64,000 nucleotides of DNA from Polychytrium aggregatum. Lineage: Eukaryota; Chytridiomycota; Chytridiomycetes; Polychytriales. Shown in pieces: positions 1 to 64,000 of the stretch (positions are counted from its first letter, which is position 1; every line of letters begins with the position of its first letter). The position numbers and the translations under genes are program-made. The DNA lies in the NCBI RefSeq assembly GCF_025602895.1, contig NW_026516205.1:1178001-1242000 (forward strand), given 5' to 3'. The notes below the pieces were generated by a model. The model was given only the letters and a program-made list of their open reading frames with translations. It did not search any database and was not told where the DNA came from.

Positions 1-870
<870 letters not shown>

Positions 871-944
871 TCAGGGCCGACGAGCGGTTTCCGAGATTCC
901 GATGATGTGGGCGAGGCCGGCGCTGTCGGCGATGGCAGGGACGC

Positions 945-993
945 TGGATGCTGACGATGACGATGCTGACGATGACGATGCTGACGATGACGA
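945..993. repeat. Short 15-nt tandem repeat between divergent genes
   Basis: About three copies of a 15-nt unit (gatgctgacgatgac) lie in the 461 bp between the GluRS start and the NLR start. Two copies of a 17-nt gcgatcgacaaagcc-type unit follow at about 1027-1060. No gene is visible here; it is the shared promoter region of the two divergent genes. Confidence 0.7.
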
Positions 994-1265
994 GGCAAGA
1001 CCGATTGAATGCGACCGACAAAGCCTGGCGATCGACAAAGCCGGGCGATCGACAAAGCCTGTGCGCTGACGAGCAAAGGCTGGCTCCGCGATCGACATGT
1101 GGACTCGATGCACATCCCCACAACCCGCAGCGACATTCCGGCGAGGCTCGCTGCCCGTGCTCGAGCGCTCTTTCTCTCTCCCTCGCTCGCTGTTCTTTGC
1201 AGTTTCGGACCAGCACAAGACACCGGAATCCGCCGTCTTGCCTCTGCCGTCTCGCAGCCGCCACG

Positions 1266-3657
1266 ATGGCCCTGGTCGACGCATTGTCGCCGTCCAGCGA
1301 CAACCTGTTCGAGTGCAGCGCCCACGGCAAATGCCATGACTTTTTCCTCTCTTACCGAGTCCGCCCCGATTCGAAGGCGGTCGAGGACCTCAAAGAGCTG
1401 CTGTCGTCTGTGGCACTGCGCCGTCTTGACCGGCCTCTATCTATCTTCCATGACATTGACTGCTTGAACGATGCCAAGGACTGCAAGGACGGCTTCCTTC
1501 GGGCCCTCCCCGGCAGCTCGGTTGTGATCCTGTTCCTGAGCAAAGACTCGCTGATGACCATGCAGGCCCGAGAAAAGGACGGCCAGGAAGACAATGTCCG
1601 ACTCGAGGTCACCCTGGCTCTCGAGCTGTTCGAGGCCGGAAAGCCCATCACCGTGATGCCGCTGTGCCTGGATCTGAAGGATGGATCCGGTTACCGACCG
1701 TTTGCCCCGTATGAAGACCCGGAGCTGACGCAGCCGTCATGTCCCGAGACCCACAGCCTCGTCAAGCGCCTCAAAGCCATCCAGATGTATGGCTACCGGC
1801 CAGAGGAGCCCCACAAGCAGCTCTATCGGCTGCTCAACCTCCTCCACCCGATCGCCGTCGACGAGCTCACCAACAAGCACATCTACTCCAAGTACTTTTG
1901 TGACCCCAAGTTTGAGATCGAAATGGACAAGCTCGATGGCCTCCTGAAGCAAATCACCCTGACGGGCCGGGCCATCATCTCGGGCATGGGTGGCATGGGC
2001 AAGTCGGTGCTCGCCCGCCAGTTCCTGCGCTTCATGATGGGCAAGCTCAAGGTCAAGAACCAGACCGAGCTCAGCGACTACATGATGGATACCATCGGGG
2101 TCAAGCCACAGTACAGCAGAGTGCACTGGATAAACTGCTCGGGCGAGTTCTCTGCCCTCTACGACCTCAGCGCCATCTTTCCGGGAGTCGATCGGCAGGA
2201 GATCAAGGAGCATGCTGCATGGATGTTCGCCAACGAGAGGGACTACCTCCTCGTCCTCGACAACGTCGACGACATCCGCATCGTCAACTCGGTGTTCAGC
2301 CACTCGCGATCGCTGGGCTTTGGTGGCGACGTCTTGGTTACGACTCGCCTGCCGCTCTTTCCCAAGGGCCCGTTCCTCGATGCGCTCAAGGCCAAGCTAC
2401 CGACGTTCAAGCAGGAGCCGCTGAAGCTGGAGCGGTGGTCCGTCGAGAAGACCAAGCGGTACATTCTCTCGGCGAGTCCCTCGCTCCAGAGGAAAATCCA
2501 GTCGCTCGAGTCGGTGAAGGCACTCACGCGGATGCTCAGTGTCGTCGACGGCCATCCGCTGGTGGCCCAGTCCTTTGTCTCTCACTTTGAAAACAACAGC
2601 ACTCCGATCTATGAGTTTGAGAACTGCATCGACGAAGTACTGCAGGAGAGCGTCGGTGACGACGAGACGCGCTCGTCGCTCAAGGTCATTGTGGACCAGT
2701 CGATGGAGAGCATGCAGAAGGACGGCGACGAAGGACGAGAGGCCTGCCGCATATTTGGAGCGATCGCTCTGCTCAAGGAGAATGGCATTCACTATCGTCT
2801 CATCAAGGGGATCGCACAGAAGCTGGGGTTATTGATCCAGAGTAAGTGCAACGCAATGCTTGATGGGAGATTGTTGGAGTATGGAATGAGGGACGAGCGA
2901 AGGGTCGGTGCTGGTGCTGGTGCTGGTGCTGGTGCTGGTGCTGGTGCTGGTGCTGGTGAATATCGGGCAATGTCCGATCTGGAAATCCATCGAGCCGGGC
3001 ACTCCTTATGGACCGATGGCTGACTATGCCTCACCTACTTGCCCAGCTGGACAGCTCCTCAAACGAGTGACCCACACCGGGCTTCTTCACGTGGACTCGA
3101 ACGACACCTACCACACACACTTGCTGGTGTCGAAGTTGGCGTGGGAATACGTGCTCAGGGAACCCGAGCTCAAGGCCGCCGATATCAACACCGCCACTGG
3201 CGAGGCACTTTTGGAGCTTGGCTCAGTGCCCACGGATGCCAAAGTACTCGAAAACATTCCGCATCTGGAGCAGTATGCGGCCAAGATGCGCACCAGTGTC
3301 AGCCACACTGACATCCATGTCAAGATTGTCCGGCTCATCGAAGCAATCGAGGGCGAGAAGCGAGCCTGTCTGGGTGCGGCGGCACCCGCTGCCCAGCCCG
3401 AGACAGCGATGGTGCATCCTGTGGCTGAGGTGGGTTTGGCCGCTGGCCCTGCCAACCAAGACACACAGGAGCAACTCAATGAGGCGGTGAGGCTCTGCGC
3501 CTTGGCTCAGGCAGAAAAGTCTGCCGGCAAGCATAGGCGCGCGATCGAGCACTTCAAGCTGGCACTTTCGATCTACAGGACGTCCCTGAGCGACCAGAGG
3601 GACCCAAGGATCCTGGCGATCTACGAGCAGCTGGACATTGGCGCTCCTCCGCCGTGA
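1266..3657 (+). CDS. TIR-NB-ARC-TPR NOD-like receptor (fungal NLR)
   Basis: Predicted intracellular immune/allorecognition-type receptor of 728 aa, exons 1266-2841 and 3047-3657 (GTAAGT donor, phase 1). The N-terminus is a TIR domain (about residues 22-165): HDFFLSYR for strand A, a BB-loop region with FHDIDCLND, VVILFLSKDS, and a helix with RLEVTLALELFE that supplies a candidate catalytic Glu. The NB-ARC ATPase follows, with P-loop GMGGMGKS near residue 240, Walker B LLVLDNVDD near 330 and the sensor-like VLVTTR near 356. After a winged-helix-like stretch, exon 2 ends with a TPR-like helix pair (ALAQAEKSAGKHRRAIEHF). The start is the first ATG ahead of the TIR; the open frame runs further upstream but has no better ATG. 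TIR effectors are rare in fungal NLRs. NAD-cleaving activity is an inference from the family. Confidence 0.85.
2906..2958. repeat. Hexanucleotide (GCTGGT)n repeat inside the NLR intron
   Basis: About eight perfect copies of GCTGGT lie within the single intron of the NLR gene. The run is in an open frame (Gly-Ala), but splicing at 2842/3046 removes it and restores the NB-ARC to TPR frame. Confidence 0.75.
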
Positions 3658-3897
3658 GCGACGTTGCTTGCCAGCGACACCGACTGGGACCTCTCGGGCC
3701 GCATTCTGTTTCTTCATGCATCACCATCCACTTCCACATACATATCACTCTCTCTTTACGGCCATCTCAGTATCGGGCCCTCCTCCTCTCCTGAAAACTG
3801 TTCAGTACATCCATCGATTTGTGTCTCCTCGCTCGACCAAGCCCGGGCGAGAGCCTCCACCCGCATCTAGATACGATGGCGACGAATGTATTACGAC

Positions 3898-6730
3898 TCA
3901 GATTTCGTTCGAGATGACGCTGGCGCTGCTGCCGGCGACGATGCGCTCAGCCTCTTCCAGCAGGACGTTGGGGTCCTTGCTTGCCATGATGTGTGGGCGA
4001 TGCTTCCAGAAGGGTGAAGCCCATCGCTTGCGGTGACTTCCGTTGCCACCGCCGCCGCCAGTTGCAGTCGAGCTCTGGGTGGCCAGGCTGGCCTCGCTCA
4101 GATCCCGTCGCATGGAAGGGAACGTGGGCGATGACGCTGCAGAATACGACGGCGGTGTCCCAGCGGGCAGGCTGCCATCAGGGCCCTCGAAGGCGTTGCT
4201 GCCATCATTCGGATTGGTGTTGAGGGTCAGGAGGTAGACGCCAAAGACGAGGATGCCCATGCCGGCGCTAACGATCACCAGATCCCACCACCGGTAGGAG
4301 CCAAATTGGTCCAGATAGACCAGACTGTTGGTGAATGAAAAGATGGTGAAGAACGTGAAGAACATGGGGACCACAATCACCGGCAGCGAAAAGTGCAGCC
4401 CGCGGTTCAGGCAGTAGAGCTGGCAGAAGATGGTCGAGAGCAGCAGAGCGAGAAGCCCAAACGCAAAGATGCCGTGGAACTGGTTGTTTGTGTCGAGGAT
4501 GGAGGTGATGAGCAGCTCGACCCTGGAACCACGATGGCACAGCCGGGGCATTTGGGACATTGATGACGATCGAGGTATTTGTGACGTTCATGGCGATGCA
4601 CAAAGCAGTGTTGCAAAATGAAGCGAGAGACGCCGTTAGCACAGTAGCATCATCAAAAGTCGCATCAGCACCATCAGAGGAAATACCGACGCCATCAGAG
4701 GAAGTACAAGCACCAACGATACCAAGCTCGATCCCACTTTGGTCGAGACAAACCGTGGCGACTGCGGAACAGCACTCACCCGCTCTTGGTGAGCAGCAAG
4801 GTCTGGGCGGCAATGGTGCCGCCCATACTGGCGTAAACAACCGCCAGCCACCATCCGTAGTCCTTGCCGGTTCTGGAGCGCCGGCGCCGCGAGGTGCTAT
4901 CGGGAAGCAGCGGCGTCTTCTCGTGGTCCGGCGTGGTCGAGAAGCGTCGGGATGTGGTCGAGGCAACGGATGTGGCGCGCGAAACAGTCGATCCGCGGCG
5001 CTGGATGGTTGATGGCCTTGGTGTGCGGCCCGCGCTGTCGCCGTGAAGGGCACTCCATTCGATATATCGCAGCGCCAGGAACAGGAGGACCAGGAGCAGG
5101 ATCTGTATCAGGATGTAGATGACAAAGGGCGTCCGGGTGTACAGCCGGATCAGATCCTCGATTGTCTGGCCTGGAGCGACGGGGCAAGCAGAGCACCATG
5201 CCGACAGAGGAGCCGAAAGAAGAAAACGAATCAGTCAACATGGCGGCGAGATCAGTCATCAAGGCCGCACGAAGCAGGATGCTTGTCAAATGTGCTGCTG
5301 GCAAGCGCTGAGCACTACTCCCACGATTCAGACACACACGTTCGTCGGGCATTTTGGAGCCAAACACGGTGATGACGCAGCACCCGCCAATGATCAGCAG
5401 GGTGCCACACCAGTCCAGGACCGAGATTGTGGTGCCCAGAAAGACGCTCGAGAAGATGACGTTGAAGATCAGTCCAGCCGAGCTGAGCGGAGCCAGGATT
5501 GCGGGCGTCAAGAAGCCCAGGGCGATGACGCTGCCAAACACTTGCGAGAGCGCATAGAGGACAAATCCTGGATCCAAAGACAGCCCGCGAGGGGGAAAGC
5601 GGCGGTCAGACAGGCGGGCAATCGCACAATTCCATGGCATGGGGCAGCATCGGGACGAGGTGATCCTGCTTGCTGGAAAATCGCGTGATTTGAGCGCCAG
5701 ACAACGGCAGCAAAGCGATGCCGCATTGGCGACGCAACGACTGCCGGGGGCGAGCGGTTGTATCCAGAGCCAGCACGCTGCGAGGCGGCCCTCCAGCCGA
5801 TATGCCCATGTTGCCGCCTGTGCTGTTGCCGCCTTTGGTGAGATCCTTTCTGTCGCTCATTGCTTGGGGTGGGAGCGACTATATGCCACCACCATTGATG
5901 CTGGTTCGGCTCTGAATCGATCGAATTCCGACTGGATGCCCATCGATCGGGCGGACGCCAATCGCTCGGGCGGATGCCGCGATGCAGGACTGCGTGCGTT
6001 GCTGTACATTGCAGGCCAGGGCGTCGCAACCCTCGCTGTTCCCACCCCGCGCATCAGCAAAAGAACAACACGATCACGATGGCAGGACTCAGGGCTACTT
6101 ACCGAGGTACCACTTCCACTCAGCGAAGAACTCGGGCGAGCACAGATATCTCCATCCGGCTGTCGGCTTGGACAGATCCGTGCCGACGCGCAAGGTGGAG
6201 ACGGGAGCCCCATCGATGGAGCTTGAGAGGCTCACAATCGAGTCGGACGACGAGCTGCGGAAGTGCGGGCTAAGATGTGACGGATTGACAGAGTGATGAG
6301 AGTGCGTGCCGGCAGAGCGGTCGGGGCTACGCAGCTTGAGTCGGCCATTGATGTTGTCGTTGCCGTCGTCGTCGGCCGGCGCTGGGTACGCTGACGTGTC
6401 CGACAGTTGGGTCGCCGACGATGTGCTCGGCTCTGGGTTGAAGCTGCCGGGAGAATGGTCGGCATATCCGGCATGGGGGGTTGGCAGTTCGAGCAGCGAG
6501 CTCTGTGAGTCCTCGAGAGAGGACTCTTCCGGGGGAAACAAGACTTCGGACTCTTCGAGAGCACGCCGGTTGGATTCTCGCCGAGAAGCCAGAGCGGCGG
6601 CCTGCATGTTGACTCCGAGATTCGAGCAGCAGGACGCCAGCAGCGAGACGGTTACTCCGATCAAGAAGCTGATAGGACTGTTGAGGATCGACATGGCCAC
6701 GGCGGAAGAGACGACCTCAGGGACCGACAT
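3898..6730 (-). CDS. NIPA/NPA-type multi-pass membrane transporter (Mg2+ transporter-like)
   Basis: Four exons: 6103-6730, 5340-5567, 4780-5170, 3898-4522; 623 aa, and the exon lengths sum to an exact frame. Exon 1 begins with a first membrane helix (SFLIGVTVSLLASCCSNLGVN), then a long Ser/Asp-rich loop unusual for the family, ending in WKWYLG. Exon 2 has the NIPA hallmark FVLYALSQVFGSVIALGF / PAILAPLSSAGLIFN and a further helix. Exon 3 has another helix (FVIYILIQILLLVLLFLAL), a Ser/Arg-rich cytoplasmic loop and a helix. Exon 4 has three helices (including LPVIVVPMFFTFFTIFSF) and a Ser-rich cytoplasmic tail. The family moves Mg2+ in animals; substrate here is inferred. It is convergent with the NLR gene, with only 240 bp between stops. 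The first intron is unusually long (535 bp). Confidence 0.8.
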
Positions 6731-7252
6731 GATTCGGAAGCTGGCGGTGGGTGCGACCAGGACGTGTCGGAAGAGGAGGGGGTTGGCGAGACTGAGAGCG
6801 GGTGGGCTCGCTGGACAGCACTCGGGAGTGTATGGGGCTGTGGATTGGACGAATTACGGGTGTGCGGTGCGGCAAGCAATCGGGAGACGGTGCGAGTGAA
6901 TGAAGTTGTTGGATGGAGAGCAACAATCGGCTGGGCAAGCCGAGCTGACCAAGAGAACAGAACCGCCTGGCTCGAGAGCGGGACCGGCAGCGATGGCAGG
7001 ACGACAGGCGGCTGCGGCTGCGTTGGAGGTGAAGTACAGAGGGCGACGGCGAGCCGGTCGATCGAATCGGTCGAATGAGGAATGCAGATCCAGATCGGCT
7101 GCGGTGCAGAGATGACTTGCGGAAAGCGTTTGGAGCAACGGGGACAGAAAAGTCAGCCATGCAAAGCGGGGGCGGATCTGCACGTGATGCGTGCGAATGG
7201 ATGCGAATGCGGTTGTGGATGCGAAGGCGAATGCGAATGTGGATGTGGATGG

Positions 7253-7492
7253 ATGGTAGTTGATAATTGCCACCAGATGGTAGTTGATAATTGCCACCAG
7301 ATGGTAGTTGATACATTCCACCATATGAGTGTCGATACATTCCACCATATGAGCGTTGATACATTCCACCATATGAGTGTCGATACATTCCACCATATGA
7401 GTGTCGATACATTCCACCATATGAGTGTCGATACATTCCACCATATGAGCGTTGATACATTCCACCATATGAGTGTCGATAATGCCACCAGA
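7253..7492. repeat. 24-bp minisatellite, about ten copies
   Basis: Head-to-tail 24-bp units. Three copies are of an early type with TAGTTGATAATTGCCACCAG. About seven are of a second type with TGATACATTCCACCATATGA, differing at one or two bases (AGTGTC versus AGCGTT), and the last is a hybrid. There are no unique spacers, so this is not a CRISPR array. Confidence 0.9.
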
Positions 7493-7745
7493 TGCAGCGA
7501 TTGCCAACAAGCGATACCAACACTCAGGCGATGCATCCCGCCGTTCCCATCCGCACCCTCGGTCTGCACCCTGTCCTCGGTGACCTCTGCCCCCCGTGTG
7601 TCTGTATCCCGGAGGGAGAACGGGGTATCGGACTGCGATGCCGGCCAGAGTTGTATCGAGTTGTCGGTTGATCTACCCATCTGAGATATCCCGCGGCATG
7701 AACATCGCATTAGCACATGTTCCCACCCACTGTCACTTGCCATCG

Positions 7746-7796
7746 CTTGAATATCACTTGAATATCACTTGAATATCACTTGAATATCACTTTATT
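7746..7796. repeat. 11-bp minisatellite (TTGAATATCAC)n
   Basis: Five near-perfect 11-bp copies, with a degenerate copy at about 7826. The reverse complement (GTGATATTCAA) resembles repeats at 17.2 kb and 48.2 kb. Confidence 0.85.
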
Positions 7797-8116
7797 ATCA
7801 CCATCCCTTCATTATCATCATCTCTTGAATATCACCACTCCGTCGTTGTGCCTCCACGTTCCTGCCCTGAGCCCTGAGCGCCGCCCAGGGCTGCCCCCCC
7901 CCCACCAAAACAGGCCGTTTGTGCGCCCGCTCTCGCAGCGCCTCTGTCCCGAACAACAAACCCGCCCCCGCTGCCCCGTTCCTTCTCCTGGACTTGCATC
8001 GCTCTTGACCGCCGTCGTCCGTTTCTCGCCAGTCTCGTCTCCACATCCTCCCTGCCGTCCCCGACTGCACCGCCCAGCACTCACTCGCCGCACTCACTCG
8101 CCGCACCTCTATCGCC

Positions 8117-8927
8117 ATGAGCTCAAGCAAGACTTCCCAGATCCAGCGTGAGGTTGACCAGGTCGTCGGCATCATGCAAGGTACGGTGGCCCGCTGCCTG
8201 TCTTCGCTTTGCTTTCTGGCAAGCTTTGTTGTCGCTGACGGGATCCTGTTATAGCCAGCGGTCCTCGGTTGCAGCTGATGTGCTTATCCTGACCGCCCTC
8301 GATGCCTTTCTCCTCCCAGACAACGTCACCAAGGTTATGGAGCGAGGCGAGCACCTGTCCACCCTCCAGACCAAGACCGGTAGGCCTCTCCACCTCTGAT
8401 CTACAGCTCGCCAGCTCTGGCCTTTGTCTGTGCCGGTCCTCTCGCTCGCCAGTTCGTTCGCCAGTTCGTTCGATGGCTGGACCGGCGCAGTCATTCGTAG
8501 CCCTGGCTGCTCACTCTGCGACACACCACCCTTCCAGATGACCTCCAGAACTCGTCGTCACAGTTCCGAAAGGGCGCCTCTGCTGTGCGCAAGCAGATGT
8601 GGTGGAAGGACATGAAGATGAAGATCATCCTGGGCATCATTGTTGCGGTGATCTTGCTCGCCATCATCCGTAAGTCGCTGGCTCCTTGGCGTCCGCTTTG
8701 CGGCGTGTGCTGGGTCGGATTCTTCTGCGCCTTCGCCTGGGCGCTCTGGTGCGGCTTGAGCAGCCTCGTCAAGAGCATCAGCAGCAGATCAAACTCGTCA
8801 GGCCGAGCCTCGCTAATCCTATCCCATCTTCCTGTTGCCGCCGACCTGGACTCGCTCGACTGGAACCGCCGCTGGATCCACATCTGCCAACGACGCAGTG
8901 TCTGTTGTTCTGACCAAGCGAAACTAA
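8117..8927 (+). CDS. R-SNARE, synaptobrevin/VAMP (Snc1-like)
   Basis: Vesicle SNARE of 94 aa in four exons: 8117-8180, 8320-8379, 8538-8669, 8899-8927 (all introns phase 1; frame closes on TAA). The protein is almost all SNARE motif: QREVDQVVGIMQDNVTKVMERGEHL, interrupted by introns, with the central zero-layer Arg in VMERGEH, then DDLQNSSSQFRKGA, the juxtamembrane WWKDMKMK and a C-terminal hydrophobic anchor (IILGIIVAVILLAII). It lacks a long N-terminal longin domain, so it is of the brevin class acting in exocytic or endosomal fusion. The fourth exon, which supplies the end of the anchor and a short basic tail, is the least certain part. Confidence 0.9.
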
Positions 8928-9559
8928 AGCCGGCTTTCCCAGCCTGGCTTCGCCGGCGCTCCTATATCAACCTCCCTTCCCACTCGCCTGCGCTACCGCA
9001 CTTCCCTTCCCTGAAGGTGCCTTGATTCTCCGAATCTCAGTGATTCTTCCGTCTGTCGTTGCTGTGCATTTTCTTGTTCCCTTCGTCCATATTGTCCCAA
9101 ACATGCCACCACCCGCCCCGCCGCTACTGTCCAGCTCCCTGGCGAAGCAGCGGTGAGGATGGCATGTGTTTTTGTGTCTCTGTTGATTGCTTGATTTGCT
9201 CCTTGAATACATGCATTACTCATTTTGAAACGGGTCATCTTTGCCCACGGATGACTTGTGTGGGTTGTGTCGGCGCTTATATGATCCGCTCGCCGAGGTC
9301 GTCCGGCTGCTGCAGTTGCTGCTGCAGTTGCTGCCGCTCATGCACCAGCTCGACAGGGACAGTGCCAGGCACCCCAGCCGGGAAGTGTGCTGGAGCGGAA
9401 ACCAGCTTTGAAACAGCATTTTCCCCGGTGCCAGCGACTCGAACCAGCTCACCCGCCGGTTCCGAGCGGCTCCCTCGAAATCCGCAGCTCGTTTGGCCGT
9501 CCCGCTGCCCTCCATCCATTCAATCTCATCCACTCGACTGATCTGGTCCCTCGGAAACC
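8928..9559. other. Intergenic, no gene seen
   Basis: About 630 bp between the VAMP stop and the glutaredoxin start. It includes a short (CTGCTGCAGTTG)-type repeat near 9308-9335. No convincing coding or RNA feature. Confidence 0.5.
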
Positions 9560-10871
9560 ATGCTGGGTGCTCTGGTGAGACCTGCAGTGCAAGCACATTT
9601 ATTTGATTCCTGGCTGCTGATCGCGGCATTCCAGCGAGCCGATGATCTCGCCGATCGTCGCATCCTCTGACGAGGATCTGATGCAGAAACGGCAGCACAC
9701 ACAAAACACCCTGCTCATCCAGTCTCTGCCCTCTGGATTGAACCTTTCTATCGCCAACTCGCTGTGTTGAACCCACCCTCATGCCCGCCCCCCCCGCTCC
9801 CCGCGGTCCCGTCGCTCGCTCGGAATCTTGCAGCGATCTGTGCGTTCTGCCTTTCAGCCTGCGGCTCGGTTTTCGCTGGCCTTCAACCGCCAGCAGCATC
9901 GGCTCCTCTCGGACTCGCTCCGTGCCAAGTTTGACCAGGTCAGGCCCAAGCCATGCTGCACGCCGTTGCAAGGGCATCGGGCGCTGAGTTATCCAAGCGC
10001 CCCATCCGCCGACGGAGAAGCGACTGTGATGCATCTAGCCGAGTGCTGACGATCGAGCACTTTCAACGCGATTGATTCTCTATTATCCAGGCGGTTGCCA
10101 ACAACAACGTCGTCGTCTTCATGAAGGGCACCAAGGATGCTCCTCAAGTAAGCGTTTGGAGCGCATGGGCGTCGGGATCGCCGCTCGGACTCTCATGGGA
10201 GACGAGTGAGACCAGGAGCGCACGATCATCGAGAATCGGGGATGAGGGACGGAAGTAGACATCGAGACTGATCCCTGTCGGCTAACTCGCCCACGCCTCT
10301 AAACCGACGCTGCTGTCAGTGCGGATATAGCCGTGCTGTCGTCCAGATCCTGAACGCCCAAGGTACTTGCTTGCTCCGGCCCACTTGCAGGGAGGGTAGT
10401 TGGCCCGTTCGCCGTGTCAACTGGTTGCGTGGTGGTGGCAGATCACCGCACCGCATCTGCAATCGGCAGGATCACACCTCCAGATTCCCACACTGCACGA
10501 GCTGTTCTCGAAGGGGGGGGGTACTGCTGCGACGCTGACGATCAGGGCACTGTGTGTGTGGGCACACAGGTGTTGAGAGCTTTGAGTCGATGAACGTGCT
10601 GGCCGACGAAGAGGTCCGCCAGGGCATCAAGGAGTACACGTAAGTCGATCCGACGGCATTGGAGCGGCACCGGCCGTCTTGGATGCGTCGCTCACCCTGC
10701 TGCTTCCATCAATCTTCACTGTCCATGCGCGGCGTCAGCTCGTGGCCAACCATCCCCCAGGTCTTCATCAAGGGAGAGTTCATCGGCGGATGCGACATTA
10801 TCTTGAGCATGCACCAGAGCGGCGAGCTTGAGGAGCTACTCGTCAAGGAGGGCATTGTCCCCAAGGTCTAA
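9560..10871 (+). CDS. Mitochondrial monothiol glutaredoxin (Grx5 type), CGYS active site
   Basis: Small Fe-S cluster carrier of the mitochondrial ISC pathway, 132 aa. Six exons: 9560-9574, 9858-9938, 10091-10147, 10320-10362, 10570-10639, 10739-10871; lengths close the frame exactly. The first two exons make a basic/hydrophobic leader ([17 protein letters not shown]) that fits a mitochondrial presequence. The fold follows: [24 protein letters not shown] with the single active-site Cys at an exon start, [20 protein letters not shown] with the cis-Pro and the glutathione-binding GG, and LLVKEGIV. Most Grx5 proteins have CGFS; here Phe is Tyr. The 15-nt first exon is the least certain: it supplies the only ATG I find in frame. 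Confidence 0.87.
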
Positions 10872-11443
10872 CAGCCAACGAACGGCATCTCTGGTCCGAT
10901 TGAAATCAGCAAAGGGACAGCACTGCCAGTGTCTCGTCCTTCCTTTCGTCTCCTCCAACCATCAGTGTACCAAAGAAATAATAGGATCCTCCCCGCCCTG
11001 GCGATCATTTTCCACCCTCCTTCTTCCCCGTTTTGCCTCGGGACTTGTCTGGTGTGCATTGGTCCAGCCAGCCAGTCAGTCAGTCAGCTCAGCGTGGATG
11101 ATCTGCGACGACACATCAATCAAACGTCTCGGTTACTTTTAGCAGAGTTGTATATATATAGATCGAGCGACAACGGGATAGAGACGTATAATAAGGCAGG
11201 GGGATTGCCAAGATATTGCCATGAGGGATGTACGCACAAACGGGACGAGACGAGACGAGACGAGACGAGACGAGACGAGACGAAACCAAAGGAGACGAGA
11301 CGAGACAAGACGAGGCGGAGGAAGACGGAAAGCGATAGGAAGGACCGAGGTAATGTGTGTGTGGGAAAGGCGCTCCATATCAGCGACACAGTCCAACACA
11401 AAAGCCAGCATCCAGTGCCGGCATACATGACGGACTGTCACTT
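10872..11443. other. Intergenic, convergent 3' ends, with a pentamer repeat
   Basis: Lies between the glutaredoxin stop and the SH3-protein stop. It contains (GAGAC)n, about 11243-11314, and no coding feature I can support. Confidence 0.55.
11243..11314. repeat. (GAGAC)n microsatellite
   Basis: Roughly a dozen GAGAC units with a short interruption around 11282-11291. Confidence 0.85.
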
Positions 11444-13423
11444 CTACGAGGCCGGCTGGGAGAGTGGCGTGCCCTTGGGGGCCAGGTAGTTGAGGGGAGC
11501 CATGCCCTGCTCGCCACGCGGCGTCCGCACCAGTCCCCATCCATCTTCAAACTCCTGAATGACGACGATCGACTCGCCGACAAACAAGGTGACCTCATCG
11601 CTCTGGCTGGCCGTCCGCGAGGCAATTGCGGGGCGGGTGTCGTCGGGAGCCACCTCGTCCTGCAAAAAGTTGACGGGCACGGCTCCGGACTGGCCAAAGC
11701 GGTTGATGGCCTCGCCCCAGCCGTCGGGGAACTTGCGGATCAGGGTGATCTCCTCGCCCGCGTGGAGCTCCAGTTCGTCGGGCTTCTCGGCCTTGCGACC
11801 GACCTTGACGAACCGCTTCTCGCCCGGAGGCATGTCCTTGGGCCGGTTGAGGGAGCTGAAGCGCTCGATGACGATCGGGAAGTCGCTGCTGCCAGGAGCA
11901 CCAGCTGCAGTCAGAGCAGCACCACCTGCCACAGCAGCGGTCGCGGCGACGGCAACACCAGCGGAATCAGCAAACGGATTCGAAGCCGGGGCAAGATCGA
12001 TCGGAGGGTAGGTCGGGACCGCAGCAGGCGGGGGCAGAGCGCTGTTTCTTGCTTGGGGGTCGAAGCCGCTGGTGAACTCGTTTCCGAGGTACGGCTGGGG
12101 AGGGCTGGTCTTGGGAGGCGGCGGCGGCGGGATGGACGACGGACGAGCCGAGTAGTCCACCGGAGCCATGGCGTAGGTGTTGGGCGGGGGAATGTACGAG
12201 CCGCCAAAGGCCTCTCGAGAGGAGGTGTAGTTGGTGTTGGACATGGGGTACTTGCTCTGGTGATCGTCCAAGGGTCTCCAGTTTGGCTTGAAGGACATGA
12301 GCGGGCCCAGGCGGGAAGGTTTGTATGTGTGGTCGCCGCGTCGGCGCTGATAGAAGAAGAATCCCACGGCCAGAACGAGACCGGCCACAGCGATGCCGCC
12401 AAAGACACCAGCGACGACCGAGCCAGCACTGGGACCGCTGGATGGAGCCGGGGTGGGGCTGGAGGTGGGGGTCGGCAAGATAACGACGGTGGCGCTCGGT
12501 CCGGGGGTGGAAGTGGAGGTGGTTGTTGCTGCCGTGGTGGTTGTCGTGGTGGTGGTGGTGGTGGTTGTCGTTGTCGTTGTGGTAGTGGTGGTGGTGGTGC
12601 TGGAGGAGGTGACAGGGGGCGGAGGAGGAGGAACGACCGAGGTTGCGACAGCCGGCTGGATCTGCACCGACTGCGTCGTGCAGCGAGGGCTGTTGAGGAG
12701 GCAGATGGCAATGAGATTCACCGCGGGATCGCTGGGAACATTGACGCTGATCGAGAAAGTCTGTGGGGAGATTGGGACCAAGATCGGCCCGGTGGTCGTA
12801 AGCTCGGTCTGCAAGCAAAAAAAAATGGGTGTGTGAGAACGCATGTTTAGTTGGTTGGCATGGAGGGAACGGGCTCGGAAGAGTCGAAGGGGCCCGTCGG
12901 TTCTCACCCAGGTGCCTTTGATGGGATTGTACGCCCGGTAGTCGATGAAGGCGCCGGCGGTGAAGAGCGAGGAGAGTCTGGTGCCGGTGAAGGATAGTTG
13001 CAAGAACCCAGTGCTGCCGGCCGTCCAGACGCCCTGAGTGCGTGGGAGAGATGGTGTGGACGATCCAGAGTCGAGACGGTGTGCCGATGTACACGGTTGG
13101 TGCATGATTGATCCGACATGGTGGCATCGCCAGGAGAGGTCGATCGAAACAGCAAACAAACAGCAAGCAAACGGTAAGCAAAGAAAGGAACAGCGCCGGT
13201 GAGTCCCAAGGAGAGTACAGGCTCATGGGATGAATGGATGCTCGGAATCGCAGCCGACATGGCCGATGCTGGAGCACACATTGGCAGTGCAGCTCGACGA
13301 GCATCGTTGACGGAGACGCACCTGCACGGCGATGGAAGCATCAAAGGCCTGCGCCAGGCTGGCCAGACAGGAGAGAAACAGGACGAGCAGCACCGGGAAT
13401 GAGCGGCTCATGATGACCGGCAT
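11444..13423 (-). CDS. Single-pass surface protein with Thr-rich stalk and tandem SH3 domains
   Basis: Three exons (13322-13423, 12908-13033, 11444-12808), all phase 0, 530 aa. A clean signal peptide (MSRSFPVLLVLFLSCLASLAQA; the upstream MPVI start is in frame too) leads to a small ectodomain, then a Pro/Thr-rich mucin-like stalk with a long uninterrupted Thr run (codons around 12530-12600), and one membrane helix (AGVFGGIAVAGLVLAVGFFFY) followed by QRRRGD. The cytoplasmic tail is Pro/Tyr-rich and ends in two SH3-like domains, each with an acidic RT-loop and GW (ELELHAGEEITLIRKF.DGWG and EVTLFVGESIVVIQEF.DGWG). The layout suggests a cell-wall or surface sensor that signals through SH3, in the spirit of Sho1/Mid2, but it is not a Sho1 orthologue (one helix, not four). 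Function is inferred. Confidence 0.78.
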
Positions 13424-15082
13424 CGTCAGCAGTTCGCGGAGGATTCAAGAGGGGGAGGATGTCGTTGGGCAGCGGCGGTGCTTGCGACAAACTTGGACGT
13501 GCGTGCAGGAGGGGAAGTGATAGAGGAAGTGATCGAGGAAGTGATAGAGGAAGTGATAGAGGGAAAGGGAGAGGGAGCAAGCGACGCAGCCGCAGACGAC
13601 GGCACCGGCCAGACGCAGAGGAAGAGACAGGCAGAGACAACAGACGAGGCAGAGGAGACAGAAGAGCAGAACAACCAGGTTTTATGGGCGAGCGTCAGGG
13701 CACCGAGAGGGCAGTCGTGGCTGCTCTTGCTGCTCTTTGCGCGCGGCCGCGACGTCTGTGGACAACCGTGTATCGGGGCCTTGTGCAGCCGTGCCTTGTG
13801 CCTTTCCGCTTTGGCAAGGCTGGTGTTGTTGCTGTCGAGTGTCGCGCTGGTGCTGTGGCGGCCTTGGGTTGGGACCGAGCGCTGGCGATCCGTGCTGCTG
13901 GACAGTCCTCAGTCGCAGTTGCCGGCTGAACCCGCACGGCCAGCCAGCAAGGGCTGTTTGCGCGCACAGCCAGGCCGCCGTTCCCACGCACCGCGAACAA
14001 GATCACGAGCGACGGACGCGACAGCTGCGACAGCCGCGAGAGAGGGCTGGTGGGAAACAGTCGTTCATGTGGCTGGCTGGGGGGGGGCCAGCGAAGAGGA
14101 AAGGGGGAAAGTGCCTGTGCAACCGCCACCGCCCACGAGAAAACGAGAAAGGGGCTCGGAATCGGGAAAGGAGCCGCTCGGGAGGGGAACGACCAGCGCG
14201 CAGAATCACCAACGGCATGGGGGGGGGATGGGGGACCGGGGCCAGCGCACCCGATTGCCATGAACGCAGTGGCGCATACGCTCTGCGATCGATTGCAGCA
14301 AGAGCATGAGACTCGCATGATGGCGCCACATTTGCTCACGCGGGCGACAGGCAATCGGCGATTGGGCCGTCTGGTGGGCAGGGCAAGAACAGAAGGGATG
14401 CAACGGCAGCAACGGCAGCAACGGCAGCAACGGCAGCAACGGCAGCAACGGCAGCAACGGCAGCAACGGCAGCAACGGCAGCAACGGCAGCAACGGCAGC
14501 AACGGCAGCAACGGCAGCAACGGCAGCAACGGCAGCAACGGCAGCAACTCCAACAACGGCAGCACTCGACACCCCCCCCCAGATCGCCGAACAGCCCGGC
14601 TTCCTCGCGCTTGTACTTGTCGCTGCGATGGACATACGTATATTCGGCTCTGAAGCACCTCCATCGTGGGAAGGAGCAGAGAGCAAACTCGGCTGGCTGA
14701 GCAGCGGAAAGGAGGGCCGGAGATTGTTTCCGGCAGGATGGATTGGCAGCTGATGCGGGTGTGTGGGCCGCAGAACGAAAGGGTGAAGAAAGTAACGCAG
14801 AGAGAGAGAGAGAGAGATGTACATGGGTGCGCATGGGTGCGCATGTACCATGCGAAGCGAAATGCAAGGCAGCATAGATCAAAACACAGAGGGATGCAAG
14901 CATCGACTCGAAGGGGGGTGTGTGGCCATGTGAAGCAGAATGTACAGTTGCTGGTGGTGGTAAATGTCTTCAAATGCTATGAGGAAGGCTGTTTGGCGTT
15001 CGCGTGTACGATGGCGGCAGAGATGCATTGGATGATGGGACTGCTTGACCCTGGAGATAGCTCTGGCCGTCAGTGTTGTGTC
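13424..15082. other. Intergenic, long, repeat-containing
   Basis: About 1.66 kb upstream of the SH3 gene and downstream of the next (-) gene. It carries a 12-nt repeat (gaagtgatagag, 13514-13563), a 9-nt repeat (14400-14548), several short poly-G runs and a (GA)n at 14800. Long frames here, such as a poly Ala-Val frame over the 9-nt repeat, come from repeats. No gene identified. Confidence 0.55.
14400..14548. repeat. 9-bp repeat (CAACGGCAG)n, about 16 copies
   Basis: Near-perfect array. It reads as QRQ on one strand and AVA or LLP on the other in every third-frame choice, which explains the long low-complexity open frames. Confidence 0.92.
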
Positions 15083-16766
15083 TCACGACAGCTGATGCAC
15101 ACTTGGAAAGGCGAGGTTGGGCTGTGGTCGGGTCAGCGAGTCCTGTCGATGCACGGGCTCATCCAGCACCGACGGCGGCGGCGACAAACGCTGTTGGTTG
15201 TAGTTATAGTTGTAGTTGTAATTGGGGTTGTGGCTGTGGTTGTGGTTATAGTTGTAGTTGTTGTAGAGGATGCTCGGTGAGTGGAGCAGGTCTGCAGAGC
15301 CCGGAGTTGGGGCCCGGTTGGGTACCAGATCCACAGAGCCCGGAGTCGGGGCTCGATTGTGCAGATATGCAAATGGTGCGAGTTCTTCTTTGGGCACAGG
15401 CACGGCCACACCGGGGGGCTTTGAAGAGAGTCGGCGTCGGCGGACCCGGGCAATCCACACGGCCAAGACAGCGACCGAGACGACGAGCAGGACTGGTGAC
15501 GCGGTGATGGTGATGGTGGTGGTGGTGGTGGTGGTGGTGGTGGTAGGTAGGTATCGGGACAAATGAATAAACGGTTAGATTTGTAGCCCCATTAGTCATT
15601 CAATCGATCGCAGCATCCCAGCACAGGAACTATCGATACGGAAGCAATGCGGCCCGCGCTTTGATGGCCATCCACAACGCCCGGATCCTTACCTGTGGCC
15701 ACTGAAAGTCCAATGGTCAGTCCCTTGTCGGGGTCGGCGACGTCGCCAGGAGCATTTGTCGAAGCCGTTGTGGTGGGAGAGGGCGAAAGCGTCGAGCCCG
15801 GGGACAGCAGGGAGCCTTCGAGCGTGGGAATGCTGCCGTTTGGGAACGCCGACCCGAGCCGCACATAGCTGGGATACATGTTTGAATCGGCCCACATCTT
15901 ACCCGCCACCGACGCCGGCGAGCACGAGCGGCTGACGACGACATCGTTGGCCTGGCGGGAGGAGTAGCACTGGGAGCATTGGGCATCGACACAGCCGTAG
16001 TTGCGGACAAAACGCATGCTTGGGACGGCCGAGTTGACCGAGATCGAGATGGAGAGACTCAGGCCGTACAGCCCGCTGGAAACCGGTGTGCACGTTGGGT
16101 ACAGCGGCACCCGCACCATCGACATTGGCGTTTGGCAGGTCGAGTCCGTGTAGAGCGTCTTGTATGCGAATGTGGGCATGGGCCGGCCGTAGAAGCTGGA
16201 GCGCGGGAGAATGTGGATGGAGTGAAGGCGGAGAGGGAGATCAGCAAAACAGCCGCACCAGCCGAGGGAGACATGCATCAAACCATGGCACAGGCGGAGG
16301 ACACGGAGGCAAGAGCGGCGGAGGCCAGGCGGGGTGGCCACGAGGGATACCGACAGTCCCAACGGATGCGTGCGAGAGGGCAGAGCAGAAAGTCAACTTA
16401 CGGCGCGGCATAAGCATTGGTGTCGTTGACCACCCGAAAGTAGCCGGCATCACACGGCGACAGCAGCGAGTTGAGCGGGACGCTGCTGACCGGAGCAGTG
16501 CCGCAGCTGGACGGGTCGCAGTTCTGCGAAGAGCACGAATAGAAGGCCCAGGCGTTTTGCCAGAAGGTGTAGTAGTTGGAGATGCTGGGCGACGTCAGCG
16601 AACCGCAGATGTTGGTCAGGGTGAGCTGATCGCCCAGCTTGCCGATACGCACATCTGGCGGGTCGCTGGGGCTGAGGCACTCTGGGGCGGTGGTCGTCGG
16701 CGAGGACGAGACGAGCCAGAAGCTCTGGGTGGTGTTGAAGGCCGCGAAGGGCGCTTTGGAGCTCAT
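15083..16766 (-). CDS. Cys-rich single-pass surface protein with Asn/Tyr-rich tail (start uncertain)
   Basis: Exons 16402-16766, 15693-16195 and 15083-15492 join in frame (425 aa from the ATG used). The ectodomain is Cys-rich (YSCSSQNCDPSSCG, CVDAQCSQCYSS, SRSCSPAS) with a Ser/Thr-rich stretch before one membrane helix (VLLVVSVAVLAVWIARVRRRR). The cytoplasmic tail holds two copies of an NRAPTPGS(V/A)DL unit and an Asn/Tyr/His-rich run. No signal peptide precedes the ATG at 16766, so a 5' exon is probably missing; I could not find it in 16.8-17.5 kb. The neighbouring SH3 protein has the same general plan (ectodomain, stalk, helix, tail) on the same strand. I do not recognise the ectodomain family. 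Confidence 0.6.
15495..15548. repeat. (GTG)n/(GGT)n microsatellite in an intron
   Basis: A run of about a dozen GTG triplets sits directly upstream of the third exon of the Cys-rich membrane protein, inside its second intron. Confidence 0.8.
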
Positions 16767-17478
16767 GGCAGGGGGAGCGAGAGCGGGTGGATAGATGGAT
16801 GGGCGAGGGTGGATAGATGGATGGCCGAGGGCAGATTGGGAGTGCGAGCACCTTTCGGGAAGAGCAAGAATAGGGGGGAGGTTAACAGCTATGACGTCTT
16901 GGGGGCTTGCCCGTGGACCAGAGAGGGTGGAGGCACCGGTGCGGATGGGAATGCGGATGCAGATGGGATGGGATGGGAATGGGATGGGGATCCGTGAGGA
17001 CGAGGCGGGCACACCTTTTCAGCAGCAGCAGCGGCGGGGTCAGGACAGAGCGCATCGAGCGGCCGGTGGGTGCTGTCCGGGCAGATGGCCGCCGACAACA
17101 CGGAGACGCACGGCATGTTTGCGGTCACGGACGGCCGTGGAACATGGGCGGCAAGGGCGAGCGCGGCCCAGCGCTGGTTTGTGTGCCGCAGCGCGAGCGC
17201 TATCAAGTGCGATATCAAGTGCGATATCAAGTGCAGAGTGATGCTGTGCAGTCGCAAGCGGAATATCAAGTGGAATATCAAGTGGAGTGCAGTGTCGATT
17301 CGGGGTCTCGTGTGGATGGATTCCAGCATCGCACAGAATATTATGCAAATGTGTCCGAGTCCCTCGGTCAGCCCCGGTCAGCCCCGGTCAGCCCCAGTCA
17401 GCCTCGGTTAGCCTCGGTTGTCGCCTTCCTCGCTTGTCGATTCCCTCTGCACTCCCCTCCACTTCCCTTCACACCGAT
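16767..17478. other. Intergenic, with 12-nt repeats
   Basis: About 710 bp between two (-) genes. Contains gatatcaagtgc / gaatatcaagtg units (17205-17290), a cagccccggt repeat (17366-17400) and GGATGGG-type repeats (16790-16830, 16940-16985). The missing first exon of the upstream-adjacent surface protein may lie here, but I could not find it. Confidence 0.5.
17205..17290. repeat. 12-nt (gATATCAAGTGS) repeats
   Basis: Three copies of gatatcaagtgc and two of gaatatcaagtg, separated by a unique stretch. Similar single units recur at 17958-17996 inside the augmin-like gene. Confidence 0.75.
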
Positions 17479-19728
17479 TTACATCGGCGCCCCGCCAAGG
17501 ACAAGGCTCTTCTCGACCCGCTCGAGCCGTGAGATCTCAAGCATGAGCTCCTTGCACTCCTCAAGCTCCTTCCACTCGTCCTGCATCAGGCTGCTCAGCT
17601 TGGCCATGTGCTGGGAGAGCTCCTGGACCTGTGATACAAGACAGAGTCACCGATGGGTGAATGTCGCTGAGAAAGCCGCGGTTGTCCGGACCATCGTCAA
17701 CCCACGAGACCAAGAGCAAAGAGGAGGCGCATACTGGCATTGGCCAGGGACCCCCAGACACTTACGTTTCCAAAGCTTGTGCAGCTGATCTGCCCAAGCT
17801 GGGTCATGGCATGGTTGCATTCCTCGAGAGCCTGGGTCAGATGCTCTGTCGGACAGGTGGTGCAGCACCCGATCCGAATGAGTTGAGTGTTCGCAAAGTC
17901 GAACGTTGGAGAGGCATTTCCGTCGATACAAGCAAAATGGTCAGTGCAAGTCGTGGCTATCAAGTGAATCGAGGGTCGAGGCGTATCAAGTGAATCGAAG
18001 GTCGACAGACAAAGGGCAGCATGGTCTGGGCTTCTCTCACCAGGGCTGTCACGGCACACGGCATTCACAAGGGGCATCCGCATGCTTTTGATGTCGAGGG
18101 ACTCGATAAAGCGGTTGAAAGGAACCTGGAACTCGGGAATGTGCTTCTCAATCGAGGACAGCATTTTGTACTGGACACGAGCGAGACGAGCAATCAGTTT
18201 GGTTGAGCAGGAACAGATCGCTGGTAGGAACAGATCGCTGGCAGATGATACAAATCGACGACCATCAGCCCACCTGGTAGCCCAGCTCCTGGACGAGCCG
18301 CTCGAGCTGCTGCTCTTCCTGGAGCTCCAGCTTCTCGCGATAGAGCTCCTCGCGCTTGGCCGATAGGATCTGCCACATATCGAGCAGCTGGGACTGAAGG
18401 CGAGAGGAAGAGGCGTCTGAGACACGAGTTCCAGGGCCCACAGCGCCATTCGCTCAAATCACAACCAACCTCGGCGTCATTCCTTTGCCGCTCAAAGGCT
18501 TTCTCTGCCTTGGTGCCGATGATGTGCCACTGCATCAGACGAGCATGCAGACTCGATATCTCCTCCTCGAACGGCAGCGAGCTGCTTGGCTTGAGCGATG
18601 CAGCTGGCTCTCTATGGGGTTGTCGTTGGGTCGTCGTTATTGCTGATGCTGGCGGTGCTGCTGGAGCTATTGGCGCTGTCCCAGGCAGTGAGCTGAACAT
18701 TGCTGTGCCTGGCTCGGGGTCGGGATTCTCGTCGAGCGGCATCAGCGAGGAGGACGGTTTGCGCACCAGCCGGCTCGAGAGCTTTGAGGGCTCTGCCTCA
18801 GGCTGGCGACCAGCCACCGGCCTGCCGAGTGCAGATCGCTTGGCCTCGGAGCTGTAAAGTTGCTCGGCGTTCGATGTCCGTCGGCAGCCGAGACTGGGTT
18901 TTGGTGGCTGGGGAGCTACGCGAGCAGATGGACACATCCAGCAGCCAGAGCATGTCCGACGTCAAGACGGCCATCGATTAGTATGCGAGAAAACAGAGTC
19001 AGGGACTGAGGTTGGGACTGAAGTTGGGACTGAAGCTATGGTTGAGATTCCTCTCCTCATAGAGCATTGGCCACACCGGATCGATGCACCCGATGCTGGC
19101 CCTGTCCAAGGCGAAATGGAGACAACACCCACCTGGGCTCTCCCCAAACTTGTGGCTGGGAAGCATGGACTTGCGGCTCGATGCCCCCTCGGATCGGGCG
19201 AGCTGCCCAAGCCCGGATTCGACCTTGGAGGCCACGAACCGACCGGCCTTCAGCGTCGTTCGTCGTGGTCCCAGGAGCGAGTCTCGAGGGGCATCCGGCA
19301 ACGACGACGATGGCAGAGGCTTCGAGGATGCTTCCAGGGTGTCTGAAGGTGGGGTAGCTGTGGCAAGACGGCTCGTTGCCATTGAGCGCTTGCGCTGATC
19401 GATATCGAGCTCGCTGCGTGAGCTGGTTCGGACAGCCTCCGCTGCGACACCAGGGGGTTGTGACGGAGGCACTCGCGGCCTTTCGGTTTCAGAGGACTTT
19501 GAATCGACAGTGTTGGCAAGAGTAGAAGCTGCGGCTGCAGCAGCGGCATGCTTATATCTGGATGGGACGTATTTGACTGGCAGACAATACGGACCCAAAG
19601 ACGAAATGGTGAGCGAGTCGGCGGCAACGGCATTCGACGGACACGGGAAGCAGATCGATACCTCGGATGCCCTTCTTGATAGCGGGTGCGTCGGCCGAGA
19701 GGAGCGAGTCTGTTGTCTCTGGATCCAT
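17479..19728 (-). CDS. Augmin subunit 8-like protein (HAUS8/QWRF family)
   Basis: Seven exons: 19662-19728, 19133-19576, 18470-18915, 18274-18393, 18041-18170, 17766-17956, 17479-17628; total 1548 nt, 515 aa, every junction in frame. The N-terminal half is disordered, basic and Ser-rich, beginning with KKGIRVKYVPSRYK, which resembles the microtubule-binding (R)VVxSRYxQ box of HAUS8. The C-terminal half is coiled coil starting with LHARLMQWHIIGTKAEKAF, close to the plant QWRF box (QWRFxNARA), then long heptads ending SRLERVEKSLVLG. In that family the N-terminus binds microtubules and the coiled coil joins the augmin complex, which recruits gamma-tubulin for branching nucleation in the spindle. 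The assignment rests on motif order, not a search. The exon 2-3 acceptor is the weakest junction. Confidence 0.55.
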
Positions 19729-19921
19729 GGCGCGAACGGGGACGAGGTGATGATGCTGGGGGACGATACGATGGAGGACGATGTGATGTGATGATACGAT
19801 GGAGGAGGATGGTTCAATGATGGGTCGATGAGGTATGGGAAGTGATTGGCTGGCCGCCAGCCAAAACAGGCAATATCGGCTCGATGGTTGCTCATCTGCC
19901 GCCCCAACCAGACCCAGCGCC

Positions 19922-20277
19922 TCCTTCCAGAGGATGACGGCGACAGCCCAAGTAGTGGCTCAACGGATCGCAAAGCAAGGATACACCCTCGGCAACATGA
20001 CCGCCAGATCGCTGGTGCGGGTCTACAAGACCTTTGTCCGACCGACGATGGAGTATGCCCTGTCCCTCGATCTGCTCGAAGCCAAACAAGCCAAGACACT
20101 CAACCGAACCCAGATGCACTGCCTCACGGCGCTGTTCAAAGTGGTCCGAAACACATCATGGGGAGACATCAGGGGAGGAGGCATGTAGTCACCTTCCAGA
20201 ACGTCGATTTGTCGAGTATCAGTGATACTGAGGGCGGGCACACAAATAAAAGTGCGCTAATGAAACAAAAAAAAAAA
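19922..20277 (+). mobile_element. 5'-truncated non-LTR retrotransposon (LINE) fragment with poly(A) tail
   Basis: A frame from about 19922 to 20188 encodes the end of a reverse transcriptase as found in APE-type LINEs: VVAQRIAKQGYTLG, TARSLVRVYKTFVRPTMEYAL, then LNRTQMHCLTALFKVV. It stops at 20188. AATAAA at 20245-20250 and an A-run at 20267-20277 follow. Only the last ~90 codons of the RT remain, so this is a dead, 5'-truncated insertion in + orientation. It marks the left edge of the AT-rich island. Confidence 0.72.
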
Positions 20278-22850
20278 TTAATAACTAAATGTTGCTTTCA
20301 TCAGCGGATTTGCAGAAGGAATATTCCTTTCCAGTAATTCATGGGGCTTGATTAATCGAAATCGAGAATAAGATATTCAGTGAGAGCTCCCATCCATTTT
20401 GTTAACGGAATGACGATCGTGAGAGGCTGAGTGCACGTCAGTTGGTCCGAGGTCCCGTCATGGAGAAATGGGTTGACTCTGCAGTTTAATTCGTCACTGG
20501 AATATTGGACAAACAAATCGCTAACATGAAAATATTAAAAATGAGTACTAGTAATACGATTTGTATAAATTCAGATAAGGAGATTTAAATGGAGGGTCAA
20601 ACGCATAGGTCCTAATTTTTGATATGCCGATCATGAAAATAATGATATAATGATATTCTCATTTTAATGACAAGACGAAGTTGTAAAAACTATGGATACA
20701 ATGGAAATTAAAAATGAGATCAAGGATAAAACGAAATCGATTCAAGCAAGAATGAATTCCTTCCTTGGACGTCAACCACAATCCTTTCCAAATCCGATGA
20801 CTGACAGCTATGGGGCCCCTCACTCCGTATTCTTTATGGTTTGACCAATTCCGATGCCTACGGTCATCCCCCAAATTCAATGATAAGTAGGATTGTTTTC
20901 AAAGTTTGAATACTTTCGTCAAATTCAGGTGCCCGGGGCATTTTTGAAGCTAAATCAAACGAATAAAACAAGATTCCCAATTCTGAGCCAGCTCTGCATC
21001 ATGGGACAAATCAAGACTCGCATTGGTGTTGTAAACGGTCCATCTGCAGCGGAGCTTTGCTTAGGAGATCCATTTTTCATAATATTTTATAATTTCCTGA
21101 TTTCGATCTCGACTGAATTTAAAATGTATCATATAATCTTCCGATCTCCCTTTTCAAGATTTACTGAGTACAATATAAATTTCAAAATAATGTTGGCATT
21201 CCCGAAAAAAATTCAGATTAATATCTGAAGAACTTTGATATGAAGGACAGCACAATTATCCACCCTCTCATTCGATCGATTTAAATTCAATGACACAAGG
21301 ATTTTGTGTTTAAGGATGATCATCTTGACGCTCTTGAGGCTGATACTTCAGTGTAGCTGGAATTTTGATCAAGTGTTTGCTGTAACCTTGGATTGTCTCC
21401 ATGCTTCGGGCAATCCGAACAACCCAATAAGTTATACTTTCAATAATTTCCTTGAATGATTTGCCATCAAAATAAAAATACGATCCAGCGGGTATAACAT
21501 ATCCATCATTTTCCTTGATATGGACACATAGGTTATGAATAGAATGAGGATTCAACAACGCGTCATTTTCATCGTGGGCATCGCTCGAGGAACGGATCCA
21601 AATGGGAATTGCGCCGACGTTTTTTGAGTGGCATTCTCGGATAATCACATTTGTGATAGGATTCATGATACTATCATCAGCACTCTTTGGAACTTTGTTG
21701 ATGATGATCACATCGTGACTCTGACGTCTTGGGTACTTTTCTTGGACAGCCAAGAAAACAATGAGGACGGTGGCCAAATCGGCGGCGTTGATTCTGCCAC
21801 CTACCCCACGAATAACACCAACCAGAATTGTTGGTAAACCGGTGGATAAAGCAGACGAGAGCTGAGAGGATTTCTCGCCAATGTTTCCAACTTCATCGAT
21901 TCCCGGGGTATCGACATACAGAATATTGCCCTCTCGAGTCGACTCTGGAGCCTTGGTCAAACTGACACCGTCGACAGCGATTCCGGACTTGAAAACAATT
22001 TTGCCAATCAGACTGTTGAGAAGGGTTGATTTACCGGTTCCTGGATTGCCGAATACAACAACAGCCTTTTTGGCTTCGTGAGGTTCGCTGTCGTTTGTCA
22101 TTGAATGGAACTACCAATCAATGAAGGGCTCTGAAAGCGAGGGGATCGGTTTAGAAAGAAGTTTTGATATCCGGTCTGGATAACGGTTTTATGGGCGATC
22201 CAATGGGCAAAGGAAAATGCAGCGATAGCTTGGGGAATTAAAGCAATTGGAAGGGGTGTCAATATGGAGGAAGAACCTCCTCACGTTTGACTTGAGCTGC
22301 GAAACCAAAGGGTGGCTGTTGACGGTTGATTTGACTCACTATCCATTGACGAGGAAGGAACGCACTTTATCTAGAGGTGATTTCACAAATAAATAGATAC
22401 CATGGTCCGTCGAAATCTTGGTGGCGTCGACTACGAAGAAAGAGAGGGGATCCAGAACACCCATCATTCCTATTCATCCATGGGGTCAAGATTCCGGTCC
22501 AATGGAATAACCCGAAAGGAGATACCCTCAACTGGTGGCTGATATTGAGGAATTAGGAGCGGTGACCAAACAACCAAGGAGCTCTCAAAATATCTCCATT
22601 ACGAAGCTCATCAATGAATTTTTGGGTGATGATCATGGTCATGATTTAATTTCATCCGTCTATCAACGCATTACAATATTAATTTGTTTACATTTATCAT
22701 CAATAATTTAACATGATAAAATATGTTTCATGAATTGATAATATTAATAATTATTTTTTCAATTCCATTATTTATCGCTATTTCTATTTCACTAGATGCG
22801 GTCAGGTGCTGATATTTTGTTTGCAAATGCACTGTTATAGGACAACCCGG
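20278..22850. other. AT-rich island, compositionally unlike its surroundings
   Basis: From just after the LINE poly(A) to about 22850 the sequence becomes clearly AT-rich, with many A/T runs and few CpGs, in contrast with the GC-rich DNA either side. Apart from the GTPase gene at 21310-22101 I see no supported gene: 20278-21309 has only short frames, and 22102-22850 is AT-rich with palindromic T/A patches (22660-22790). The sharp change suggests either inserted foreign or selfish DNA or a heterochromatin-like mutated block. Confidence 0.65.
21310..22101 (-). CDS. P-loop GTPase, AIG1/50S-binding-like G domain
   Basis: Intronless 263 aa frame starting with ATG at 22101. G1 (GNPGTGKS) is at residues 18-25, a conserved Thr-containing switch (GVSLTKAPES) precedes G3 (DTPG, Asp64), and G4 is INKV near residue 138, a variant of NKxD. 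The rest is an alpha/beta G domain with a short C-terminal tail. Codons favour A/T endings, matching the AT-rich island and differing from host genes. The family (AIG1/IAN or TRAFAC GTPases) includes immune-related GTPases, but function here is unknown. Its near neighbour at 23647 is also a GTPase, on the other strand. Confidence 0.65.
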   Translation of the reverse strand: MTNDSEPHEAKKAVVVFGNPGTGKSTLLNSLIGKIVFKSGIAVDGVSLTKAPESTREGNILYVDTPGIDEVGNIGEKSSQLSSALSTGLPTILVGVIRGVGGRINAADLATVLIVFLAVQEKYPRRQSHDVIIINKVPKSADDSIMNPITNVIIRECHSKNVGAIPIWIRSSSDAHDENDALLNPHSIHNLCVHIKENDGYVIPAGSYFYFDGKSFKEIIESITYWVVRIARSMETIQGYSKHLIKIPATLKYQPQERQDDHP

Positions 22851-23646
22851 GAATCGCCTCAATTCCAAATATAGTGATATCGATGTGATATCGGTTGCTG
22901 ATTGGAAGAGAATGTCCTCGAAGGTGCATGCCTCGGGATACAATCAAGCGATCCAGGCCAGGTGATTGCCAGGGACGATCCATCCAGGAGAGCGGAGCCG
23001 CAGTTTGCCGGCTTTGGGGGGGATGAGGCGGGTGGATCACAGTGGATACCACTCGATGTTCCACTCCGGCCTTTTGGGGACACCGACATCGTTAGCTGAT
23101 TGAAGGATAACTCCTGATGGGGAAACCTCTGGCGCACTCTTGCGCCGCTTCAAGTCCACTCGAGCTCATATGACCAGACAGGACTCGATCCCGTCGCGAA
23201 CCCAGGGTATCAGGGTATCAGCGCGATCGAATGTCGTGATACAAGGTGCTGAAGCATCAGAGCTTTAGAGTGTCAGGGATCAGGACACCAGGACACCAGG
23301 GTATCAGTGGGCACAAATTTGCTCATCACAGCATCGGCGGAGAGCCATGCCATGAGATCGTGGATGTTGCCATGATCCAGTCCCTCCTGGTGGCGATATA
23401 AACTGACCCCGGCCAGTCCAATCGCCGTTCACACCATCTCCACTCCGACGCCAAACACGCAGAGATCATCGCCTTCGAGGTTGGTCCTGGCGACTCTGGA
23501 TTGAGTCTTTGCTTGTTTCGCGGATGATGGTTGAGCCTCGATCTTGGTGATCCGCCTGGCACCGGTAACTGGGCATTTGTGATACTCGCCAGCACGATTG
23601 CTGTGATGACACTGATCTGGATCGATATGACATCCAACGCAGCAGA
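22851..23646. other. Intergenic, GC content returns; short imperfect repeats
   Basis: Between the AT-rich island and the second GTPase. Contains imperfect repeats of AGGGTATCAG and GGACACCA (23208-23308). No gene supported. Confidence 0.5.
23208..23308. repeat. Imperfect 10-nt repeats (caGGGTATCAG / aGGACACCa)
   Basis: Scattered short direct repeats: GGGTATCAG at 23208, 23217 and 23298, GGACACCA at 23282 and 23291. Origin unclear. Confidence 0.5.
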
Positions 23647-24870
23647 ATGAGAACAATCATCCTTGTCGGCAAGACGGGCCTGGGCAAGACAACTTTTGCC
23701 AACTATCTCGCTGGTTCTCAGCTCCAAACTGGCAGCGGCGTCACCAGTGTCACCGCAAACCCCCAACCCATTGTGTTCAAGCACAATGGTGTCCAGCATC
23801 GGGTGGTCGACATGCCCGGGTTTTCGGATGTGAGGATCAACAGCAAAGAAGCAATCACAGATGAAGTCATCCATCGATGGATCCTCCAAGAAGTCGTCAA
23901 TAACGAAGTCGTTGGGATCGTCATGTTTCTGAGCCAGGAAGATGTCCTCGGCGCTCGACTGAGCAAGGAGTTTGTTGCGATATCAGAAATCATGATGACT
24001 CGCTTCTCCGGGTTTGAATCCATGTGTTTCTTTGCCATCTCGGGCAAGAATATGATTGGCGGCATGGGCGATTTCATCAAAGCAGCAATGACTGTGGTGA
24101 CCACGGGAAAGTTGCGAATCATGGGACTGGGTCCCGACAACTGGGCTCGATGCAAGAAGAAAGACTTTGCCCGAGTCAAAGACTGGTGTTTGAAGCGCTT
24201 GCAGGCATCCGAGCCCCGCCTCGTCCCAAGAACCACGGTCGACCTCTGCAAGCGGTGCGGACTCAGAGCCGATCCTCTCTTGATCGACGGTCCCTGCCGA
24301 TACCACCATGAGTCGGGGGAACTCGTCCATGGTGAGAAAACCCATCGTACTCATCCCCAATGCGTCTCCAACACTCATCGAGGCAATTGGAAGTCGACTA
24401 TGCTCAACATGTGCAAAGGGCCTTGGTCCTGCTGCGGCTCCAAACAACAAGAGAGTGTGTGCACGAAAATGCACTTTCCTTGCTGTGGTCGGGATGAAAA
24501 GTCCCAGGGATGTCAAGAGATCTGCAACGATTGCGAAAAGCAAACGAATCAGGAAGGGTGTCAAGGGTCTTGCCAGAACTGCAATCAGTTCATGACCAAA
24601 CCTGGCTGCGAATCCCATGATGAGCACGACTGGAAAGGCGACATTGTGCCCTTCAAACTTCCGATCGAACACGAAATCATCAACGTACCCGACCTGAGCG
24701 AGGATGAAGTTGACGCATTCGTCGATGAGTACCCAAAGTTCGATGATCAGGACTGGTATACCTTCTCTGAAAAGCTATTCGTTCATATGGCGATTTGGAG
24801 GAAGGGTCCAAAATCCCCTGTCGGATCCGAAGATGAAGGTGGAGACTCACAGCTCGTGCTGCATCGTTGA
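23647..24870 (+). CDS. AIG1-like GTPase fused to a Cys/His-rich zinc-binding tail
   Basis: Intronless 407 aa protein. The N-terminal G domain begins at once with G1 (GKTGLGKT, residues 8-15), has G3 as DMPGF (Asp55) and a VGIVMFLSQED strand, but I see no clear NKxD, so guanine specificity may be altered. From about residue 200 there is a Cys/His-rich region: CKRCG, CRYHHESG, HPQC, WSCCG, FPCCGRDEKSQGC, then three CxxC-type repeats (CNDCEK, CQNCNQ) ending in an acidic tail. The C-x2-H and W-x-CCG...GC pattern suggests several bound zinc ions. Codon use resembles the GC-rich host, unlike the GTPase at 21310. I know no named protein with this order; function is unknown. Confidence 0.68.
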   Translation: MRTIILVGKTGLGKTTFANYLAGSQLQTGSGVTSVTANPQPIVFKHNGVQHRVVDMPGFSDVRINSKEAITDEVIHRWILQEVVNNEVVGIVMFLSQEDVLGARLSKEFVAISEIMMTRFSGFESMCFFAISGKNMIGGMGDFIKAAMTVVTTGKLRIMGLGPDNWARCKKKDFARVKDWCLKRLQASEPRLVPRTTVDLCKRCGLRADPLLIDGPCRYHHESGELVHGEKTHRTHPQCVSNTHRGNWKSTMLNMCKGPWSCCGSKQQESVCTKMHFPCCGRDEKSQGCQEICNDCEKQTNQEGCQGSCQNCNQFMTKPGCESHDEHDWKGDIVPFKLPIEHEIINVPDLSEDEVDAFVDEYPKFDDQDWYTFSEKLFVHMAIWRKGPKSPVGSEDEGGDSQLVLHR

Positions 24871-25982
24871 TCATTTTCCTGTTTCAGCACTTTCCGTTCT
24901 CATGTTGATCCAGCAGTTGTCAGGGTCCCAATGCCACTGACATCTCGCACTTGAGCCTGTTGATAGCTTTCCCGCAGTCTTCCAAAGCAAATCGAGGCAG
25001 TTTGCTCGATCGAATATATTCAGTGCTCCATATTCCTATTGCTTCGGGTTACCTCCTGTTTCCCTCCCTCGGACCTCGGGGGACTCTGATCTCAGCAGCA
25101 CAGACAGCTCCCACCCTTCCGAGTCATGCATGCACACGTTCAGCCAGCGGCCCGGCAACATCGGCGCTGTTAATGGTGGATGGCAATCCATTATTGCGGC
25201 GGCATGCCAGCATCAAAAGGGTGTCGCTCCTGTGCGATCGAATGCCATATCATCTTCTATTGCCGTATGACACACTATTTCCACATCGCATACGGTTGCC
25301 ACGCCATGCCACACCTCGCTCAAGATCCACAACAACCACATGCCGCCACAACATCCTGTGAGCACGGCGCCGTGTTTGTGCCCCGCGCCAGCCACAGTGC
25401 AGTGCGGCGGCCCAGGGACCCGTGCGCGTGTATGTGATGCAGACAGTGCGGCGTGTCGCACCAGCGCGTCACCAGGGCGACACCGCGCGGGACCTCGCCA
25501 CAGACACAGTGTGCCCGCAAGCCGGGGCCATGTGTCACCCACACACACACGGCGGCGGCTGTCTCCCAAACAATCCTCCCTTTCTGGCCCTTTGGCTTTC
25601 AGCATTGGCTTTCAGCTTTGGCTTTGGCTTTCAGGCTTGGGGAGTCGACTTTCGGTCTTTCGGCTTTCGGTCTTTCGGCTTTGGCTCTTGGGTCTGCCGA
25701 GGCTCTTCCATCGTCAACTCGCAGCAATATCATCGCTCAGCCTAATATCACACACATCCATATCCATCTTTTGCCAACCCTCCCGACCCTGATCCCGCTT
25801 GTCCAGCGCCCAGTTCTCACTCGCTTTCGCTCGGAGGTGTTTGCTCTTGCGCTGTTTCGCTTCGTTCCTGAAGGGCCCTCTCCGACTCCAGCGTCTCTGG
25901 CCCGCGCTTCCTCTTTCGCCCCTGCTCTCTTCCTCGCTGCAGTTTGCCCGTCGCCCGCCGTCGCCACCCGGTGAGCGCCAGA
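24871..25982. other. Intergenic, no gene seen
   Basis: 1.1 kb. Holds a short ctttcggctttcggt repeat (about 25645-25685) and a C/T-rich leader just before the next gene. No supported coding frame. Confidence 0.5.
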
Positions 25983-28386
25983 ATGTCGGTGGTCCACAGC
26001 TCGGCTCTGCCCTCGTCGGCCTCTCCGCCGACGGCCATCGTCCATGACGACGACGCCGACGAAGTCACCATCCGGCCCGATGTTTCCGAGGAGCCTGTCC
26101 AGCGTAAGCCCATCTCTGTTATCCCTGTGGTGGACGCATTCTCCCTCTCTCCTCTATCTCCTCCCTGCTGCTTTTGGCCACTCGCCGTGGCATGCGTTCG
26201 CCATCACCGATCAGCCACCAGACGGCTGTCACCCCATCCCCAGTCTATCATCCTGCCCGACGACTATCCTGTCTTCACCCTCGCCTGTCGACACCAAACC
26301 TCTGTCCTCGCAACGGGTCGTTCGAGTCCGGCCTGTCCACGGATCCCCCTACTTACTCGCTTCTCTTCCTGACTCACCCTGGCTCGCAAACCTGCCGCTC
26401 CGCTCGCGTTCCCTTGCTTGCTCGCCTTTGATCAATGCTTCTGACAATACTGCCCGCAATGGTGCTCTCCACAGCGGCGGCCTCGGGCTTCAGCATATCT
26501 TCGCTCTCGTTCTTCTCGCTGTTCTTCGGAGCATCCAAATCGCACAGCAAGCCGGCCAAGACTGCGAGCACCCCGAAAACCAGACATGTCGCCGCCCAGG
26601 CAGAAACCAAACCCTGTAAGCACCTGGATGACAGCTCCCTTGGATGGAGCTGACATTTGCCCAACCACTGTTGCCCCTTGACACTTTCCCCCACTGGACG
26701 ACCTTATGGCTAGACGACGCACTGACTCGTCTCTGATCTGAATCCCACCATCCAGCCGCACCCCAAAAAATAGCACGCGACGCCCAGGCAGATACCCCTC
26801 TCGAGTCTCAATCTCCCGACTCGGCCTATGCAACTCTGCTGAGCGACAGCATCCGTGCAGAATCTGCAACTCCAGGAGCCAGCCCCGTCCCCACGAGCCC
26901 AATGTCTCCGGTGGTGGCAGCTTCTGCGAGCATCTCTCCTGTCAGCCCGCAGCTCATCAACAGCCTCAATCCCCATGATCCCGTCACTGACCCCAGCGAG
27001 CCTGTCGATCGATCCCATTCGGCCGTCGCAACGCAAAAAGGTGGGTTCTTGCGGGACGGCTGGCGATTCCTGACCCGAAACGTCTTCAAACGGTCGACTC
27101 TCGAGACAGGCGCCCAACACCTTTTCCGGTCGTCCACATCCAAGCCGGAGGCCAAAGCCACTGCTGCCGCCACGGCTGTGTCTCCTGTCTCTGCCTCCTC
27201 ATTCGACCCCTCTCCACCAATGTCGGGTCTCCGTTCCCCTCTCGCTCCGACATCTTCTGCCCCTCCTGTCCTGCGAATTCCTCCTCCTCCAGTAGACCCG
27301 GTCCCCCCAAAGCGGAGCCAGTCGCTTCTCTATCGTTCAGACGATCCCGCTTCGGCGGCTCATGCCGCAGGACGCGTCGCTGCCGTCAACAAGTTTGAAG
27401 AGACCATCCGCCGACACCTGCCTTCCGACGTCGGGGCGTCGTCGTCGGTGGCCTCGGGATCCGATTCCGCCGCTCGACAGGCCGCCCCGAACATGAACCC
27501 GTCGAAATCGCGTAACGGCGGTGTCGCCCTCGGCCTGTCTGCCTGGAACCGCCACGCCCCCGGCGCCAGCCTCCCCGGCGCGAGCCAGGACATCAGCCTG
27601 TCGCAAAGCTTTTTCGGGCTCAAAAAGCCTGCCACCAAGCCAACCAAGGCGCAAACCCTCGAGCGGCAGCTCGTCAACGGGTCGTACCAGTGCCTCACCG
27701 GCGACTCGTGCCAGGTCTGTGCCGGCACCCAGTACCTCGAGGACGGACGCATCTGCATGGCCTGCACCGAGCAGCCCTTCGCAACCCTCCCGCGCGACCC
27801 GAGCCGGCCCCGCCCGCTATCCCTCAGCAAAGGCGCAGACGGGACCCTGGCCCAGGGAATCAAGAGCAGCGCCAATCGATTCAAGGACAAGATGACGGGT
27901 CTGCTGAGACACCGCAAGTCGGTCGAGACCTTTGATCTCAACGACGGCGAGCCCTCGGGTGAGCGACAGCATGCCACCGGGTCGCTCTTCCGCCGTGGCC
28001 GCTTCCGCAAAGCCAGGCAGGAAGGGGAAGAGGGCCCCAGACTCAACTCCAAGCCCAGCCTGGACCCCGGCCCGTTCAGTCCGTGGATCAAGGAGCAAAA
28101 GGAGTCTGACCGAGTGTCGCTGGCCTCCACCTCATCGTCGTCACCTCATATGCCGGCCGATGCAACGCTCGCGCGCTCGCTCCCTCGTACGCTGCCCAAG
28201 ACGCCGCAGCTATCGCCGCTGATGAGCCCTGCAGCCAGCCCTCCGCTGGACCCTCGTGCCAGCCCGGAGATGATCATGGAGGATCCGTCGATCCGGTCCG
28301 ACAAGCTCAAGAGAATGTACCACGACGTGCTCTATAACGACGTGAGCCTCGACGACCTTGCGGACCAACTGGCAATGATCGACTAG
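25983..28386 (+). CDS. Hypothetical, largely disordered 630 aa protein with a small Cys cluster
   Basis: Exons 25983-26103, 26475-26615 and 26756-28386 (phase-1 introns, frame closes at TAG). The sequence is Ser/Pro/Ala-rich and mostly disordered. The only compact-looking piece is around residues 340-370: YQCLTGDSCQVCAGTQYL then GRICMACTEQPF, a CxxC/CxxC arrangement that could bind one zinc. A basic patch (KDKMTGLLRHRKS) and a C-terminal acidic/hydrophobic segment (YHDVLYNDVSLDDLADQLAMID) follow; the latter could be a docking helix. I do not recognise the family. The first exon ATG is chosen because it starts the longest frame with a good splice donor (GTAAGC). Confidence 0.65.
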
Positions 28387-29575
28387 GCCGGCTGTGGCCA
28401 TGTCGTCACCGCGGCTGGCACCGTTGTACCTGGCGCCATTGTAGCTAGCATCATTCGTGGTTGGCATCGCTTGTGGTTGGCATCGTTTGTGGTTAAGGTC
28501 GTTTGTGAGCACATTCACTTTTTTTCATTTTGCACTGTGGGTTTCCGACACAACTCGGCCCGCTCCCACTCCCTCCCATCCGCTCTCTCTCCAATGTTGT
28601 TGTGCTCATGCGCCACGCTCACTTGCTCTTCTATATTCGCAAGATAACTCTGTTGTGTGGTGGCATTGGTGCTGGGCGTCTGCTTGCGACCTGAACATGA
28701 TCATGATCAGTGCGCGACAACGCGGATTTTCCACAGAACGTGCTGACCCAAGACCAAGAGTGTCTTCTTGCCGGGCCATGCCCCGCTGTTATTGCCGTTT
28801 GTCGTTTTCCGATGTTTCCCGTCTGCTGTTGTTTGTGTTTGTTATCGTTGTTCGTCGTTGCTATCGCCGTTTGTTGTTTTATGTCGTTTCTTTGATCTAG
28901 ACTTCAGTTCCGCATTCCCTCCCCCATGCACACATACGTAGAATATTACAATATACAGTTGTTTCAGATCCAAACGGGGCAGTTCATTCTTTCTGGCATC
29001 AGAAACCTGGAGGCCTGCTGCTGATCATCTGTTTGCTGTTTGAGCCAGCACTGACCAGTCTCTGTCTCTCCCAGCGCGCTGATCATGTGTGGTGTTGCCA
29101 CAGAATTGCTTTTTGCCTATGCGGTGTATTAGGATGAGCTATGTACAGTTCCTCTTCGTGGACGGCAAAGAGCAACAGCATCGGTCAGAGTGCAGTGTTG
29201 GGGAGAGGGGAGGGGAGGGGAGGGCAGACGTGTCCAAAAGGTGTTTAGAAACACCGCTGTGCGTTGTAGGAAAGTGGAGGGGGGGGGAAGACGAACCAAT
29301 TTCAAAACCCAAGTGTCGGGAGGACGGAAAGCGGGCCGAGCGACAACCAGGGCCTCCCAGCGATCGCCCGAGAGCCATGTCTCGCGGATCAATCAGCAAA
29401 CAGGCAGAATGGACCCAGCAAAAGAAAAGGACGAGTAGCAATACAAAAAACAGTCGAGAACAGAATACAAAAGCGCGCAGGCCGCCGAGCGTCCAAAGAC
29501 GCTGTCGGGAGCGATCCGATCCACAAGTTGGGAGGAGCCAGCGAGAGACAGCAATCGGCCCCAGATGCCTTTCGT
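28387..29575. other. Intergenic, no gene seen
   Basis: 1.2 kb between convergent genes. A 12-nt (ttgtggttggca) repeat lies at 28430-28500 and AGGGGAGGGG at 29206-29225. No coding feature supported; likely 3' UTRs. Confidence 0.5.
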
Positions 29576-29980
29576 TTACTTGGAGGACTGGTACTTGGTG
29601 ACGGCCTTGGTGCCCTCAGAGACGGCGTGCTTGGCGAGCTCGCCGGGGAGGATCAGGCGGACGGCGGTCTGGATCTCGCGCGAGGAGATGGTCGAGCGCT
29701 TGTTGTACGAGGCGAGCTTGGAGGACTCGGCAGCGATGCGCTCAAAGATGTCGTGAACGAACGAGTTCATGATGGACATGGCCTTGTTGGAGATGCCGGT
29801 GTCGGGATGGACCTGCTTGAGAACCTTGTAGATGTAGGTCGAGTAGGTCTCCTTGCGGGTGATCTTGCGAACACCGCCCTTGGCGGCAGCGCCGGCCTTC
29901 TTGTCAGCGGTCTTGGCGGGGGCCTTTCCGGCGGGCTTCTTCTCAGCCTTGGGGGCAGCGGCAGCTTCCTTGGGGGCCAT
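29576..29980 (-). CDS. Histone H2B
   Basis: Core histone, 134 aa, intronless. The N-terminal tail is Lys/Ala-rich ([18 protein letters not shown]). The histone fold carries the H2B signatures [36 protein letters not shown] and [20 protein letters not shown], and the protein ends in the conserved H2B C-terminal helix [12 protein letters not shown] with the ubiquitin-target Lys in the usual place. It dimerises with H2A in the nucleosome. It is transcribed divergently from H2A, with 413 bp between the two ATGs. Confidence 0.97.
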
Positions 29981-30393
29981 TGCGAGCGATAGAGATGGAG
30001 ATGGAGATGGAGATGGAGATGGATACGGAGTGCGGTGCGGATGTGCCGGAGCGGATGTGCCGATGCGACCAGGCCGCGGCTGGCGCGGGCTTTATATCCG
30101 GGCGGAGCGCGGTCACGGGACCTGCCCGATTAGGCAGGCGCCTGTGCGACCGCGCGCGGGCCAATCAGCGCGCAGCTTCTCGTCGCCGCGCTCGGCGTGT
30201 GTGTGTGTGCGCGCGGCCGGTTTCCGCCGTTTCGGTTGGCCGACGCGGCGCTGCGCCACGCGGGCCGCGTATAAATACCCGCTGCTGCCGCCGCTGCCGA
30301 AGCGCCGCCATCCGATCGCGTCTCCACGACCCATCTGCAGCCCGCAACCCAACCCTCGCTCCCGCATCAACTGCACCAACTGCCTCTGACAAC
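29981..30393. promoter_or_regulatory. Divergent H2B/H2A promoter
   Basis: Shared promoter for the histone pair. TATAAA on the minus strand (30091-30096) lies 111 bp upstream of the H2B ATG, and TATAAATA at 30270-30277 lies 117 bp upstream of the H2A ATG. A CCAAT box (30161-30165) lies between them. A GAGATG repeat (about 29993-30022) is in the H2B leader. This arrangement fits S-phase co-expression, which is inferred. Confidence 0.8.
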
Positions 30394-30996
30394 ATGACTG
30401 GTGGAAAGGGAAAGTCGTCCAGCGCTGACAAGTCCAAGGTATGCCGCCGTCTCTGCTCTGGATCTGGGCTTGCTTCGGCTGCTTTTGGCTGGGACGGCAT
30501 CGGATCCGATCGTCCCGCATCATCATCCGCTCGACCATGCGACGGCGACACCCAAACACAATGTGCCACTCGGTGCTGACCCCCGCATATCTCTGCTTCT
30601 GCCGTCCAGTCTTCGACCAAGTCGCGCTCTGCTCGCGCCGGTCTCCAGTTCCCCGTCGGCCGTGTCCACCGTCTTCTGCGCAAGGGCAACTACGCCCAGC
30701 GTGTCGGTGCCGGTGCCCCCGTCTACCTCGCTGCCGTCCTCGAGTACCTCGCTGCTGAAATCCTCGAACTCGCTGGCAACGCCGCCCGCGACAACAAGAA
30801 GACCCGTATCATCCCCCGTCACCTGCAGCTCGCCATCCGCAACGACGAGGAGCTGAACAAGCTGCTCGGCAACGTCACCATCGCCCAGGGCGGTGTCCTC
30901 CCCAACATCCACTCGACTCTCCTGCCCAAGAAGTCCAAGACCGGAAAGGACGAGAAGGTTCCTTCGTCTGCCGGCAAGGCCTCGCAGGAGTACTAA
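30394..30996 (+). CDS. Histone H2A with C-terminal SQEY (H2A.X-type) motif
   Basis: Core histone of 143 aa in two exons: 30394-30438 and 30610-30996 (GTATGC donor after Lys15, phase 0). Signature [17 protein letters not shown], the acidic-patch region ([17 protein letters not shown]) and [18 protein letters not shown] are intact. The C-terminus ends ASQEY, a SQ[E/D]-aromatic motif, the target of ATM/ATR-type kinases after DNA breaks in H2A.X and in most fungal H2As. The intron near the 5' end is a host-type intron. Confidence 0.97.
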
Positions 30997-31660
30997 GCGC
31001 AGTGCCCCGAGTCTCCTCCGCAGCTTGCCTTCCCTAACTTATTCCCGCCGGTTGCCGATGGCGCCTGAGGGTATCTGCTCTGTACATTACCACGGGTTGT
31101 CTGTGGCTCGAGTCGTGTCCGTTCACCTCCCATCTCTTCCTCCGATTTTGCTCCTGTCTCCCGGCATCCGCCACGGCTCCTGATGTGTACATATCCCACA
31201 CACCCACCAACTTCCGCCGCCACATTTTGACCAGCTTTTTGTGCTCCAAAGATCCGTAGACTTTGGCCTTTCCCTTCCTCCTCGCCCCCTCTCTTCCCAG
31301 TCCCATCCATCATGCGCATGCTGTTTTGCAACCTGTCCAGCTGTTTTGTGTCTCCTTGACGCACTTGGAACGAGCAGCCAGGCCAGGGCAGCCGAGCCGT
31401 AATACATTCATGACAACGCAGCACCACCGTCGCAGCCCTGTGAGCCACGAGCACGCCAGGGACCCATGAGATCCCGATGAGATCGCGTCGATAGACACTC
31501 CTTGTCAGCCACGGCTTTGGTCATGATAGATGGGCTCTCTGTTCAAATAGATGTCCGACTCGGCCAAGCAACTCAATGCTGCCTATACACGCCGACCTCC
31601 ACTGCAATATGTGCACTCTTCTTGCGATGCTCCTGCAATGTTCGTGTCGTGCTCTGATCC
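30997..31660. other. Intergenic, no gene seen
   Basis: 664 bp between convergent H2A and kinase stops. No structure I can support. Confidence 0.5.
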
Positions 31661-36797
<5,137 letters not shown>

Positions 36798-38173
36798 GGA
36801 TGCGGCAGAATGCTGCTAGCAATCGAGGAGGTCACGAAAGGATAGAGGGGGAAATGTAGGGCCCAGGAGGCGAGGATACTGTCGAGCTCTGTGGTGTGTC
36901 AGCTCGAGTCGTTGGTGGGCCAACAGCTTGAAGGTACTGCAGAGGGATGACGAGGACAAAATAGCAGCGTGGACGGCGCTTGCTGGAAAGGCCAACCCGA
37001 AGCTTGAGACGGAAAAAAAAACACGACAATCGCCAGGACAGCGAAGGAAGCCAAGGCAAGGGAGCACGGCCTATTGACAGCGACAGGAAAGAAGGTGTAA
37101 ACCCAAAGGTGTGTCGAATACCAAGCCGAATATGTGGCGGCCGCACGAAAACCGCGATGGCGAGGAAAAGAGTGAGTCCGGAGGCAACAAGAATGACTCT
37201 GGAAGATGAGGCGAGAGAGAGAGAGCAGAGGGAACGAGAGCGCCTGGATCTAGCCAACAGAGGGGGCAAAGAACAGCAATCTGTATGCAGCGCTGCAGCG
37301 AGAGGAATCAGCAGTCAGAAAAAACTATGGGCCAGGCATTTTTTCTTCTCCTCCCCATCCGAGTCGAGAGGGTGCTTGCGGTAGCTGGCATTCCCCCAAT
37401 CATTTTGGATTGGAGAACAATTCTGGGCCCAACAGGGAGTGCAGAAACAGACGGGACATCCCTGTTTCGGCCCGTCCCTATCTGGCTGATGTGCTGGCTC
37501 GATACTCTGCCTTCGCTCGCCATGGTCACTCGATGGCACTTGGCTTATGATCTGTCCACATCGCCGCAATCTTCAATATACCGACGACACCGCTTATCCA
37601 CGCTCATGCTCAGAGGTGCTGATGGTGACGGATGTATCTCCAGCGACGATAATTGTGGTCAGTCAGGGCCATGGACCCAACAGCACTGGCTCATGCGGAT
37701 AGACAAAGGCATTTTGGGGGTCCGATTTGCTCAAGACCTGCACCACTCCGCTGATTGGATCCGCAGGAGCAGCGGTAATGCAATGGCATCATTGACGCGG
37801 AGTACTCGTTATGTACAAGCCCTATGGGCGAGTCTGTCGGAAAGGAGTGTGGCTGTATTGAGCAGTGGCGCATTCATCATATTCAAGATCCAGTGAGAAC
37901 AGAAGCCAAGTAAAATCGCCCCCCCCCCGACCGTAATGTGGAGGGTGTCCCGTTTCATTCCGCGCAAGCTGTAGACGACGCGGCACTGATAGTGCTCATT
38001 AGCGTTGCAGACGAGAGTTGCAGTACGATGGAAGCGCACGGAGACGGGGCATGGCATGACACTCGAGAGAAAAGTCTATGCGCACAAACCGGCGTTTATG
38101 AAATATGATCGAGGATTAGGGTGCAGATGAGGGGAGGGGACATGGATGCGAGTGCGAATTCGTCAAAGACGCT
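36798..38173. other. Intergenic, 1.4 kb, no gene seen
   Basis: Upstream of the kinase. Holds the possible decayed inverted-repeat element 37451-37959 (separate entry). A small (GA)n lies at 37211-37240. No coding frame I would defend. Confidence 0.5.
37451..37959. mobile_element. Possible decayed non-autonomous element with Fanzor-transposon-like ends
   Basis: ACGGGACATCC at 37451-37461 faces GGGTGTCCCGTTTCATT at 37943-37959. The right sequence matches the outer end of the miniature element at 58873-58889 (GGGTGTCCCATTTCATT) at 16 of 17 bases. The left one shares ACGGGACA with both ends of the full transposon. The ~480 bp between them show no resemblance to transposase or Fanzor by eye. One or both ends could be chance matches. 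Confidence 0.3.
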
Positions 38174-39386
38174 TCACCATAGCATCATGTCCATGAGCTC
38201 GGTCGCCCCGAATTCCTCCAGCGGTGCGCACAGCGCGCTGACGGTCTCGGCGAGGAGCACAACACTCGAGAACAGATCCATCTTGGATGTCGGCCGGGTG
38301 AGGTCGAGGGAGAAGCTCGGCAGCTCCGAGACAGCAATCATGTGCTTGTGTGCGCTGACAGAGTCGCCGAGGGCCGGAAACTCCCATTGCGGCCACATGA
38401 GCGTTGGTTCGGGGCTGTCGGGAAGGGGGCATTGAGCGAGTTGAGGAGCATTGAGGCAGCGGCCAGGGCCGTGAGACAACCAGTCAAATGAGTCAACGGT
38501 TGAATTATAGACGCAATGCCGCAATCAAGAAAGCGACTGTCAGAGAACATGCGGCTCGGGATTGCCTCGTGACGAATGTCGGTGGGCAGTGGTGGCGACG
38601 AACCGGGGCATTCCCATCCTCCCCGGCGGGTATCGGCTGGATGACATGCAGAGCACCGTTGGACAGGCACTTACGAGTCAAAAGATGCATCGAATGTGTC
38701 GGACGATAGTGTCGGTGGCAGATCAATCACCATGAGCGAGTCTGCGGCGCTGGACCGATTGCCATCCTGCCGAGCAGAGTCGGAAGTAGGGGCGGATGGG
38801 TGGTTAGGCGGGGCGGTCGCTTCCCTGGGACAGACGACAACGACCAGCGTCCCTGAGCGGCAAGGCCATCCTCAGAAGCAGTGGAATCCATCACATCGTG
38901 ATTCGCTTCTCTGAAGGGCTGTGCATCGTCATGGCAGGGGTTGCATTCCACCACGCCAGGAATGCCGACATGAGAGGGAGGGCTTACCTGGCCAGTTTCG
39001 CTGCTGCGAGAAAGTGACGGTCGACGGGAAGCAGGTCGCTTGTGCGGCTGCAAGTGGTCGAGAGCCAGACTCAGGAACGAGTCGAGCTCCTCGGCCAGTT
39101 CAGAGTCCAGGTCTCCTGGGAAACTCGAATCGTCGTCGTCGCTGATGGTGCCGGCCGCATGGCGAATGCGAGAGCCATGTGGCGACGGGCCAAGGGAGGG
39201 CGAGCTCGCGGTGATGCTGGCGTTGCTGGTATTGCTGGCGTTGCTGCCGTTCAGATTAGACTCGATCGAGACGACGGGGAGGATGCCGACGAGCTCCCAG
39301 TCGCCCTCGACGTCCGGGTGGATGTGTGTTGATTTGAAGTCGTCCCATGACAGGCTCGGGGAGAGGCTGGCGCTGGTGATCATCAT
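38174..39386 (-). CDS. Hypothetical Ser/Asp-rich protein, 243 aa
   Basis: Exons 38988-39386, 38675-38766 and 38174-38414 (GTAAGC and GTAAGT donors; frame closes). The N-terminus has a WDDF...DWELVG pattern, then an Asn/Ser-rich run (SNLNGSNASNTSNASITAS), an acidic block (SDDDDSSFPGDLDSELAEELDSF) and basic Ser/Arg patches. The C-terminus is better ordered: PEPTLMWPQWEFPALGD and LAETVSALCAPLEEFGATELMDMMLW, which may be amphipathic helices. No known domain recognised. The ATG at 39386 is followed by another at 39383; either could serve. Confidence 0.55.
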
Positions 39387-39986
39387 TATTGATGCTGCCG
39401 GGGGAGGAATAAACAGAGACGACGACTTTTTCCCAAGACAAAGGTGGACGGGGGCCGGGCAGGTGTTTCTGGACGAGGCCGGTGTGGGAACGGAGGCGGC
39501 CCAGAAGCACCGACGGCGGCTATTCATAGCCCGCTGGACGGGGCCCATTTGGGGGCCGATACGGATGGCGTGATGTGCAGCGTGACCGGAGAATGCCTTG
39601 TCGCGGGCCAGTGCGCCTTGTGCGGCTCGGGCGCATTTGGGGGCGGGCTTGAGCCATCGGGGAGGTGCGATATGCTGCGATATCGTGCAAATGTCGGCGC
39701 ATCCGGGATCGGATCTGTGCCCGAATCGCTGCGGGCTGGATGCAGACCTGCGAGTCGCTTCCTGGGTCCTGAATACACACCTCACCCACCCATTCCACTC
39801 GGGCAACGCATCGCCTCACGGGCCAGGCTATCGCGGATTGGGCTCAAAAATGCAGTCGCATGTGTATTGTTGGTTTGCGGCTGCGGATGCGACAAAAGTA
39901 CATGCTTGGCTCTCGTCCAACCAGGTTGTGGCCGGACAAGTGCCCTTGGTTTTGATTTGACCGGGTTCCGCCACCACCGGGCCCGG
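39387..39986. other. Intergenic, no gene seen
   Basis: 600 bp between the start of the Ser/Asp-rich gene and the 3' end of the SANT protein, both on the minus strand. Nothing identified. Confidence 0.5.
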
Positions 39987-42900
39987 CTAGATGGGATTTG
40001 GTCCTTCTGCAGGATCCAGCGGGCCGCCTTCGGCAGCACTCCACCCCTTTGGCGCAGGCACGGTGCTGCTGCTGCTGTTGCTCGTGGGATTGCCCTCGCC
40101 CGATACTGGTGGGCTCGCCGATTTCCGAGGCCGCAGCGGGAACTCGTAGATGGCTTCCTCGCTCCGGGCCGGACCAGAGGATCGGTACGGCGGATCAAAC
40201 GGCGACGCAGATCGCACCGACGATTCGCCGCCGCTGTGCACACCCGCTAGGTTGCTTGGGTAGCTTGTCGACGGGGGCAGCGGATCAGTCGGCGACGAGC
40301 TGCGTCCGGGCTTGGACTGCGGGTACTGCTGATGTGCATACATGGGCGACGAAGCCCGGCGCTGGCTGGGCTCCGGACGGTACGGCGAGTATGCCCGGTG
40401 CGTCTGGTGGATCGCCTGAGGACTTGCGTGGGGAGAATGGTGCGGCGGAGCGCTCGGGGAGCGGGTCTTGGAGCTGCCGTGAGTAGATGCAATCTCGGCG
40501 TTGTGCATCGAGTCGGGCTGTCTGGGTGCGCTTGTCGGTTGCGTCGACTCGATCACCAGCCCGACCGACATGCGCGACGCAGAGCCGCGACTCGGATCGG
40601 CGCCATGATCGCTTGGTTCCGGGTTCGACGATGCCGATCCAGAGGCCGATAGCGCCACCGGTGCCTGGGCAGATGCTCTGGGCTCGGACAGACCTCCAGA
40701 GGGAAGGCCCGCGGCTGCATGGCTCTTGAACCGGTCCGGGTCCTCGCTCGGGGCTGGGATCCGTGCTGCGACTTCGGCGTGGACAGGCTCGGGCGGTGGC
40801 GGGCGTGAGATAGGCAGCTCCCGATCGCCTGGGGCCGGCTGCAACGGTGGCAGCGACATGGTCATCGGCGGCGGGGGATGCGACATGTAGCTCGCCGGGT
40901 TGGAGGGCAGAGGCCCGGCATGCGAGATAGGTACTGGCGGCGTCTTGAGGCGGGAAGAGCTTGGGAGGCCGTGCTGGTGTGAAAGGTGGTGGTGGAACAT
41001 GGACGGCGAGCCGGTCGCGGACTGGGTGACCGGCGGCACCGATGGCGGTCCATGGAAGGGCCCCGCAGGATAGAGCGGAGGCAGCTGGTGGCCTGGGAAG
41101 GCGGCGAGCGGCGCACCAAGGGGCGGGATTCCATGGGGGCTGTAGCTCGGCGTGGCCGACGTGGTTGCGGGCGGGGGCGGGGCCGGAGGAGGCGTGCGAC
41201 CGTAGAGAAAGTCGCTGTAGCTCGGATACGCCTCGCTCGAAGTACCCCGGGGACCAACGGGCATGCTCGCCGGGCCCGACGGCGGCGGCGGGGTGGGTGT
41301 TGGTGGTTGCGGGGGCGGCTGTGTGTAGTATCGGATGCTGGAAGCGGGGCCGTAGGGTGGCGGGCTGCGGATGTATCCAGGGTGCGAGGCCGAAGGATGT
41401 TGGAGTGGGCCGTAGTGCGCGTGGTACTGGCCGGGGTACTCCGGCCCCGGATACATGGGCGCTGGGCGGTGGCCATAGTGGGCCATGTGCGAGTGGCCCG
41501 AGGGATCCTGCGACGACGGCGGCAGCGGATACGGTGTGATGGGCCGCTGCGACGGCTCGGTCGTCCAGGGGGGCTGGTTGGGCTGCGGGTGTGATGGGTA
41601 GCGATGCCCATGCACGCGCGGCGAGGAGGACGCAGACGAGCCGACCGAAAACGACTCGATGTCGATGAACTTGCCCTGGCCCTCGCCGTGATCCTTGTGC
41701 AGCGACGGCCCCGGGTATCCCATGTGAATGTCGGTCCGCGGGGGCAACAGGGTGTGGTCGGGACGAGGCGATCGGCGCACCGCAGCACCGGGAGGGGGCC
41801 GGCCGAGCACTCGCCCACCAGACTCGGTGTCGTATGGACCAGGGGCACGCTCGTCGTCGGTGCCGGGGCCCTCGCCGTCTGCCAGTACACCAACCCCGGG
41901 GGTGGCGTCGATGCCGTTCATGACCTTCTCATCCTCCACCGGGAACCCGTTCTCCTCCAGGATCTTGTCAAAGTCCAGCTTGTGTCGGAAGTTGTGGTAG
42001 TAGTTGCGGATCTGGATGATCGACTTGGATCCGATGGCCTTGGCAATCATGTCCCAGTTGCGCCCGTACTTCTTGAGAGCATCCTTGAACTCGGACTTTT
42101 CTGCGATCGCCCAGTACGAGACGGTTTTGCGTGCCGTGCCGGCGCCGCTGCCATCGATCGGCTTGCCAGAACTGGGGCCAGCCAGCATCGCGTCTGTGGG
42201 AGTGGACGGAGGTGCATCGGGTCCTGCGGAAGTGATCCGGCCCGTAAAAGAGAGAAGCAGGCCAGCAGGCGGACGAGTGAGCGAATGCATGCCAACTCAG
42301 CGCGACAAGTCATCTCCATCAACAGCACCAGATCCGCAAAGCGCCGTTCTCGGATGTGGCGGCCTTGGCCCACAGAGAACCAGCGCTAGCTCCGGACTAA
42401 TTGCCGGGCCGTGGAGACAGCATCATCGCCCGTGCACACGCAACTCACCCTTGTCTTTGCGGACCCGTCCTTTGCGCGCCTTCTTGGGGTCACCGGCGAT
42501 GCTCGAGCCGCTGGGGAGGTCGTCGGCCGTCTCGGGAAAGTTGAGTACGCTCGAGATCGAAAGCGAGCTGCGCAAACCCACCTTGGCCTCGGTCTCGCCC
42601 GCATCGGCAACATCCTCTTGCGAGGGACCCTCCTCCTCGACGGTGCTGAGGACCGGCGCCTTGGCGCCAAAAGCCGACATGGCCGCCATCACGTTTGCGG
42701 CCTCTTCCATGGCCGGGTCCAGGTCCATATGCGACATGGACGACGTTCGCGAGTGCTGGGCACTCACGTCGAGTTTGGCGTCGACAGCCACGTATTCGAA
42801 CCTGCTCCCAGCAGCCCTGGCTTCGCCATCAGAGGACACATGGCTGTGCTCGTGCAGAGATTCTTTGGACTCGGACCTAGATACGCTCTGTGCGACGCCA

Positions 42901-45900
42901 GTGTCCGCCAGGGCATGCTCATCGGTCGGCGGCCTGCCAGCACCACCGGCCTCGGGCACCGCGGCTTCGTCCTCCTTGTCTTTGGGCTTGATGATCTTGC
43001 GCTTCTTCTTGGAGCTCGGACCCATCGCCTGCACAAGCCCACCCAGGAGACTCGCCACGTCCTTGGAGGCATCCTGCTTGAGCCGGCGCTTGGTGTTGTT
43101 GTAGTAGTTGCGGCACTGGTCTTCGGATTTGGTGCCTACCGCAAGCGCGACCAGGGCAAAGTTGCGGCCGTACTTTTCGAATGCCGCCTGGGCGCGGATC
43201 TTGTCTTCGTCGGTCCAGCGCGCGACCTCCTCGATGTGGACGGGGCCGGTGCGAAGCGGCAGCGGCGGCGGCGGAGTCGATGTAACCGTTGGGGTCGATG
43301 CCCCCGACGGAGATGCAAGTGTCGCCGCCGGCTCGTCTTCCACCGAGCCACTATCGTCATCGAGGCCCTTCCCTTCAACCAGAGCCGCATCGTCGGCAAC
43401 GTCCGCCGCCTTGGTTTCGATCTCGGGGAGTCGTGGGATGGACTTTTTGCGGACCTCGGGCGGCGCTGCAGCATCTTCCTTGGCTTCGCTCGCAGTGTCG
43501 CCAGGATGGGAGTCGTCTTCGCCGCCGGCATCCCTTTTGGCCTTTGCGTCTTCCTTTTCCTTGACCATCTCCTTGATCCGGTTCCGCCGACCCACACGAC
43601 CGGCCTTGCTGTCGTCACCGCGCGGTCGCTTGGCTGCATTGGACCCAGAGTCGTTGGAGGCCTCGTCCTGCTGCCGCTCGTCCTTCCTGCTGCCTTCGAC
43701 CGGCCGAGACCCGCGCGACAACGCCGAGGAGCTGTCCGAGATGAAATCACTCTCGACCGCGCTCCGGATGGGCTTCTGCCGGGGAGGCCCCTGCGCACCA
43801 CCCTTGCGAATGACGCTGCGCGTGGTCCGGTCGGTGATCACGACCATATTCTGCTGCCCAGTTTTGAAGGGCCGTCCCAGGAACCGGAGGGCATCGTCGT
43901 GCTTCTTGCGGTAGAAATAGATCACACAATCATGCACTGTCTTCTTGGGCAGATGCTCCTTGATCTTGTGGAAGGTCTTGCCGTAGACAAGCAGCTTCTC
44001 CCAAAAGACGCGCTTCTCGGCCTCGGACCAGCTCTGGGTGCATCGCTGGTTGAACCGCACCAGTTCGCGCACGGGGTCCTGCACGAGTCCGTTGGAATTG
44101 CGATACTTGATCCCAACCAGGCTGGACGCGTATGTATCGCAGATCATCATCGGCGGATCCTTGGCGGCACGCAGTTCCTGGTTGAGGCGCTCTTCTTCGG
44201 ATTGCTTGAGGCTCGCTAGATACGCTTGATAGGCCTCCTCGCTCAGGATGGCGTCCGAGTTTGGATTCATCCGGCGATTGGCCCGGCCGCCAAACGCGTC
44301 GCTCCCACCACCGAGACCCGCACTGCCGGCCCCGCCAAAGCTGACCGACGGAGACGAGAACGACGTGACAGCGCTCGAAGACGAGAACGGAAAGTTCTTT
44401 CGCTTCTGCTTCTTGAGCTTGATGCTCTCCTCGAGCTGCTCGATCTTCTTGGTCCAGGCTTGGTGGACGTCCTTGTATTGGCTCTGAAGGGCAAAACGGC
44501 GCTGGTAAGTGCGCTGGATGCGCTTGTGGACGATCCGCCGGAGAGAGTTCTCGTATCTGTTCTGGGTACGCAGCCGATGGAACTCAAAAACCCACTGCCG
44601 TCCGGCCTTGGTCTGCAGCCCTCCATCCATGTTTGGCAGCCGCATGTGCTCCGGCAGCGGATAGTGCTGCGCCAGAAGCAGACCCGTCGCTGCTTGCAAT
44701 CGCTGCATGCATGCTTGATTCTCGTGGTAGATTCGCTTGTGCAAAGCCGGGTCGATGACCGAGGGCTTGCCGGTAATATCGCGGTCCTTGAGGAGGGCAT
44801 GCGTCACAGCTGCGTCGTCGGGCCCGACCGCATACTCGGCCTGGCTGAGGATCGGCAGAATGTTGATGGCAGTTGGATCGCTGACCGAGTTGATGCGGCT
44901 GATCGAGAGCGTTGCATTCTTGTGGTGGACATATACTGTTGAGATGGATCCGCCTGCGGCACATGCGTCGATATCGAGAGACTCGGCTCCATTCGGCTGG
45001 TCCGAAACGGGCACCGAAAACTCGTCCACAGAGGACGACCGCGACCGATTCAGCTCGTCCGAGTTTATCGGCACGGGCGAAGTCGAAAACGATCGACTCG
45101 TAATCGGAGCAGGTCGAAACGGGCTAGGATGCTTGGCCGCTCCGTTCAGCATGACGGAGCCACTCTCGACCTCTTCTTCCACCACAGTCTCGGTCATATG
45201 CTTGGGATCCTCGTCCAACAGTGACTCGGAGGAGGGCGTCGCCGGTAGCGAGTGCGAGTCTGCCTCAGTCCGGGTTGGTTCGTCTGTCCTTGAAGCACTC
45301 ACAGCGGGAACAACGCTTGGGGGTTCCGAAAGTCGAGCGTGAGGCTGGCTTGGAGGTTCTGCTGAGCGGCGCCAGCGCCCATGGACATCCTTCGCCCTAT
45401 TGTCATGCTGCATATCACCGTGGTCAGGGTCGACAGAGCGCTGGCGAGACGAGTGCGCAGGGTCTCGGTGATAGTGACCCACTCCGTTTTCGATCTCGTC
45501 CTTGGGGTCAAAACCAATCAGGCGTGGGCTCGGAGAGGCAGATGGCATGGGCTTGGAATACGACTCGCGCTGCGGCTCGGTCCGGTACGGCTGCCGTTTC
45601 TCAGGCGTGTAGTCCATGAAACCGGCGGATCCCGACCGCCCGATTGATTCAGGATGGATGGGTTTGGCGCGGCCGCCATTAGCAAGATAGCGATGGCTCG
45701 TCTCGTGGCTATGATGCAGATGCGGGTCCAACGAGCCTGGGTCGCCATCTCTTGTCTTGGGAGGGTAGGAGGCGGAAAGGGCAGCTGACTTGGGATAGCC
45801 CCACCCCGACGATGCTGCAAGGTGTGGCGGTGTTGGCGGACGCCGAGTTTCCGGTCCTTGCGAGCTCAGGGAGATGCCGCCGCTTTCTTCGTTAAAGGAC

Positions 45901-47161
45901 TTTGAGGTTGCCCTGGAATACGATAGGGATGGGTGCGGAGGAGAAGACCGTCCAGACTCTGGCCGCCGCGGGTAGTAGCCGCGGGATGTGCTCGTGGCGT
46001 AGTCGGTGTGATGCTCGCGCTGGGAGCTGACGCTTGAATATCGGGATGTTGGATAACCGCTGCAGCAAGGACATTCAGCAAAGGCTGGGAGCGTTAGAGT
46101 TTGCAGTGAAACGCGGGCACCTTCGGGCTGCACAGAAACCGCTCCCTCACAAACTTGTCCAGCCGACACGGATACATACGACATGGGTCGATCGAAGGAC
46201 CGTCCTTCTGGCTCGCGATAGGATCGCCCAGACATATCGCCGCGGTCTGATGCCAAGGAAGAGTCGTCGAGATAGCCCTGCTCGTCAGTGTCCCTCGAGA
46301 GTCGCATCGAATACGGGTTCGAGAGTCTCCGGCCGCGATCGACGCGATAGGACTCATCGGGACTCTGTTTCGGAAAGCCGGGCTCTCCGTGTCCGTGGCC
46401 AGTCGAAGGCGGCGACATATTTGAGTGGTGGGCCCGTGGTGGTGATGCAGAGTATCCGTAGCGACCCGGATAGCCGTAGGACCGATGCTGTGGAGGACGA
46501 TCCGCAAACAAATGGAAAGCGTCAGCCGCGCTGAAAATCGGACGCACCAGTAGGCCAGAATCGACGCCTATCGTCCGTTCCTGCGGCATCAAACACGGCC
46601 GACGACGTGCTGTAAACGCTCGCCAGTCTTCCAGCACGGGCAGCCGCAGTCCTCCATCTCGGCGATACAGCTGGTACGTACACTTGCATCCCTATCGTGA
46701 CTGCTCGACGATCCCGAGCCGCGCGGGCCGTATTCCATAAAGTGGTCGTTCCCGTCTCGGGACCCGGACCCCGAATACGGGTAGTATGGTCTGGAGGACA
46801 ACGACGAGGAGGACGAGGACGAGGGCGCCAAGTATGGGTTTCCGGCGTATCCCGCATCGCTGCTTTTCTTGTCGGCTGACGACAACGGTGCTGGCGGTGG
46901 GCCCGGGTATTTCCGTGATCCGTACGGGGCCGGCGGCATTGGTGCAGAGAGGGACGCTGATGATTTAGGCTCCCGGTACCCGGAAAAGTGGTCTGGATGC
47001 TCGGGTTGCTCAGGGCCCATGTAGTTGGTGGATCGCTTGTTGTAGGGGTCGTCGTCTTGATCGGGGAACCAGGATCGGATGTAGCCGCGGCTGCAGTGGC
47101 AATGGGAGATACGGAAACGAGAGAACCAGAAGGGCCCATGCACATAACCCGGCATTGGCAT
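39987..47161 (-). CDS. Snt1/NCoR-like corepressor with three SANT/Myb domains
   Basis: Very large nuclear protein, about 2,200 aa. Exons I can place: about 46682-47161 (5' limit uncertain), 42449-46487 and 39987-42223. The N-terminal third is Ser/Pro/Tyr-rich and disordered. The middle has a basic helical region (HRLRTQNRYENSLRRIV, YQRRFALQSQYKDVHQAW), a coiled coil and the first SANT (WSEAEKRVFWEKLLVYGKTF...CVIYFYRKKH), as in NCoR/SMRT and yeast Snt1. A second SANT follows (RWTDEDKIRAQAAFEKYGRNF...CRNYYNNTKRR). The third (FKDALKKYGRNWDMIAKAIG...IRNYYHNFRHKLD) is at the start of the last exon. The rest is Pro/Gly/His-rich. Family members scaffold histone deacetylase complexes (Set3C). An in-frame 138-nt stretch (about 46069-46206) could be an unspliced or optional intron. 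Confidence 0.82.
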
Positions 47162-47328
47162 GGCATTGGCACGGCGTCAGCACGATATCGACACGGCAGC
47201 CAGCGACATCATGGCCGTGTTGAGATCACGACCAGGCCGACATCCGCAGGAGACGCTCGTTTATTTCACGGAGACAGGCTGGGATGAGCGTGATCCATCC
47301 GATCGCGATCAGGCCAGCGGGCCGAGTG

Positions 47329-47377
47329 GGATCGGGATCGGGATCGGGATCGGGATAGGGATAGGGATCGGGAGTGG
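47329..47377. repeat. (GGGATC)n/(GGGATA)n hexamer repeat
   Basis: About eight hexamer copies, the later ones with A in place of C. Confidence 0.85.
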
Positions 47378-48162
47378 GGAGGTTCAGCGGGAGCAGAAGA
47401 GCAGCACAGAATCCCGCGGCAAACAAACCTTTCTCGAGACCCGGCGTGGTGATGGCTTTTGGGATCGGACTGGTACCGACTCGACGACGAAAACGTCGAG
47501 TGCGGCGATGCGTAGTGCAGCTCTTTCATTGCAGCAGAGGATGCAGTGGCGATACGTGAATTTATGCAGTGGAGTGGTGGTCGAAAGGGAAAGCGAAAGC
47601 AGCCGGGCGCCTTCGTGTCTTGATGCGTGGATGGATTGACGAGCAGCGATCGGACAAGCGCAATCAGAACAGAGGTGTCCGATTATAAACCGTCATCTGG
47701 CAATCAGATTGATGTGTGGAGGGCAATGTGCGTTAGCCACGAAGAGGCAGCCGAAGAGAGCCCGAGACAATCCGAGAGAAATCCACGCCGGATTCAAGCT
47801 TCAAGGCCCCCCGCTCCCGACAACAGCAATCAGGCAGCGCTGAGGGCGGGTGCGGCGAGGGAATCAAGCCGACGGCAAGCACGGCGGATCACGGCCCAGG
47901 AGCAACGGATAGAATGTCACAGCGCAGACACAGCGAGCGGCCCCGTTGGCAAAGACCCACAAATATGTCGGCGACCCGGCCCGAGACAGAGGGGGAAGGC
48001 AGTCGAGAGAGAGGGCGGCTGGCCAGTGAGGGCCAAAGAACAGAGGAAATCCAAAAAGCAAACGGCACCGATGTATTACATAAGCGTGACACGCACCAGC
48101 CGCACACTGGCTGGCCAGAGTGCAGGCGGCCACGGTGCCGCCCAAGCAGTGCCAATCGGTGT

Positions 48163-48242
48163 CCGAGTGGTATTCAAGTGGTATTCAAGTGGTGTCCAAG
48201 TGGTATTCAAGTGGTATTCAAGTGGTGTCCAAGTGGTGTCGA
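48163..48242. repeat. 11-nt minisatellite (AAGTGGTATTC / AAGTGGTGTCC)n
   Basis: About seven 11-nt copies alternating two variants. The unit is one base from the reverse complement of the 7.75 kb repeat unit (AAGTGATATTC). Confidence 0.85.
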
Positions 48243-48480
48243 ACAGTGCCATGCTCCAGGGCGATGGGACAGCGTTGGGTGCCGGTCTGGTCTGTCGGAG
48301 GGCCTGCTCGGTGGCTCGGCATGTCTTGACGGGTTGCGGTGAAGCTTGCCGCAGTGGTTCTGGCCCTGGTCCTGGTCCAGGTGCCCGTACCACCGGCCTC
48401 ATACACCATCGCCGGGCCGACAGCCAAGCCAGGGGTGAGCAGCCAGCGCGACCAATGCGACCAGCGAGCCGGCTGTGCCC

Positions 48481-49515
48481 TCAGTTTCGTATCTCGTTCG
48501 CGAGGCTGGTGCCGGTGCCCTTGAAGAACATGCCGACCCAGCACTCGCTGTTCTTGTCGATGTACCTGCCCGGGCCATGCATCTTGTTGTTTTCCCAGTC
48601 GCCGGAATACTGCGAGTTGTCGGGCCAGTAATATGAGCCGGCCCCGCTGTATCGGTTTTCCTTCCACATGCCCTGACATTGCCGATCGGGTGGACATGTG
48701 CAGTCAGCTCCGAGGGCCGATGAGCCAGATGAGCCAGATGGGCATCAGGGCCACGGCCCAGCCAGACGAGCAGCAGCCCGGACAGCATACCTCGTAGACT
48801 GCGCCGCTGGGGTAGTCCATTTTTCCTGCAGACCAAACGACAGTTCAGCGGACTCGGCATTTGCTCAGCTATAGATCATCGTCTCGCTGGATAGCAGCAC
48901 AACAGTGCCAAGGCAAGTCCGACGGCATGTTCAGTTACCCTTTCCGTGCATCTTGTCCATCTCCCAAGCTCCGGTGTACTTGCATCCCGTCGATCCGCAC
49001 GTATAAGTGCCCTGGCCGTGGCGAACGATGACTGCCCCTTCAAGTTCTTTGAACTCGCCATCTGTGCGGTGACGAGTCGGTGCATAATGGGCTGTGATTA
49101 GAGCAGAGGGACAGCCACAATATACTCGGGCATCGAGCAATGGGACCAGGATTCGTACCGTAGCGCGAGCCGTCCTGGAAAATGAAGACGCCGCTCTTGC
49201 TGGTTGGCAGGGCTGGAAAGATGCGGCAGTCAGACTCCCGCCGGCATGTCCTCACGGCCAGACCGAACGACACCACGGACAACTCGTCTTTGCGGCGCAG
49301 ACTCAACAGCGCAACTCAAATCTACATCACTGGCGCTGCATTTGGCCACGCAGACAAACACCACCGGCATATGCTGTCCGACCATCTCCTCCAACACATC
49401 ACCCTGGCCTCGCATCACACCCGCGTGGGCCCGACTTACTGCTGCCGGAATCTGGCCGGCCGCTGCCTTTGCCGCTCTGCTTGGCACTCTTTTCGCGTTT
49501 CTTGGAGTTGTCCAT
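48481..49515 (-). CDS. MORN-repeat protein, 159 aa
   Basis: Five exons: 49440-49515, 49159-49212, 48939-49061, 48791-48825, 48481-48672; lengths sum to a perfect frame. After a basic Ser/Lys-rich N-terminus (MDNSKKREKSAKQSGKG), MORN-type repeats run through the protein: GVFIFQDGSRYDGEF, GQGTYTCGSTGCKYTGAW, GKMDYPSGAVYEG, GSYYWPDNSQYSGDW and HGPGRYI, each with the YxGxW/F...GxG core. MORN repeats bind membranes or other proteins, and short MORN proteins are common in flagellate organisms. That would suit a zoosporic fungus, but the role is inferred. The gene is divergent from the CDF gene, and the Fanzor transposon now sits between them. Confidence 0.82.
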
Positions 49516-49844
49516 CACGGGTGAGTGGAAAGGAAACCGGCGCTTGGGTGCAAAGGCGTCGCGAAAGGAGGTCAGCACGGAGTAGTGCTGAGAATGCCGA
49601 GCATGCAGGCAAGGCAGATGGCGCCGAGAATGCAAGGAATGCTGAGGAGTGCCGAGCAAGGGAGTGAAGTATATTGCGCATACCGGAGCTGCTGGGAATG
49701 TGGTCTCGGCGACGGGACAACACAAGCAGGATTCTGTCTTGAGCAGCGGCAGACAAGGCGAGTGGGCTGGGAAGCGGCGCCCGCACGCCCGGAGAGTTTC
49801 GGCGGCGCAATCACATCATGGCCCGAGATTACAGGCAATCCAAT

Positions 49845-49857
49845 AAAAAACGGGACA
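49845..49857 (+). repeat. Left terminal inverted repeat of the Fanzor transposon
   Basis: 13 nt, perfect complement of the right end. The inner side continues CACCCGGGTTTTGA, which is also found, nearly unchanged, in the miniature copy. Confidence 0.8.
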
Positions 49858-49914
49858 CCCGGGTTTTGACCATTGATCGAATATTTTGTTACCCAAAACC
49901 ATCGCGCGCTGGCC

Positions 49915-50847
49915 ATGACCATTCGCCACACATCCGACTTTCGCACCGCCGCATTGCGATGCTACGCCCTCATCCATAGCCTGCGTAAGGTCGCCTCCAT
50001 ATTCAGTGTATCCAAGAGCACCATCCATCGATGGCACCGAGGATGCAAGCTGGATGACCCATCCCGGGTCCCAGCTCGCAGATCCACTTTCTTCGAGCAG
50101 GCATGTCCAGTCATTCGCACCCTGATTGAACAGGACCCGTTCCAGACTGGTCCTGTGTTGCGATGCAAGCTCGAGTCCATCCTCCAGAGGAAAGTATCAC
50201 TCTCACTCTGCCACACTGCCATCCAGCGAGCAGGTCTCTCTCACAAGAGAGCAACACACCTCTACAAGTCCAAGCGACTGGATGAGCGAGTGGCACAGTT
50301 CAGGGACCAGGTCCGCTCCATCGACCCACGACGATTCGTTTTTGTCGATGAGACGGGGATCAGGAAATCCATTTTCCCTCTTTACGGATACTCACCGAGG
50401 GGTGCTCCGCTTCGCCAGCGCAATCACATGAAACACAAGTCTGTCTCAGCTGCATTTGCCATCAACCACTCTGGTGTGCTGCATCGCATGTACATCCCCA
50501 CATCATTCACGACACACTCGATGGTCGAGTTCTTTGAGCGAGCGGCCTTCCCAGACGACTCTGTGGTTGTGATGGACAATGTCAGCATGCACAAGACAAT
50601 GGCTGTCCTGGACTGCATCGAGCGCCGAGGATGGTCAGTGATCTTCACCCCACCTGCCTCACCCGACTTCAATCCCATCGAAAACTTCTTTGGGATTGTG
50701 AAGCATCAGTACAGGAAGGCGGCAGCGCTGAATGCGTCCGAGGGGTTCAGAGTCGGGATGGTGACCCTGTTTGAGTCCGCCGTTCGGAGGGTGCTTCCAG
50801 ATGTCTTCCCACGGCTGATTGAGCGAGCGATGCGCTTCTGGGGTTGA
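49915..50847 (+). CDS. DD34E transposase, IS630/Tc1-mariner superfamily
   Basis: 310 aa cut-and-paste transposase. An N-terminal helix-turn-helix (ALIHSLRKVASIFSVSKSTIHRW, about residues 18-40) should bind the inverted ends; a second, basic HTH-like part follows. The catalytic triad is visible: VDETG (Asp145), VVMDN (Asp221) and NPIEN (Glu256), with 34 residues between the last two. The blocks RRGWSVIFTPPASPDFNPIENFF are typical of the family. I chose the ATG at 49915; the frame is open 42 nt further upstream without an ATG. It lies 250 bp upstream of the Fanzor in the same direction. No frameshift or stop is seen, so the enzyme may be active. Confidence 0.9.
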   Translation: MTIRHTSDFRTAALRCYALIHSLRKVASIFSVSKSTIHRWHRGCKLDDPSRVPARRSTFFEQACPVIRTLIEQDPFQTGPVLRCKLESILQRKVSLSLCHTAIQRAGLSHKRATHLYKSKRLDERVAQFRDQVRSIDPRRFVFVDETGIRKSIFPLYGYSPRGAPLRQRNHMKHKSVSAAFAINHSGVLHRMYIPTSFTTHSMVEFFERAAFPDDSVVVMDNVSMHKTMAVLDCIERRGWSVIFTPPASPDFNPIENFFGIVKHQYRKAAALNASEGFRVGMVTLFESAVRRVLPDVFPRLIERAMRFWG

Positions 50848-50964
50848 GTTCCCTCCAATCAAGCCGCCATTTTCGCGTTCACATCCCTGGCTTGAACCTC
50901 TCGGCGATTTTTGAACAGGGTCACTTCCCCAACCAGCCCGCGCAGACGGGTTCCTGCTCTCGGG

Positions 50965-50970
50965 TATAAA
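50965..50970 (+). promoter_or_regulatory. TATA box upstream of the Fanzor
   Basis: GGGTATAAATG lies 128-133 bp upstream of the Fanzor ATG and 118 bp after the transposase stop. This suggests that the nuclease has its own transcript rather than sharing one with the transposase. Confidence 0.6.
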
Positions 50971-51097
50971 TGCCACACCTTCGTCCTGCTGCTTTCTTCC
51001 CTCATCTCGCCTTGATCTGATCATCGCGCCATTGTACGATAAAAAAGTCTCTGTTCTGACCAGTACCACTGGCAGGCATCCAGCATCCTCTGCCCCC

Positions 51098-53470
51098 ATG
51101 CCTCCGAAGCGCAAGGGTACCGGTGATGACCAGCCTCGGCCACCCAGGCCCAAGAAAGCCAAGTCACAGTCGGAGCCTGTCTCTGGTTCGTATTCTGACC
51201 CCACGCATGCTTGGTCGTCTGTTGCTCCGTCGCTCACCACCACTGCTTCTGCAGATCCAATGGATGTCGATCCCACCGAGCCTGGTCCATCTACTTCCTC
51301 GAGTACCGGCAAGCGATGTCGCCAGAGCGATGGCACCGATCACGAACGTTGCAACACCAGCAAGTGTCCAAAATACCGGCCCCTCAAGAGTTCTGTCGTC
51401 CCACTCGTGGATGGAAGGTCATCCGCCCCTCAGTTCAGCTGCTTCAAGCAGACGATGGATGGCTGTTGTCTCAATCCCGCTCTCCGCGACAAGATCCAGG
51501 CCACCGTCGAGGCCATGACCCAGATCCAGTTCGAGGCATCCAGGCTGCTCAACCTGCACATCCTCCGGTGCATCGAGCAGGATCTTCCCGTCCCCGTCAT
51601 CTCCAAGTCCACCCCTGCTTTCATCCGCCAGTGCTTTAAGATCGTCCAGGCCGATGTGCTCTCCCCGACCAGGGATACCAAGAAATACAACGAGCATCTG
51701 GTCGCTTCCTTTCGCGACTACCAGACCACTCGGCACGCAGACCTGCCTCCGGCCCCTCGTCTGCCTGATGGTGCTCACAGTCAGCTTCTCACTCTCGCTG
51801 TCAACGCCTATGCTACCAACTGCACCACCCACCTCGATCTGGCCTACTGGCGACTCCTTCGCCGCTTCTGCGCTGCCGTCTTCCCAGCCAACAAGCATAA
51901 GCACGAAGCCATCGAGGCCTGTCTCGAGCTCTTCGAGAAACCAGGGCAGACTCCACCCAAGGCCGATCTCGAGTTCCTCTATCCCGACTTTGGCCACGTC
52001 CTGGACGAGTTTCGGTACAGCAACGACCAGGACCGCTTCCGGGCCCTCCATCGCCTCTCACACCATGTGAGAATCCTCGCCCGAGACAAGATGGTCGACA
52101 ATGTCCACAAGTGGATCGACTGTGACATGCCCGCCCTCCGAGTCACCGAGCTGCAGCGCCAGGCCAAGCTGGACGAGCTCACTGCCCGAGGCATTCCCTC
52201 CGACGACAAGAGGTTCACCAAGGCCAAGTCTGAGCTCGGCACCACCAAGTCCAAGATCAACAAGCTGGCATCCAGGATCAAGTGGGCTCTCAAGCAGCTC
52301 GCTCTTGACACTCCTCCGGCCGTGTGCACGATGGTTCCTCTGTGCACTGCCACGGCCAAGTATGTCAAGATCGACACGGTCACTCTCTGGGAACTCCTGG
52401 GTCCAAAGAAACGCCTTGGACTCACCCGGGACAAGCTCAAGGAACAAGGTGATGACGGTGTCAACAACCAGGATCGTCTCTGGCGCAGTTGCTTCAAGTT
52501 GCGTAGTTCCCTCTTCCGTGACCGGGATATCAATCACAAGCTGTTCAACTACGAGATCAGCACCGATGGCATTGGATGCACCATCGGCCTCGTCAAGTTT
52601 CTGCCTCGAACCGATCGCACCGAGACCTCCGAGCCTCCTCCGACCGCCGAGCAGCGCATCCAGGCCCACATCGGCGACCCAGACCCCGATCGCACCACTT
52701 GGATTGGCATCGATCCTGGAGTCGGCTCCATCTTCACGGCGGTCATCCAAGCACCGGGCCACCAAGACGAGGTGGTCTCATTCTCCAATGGCCACTACCA
52801 GCACATGTGTGGCCATACGTCCGACACCAAGTGGCACAACACCATGAAGTATCGACTCAGCATCGAGACCTGGATGTCGACCACCCCCTCGCCCAAGGTG
52901 TCGTCCTCGGAGGCTTTCAAAGTCCATCTCACCCATGTCCTGCGACCGGAGCTGCGAGTGCAGCTCGACTTCCACCTTGGCAAGAAGGCCCGTCACCATC
53001 GATTCACGGGCCACAAGAGGCGCCAAGTGGCCGTCGACAGGATGTGCAAGGCCGTCCTGAAGCACGCCCCGATACGGACCGATGTGGTGATCGCCTTTGG
53101 CAATGCATCATGGCGACAGGGCAAGGGCTATGCATCCAGCCCTCGGAGGCAGCGATTTGCTCGGTACTTTGAGCAGTTCGAGCACCACCGACGCCGTCCC
53201 AATCACCATCATGGAAGTGTCAAGGTGGCCTCGACGAACGAGTTCAACACCTCGCAAGTGTGCTCCAAGTGCCTGGAGCCAGTTCGGTTGGAAGGACTCG
53301 ATGCGCCCAGTGTTGCGAATTCCCACTTTGTCAGGAGCTGCAAGAATCCCAGCTGCCAGACGGTGTGGAATCGCGACGTCAATGCGGCGCGCAACATGAT
53401 CACAGTATGCAGGTCGATTGTGGAGACCGGAGAGCGACCGGTGGTCTTCACTCGGAGGCTGCCAAAGTGA
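51098..53470 (+). CDS. Fanzor: eukaryotic TnpB-like RNA-guided nuclease
   Basis: 790 aa, intronless. The start is the ATG at 51098, giving MPPKRKGTG...RPPRPKKAK, a bipartite nuclear localisation signal. A long N-terminal alpha-helical region carries many basic residues (RNA/DNA-binding lobe in the family). The C-terminal RuvC nuclease has RuvC-I WIGIDPGVGS (Asp539), then GHKRRQVAVDRM, a central VVIAFGNASW and RRQRFARYFEQFEHHRRR. Next come the zinc ribbon TSQVCSKC (Cys722, Cys725) with Cys748 and Cys753, and RuvC-III NRDVNAARN (Asp760). The motif order D...TSxxCxxC...CxxxxC...RD is the Fanzor signature. Characterised members cut DNA next to a target motif using a guide RNA from the element's right end. 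The usual RuvC-II Glu position reads GN (Asn669); Glu692 or Glu695 are candidate replacements. Confidence 0.92.
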   Translation: MPPKRKGTGDDQPRPPRPKKAKSQSEPVSGSYSDPTHAWSSVAPSLTTTASADPMDVDPTEPGPSTSSSTGKRCRQSDGTDHERCNTSKCPKYRPLKSSVVPLVDGRSSAPQFSCFKQTMDGCCLNPALRDKIQATVEAMTQIQFEASRLLNLHILRCIEQDLPVPVISKSTPAFIRQCFKIVQADVLSPTRDTKKYNEHLVASFRDYQTTRHADLPPAPRLPDGAHSQLLTLAVNAYATNCTTHLDLAYWRLLRRFCAAVFPANKHKHEAIEACLELFEKPGQTPPKADLEFLYPDFGHVLDEFRYSNDQDRFRALHRLSHHVRILARDKMVDNVHKWIDCDMPALRVTELQRQAKLDELTARGIPSDDKRFTKAKSELGTTKSKINKLASRIKWALKQLALDTPPAVCTMVPLCTATAKYVKIDTVTLWELLGPKKRLGLTRDKLKEQGDDGVNNQDRLWRSCFKLRSSLFRDRDINHKLFNYEISTDGIGCTIGLVKFLPRTDRTETSEPPPTAEQRIQAHIGDPDPDRTTWIGIDPGVGSIFTAVIQAPGHQDEVVSFSNGHYQHMCGHTSDTKWHNTMKYRLSIETWMSTTPSPKVSSSEAFKVHLTHVLRPELRVQLDFHLGKKARHHRFTGHKRRQVAVDRMCKAVLKHAPIRTDVVIAFGNASWRQGKGYASSPRRQRFARYFEQFEHHRRRPNHHHGSVKVASTNEFNTSQVCSKCLEPVRLEGLDAPSVANSHFVRSCKNPSCQTVWNRDVNAARNMITVCRSIVETGERPVVFTRRLPK

Positions 53471-53554
53471 TCTGATCTATTTCTTGTGGCTTTGCTTGAC
53501 GCATGCCATCACATACTACCTGTTCATGGAAACGGCTATATTGTCCCGTTTTTT
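53430..53554 (+). ncRNA. Putative Fanzor guide-RNA (fRNA/omega-RNA) scaffold region
   Basis: In Fanzor and TnpB systems the guide RNA comes from the 3' end of the nuclease gene through to the right end, with the guide being the flanking DNA just outside. Here 53430-53485 is kept at 55 of 56 positions in the 143 bp miniature element (58811-58866, inverted), with weaker similarity out to the right end. That covers the last 41 nt of the reading frame and the 3' non-coding segment. The prediction rests on position and conservation; I have not folded it. AATAAA at 53559-53564 lies just outside the element. Confidence 0.4.
53542..53554 (-). repeat. Right terminal inverted repeat of the Fanzor transposon
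   Basis: TGTCCCGTTTTTT, the exact complement of the left end at 49845-49857; one further T follows on the outside. Confidence 0.8.
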
Positions 53555-53846
53555 TCTGAATAAAGTGTAGGCCGGGAGACTGGCCAATGTGCGACAGCGC
53601 TCATTTTTTTCTGTGCGCCCAGCCGAGTACCTCCCAGCAAGGTTTCGCTCGTCCACGGCCCCATATCAGCCCAGGAGCCCGCCACAGACCCTCGCCTCGA
53701 CTCGCAGCATCGGCAGCCCGTCCAGAAACCCAGCATCGACGACCAAGGCTCAGGCTGCCGATCCAGGGCATACGAGCTTCCGATCCAGGCATCTGCAGTC
53801 CGTCTATCGCCCAACCAAACTCCGTTTTCCTTGGCATTTCGCAGCC

Positions 53847-55686
53847 ATGTCCTCTCCTGCCCAAGCCGTAGTTGCCGAGAGTCTCGATGCGCATGTCGAT
53901 GCGAATGTCGGTGCGCATGTCGATGCGAATCTCAGTGCGAATCTCGATGCCACCCAGCCCGAGATTGCCCTGGACGTGCACAGTCCAGAGGACCATGTCC
54001 GGGCAAGCCAGGAAGTCCCGCAGGTCGATCCGCTGGCGCTCGGTCGCTTCCGGAAAGAGTCGATGGAAATCAAAGCTCTGCGCAAGAGCGGCAAGAAAAA
54101 GGTCGCCCAGTTCTACGAAGAGCAGAACGAGCTGATCGAGGAGTTGCTCAAGCCCATCGATTACAAGGACGAAGATGAAGAGGCCCGTCTGCTGAAGGTG
54201 AGCCCGCAATGCACTGCATCACAACGGATTGCACTGCAACAGTCAACCGCCAGACTGACGGCCTGCCTACTCGGCCACTCGGCGCCTGGCTCATCGCATC
54301 GGGCGGCTCTCTCCACCAGCTCAAGATAGCCGTCTATGGCTCTGTGGGCGCCAATGTCCTGCTGTTCTTCCTGCAACTCTACGCCGCATTGGCATCCAAG
54401 TCGCTTTCGCTGTTTGCCACGATGGCAGATGCCTTCATGGATCTGGCCTCGTCCCTCGTGTTGCTTCTGGCCGCCCATGCTGCCACCAAGAAGGATCTGC
54501 ATCGCTATCCGACCGGCAAGACCAAGCTCGAGACGGCCGGCATCATTGTCTTTTCCAGCTTGATGGCGACAGTTTCGTTCCAGCTGATTGTGAGTTGTCT
54601 CAGCACCGTGTGGGTGTCTGTGAATGTAGTGCTTGGGCTGCTGCTGCTCCGCTTCCGATGCATCCACTCGTACTCACGGCTGCTCCCTCTCTTTGACGTG
54701 CCGCCAGGTCGAAAGTATCCGCAATCTCTCCCAGCAATCCACCGATGTCGATGTCAGCCCCGTGGGTCTCACCTGCGTTGGTGTTGCGCTGGGTAAGTCG
54801 ATCGAATCGATCGAGTCGCTGTCCATCGAGGGCTGCCTTCGCTTGCACACCCGTCGACCGACACTACAATGCAGATGATGTGAAATGCGATGCAGGCTAC
54901 AGCGCAATGCGCGACGGGCGACATGCATCACATTCTGCAAACGTCCTATCGGGCTGCAGACGGCTGACAAACTCTCGCCATCCAGCCACAAAGGCAGGCC
55001 TGTTTCTGTACTGCTCGGCGCTTTCCCAGTACCAGAGCGCCAGGGTTCTGGCAACCGACCACCGCAACGACATCATCGTCAATGGCTTTGGCATCGCCGC
55101 CTCGGTGATCGGCAAATACTATTTGTGGTGGATCGATCCCGTTGGCTGCATTCTCATTGCTCTCCTGATTCTGCGGTCATGGACCCAGACGGCCTGGGGT
55201 AAGCTATCGGCGACGTATTGCCTTCCTCCACTGCCTTCCTCCGCGGCCTTCCTCCACTGCCTTCCTCCACTGCCTTCCTCCGCAGCCTGGCACTGTCCGG
55301 TGGACAAACGATCAGAGTCCCTTTGGCTCACGCACGCTGCTTTGCGGTCACCTCCCGATACATTTCCACCAGAGCACATTTGCAAGATTGTCGGCGAGAC
55401 GGCCGAAGTTCCGTTCCTCAAAAAATGCACCTACGTGGCTCTCACGCACGACCCCCGCATCGACCAGGTCGATACTTGCTACGCCTACCACTCGGGCGAC
55501 AAGTTCTTTGTTGAGGTCGATGTTGTCCTCAACGCCGACATGAAGCTCCGAGAGGCACACGACATTGGCGAGAGCCTGCAAATGAAGTTTGAAAGCCTCA
55601 GCGATGTCGACCGGGCCTTTGTCCATCTGGATTTTGAATCTGCGCATACCCCCGAGCACCGGGAGAAGGACAAGCGATCGATGTGA
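53847..55686 (+). CDS. Cation diffusion facilitator, manganese-type (DxxxD in both metal-site helices)
   Basis: Five exons: 53847-54197, 54320-54589, 54708-54792, 54986-55198, 55373-55686; 410 aa in frame. The N-terminal cytoplasmic part has a short repeat (DAHVDANVGAHVDANLSAN) and the segment KVAQFYEEQNELIEELL seen in Mn-CDFs. Helix II carries DAFMD and helix V carries DHRND, the DxxxD pair that marks manganese transporters, where zinc transporters have HxxxD in at least one. A C-terminal CTD (THDPRIDQVDTCYAYHSGDKFFVEVDVVL, AHDIGESLQMKFESL, RAFVHLDFE) follows. Likely a proton-coupled Mn2+ exporter or vacuolar/Golgi transporter. Intron 4 contains a CTGCCTTCCTC repeat. Convergent with the RPA-interacting-like gene (172 bp between stops). 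Confidence 0.88.
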
Positions 55687-55857
55687 TCGTGCGGGACCGT
55701 GTTTGCGCAAGCCTGTCCGAGGATCGCCCCCGCGACTACTTCGATGCGTCCGTCTGCCGCGATGATATCGCCCGCGGCGGTGAATATTGTCTGCCACTTC
55801 CTGGGAACCATGGATGCCCTTGCATCCGCTCGTGTTCATTCCGCAATCGTTGCAAAT

Positions 55858-56892
55858 CTATAATACCTCCAAATATCCGCACTCCTCGCACTCGATCAGA
55901 ACGGTCTGGACAAAGCCAGGCACAGGCAGCGCCGGCGGCTGCTTGAGGGTGAGTTTGCAGGAGCATCCAACACTGGAATGACGGACGCACATCAGCACAT
56001 CGGCGGCATACGGGTGCATTGGTATTCGCTGGCTCTATCTTTCGTCGACCGCTGAACGCACCTGTGGTCCTGCCGAGCCGCCTCGATCTGTCGACACATC
56101 TGGGCCAGGGTGATGCTGTCGACCGAAGTGTGCAGCCAGAACCGGCAGCTTGCGCAATAGATGACCGCTCCTCGTCGCTCGATTTCGGAGAGGGTGCAGA
56201 TGGGGCAACATTGGCGCTCTGCCGGCATTCGATCTGAAAAGGATGGGAGTCACTCCTGCCATCAGCGAGAGAGAAATGAAGCCACCATCGACCATCCATG
56301 ATGCCGATCGGTGCTGTCGGTGCTGTCGGTGCTGTCGGTGCTGTCGGTGCTGTCGGTGCTGGTGCAGCCAACAGACAGTGCTGCACAATAGTCTCTCAGC
56401 AACTGACCACGGAGGCTCCAGACGTGCTGCTGAATGTCGGCGCCAAACTCAGCCAGAAAGTTGCGAAACTCTTGCCGGGCAGCGTTGTCAAGAGGCATTG
56501 GGCTCGAGTCCAGACTTTCACGATGTTGCCGAGCAGGGGATGGCAACGACGATGCCGCCGCAAGCCATTCGTTTTCAATAAAGTCGCATATTTGCTGAGG
56601 GCCCATGAGCGATCCATGGCGCGAACGATCATACATCACAGCGTTGGTATGGACATGTATCAAGCAGACGAGCACAGCCAGCGAGGGGAGGAGCACGGAG
56701 GATGGCAGCCGACACTGGGAAAGCGCAGAGCCCGCTCGTCTTGGCACGGCTTACGCTCTTGAGCCGCTTGGAGGACTCGGGGTCGCTTGGATCTGGCTCT
56801 CGGAACCGCTTGCGATTCGCCCAGAGCGAGGCAATGGCGTGCTCGGTCCAGAGCGAGTCGTCGGGCGAGACGGGCGCCGGCGACCGGGACAT
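55858..56892 (-). CDS. RPA-interacting protein-like (RPAIN) with C-terminal zinc finger
   Basis: Four exons: 56755-56892, 56408-56594, 56062-56233, 55858-55972; 203 aa, frame closes. The N-terminus holds a basic helix (WTEHAIASLWANRKRFREP). The C-terminal half has QCCPICTLSEIERRGAVIYCASCRFWLH, then CSCKLTLKQPPALPVPGFV and a final LIECEECGYLEVL. The spacing CPIC...CxxC...C...CxxC near the end resembles RIP/RPAIN, which carries replication protein A into the nucleus. Assignment is by motif layout and remains tentative. A (GTGCTGTCG)n repeat in intron 2 is skipped by the GTCAGT donor after 56408. It is divergent from the BMT5-like gene (254 bp). Confidence 0.55.
56310..56362. repeat. (GTGCTGTCG)n 9-nt repeat in an intron
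   Basis: About six copies inside intron 2 of the RPAIN-like gene. On the minus strand it is open as Ser-Thr-Asp repeats, but the frame then hits a stop. Confidence 0.8.
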
Positions 56893-57146
56893 GGCTGGGC
56901 GATATCGAGCAGCAAGTCGGCCAGAACGCCAGGGTGCCGGTTCCCAGCGAGGAAAGCATTGGTTGCGCCGGCGCTGATTGGCTGCTATGTTTGGCAATCT
57001 TTTTTTTTTTCTGGACCACAACCGCGATCGTCGAGGCCGCCGATGCTGATGTCGATGCTTTCGCTCTCACACCCGCATCTGCAACACCCCCCCATCAGAG
57101 CCGGCACCGACAATCGCATACGATCTGCCATTGCCAAGCACTCCAG

Positions 57147-58664
57147 ATGCCGTTCCATGCACTCATCCTCGGAGACGGAAACTTCTCCTTCTCCCTGGCG
57201 CTCGCCCGCCTGATCTTCCAGCCCAAGACCGGCGAGGAAGATCTGCAGCGCAACGCCCTGGCCTACCTGTCGCTGCCGTATCCGAGCCCAATCCCGACCT
57301 CGCAGATCTTCATCACGACAACGTCCTTTGATGGGCACGAGCAACTCGTCTCAAAGTACCATGATGCCGAGAGCATCCTTGCGGCCCTGGGCGAGTTCGA
57401 GAACGTCAAGTCGCTGCATGGCATCAATGCCTGGGAACTCCTCAAGCACTTTGGCCCGGCTGCCGAGGGCGACCAGCTGCAGTACCGGTACTTCCAGGAG
57501 GGCGGCTTTGACCGCATCATCTGGAACCACCCGCACCTGGGCACCGAGGACTTTCGTCTTCATCGCTTCCTGATGGCCCACTTTTTCGAGAGCGTCGCCA
57601 GCGTGCTGAAGCAGCCCGGATCCGATCTGCCCGACAGAGAGGATCGGGCTGACGAGGGCCAGGTCTGCGTCTCTCTCGTTCAGGGCCAGGAGGTGCGGTG
57701 GGATCTGGTCGCCCAGGCCGCCCGGTCCAACCTCGGTCTGTTCTCGTTCGACCCCTTTGACGAACGACACTGGCCCGGATACCTCTGCAAGCGAAACAAC
57801 ACCGGTCAGACCTTCAAGAACCTCAAGACCCAGCGCCGGATGGACTCGGAGATGAAGAGCCATGTCTTTCGCTTCGGCTTTGGCCCGTCCAGGGTCACGG
57901 CGCCATCGCACTCGATCACTCCCGCGGCCGCCCCGCTCCCAACTGAGGTGCCGGTGACGGCAACGCTCCTGCCGGATGAGATCATTGCCTCGCCTGCTGC
58001 CCCGGCCAGCAAGGTGGTCTGCCGGGACTGCGGCCGCCCCTTCAACTCGGAGCGAGGCCTCTCGACCCATCAACACATGGTCCACAGCCTCAAGCTCTAC
58101 GGCAACGACTGGAACGACGTCGAGGCCAACCAGCACTCGTGCCCCGTATGCTCAAAGTCGTTCCGGAAGGCCTCGGATCTGTGGCAGCACCGGGTCAACA
58201 AACATACCACCGTTGACTCGCAGGAGCTGCCCAATGTGCCCTCCAACAACCTCACCCAGGAGGCTGAGGACGAGTACGACTACTATCCGTGCACGACCTG
58301 CGGCCAAGCGGTTGTTCGCCGCGACTGGGGGATGATGTTGCATCTCGAGACGCTCAAGCCCGCCATTGGTCTGACCATGACCTGCCCGCTCTGCAGCGAA
58401 AGTTTCATCGAGCAGCGAGCGCTGTACCAGCACTACCGGTACTGTCGCATCCAAAACGGGCTGGATGCCGGCTCGGTGCAGAATCTCCCTGTCGCTCCGC
58501 CGCTCTGGCGAGCACGAAAGGACGAGGTCGTCGGCCGAGGAAAGAAGAAGGACAGCCAGCGGGAGAAGCGACGGAAACGCGAGCTGGCCGAGGCCGAGAT
58601 GCTCAAGAAGATGCAGGACTTGGCCCTGGAGACTCCGGAAGCAGCGGAGGAAGAATCAGAGTAA
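57147..58664 (+). CDS. BMT5-like (DUF2431) rRNA methyltransferase domain fused to C2H2-type zinc fingers
   Basis: 505 aa, single exon. Residues 1-~230 form the Rossmann-like domain of the BMT5/FDXACB1 family: ILGDGNFSFSLALAR as the SAM-binding start, TTTSFDGHEQLVSKY, FDRIIWNHPHLG (the D/N-HPH block) and VCVSLVQGQEVRWDL with LFSFDPFDERHWPGY. Yeast Bmt5 makes m3U in 25S rRNA; that activity here is inferred. From about residue 290 the protein adds zinc-finger-like units: CRDCGRPFNSERGLSTHQHMVH, CPVCSKSFRKASDLWQHRVNKH, CTTCG...HLETL and CPLCSESFIEQRALYQHYRYC. A Lys/Arg-rich C-terminal tail follows (GRGKKKDSQREKRRKRELAE), probably nucleolar. The start is the only ATG directly before the SAM motif. 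Confidence 0.82.
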   Translation: MPFHALILGDGNFSFSLALARLIFQPKTGEEDLQRNALAYLSLPYPSPIPTSQIFITTTSFDGHEQLVSKYHDAESILAALGEFENVKSLHGINAWELLKHFGPAAEGDQLQYRYFQEGGFDRIIWNHPHLGTEDFRLHRFLMAHFFESVASVLKQPGSDLPDREDRADEGQVCVSLVQGQEVRWDLVAQAARSNLGLFSFDPFDERHWPGYLCKRNNTGQTFKNLKTQRRMDSEMKSHVFRFGFGPSRVTAPSHSITPAAAPLPTEVPVTATLLPDEIIASPAAPASKVVCRDCGRPFNSERGLSTHQHMVHSLKLYGNDWNDVEANQHSCPVCSKSFRKASDLWQHRVNKHTTVDSQELPNVPSNNLTQEAEDEYDYYPCTTCGQAVVRRDWGMMLHLETLKPAIGLTMTCPLCSESFIEQRALYQHYRYCRIQNGLDAGSVQNLPVAPPLWRARKDEVVGRGKKKDSQREKRRKRELAEAEMLKKMQDLALETPEAAEEESE

Positions 58665-58742
58665 TGGCGCTGGCGGTTCCTGGCTTGCGGGACATGTTCA
58701 TGTCTTCCAATACATGTATCTGTGGTACACTGTACACATGGC

Positions 58743-58885
58743 AAATGGGACAGCTGCCCACAACCCATTTGTCGGCGTAGCATGCGATAGCATGCGTCTA
58801 GCTACGCCATAAGAAATAGAACAGATCACTTTGGCAGCCTCCGAGTGAAGACCACCGGTCGCTCTCAAAACGGGGTGTCCCATTT
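58743..58885 (-). mobile_element. 143-bp miniature Fanzor-transposon derivative (MITE-like)
   Basis: Ends are AAATGGGACA (58743-58752) and TGTCCCATTT (58876-58885), perfect complements and one base from the full transposon's ends. Read on the minus strand it has a ~19-nt left end (GGGACACCCCGTTTTGA; full copy GGGACACCCGGGTTTTGA) joined directly to the last 41 nt of the Fanzor frame and the entire right end. The stretch 58811-58866 matches 53430-53485 at 55 of 56 bases; the outer right end is diverged. It is therefore an internal-deletion derivative, 80 bp downstream of the BMT5-like gene. It has no coding capacity and would depend on transposase (and Fanzor) in trans. Confidence 0.85.
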
Positions 58886-59258
58886 CATTTTGGAAACGCT
58901 GATGAGATCGATGTGCACGGGATGCGGTGCAGCCCACAGGACAGACGAACGACAAAGACCGGGCGAGCAGGGCGTTTGCAGGGCAAGCAGAGCATTCGCC
59001 GGATGGGCAGGACATTCGCCGGGAACTTGATGTGGATGTTTGGACCTCCCAGCAGCCGAACACGGGACAGCCACCGCTGGTCCAGTCGCAGCCAAAAACC
59101 CGATGCCGATTCCGCTTCCGCAGCTTGTTGTCTTTGATTTGCCGTCGATCTCGCCGTTGTGCGGCCGGCTGTTGTCTCGCTGCGAGTCTGCCCCTCAAGC
59201 CGCAGCATCTGTCGCTTCGCTGCCATATCTTGATCGATCCTGCGTCCTGGCAAGCACA
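58886..59258. other. Intergenic, upstream of the AFG1-like gene
   Basis: 373 bp following the miniature element. Contains a 12-nt direct-repeat-like gcagggcaagcagagc patch (about 58975-58990). No gene. Confidence 0.5.
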
Positions 59259-62200
59259 ATGCTTCTCGCACCAGCATCCCGGACACTCATACGCCAGCCC
59301 ATCCGGGGCGGCCAAGCCCTCGCTCTCGGCTTTCTACGCTGCCATCGGCACCGGCAGTTTGCCTCGACGGCTGCCGTCGCCGTCTCACCTCATCGACATA
59401 ACCCAGTCCATCCCCATGCAGCTGCCCCTGCATCGCCGCTCCCGACCACCGATCGAGGGCCAAAGCATCTCTATGAATCGCTCGTCTCGAGCGGCCGCTT
59501 CAAGGACGATCCATACCAGCACGAGACCCTCGAGATCCTGCAGGCTCTGTTTGAACGGCTGGACAGCTACCAGCCCCCTCCGGTTGTCGAACTGCATGGT
59601 CGGCATGGGCACCTTCGCCCCGGATTCTTCAGCCAGGCAAGTCAGAGCAGCCGCCGACACGACTCGGGCCGAGATCGTCTTGCCGAATTCCAGTCTCATC
59701 ACCATGCCACCAGCGGGATTCGGATGCGGTTCTCTGGCTCGGACATGCGATGCAGCAATTCCTCGACCTGCTCAAACTGTCGAGGCAACATACGTTGAGT
59801 GCGACTAAGCATCCCCACATACCCAGATGACATCAATGTTTGCATCGGCACCATCGACTCAACGGTGGGAGGCACCAAGGGGCCTCTATCTTTGGGGCGA
59901 CGTCGGTATGTTACAAGCAATGTCCTGTCGCGGAGCATCCGTTGCTGGTCGACAATGAAGTCACATACGTCGATCGGCTCGCACAATCCTCGAACCTTGG
60001 GTGCTGTATCTGACGACCCGGGGATACTGTTCGCGAAGTGGTGCCGGTCAAATGCCCAGTAATCACGAAAGGCATTCCCCCCCCCAATGCACCAGCCCTG
60101 ACATTCTGTTCTCTCTGCTGCTCTTAGGCACCGGAAAGACGACGGTCATGGGTAAGTCGGGATTCGTTCTTGGTGGCTGGCTTGACCAGGTGCAGTCTCC
60201 TCGGCAAGCTCTTGGAGCCAAGTTGCAGCAGTCGAGCCACTGAACCCGTCTGTCCTGCTTCCAGACCTGTTCTACAACTCCATCTCCAAGGAGCGCAAGC
60301 GCCGAGTGCACTTCAACTCGTTCATGAAGGACATCCACAGTCGCATCCACCAGCTTCGAGTCCGCGACGGATACACATCCGACCCGATTCCCATCATCTC
60401 GACGGACCTAACGAACCAGGCATGGCTCCTGTGCTTTGACGAACTCCAAGTTACCAATATCGTCGACGCCATGTTGCTGAGGTGGGTTGTGTGTTCTGGA
60501 CCCTGGAACGGACTCTGGAACGGACACTGAGATTGAGCAAGACAACCCCGGTGGTGTCGGTGGCCATGCTGACAAGCAGCTGTTCCATTCGCAGACGACT
60601 CTTCCAACACCTTCTCGATCGTGGTGTTGTGATTGTGACAACTTCAAACCGACCGCCGGATGGTAACGTTTCTGCAGCCTGTGTGTCGCCGTTGGCCCAG
60701 GCACTGCGCTGGCTTAGTTGGCGAAATCTGGCACAGTGCAACGATTGCTGGAACTTGCTCGCCCGCCTCACAACCGCGCTGCCACTACCGCATCTGGCAG
60801 ATCTGTATCTGAACGGCATCCAGCGCGGCAGCTTCCTGCCGACCATCGCACTGTTGAAAGAGCGGTGTGTGGTGCACTGTCTCGATTCGGGTGTTGACTA
60901 CCGTAAGCAGAGTAAGTATTGGCTGCTTCAGGGGCAACATGACGCCGCATGGCTCGCTGTGCTGATGCGATGCATGCTGCAATTGCCTCACTCCTATCCC
61001 ACCACATGTTTGCGACTTGCTCGCGTCCGAAACAAAATTCAGAGCAAGACACGTTCAGCGTCTACTTCTCACCACTGAACACCGACTCGCAATCCTCGAT
61101 CGAGAGCCTGTGGAGGAAGATTACCAAGGGGCAACCTGGTGAGAAGTGGCACACTTGGGTTAAGCACTTGTGTTGGAGTGGTGTCCAGGGGAGTATGTTA
61201 TTGGGCTTGCATAGTGGCCGGCCGCTAAACTTTTTCGTCCTCTGGTCACAAATATCCCCACCGCACATTGCGATCGCTGCCATCGCAACACCGACACCGA
61301 ATGCGGTTGATGTGGCCGATTTGGTCGTCAACTCGTCGATCCAGTGGCTCCCAAGAAAATCGACTTTCTCGGTCGATCCTTTGTGATTCCCGAGGCTTGT
61401 GGTCGCGCCGGCAAGATCAGCTTCGACGACATTTGCGGCAAGGTGTGTCGCTGCTCGTGCATCAGCTGCTTGTCTGTCGATCGATCGTGTATCTCTTGCT
61501 CCAGTATCATATGGGCCCAGAGAATGAATGAACGCAGTGTTCCACAGCTGATACCTTCATCGGTTTCCCTTGACCCTTGGATCCACAGGCACACAGCGCG
61601 AGCGACTACCTCGAGCTCGTCAAGCACATCGACACACTGGTGCTGACGGATGTCCCTGCGATGACCCTGCAGCACCGCAACGAGGCCCGCCGCTTCATCA
61701 CGCTGCTGGACACACTCTACGATAACAAGGTTCGGTTGGCCATGTCCTCGGCCAAATCAATCACTGGGTTGTTTGCGCTCGAGCTGACAGACGACGACAC
61801 GGAGATCTCGGTTGAGGAAATCAAGGCAAGTATTGGGCCGAGCTTCCGAGCGAGGCTGAGTTGCGCCGATCGTGACCGAGAGCGGATCTAGCGATCAGCA
61901 ACTGAGGATGAACGCCATCGTTTCTGGTGGGCGGGGGATGCTGCCCGCCCTTTTACTTGATCGCATCACCGACGCAACTGAATCGCTAAACTGACGGCTG
62001 GATCCCAGATCTCTGAAAACATGGCCGGGGCTGAAGAAGTATTTGCGTTCCGGCGAGCCGTCTCCCGTCTGGTTGAGATGAAGGGTCGCAATGTGAGTCA
62101 CCACGCCGCCGTGCAGGGTGTATCGGATTGTGTTGGAGGGTGCTGGGCCGCAAATCAACTCGGATCGGTGGAAGAGAGCCCGGTGTGTCGCATGGGTGAG

Positions 62201-62391
62201 GATGGGATAGCGACACGTGCAATGTCTGGATACTGACACCATGCGACACTCCGTCTGCCTGCCTCGCTATACATTCCTGGATATCGATCGGCGCGCAATC
62301 CACCCATTGCCGCAATCTTGGCGACGCTACTCCACAGTGGCTCGGAGACGATTTCATTGCTCTTTTGAACAGCGACGAGTCGAGCCAGTGA
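59259..62391 (+). CDS. AFG1-like mitochondrial ATPase (AFG1L/LACE1 family)
   Basis: Eleven exons: 59259-59636, 59872-59905, 60128-60151, 60265-60481, 60595-60662, 60801-60911, 61043-61138, 61345-61442, 61589-61825, 62009-62092, 62338-62391; 466 aa, all in frame. A basic, Arg-rich leader (MLLAPASRTLIRQPIRGG) fits mitochondrial import. Then LYESLVSSGRFKDDPYQ, RGLYLWGDVGTGKTTVMDLFYNS (Walker A), FNSFMKDIH, LLCFDELQVTNIVDAMLL (Walker B with DE), VIVTTSNRPPD (sensor 1) and a C-terminal FAFRRAVSRLVEM typical of the family. Members help extract or degrade damaged inner-membrane proteins. Walker A lies on a 24-nt exon. Introns 1 and 9 start with GCAAGT, so they are GC-AG. The last exon (62338-62391) is the least certain. 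Confidence 0.88.
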
Positions 62392-63079
62392 GGCTCGGTG
62401 GGCCCTGGGCTGGTGCTGCTCTTGATGATCGATAGAGGCGCGATCGGTGCACCTCTCGCAATGATGAAAGACCATACCCGCCTTTCGAGTCGGTCGCTCG
62501 TTTGCAGATTGTCATCCCCGCCCCTCCATCGCATTAGGCGTGAGCTCAAACAAAATACACAACCATAGACAGACCCTGCTGTATCTGCTGGATCGGATCA
62601 GTGTCGGGATCGGATCAGTGCCGGGATCGGGATCGGTGTCGCTTCCAGATCGCCGGCATCAAGTACGCTTGTTTTGTTCACGGGGTTATATTACGGATAT
62701 CCCAACCAAAAAATTTAGAATTGCGTTGAGAACAGACGGAGCGAGGCGGCGGATGGTGAAGTAAGGTGAGGCGAAGGGCGGTGAGGCGAGGTGGGGTGAA
62801 GTGAAAGGAGGGTGATTGCTCGTGTGTCTCAACAGCAGACTGACATTCAGGCAACAACCTTGACAAACGGTGCCCGGCAAGAATAAGAACAGAATGATGA
62901 GGGAAAGCAGATGCAGATTCGGAACCCGAAAGAGGGCGACGGATCTGTCTGCAAGCATGCCCCACACACTGACGCAAAACGAGTATGAAAGGAGTCCTGG
63001 GGGGTCAGAAACGACTACTCAGAAACAACAAGAACTGTCATGGACGCTGGTGCGGGCAGGCTTGAGGGTCCCTGGCCGC
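62392..63079. other. Intergenic, no gene seen
   Basis: About 690 bp between convergent genes. Contains ggatcagtgtcgggatc-type short repeats (62595-62640) and a (GGTGARG)n-like patch (62762-62800). Nothing coding. Confidence 0.5.
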
Positions 63080-63736
63080 TCACTTCTGGCGAGCAGCACA
63101 CTTGGACTCCCACTCAACCACACGGGGGTGGTTCTTGACCGAGTTGAAGACCTTGGTGATGTGGTGATAGGGAGCAAGCAGATCGTTGGGGATATGCTCG
63201 ACGAAGGGCTTTTGGCCGATAAGCATGTTGAAGTTGCAGTAGATCGAGAGATCGGCAATGGTGAGCTTGTCGCCAACGGCATACTTGCCGCCGTGCTTGG
63301 CGAGGACCTTGTCGAGAGCGGCGAGCATGGGGGGGTAGACCTCGGTGGCGATCTTCTGGCGCATCTCGATCTTCTTGGAGGTGTCCTTCTCGAAGAGGCT
63401 GGGGCCGAGCTTGATCCAGATGTCCTCGATCTCCTCGACGACCTGGTCGATGAGGAGCGAGGTGAAGAGATCGCTGGTGCCGGGGTACTGGCCGCCGAGG
63501 GCGCCGGCGTAGTGGAGGATAGCCTTGGATTGGGCAAAGACGTGCTTGCCGTCGACGGTCAGGACGGGGACCTGGCCAAAGGGAAGAGTCGGCTTGATGG
63601 CAGCGAACTGCTCGCGGGTCAAGCGCTCATCCTCGAACTCGATGCCGGCGACATAGAACGAAAGACGGACGGCCTCGGCGCGGCCGGTGAAGTCAAAGTA
63701 GGAGACCTTGAGGGAGTTGGGCTTGGTGACAGTCAT
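63080..63736 (-). CDS. Glutathione S-transferase, sigma-like class
   Basis: 218 aa, intronless cytosolic GST. The N-terminal thioredoxin-like domain starts with KVSYFDFTGRAEAVRLSFYV, where Tyr is the likely catalytic residue in the sigma/alpha-type position and TGRAE is the classical loop. LPFGQVPVLTVDG with the cis-Pro and QSKAILHYAG with the Ser/Gln that bind the gamma-glutamyl group follow. The C-terminal helical domain (LTIADLSIYCNFNMLI, N-capping box region) ends in a basic tail. It conjugates glutathione to electrophiles or has peroxidase activity. A TATA box lies 130 bp upstream. The lack of introns contrasts with most neighbours; conserved motif order leaves little doubt. Confidence 0.95.
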   Translation of the reverse strand: MTVTKPNSLKVSYFDFTGRAEAVRLSFYVAGIEFEDERLTREQFAAIKPTLPFGQVPVLTVDGKHVFAQSKAILHYAGALGGQYPGTSDLFTSLLIDQVVEEIEDIWIKLGPSLFEKDTSKKIEMRQKIATEVYPPMLAALDKVLAKHGGKYAVGDKLTIADLSIYCNFNMLIGQKPFVEHIPNDLLAPYHHITKVFNSVKNHPRVVEWESKCAARQK

Positions 63737-63863
63737 GGCGGAAGCTGGAAGAGTTGAGAGTAGAGAGAGATCTGGATGAACAGAGGGTTTTGAGGAGGGC
63801 TGTCTGAGAGGCAGATGTGTTCCGGTTGATGAGGAGAAAGAGACAGGGAAAGGCGGCCCGGCT

Positions 63864-63869
63864 TTTATA
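63864..63869 (-). promoter_or_regulatory. TATA box of the GST gene
   Basis: TATAAA on the minus strand, about 130 bp upstream of the GST ATG, in GGGATATAAAAG. Upstream DNA to the window edge shows no further gene. Confidence 0.6.
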
Positions 63870-64000
63870 TCCCAGAACTTCCCACGCCGCCGAAGCACCC
63901 CCGCCGCTGCTCTCCGGTCAACAACTTTGCAGCGCTTGGCTCCGTCATGTTGCGGGCATCGATATGTCAGACAGGCTTGCCCAGCTTGTCTTGGCTTGCC

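Follow-up and report, generated by a model that had tools for sequence, protein, structure and literature searches.

A Tc1/mariner transposon carrying a Fanzor1 nuclease in Polychytrium aggregatum, and possible traces of nuclease-driven homing among its copies

Fanzor1 proteins within Tc/mariner elements, exemplified by PGv-1, PUl-1 and PUl-4, were reported in 2013 (PMC3627910). Fanzors are proven nucleases, with their natural role stated as unknown in 2023 (PMC10432273). The element analyzed here, found in a stretch of 64,000 nucleotides of the genome of the chytrid P. aggregatum (the window), resembles PGv-1, PUl-1 and PUl-4 in combining a mariner-type transposase and a Fanzor1 within a single element bounded by terminal inverted repeats (TIRs) and flanked by a TA duplication, as well as in having Fanzor-only relatives with the same TIRs (PMC3627910). 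The 4 related elements that are highlighted in that report, including PGv-1, are single-copy and dissimilar in their 3' portions, whereas about 250 Fanzor-bearing copies are present here in one genome, so that statistics on insertion sites and junctions become possible. Thus, the element belongs to a kind known since 2013, and what is new is the information contained in its many copies.

Another chytrid element, Spu-1 of Spizellomyces punctatus, which encodes the Fanzor1 nuclease SpuFz1, is likewise bounded by inverted repeats, carries the scaffold at its right end and is accompanied by copies that lack the nuclease gene ("ghosts", 134 of these next to 42 Fanzor copies; PMC10432273). The conserved CA that precedes the left repeat of Spu-1 belongs to the target-adjacent motif (TAM) CATA, and the predicted TAM here is TTA. 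In the published description of Spu-1, no transposase was found with its repeats (PMC10432273), whereas here the transposase resides inside the element; the two nucleases have little sequence in common (profile E 0.003).

TnpB, the retention or gene-drive nuclease of the IS200/IS605 elements, offers a functional parallel, with a flank-derived guide, a TAM that coincides with the insertion site, and cutting of the empty site that leads to copying back (PMC11870625), all of which we infer in this case. The IS200/IS605 elements are bacterial and rely on the single-strand transposase TnpA (PMC11870625), in contrast to the eukaryotic DDE cut-and-paste element with putative homing considered here. 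In the Fanzor1 elements of SfAV and of other viruses or insects, the TIR and the target duplication are also predicted to lie within the guide-RNA scaffold, but these elements are non-autonomous and their transposon family is given as unknown (PMC10711439). Among the papers listed by title and beginning of abstract in our literature searches, which do not extend to subscription papers, none describes Fanzor homing. Within a single genome, this family brings together a transposase and an intact Fanzor with non-autonomous copies that bear Fanzor and with copies reduced to their ends; each copy yields a predicted TAM (TTA) and a predicted guide, and the junction scars make the homing hypothesis testable.

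The element, its genes and the candidate guide RNA

There is one intact Tc1/mariner (IS630-type) transposon in the window (positions 49832-53567; Table 1), with TA on both sides. The assignment follows from the DDE transposase of the DD34E/DDE_3 type, the TIRs at both ends and the TA duplication, the last of which is deduced from occupied sites because no empty site was found. The preliminary description of this locus, which recognized an intact transposon with a DD34E transposase and a Fanzor nuclease, correctly reported both reading frames as intact; its perfect inverted ends of 13 nt are the inner parts of longer TIRs that end about 13 bp further out on each side. That the two genes form one mobile unit, as it proposed, is borne out by the recurrence of the order TIR-transposase-Fanzor-TIR, flanked by TA, at many unrelated sites. 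We retrieved and aligned 39 copies, with the same ends and genes at other sites, which is more than expected by chance. Genome-wide, the start of the Fanzor gene is present in about 250 copies and, by difference, there are several hundred more end-only copies; the right-end pattern was counted 261 times, which is not a fair denominator because this pattern tolerates no change in the length of a T-run.

Table 1. Features of the transposon in the window
Feature	Positions	Strand	Details
Predicted TAM, TTA	49829..49831	+	flank T and TA target duplication (TA = 49830-49831)
Left TIR	49832..49857	+	26 bp; 19/26 identical to right TIR
DD34E transposase, IS630/Tc1-mariner type, intact	49915..50847	+	310 aa; ATG 49915, stop 50847
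TATA box of Fanzor gene (TATAAA)	50965..50970	+	surrounding 24-mer nearly invariant
Fanzor1-type nuclease, putatively RNA-guided, intact	51098..53470	+	790 aa, single open frame
Predicted omega-RNA scaffold	53440..53569	+	would comprise Fanzor 3' end, 3' UTR, right TIR and TA
Right TIR	53542..53567	+	26 bp; last bases GTG
Right TA target duplication	53568..53569	+	adjoins right TIR
Predicted guide (host flank)	53570..53589	+	length assumed by analogy with SpuFz1, ~15-20 nt (PMC10432273)

The transposase contains the catalytic residues D145, D221 and E256, with exactly 34 residues between the last two, and matches the Pfam DDE_3 family (E 8e-24) and, above the cut-off, NCBIfam IS630 (E 1.3e-35). 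The nuclease matches Pfam Cas12f1-like_TNB above the cut-off (E 4e-9), and in a profile search against all solved structures, the top match was the Fanzor1 of Parasitella parasitica (E 1e-4), followed by SpuFz1 (E 0.003); the G. theta Fanzor1 was matched at E 0.16. With the single sequence in place of the profile, SpuFz1 is detected no better than at E 0.53, and the score for NCBIfam TnpB is 25.7 bits, below the cut-off of 100; a whole-protein Fanzor search scored 7993 candidates, none with E <= 0.001. The Fanzor1 motif, D...[TS][TS]xx-C4 zinc finger-RD (PMC3627910), is present (D539, TSQVCSKC 718-725, C748, C753, RD 759-760), as are the DPG and TDG signatures (GIDPG 537-541, TDG 489-491; PMC10711439), NRD and four zinc-finger cysteines. 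The earlier placement of this protein within the TnpB/Fanzor clade thus stands, and so does its TATA box, which lies in a 24-mer with 2 mismatches altogether across the 39 copies. The predicted structure model is unusable for recognizing a fold with REC, WED, RuvC and NUC (mean pLDDT 36). At the N-terminus, KRK ... PKKAK is a candidate bipartite NLS, by visual reading only.

Both genes evolve under purifying selection; for Fanzor, the non-singleton variants include 138 nonsynonymous and 168 synonymous ones, against a neutral expectation of 2.53:1. The transposase is broken more often than Fanzor among the copies: in a sample picked by exact anchors, in contig order, the net length departs from a multiple of 3 for 24 of the 49 transposase genes vs 6 of the 31 Fanzor genes (p 0.009). 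In the 39 score-ranked copies, there are 22 distinct indels in the transposase and 1 in Fanzor, a contrast that is overstated because this sample is biased, the anchor-picked copies giving a weaker one. The stricter proposition that Fanzor never gains indels was rejected, given that 14 of the 31 Fanzor genes vary in length, including the 6 that are out of frame.

The putative scaffold is predicted to fold into three stems (z -2.55), with the right TIR and TA paired in the last one, although other stretches of the element reach z -2.8. Nucleotide diversity is 0.0096 in the right TIR vs 0.04 in Fanzor; the right end is too conserved for covariation analysis. The 3' end of Fanzor shows no greater depletion of synonymous variants than certain other bins do, and the Rfam search in this analysis produced 0 matches.

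Second haplotypes and mosaic copies

The search for an empty site, suggested earlier as a way to define the ends and the target duplication, failed: none of 22 joined-flank queries identified one. Second-haplotype contigs were available for 11 of these sites, all 11 occupied; for 10, no second contig was seen, and 1 gave a single flank where a contig ends. Insertions older than the haplotype split would lead one to expect such occupancy just as much. In most allelic comparisons, the flanks differ by about 0-0.4%, and two contigs that cover the same insertion often carry elements far more divergent than their flanks. Either ectopic conversion or a faulty assembly would account for this.

Assembly error in a repeat with hundreds of copies would explain the mosaic copies and the allelic differences, but only that part of the evidence, and is compatible with homing; we consider it possible but on balance doubtful. 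In its favor, the elements L009 and L039, rejected as an allelic pair, have only the right flank in common, and the left flank of L039 is found at C52:94864, a pattern that stems from ectopic recombination or a mis-join. Linkage disequilibrium drops to the floor within about 50 bp, as could also result from consensus mixing, and a second repeat adjoining L020/L026 is discordant too (95.6%). Against assembly error, the two members of one pair agree at all but 1 of 3738 bases, and another pair has identical outer stretches, with the differences confined to the interior. Furthermore, the allelic differences include length changes of 83-124 bp, and allelic pairs have rare left tips in common despite a length difference of 264 bp. 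There are no N bases in 349,555, and a low-copy repeat with 97% identical paralogues shows about 100% identity between contigs.

Insertion sites, chimeric left tips and their origin

The left TA is preceded by T at 80 of 85 insertion sites, compared with 156 of 1144 (14%) in the window background. The mirror preference on the right side is absent (A at 16 of 81). This one-sided T|TA resembles the target-adjacent motif of a Fanzor, and TTA is therefore the predicted TAM. Before the right TA, the element ends in G in 33 of 34 cases; because the right TIR ends in GTG, the junction GTG|TA does not recreate TTA. By inspection, occupied sites lack the predicted TAM at the right end, and the left flank reads T|TA.

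At 9 of 86 sites, the left tip of the element is identical to its own right flank over at least 6 nt; 5000 permutations gave a mean of 0.41 such sites and never more than 4, and the mirror test of right ends against their own flank gave 0 of 85. We accept 8 of 86 sites as chimeric, the tip being replaced by the first 5-11 nt of the right flank; one was dropped because its tip recurs at another site. No stretches longer than 11 nt were found among the chimeric tips. The replacing sequence is what the predicted guide RNA would carry. Microhomology of 1-6 nt is detected by script at 7 of the 8 junctions, and the eighth has CCAA by eye. Among 13 singleton tip variants, 3 mismatch the flank and 2 agree only at one deviant base.

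For these direct observations, namely, intact genes and ends, hundreds of copies, the oriented T|TA, chimeric left tips and occupied second haplotypes, the explanation towards which we lean is Fanzor homing. The purifying selection on Fanzor, and its lower rate of breakage relative to the transposase, also speak for it. Under this scenario, the DD34E transposase would move the cut-and-paste element between TA sites, and the Fanzor1 nuclease would retain it at its site. A right-end transcript including the Fanzor 3' end, the TIR and TA would form the scaffold, and the host sequence into which it continues at its 3' end would serve as the guide. The guide-loaded Fanzor would then recognize TTA followed by the host flank, a combination unique to the empty site because, once the site is occupied, the right TA is preceded by G instead of T. 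The cut would fall within the protospacer, and repair from the occupied homologue or sister would copy the element in. The TAM-side end may keep the first 5-11 protospacer nucleotides, which would anneal to the TIR via microhomology and yield a chimeric left tip. Non-autonomous and end-only copies could borrow both proteins in trans.

More tentatively, we propose to read the scars at the left tips as junctions left behind by past Fanzor-driven homing and, as such, as natural-genome evidence of what Fanzor does in a eukaryote for the element that carries it. Fanzor would make a cut-and-paste transposon copy itself again into each allele that has lost it or does not yet contain it, with ghosts riding on their own guides. 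Through ectopic conversion, the same cycle of breakage and repair might also shuffle the interiors among hundreds of copies, so that two alleles of one insertion could contain nearly unrelated family members.

The main rival of homing is one-ended transposition, whereby the transposase would attach the right end alone to TA, and the left flank would be extended by a few nucleotides of target sequence before a microhomology-mediated switch to the left end. In that case, Fanzor would not be involved in the tips, and T|TA would be a preference of the transposase complex. This process predicts the same chimeric left junctions with microhomology, and the differences between the two TIRs imply that the ends may act unequally. 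However, it should also yield right-end chimeras, in conflict with the ratio of 8 to 0, and it permits longer tip stretches than those seen; in addition, TA is palindromic, and the TA step as such gives no reason for T to be favored on one side. We therefore regard one-ended transposition as unlikely. Quite improbable is an alternative in which Fanzor has no part in homing and either rides along as a passenger or regulates transposition, the insertions being simply old and fixed. Occupied second haplotypes do not require homing, old insertions would be shared given such similar flanks, and functions in regulation and as a methyltransferase were put forward in 2013 (PMC3627910). However, this alternative leaves the one-sided T|TA and the left tips unexplained, and RNA-guided nuclease activity has been proven for SpuFz1 and others (PMC10432273).

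Host neighbors and other repeats

The element had been described as lying between two divergent host promoters (MORN and CDF). Among host repeats, 150 reverse-transcriptase places were located as candidates for a high-copy, Fanzor-free control of the allelic differences. Of the two neighbors, the CDF (cation-efflux) gene is supported, and MORN was not found in the 3 minus-strand ORFs tested.

The element and its copies

The preliminary description had proposed that a DD34E transposase and a Fanzor nuclease belong to one transposon, and this holds, both genes being contained within a single TA-flanked element (see the table). Because Fanzor1 together with a Mariner-like transposase was reported in 2013 (excerpt of PMC3627910), this kind of element is already known, though little tested, and the window holds an ordinary example of it. 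The closest database relative is a metagenomic protein of 486 aa, with a 33% match spanning most of the C-terminal region. The valuable part is the copy population, which supplies a testable target-adjacent motif (TAM), guides and homing-compatible scars.

Table. Transposon of the window and scarred sites among its copies
Feature	Position or site	Details
Transposon	49832-53567	TA flanks at 49830-31 and 53568-69
DD34E transposase	inside element	310 aa
Fanzor1-type nuclease	inside element	790 aa
Scarred sites	L045, C24:473691, L031, C8:68443, L019, C68:91141, C6:91372, C52:26268	fetched loci (L) or contig:position (C)

Copies were counted over the whole genome (64.7 Mb, 418 contigs; window at G000:C223:1178001-1242000) with at most 3 mismatches, including both haplotypes where both are assembled. 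The left part of the transposase yields 672 matches and the Fanzor end 602, the intergenic region 247 and the Fanzor start 249; exact matches to the left-end 17-mer number 198. By difference between counts, about 350-420 copies keep both end regions and lack the middle; three such copies fetched whole measure 306-695 bp. They are the counterparts of the S. punctatus ghost copies (excerpt of PMC10432273).

Complete frames were found for 32 Fanzor and 18 transposase genes among 39 score-ranked copies, a sample biased toward intact Fanzor. In another sample, which followed contig order with exact anchors (C1-C70), the 31 paired Fanzor genes comprise 17 of exact length, 8 that are off by multiples of 3 and 6 with a disrupted frame, and all length changes stay within -27 to +48; the corresponding numbers for 49 paired transposase genes are 13, 12 and 24, and at least 75 bp are missing from 25 of these. 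The Fanzor end lies at the expected distance, within -18 to +48 bp, in 51 of the 56 copies that carry the middle anchor. Given these gene lengths and anchor distances, copies that bear Fanzor but lack a working transposase are common; the reverse, a working transposase without Fanzor, does not occur in the contig-order list. Among 32 copies, pN/pS of non-singleton variants is 0.25-0.29 for the transposase and 0.26-0.41 for Fanzor, and that of singletons 0.50-0.53.

Transposase deletions of 243 bp and 134 bp occur in all four combinations at different sites (L037, L034, L035, L038), through either recombination between copies or recurrent deletion. A piece of a second, related Fanzor family lies directly downstream of the L020 element (L020:5244-5864); it matches the 3' part of Fanzor at 70% on the DNA level and has a right end of its own, TGTCCCGTTTCTTTCTGGATAGACTGTA. 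In three P. aggregatum gene models (P0121, P0122, P0124), a C-terminal fragment of Fanzor is joined to an unrelated protein of the host (AMP-binding/NAD-binding, F-box, protein kinase); these are either wrong models or real capture.

Oriented target site and predicted guide RNA

We compiled 86 independent sites from 32 ranked copies, after duplicate removal, and the contig-order lists; four rows were dropped (three same-site duplicates and one with too short a flank), and one further site is missing because its left end was unmatched. Among the 85 sites at which this position is readable, 80 have T directly ahead of the left TA (background in the window, 156/1144), and A follows the right TA at 16 of 81 (background, 166/1144). 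As TA is a palindrome, a T on one side only shows which way the element is oriented. For SpuFz1, the TAM CATA is formed by TA together with a CA conserved ahead of the left repeat (excerpt of PMC10432273); the same logic predicts TTA as the TAM of this element. With GTG|TA at the right end, the element's own junction lacks TTA before its guide target.

The last 130 nt of the element fold into three predicted stems (z -2.55), the last of which is formed between a subterminal repeat and the right TIR plus TA, resembling the published Fanzor1 scaffolds, for which such pairing is described (excerpt of PMC10711439). The right TIR is also the least diverse part of the element (0.0096). Against a distinct scaffold, stretches inside the element's genes reach z -2.8; for a covariation check, the right end varies too little among copies. 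The predicted guide of the window copy (53570-53585) is self-complementary, with a GGCC...GGCC hairpin, which might make it a weaker guide.

Left-tip scars

At 9 of the 86 sites, the left tip repeats the start of the element's own right flank over at least 6 nt, compared with a mean of 0.41 and a maximum of 4 when flanks were shuffled among sites (5000 shuffles). One of these, L027, was dropped because its tip also occurs at another site, leaving eight, at which 5-11 nt are retained after TA; longer stretches were looked for at left tips and none was found. By script, microhomology of 1-6 nt is present where the retained nucleotides join the TIR at 7 of the 8 sites; C52:26268 has CA in place of TA on the right side. 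Among 13 left tips seen once, 8 are these scars, 2 match only at one deviant base and 3 have no match. The mirror test of right ends gave 0 of 85 for matches of at least 6 nt, and one match at 5 nt against 1.04 expected.

The scars fit Fanzor-driven homing, in which the nuclease would cut an empty site within the protospacer, on the side away from the TAM, and repair would copy from an occupied template; exactly such a one-sided left scar is what these steps predict. The main rival, one-ended transposition, predicts the same left junction but not the limitation of scars to one end.

At L133 (C52:6964-7019, minus strand), TAAGGCGATCCAATAACAGTGTA adjoins the right end of one copy and resembles a left-tip/right-tip scar left by excision of a different copy.

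Second haplotypes and allelic copies

For 11 of the 22 sites queried with joined flanks (12 + 10), the flanks were also located on a second contig, the left-flank match being partial at L033. The site on this second contig is occupied in every one of the 11 cases, and no empty site was seen. There is no second contig for the site of the window element. The second copies differ in length by 0 (L015), -2 (L006, L007), +6 (L011), -8 (L034), -27 (L023), -83 (L004), -109 (L029), -124 (L010) and between about -34 and -107 (L033); that of L005 (G000:C14:63010-95401) contains about 28 kb of extra sequence, with nested insertions.

Six fetched pairs have both flanks in common, in one of them over only the closest 480 bp of the left flank. 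Between the paired elements there are 1, 40, 98, 109, 120 and 131 substitutions, and the flanks are mostly 99.6-100% identical, with exceptions downstream of L013/L025 (98.8%) and at L020/L026, which shows discordance in a second repeat. Depending on the pair, 78-100% of the element differences are variants present in other copies too, and linkage disequilibrium among copies reaches its floor beyond about 50 bp. The differences look like ectopic conversion among copies. Assembly mixing is a possible alternative source, with which one case is compatible as a mis-join: L009, L039 and C52:94864 have a right flank in common, and on the other side of the element their left flanks are of two kinds, through either ectopic recombination or such a mis-join.

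Elsewhere in the genome, a young retroelement is apparent from the 150 listed RVT_1 matches, which occur in clusters; most share the same score and many hold an intact 1284-codon frame. Window positions 1190-3743 have 97% paralogues on contigs C35 and C382, with weak NB-ARC/TIR matches below the cut-off.
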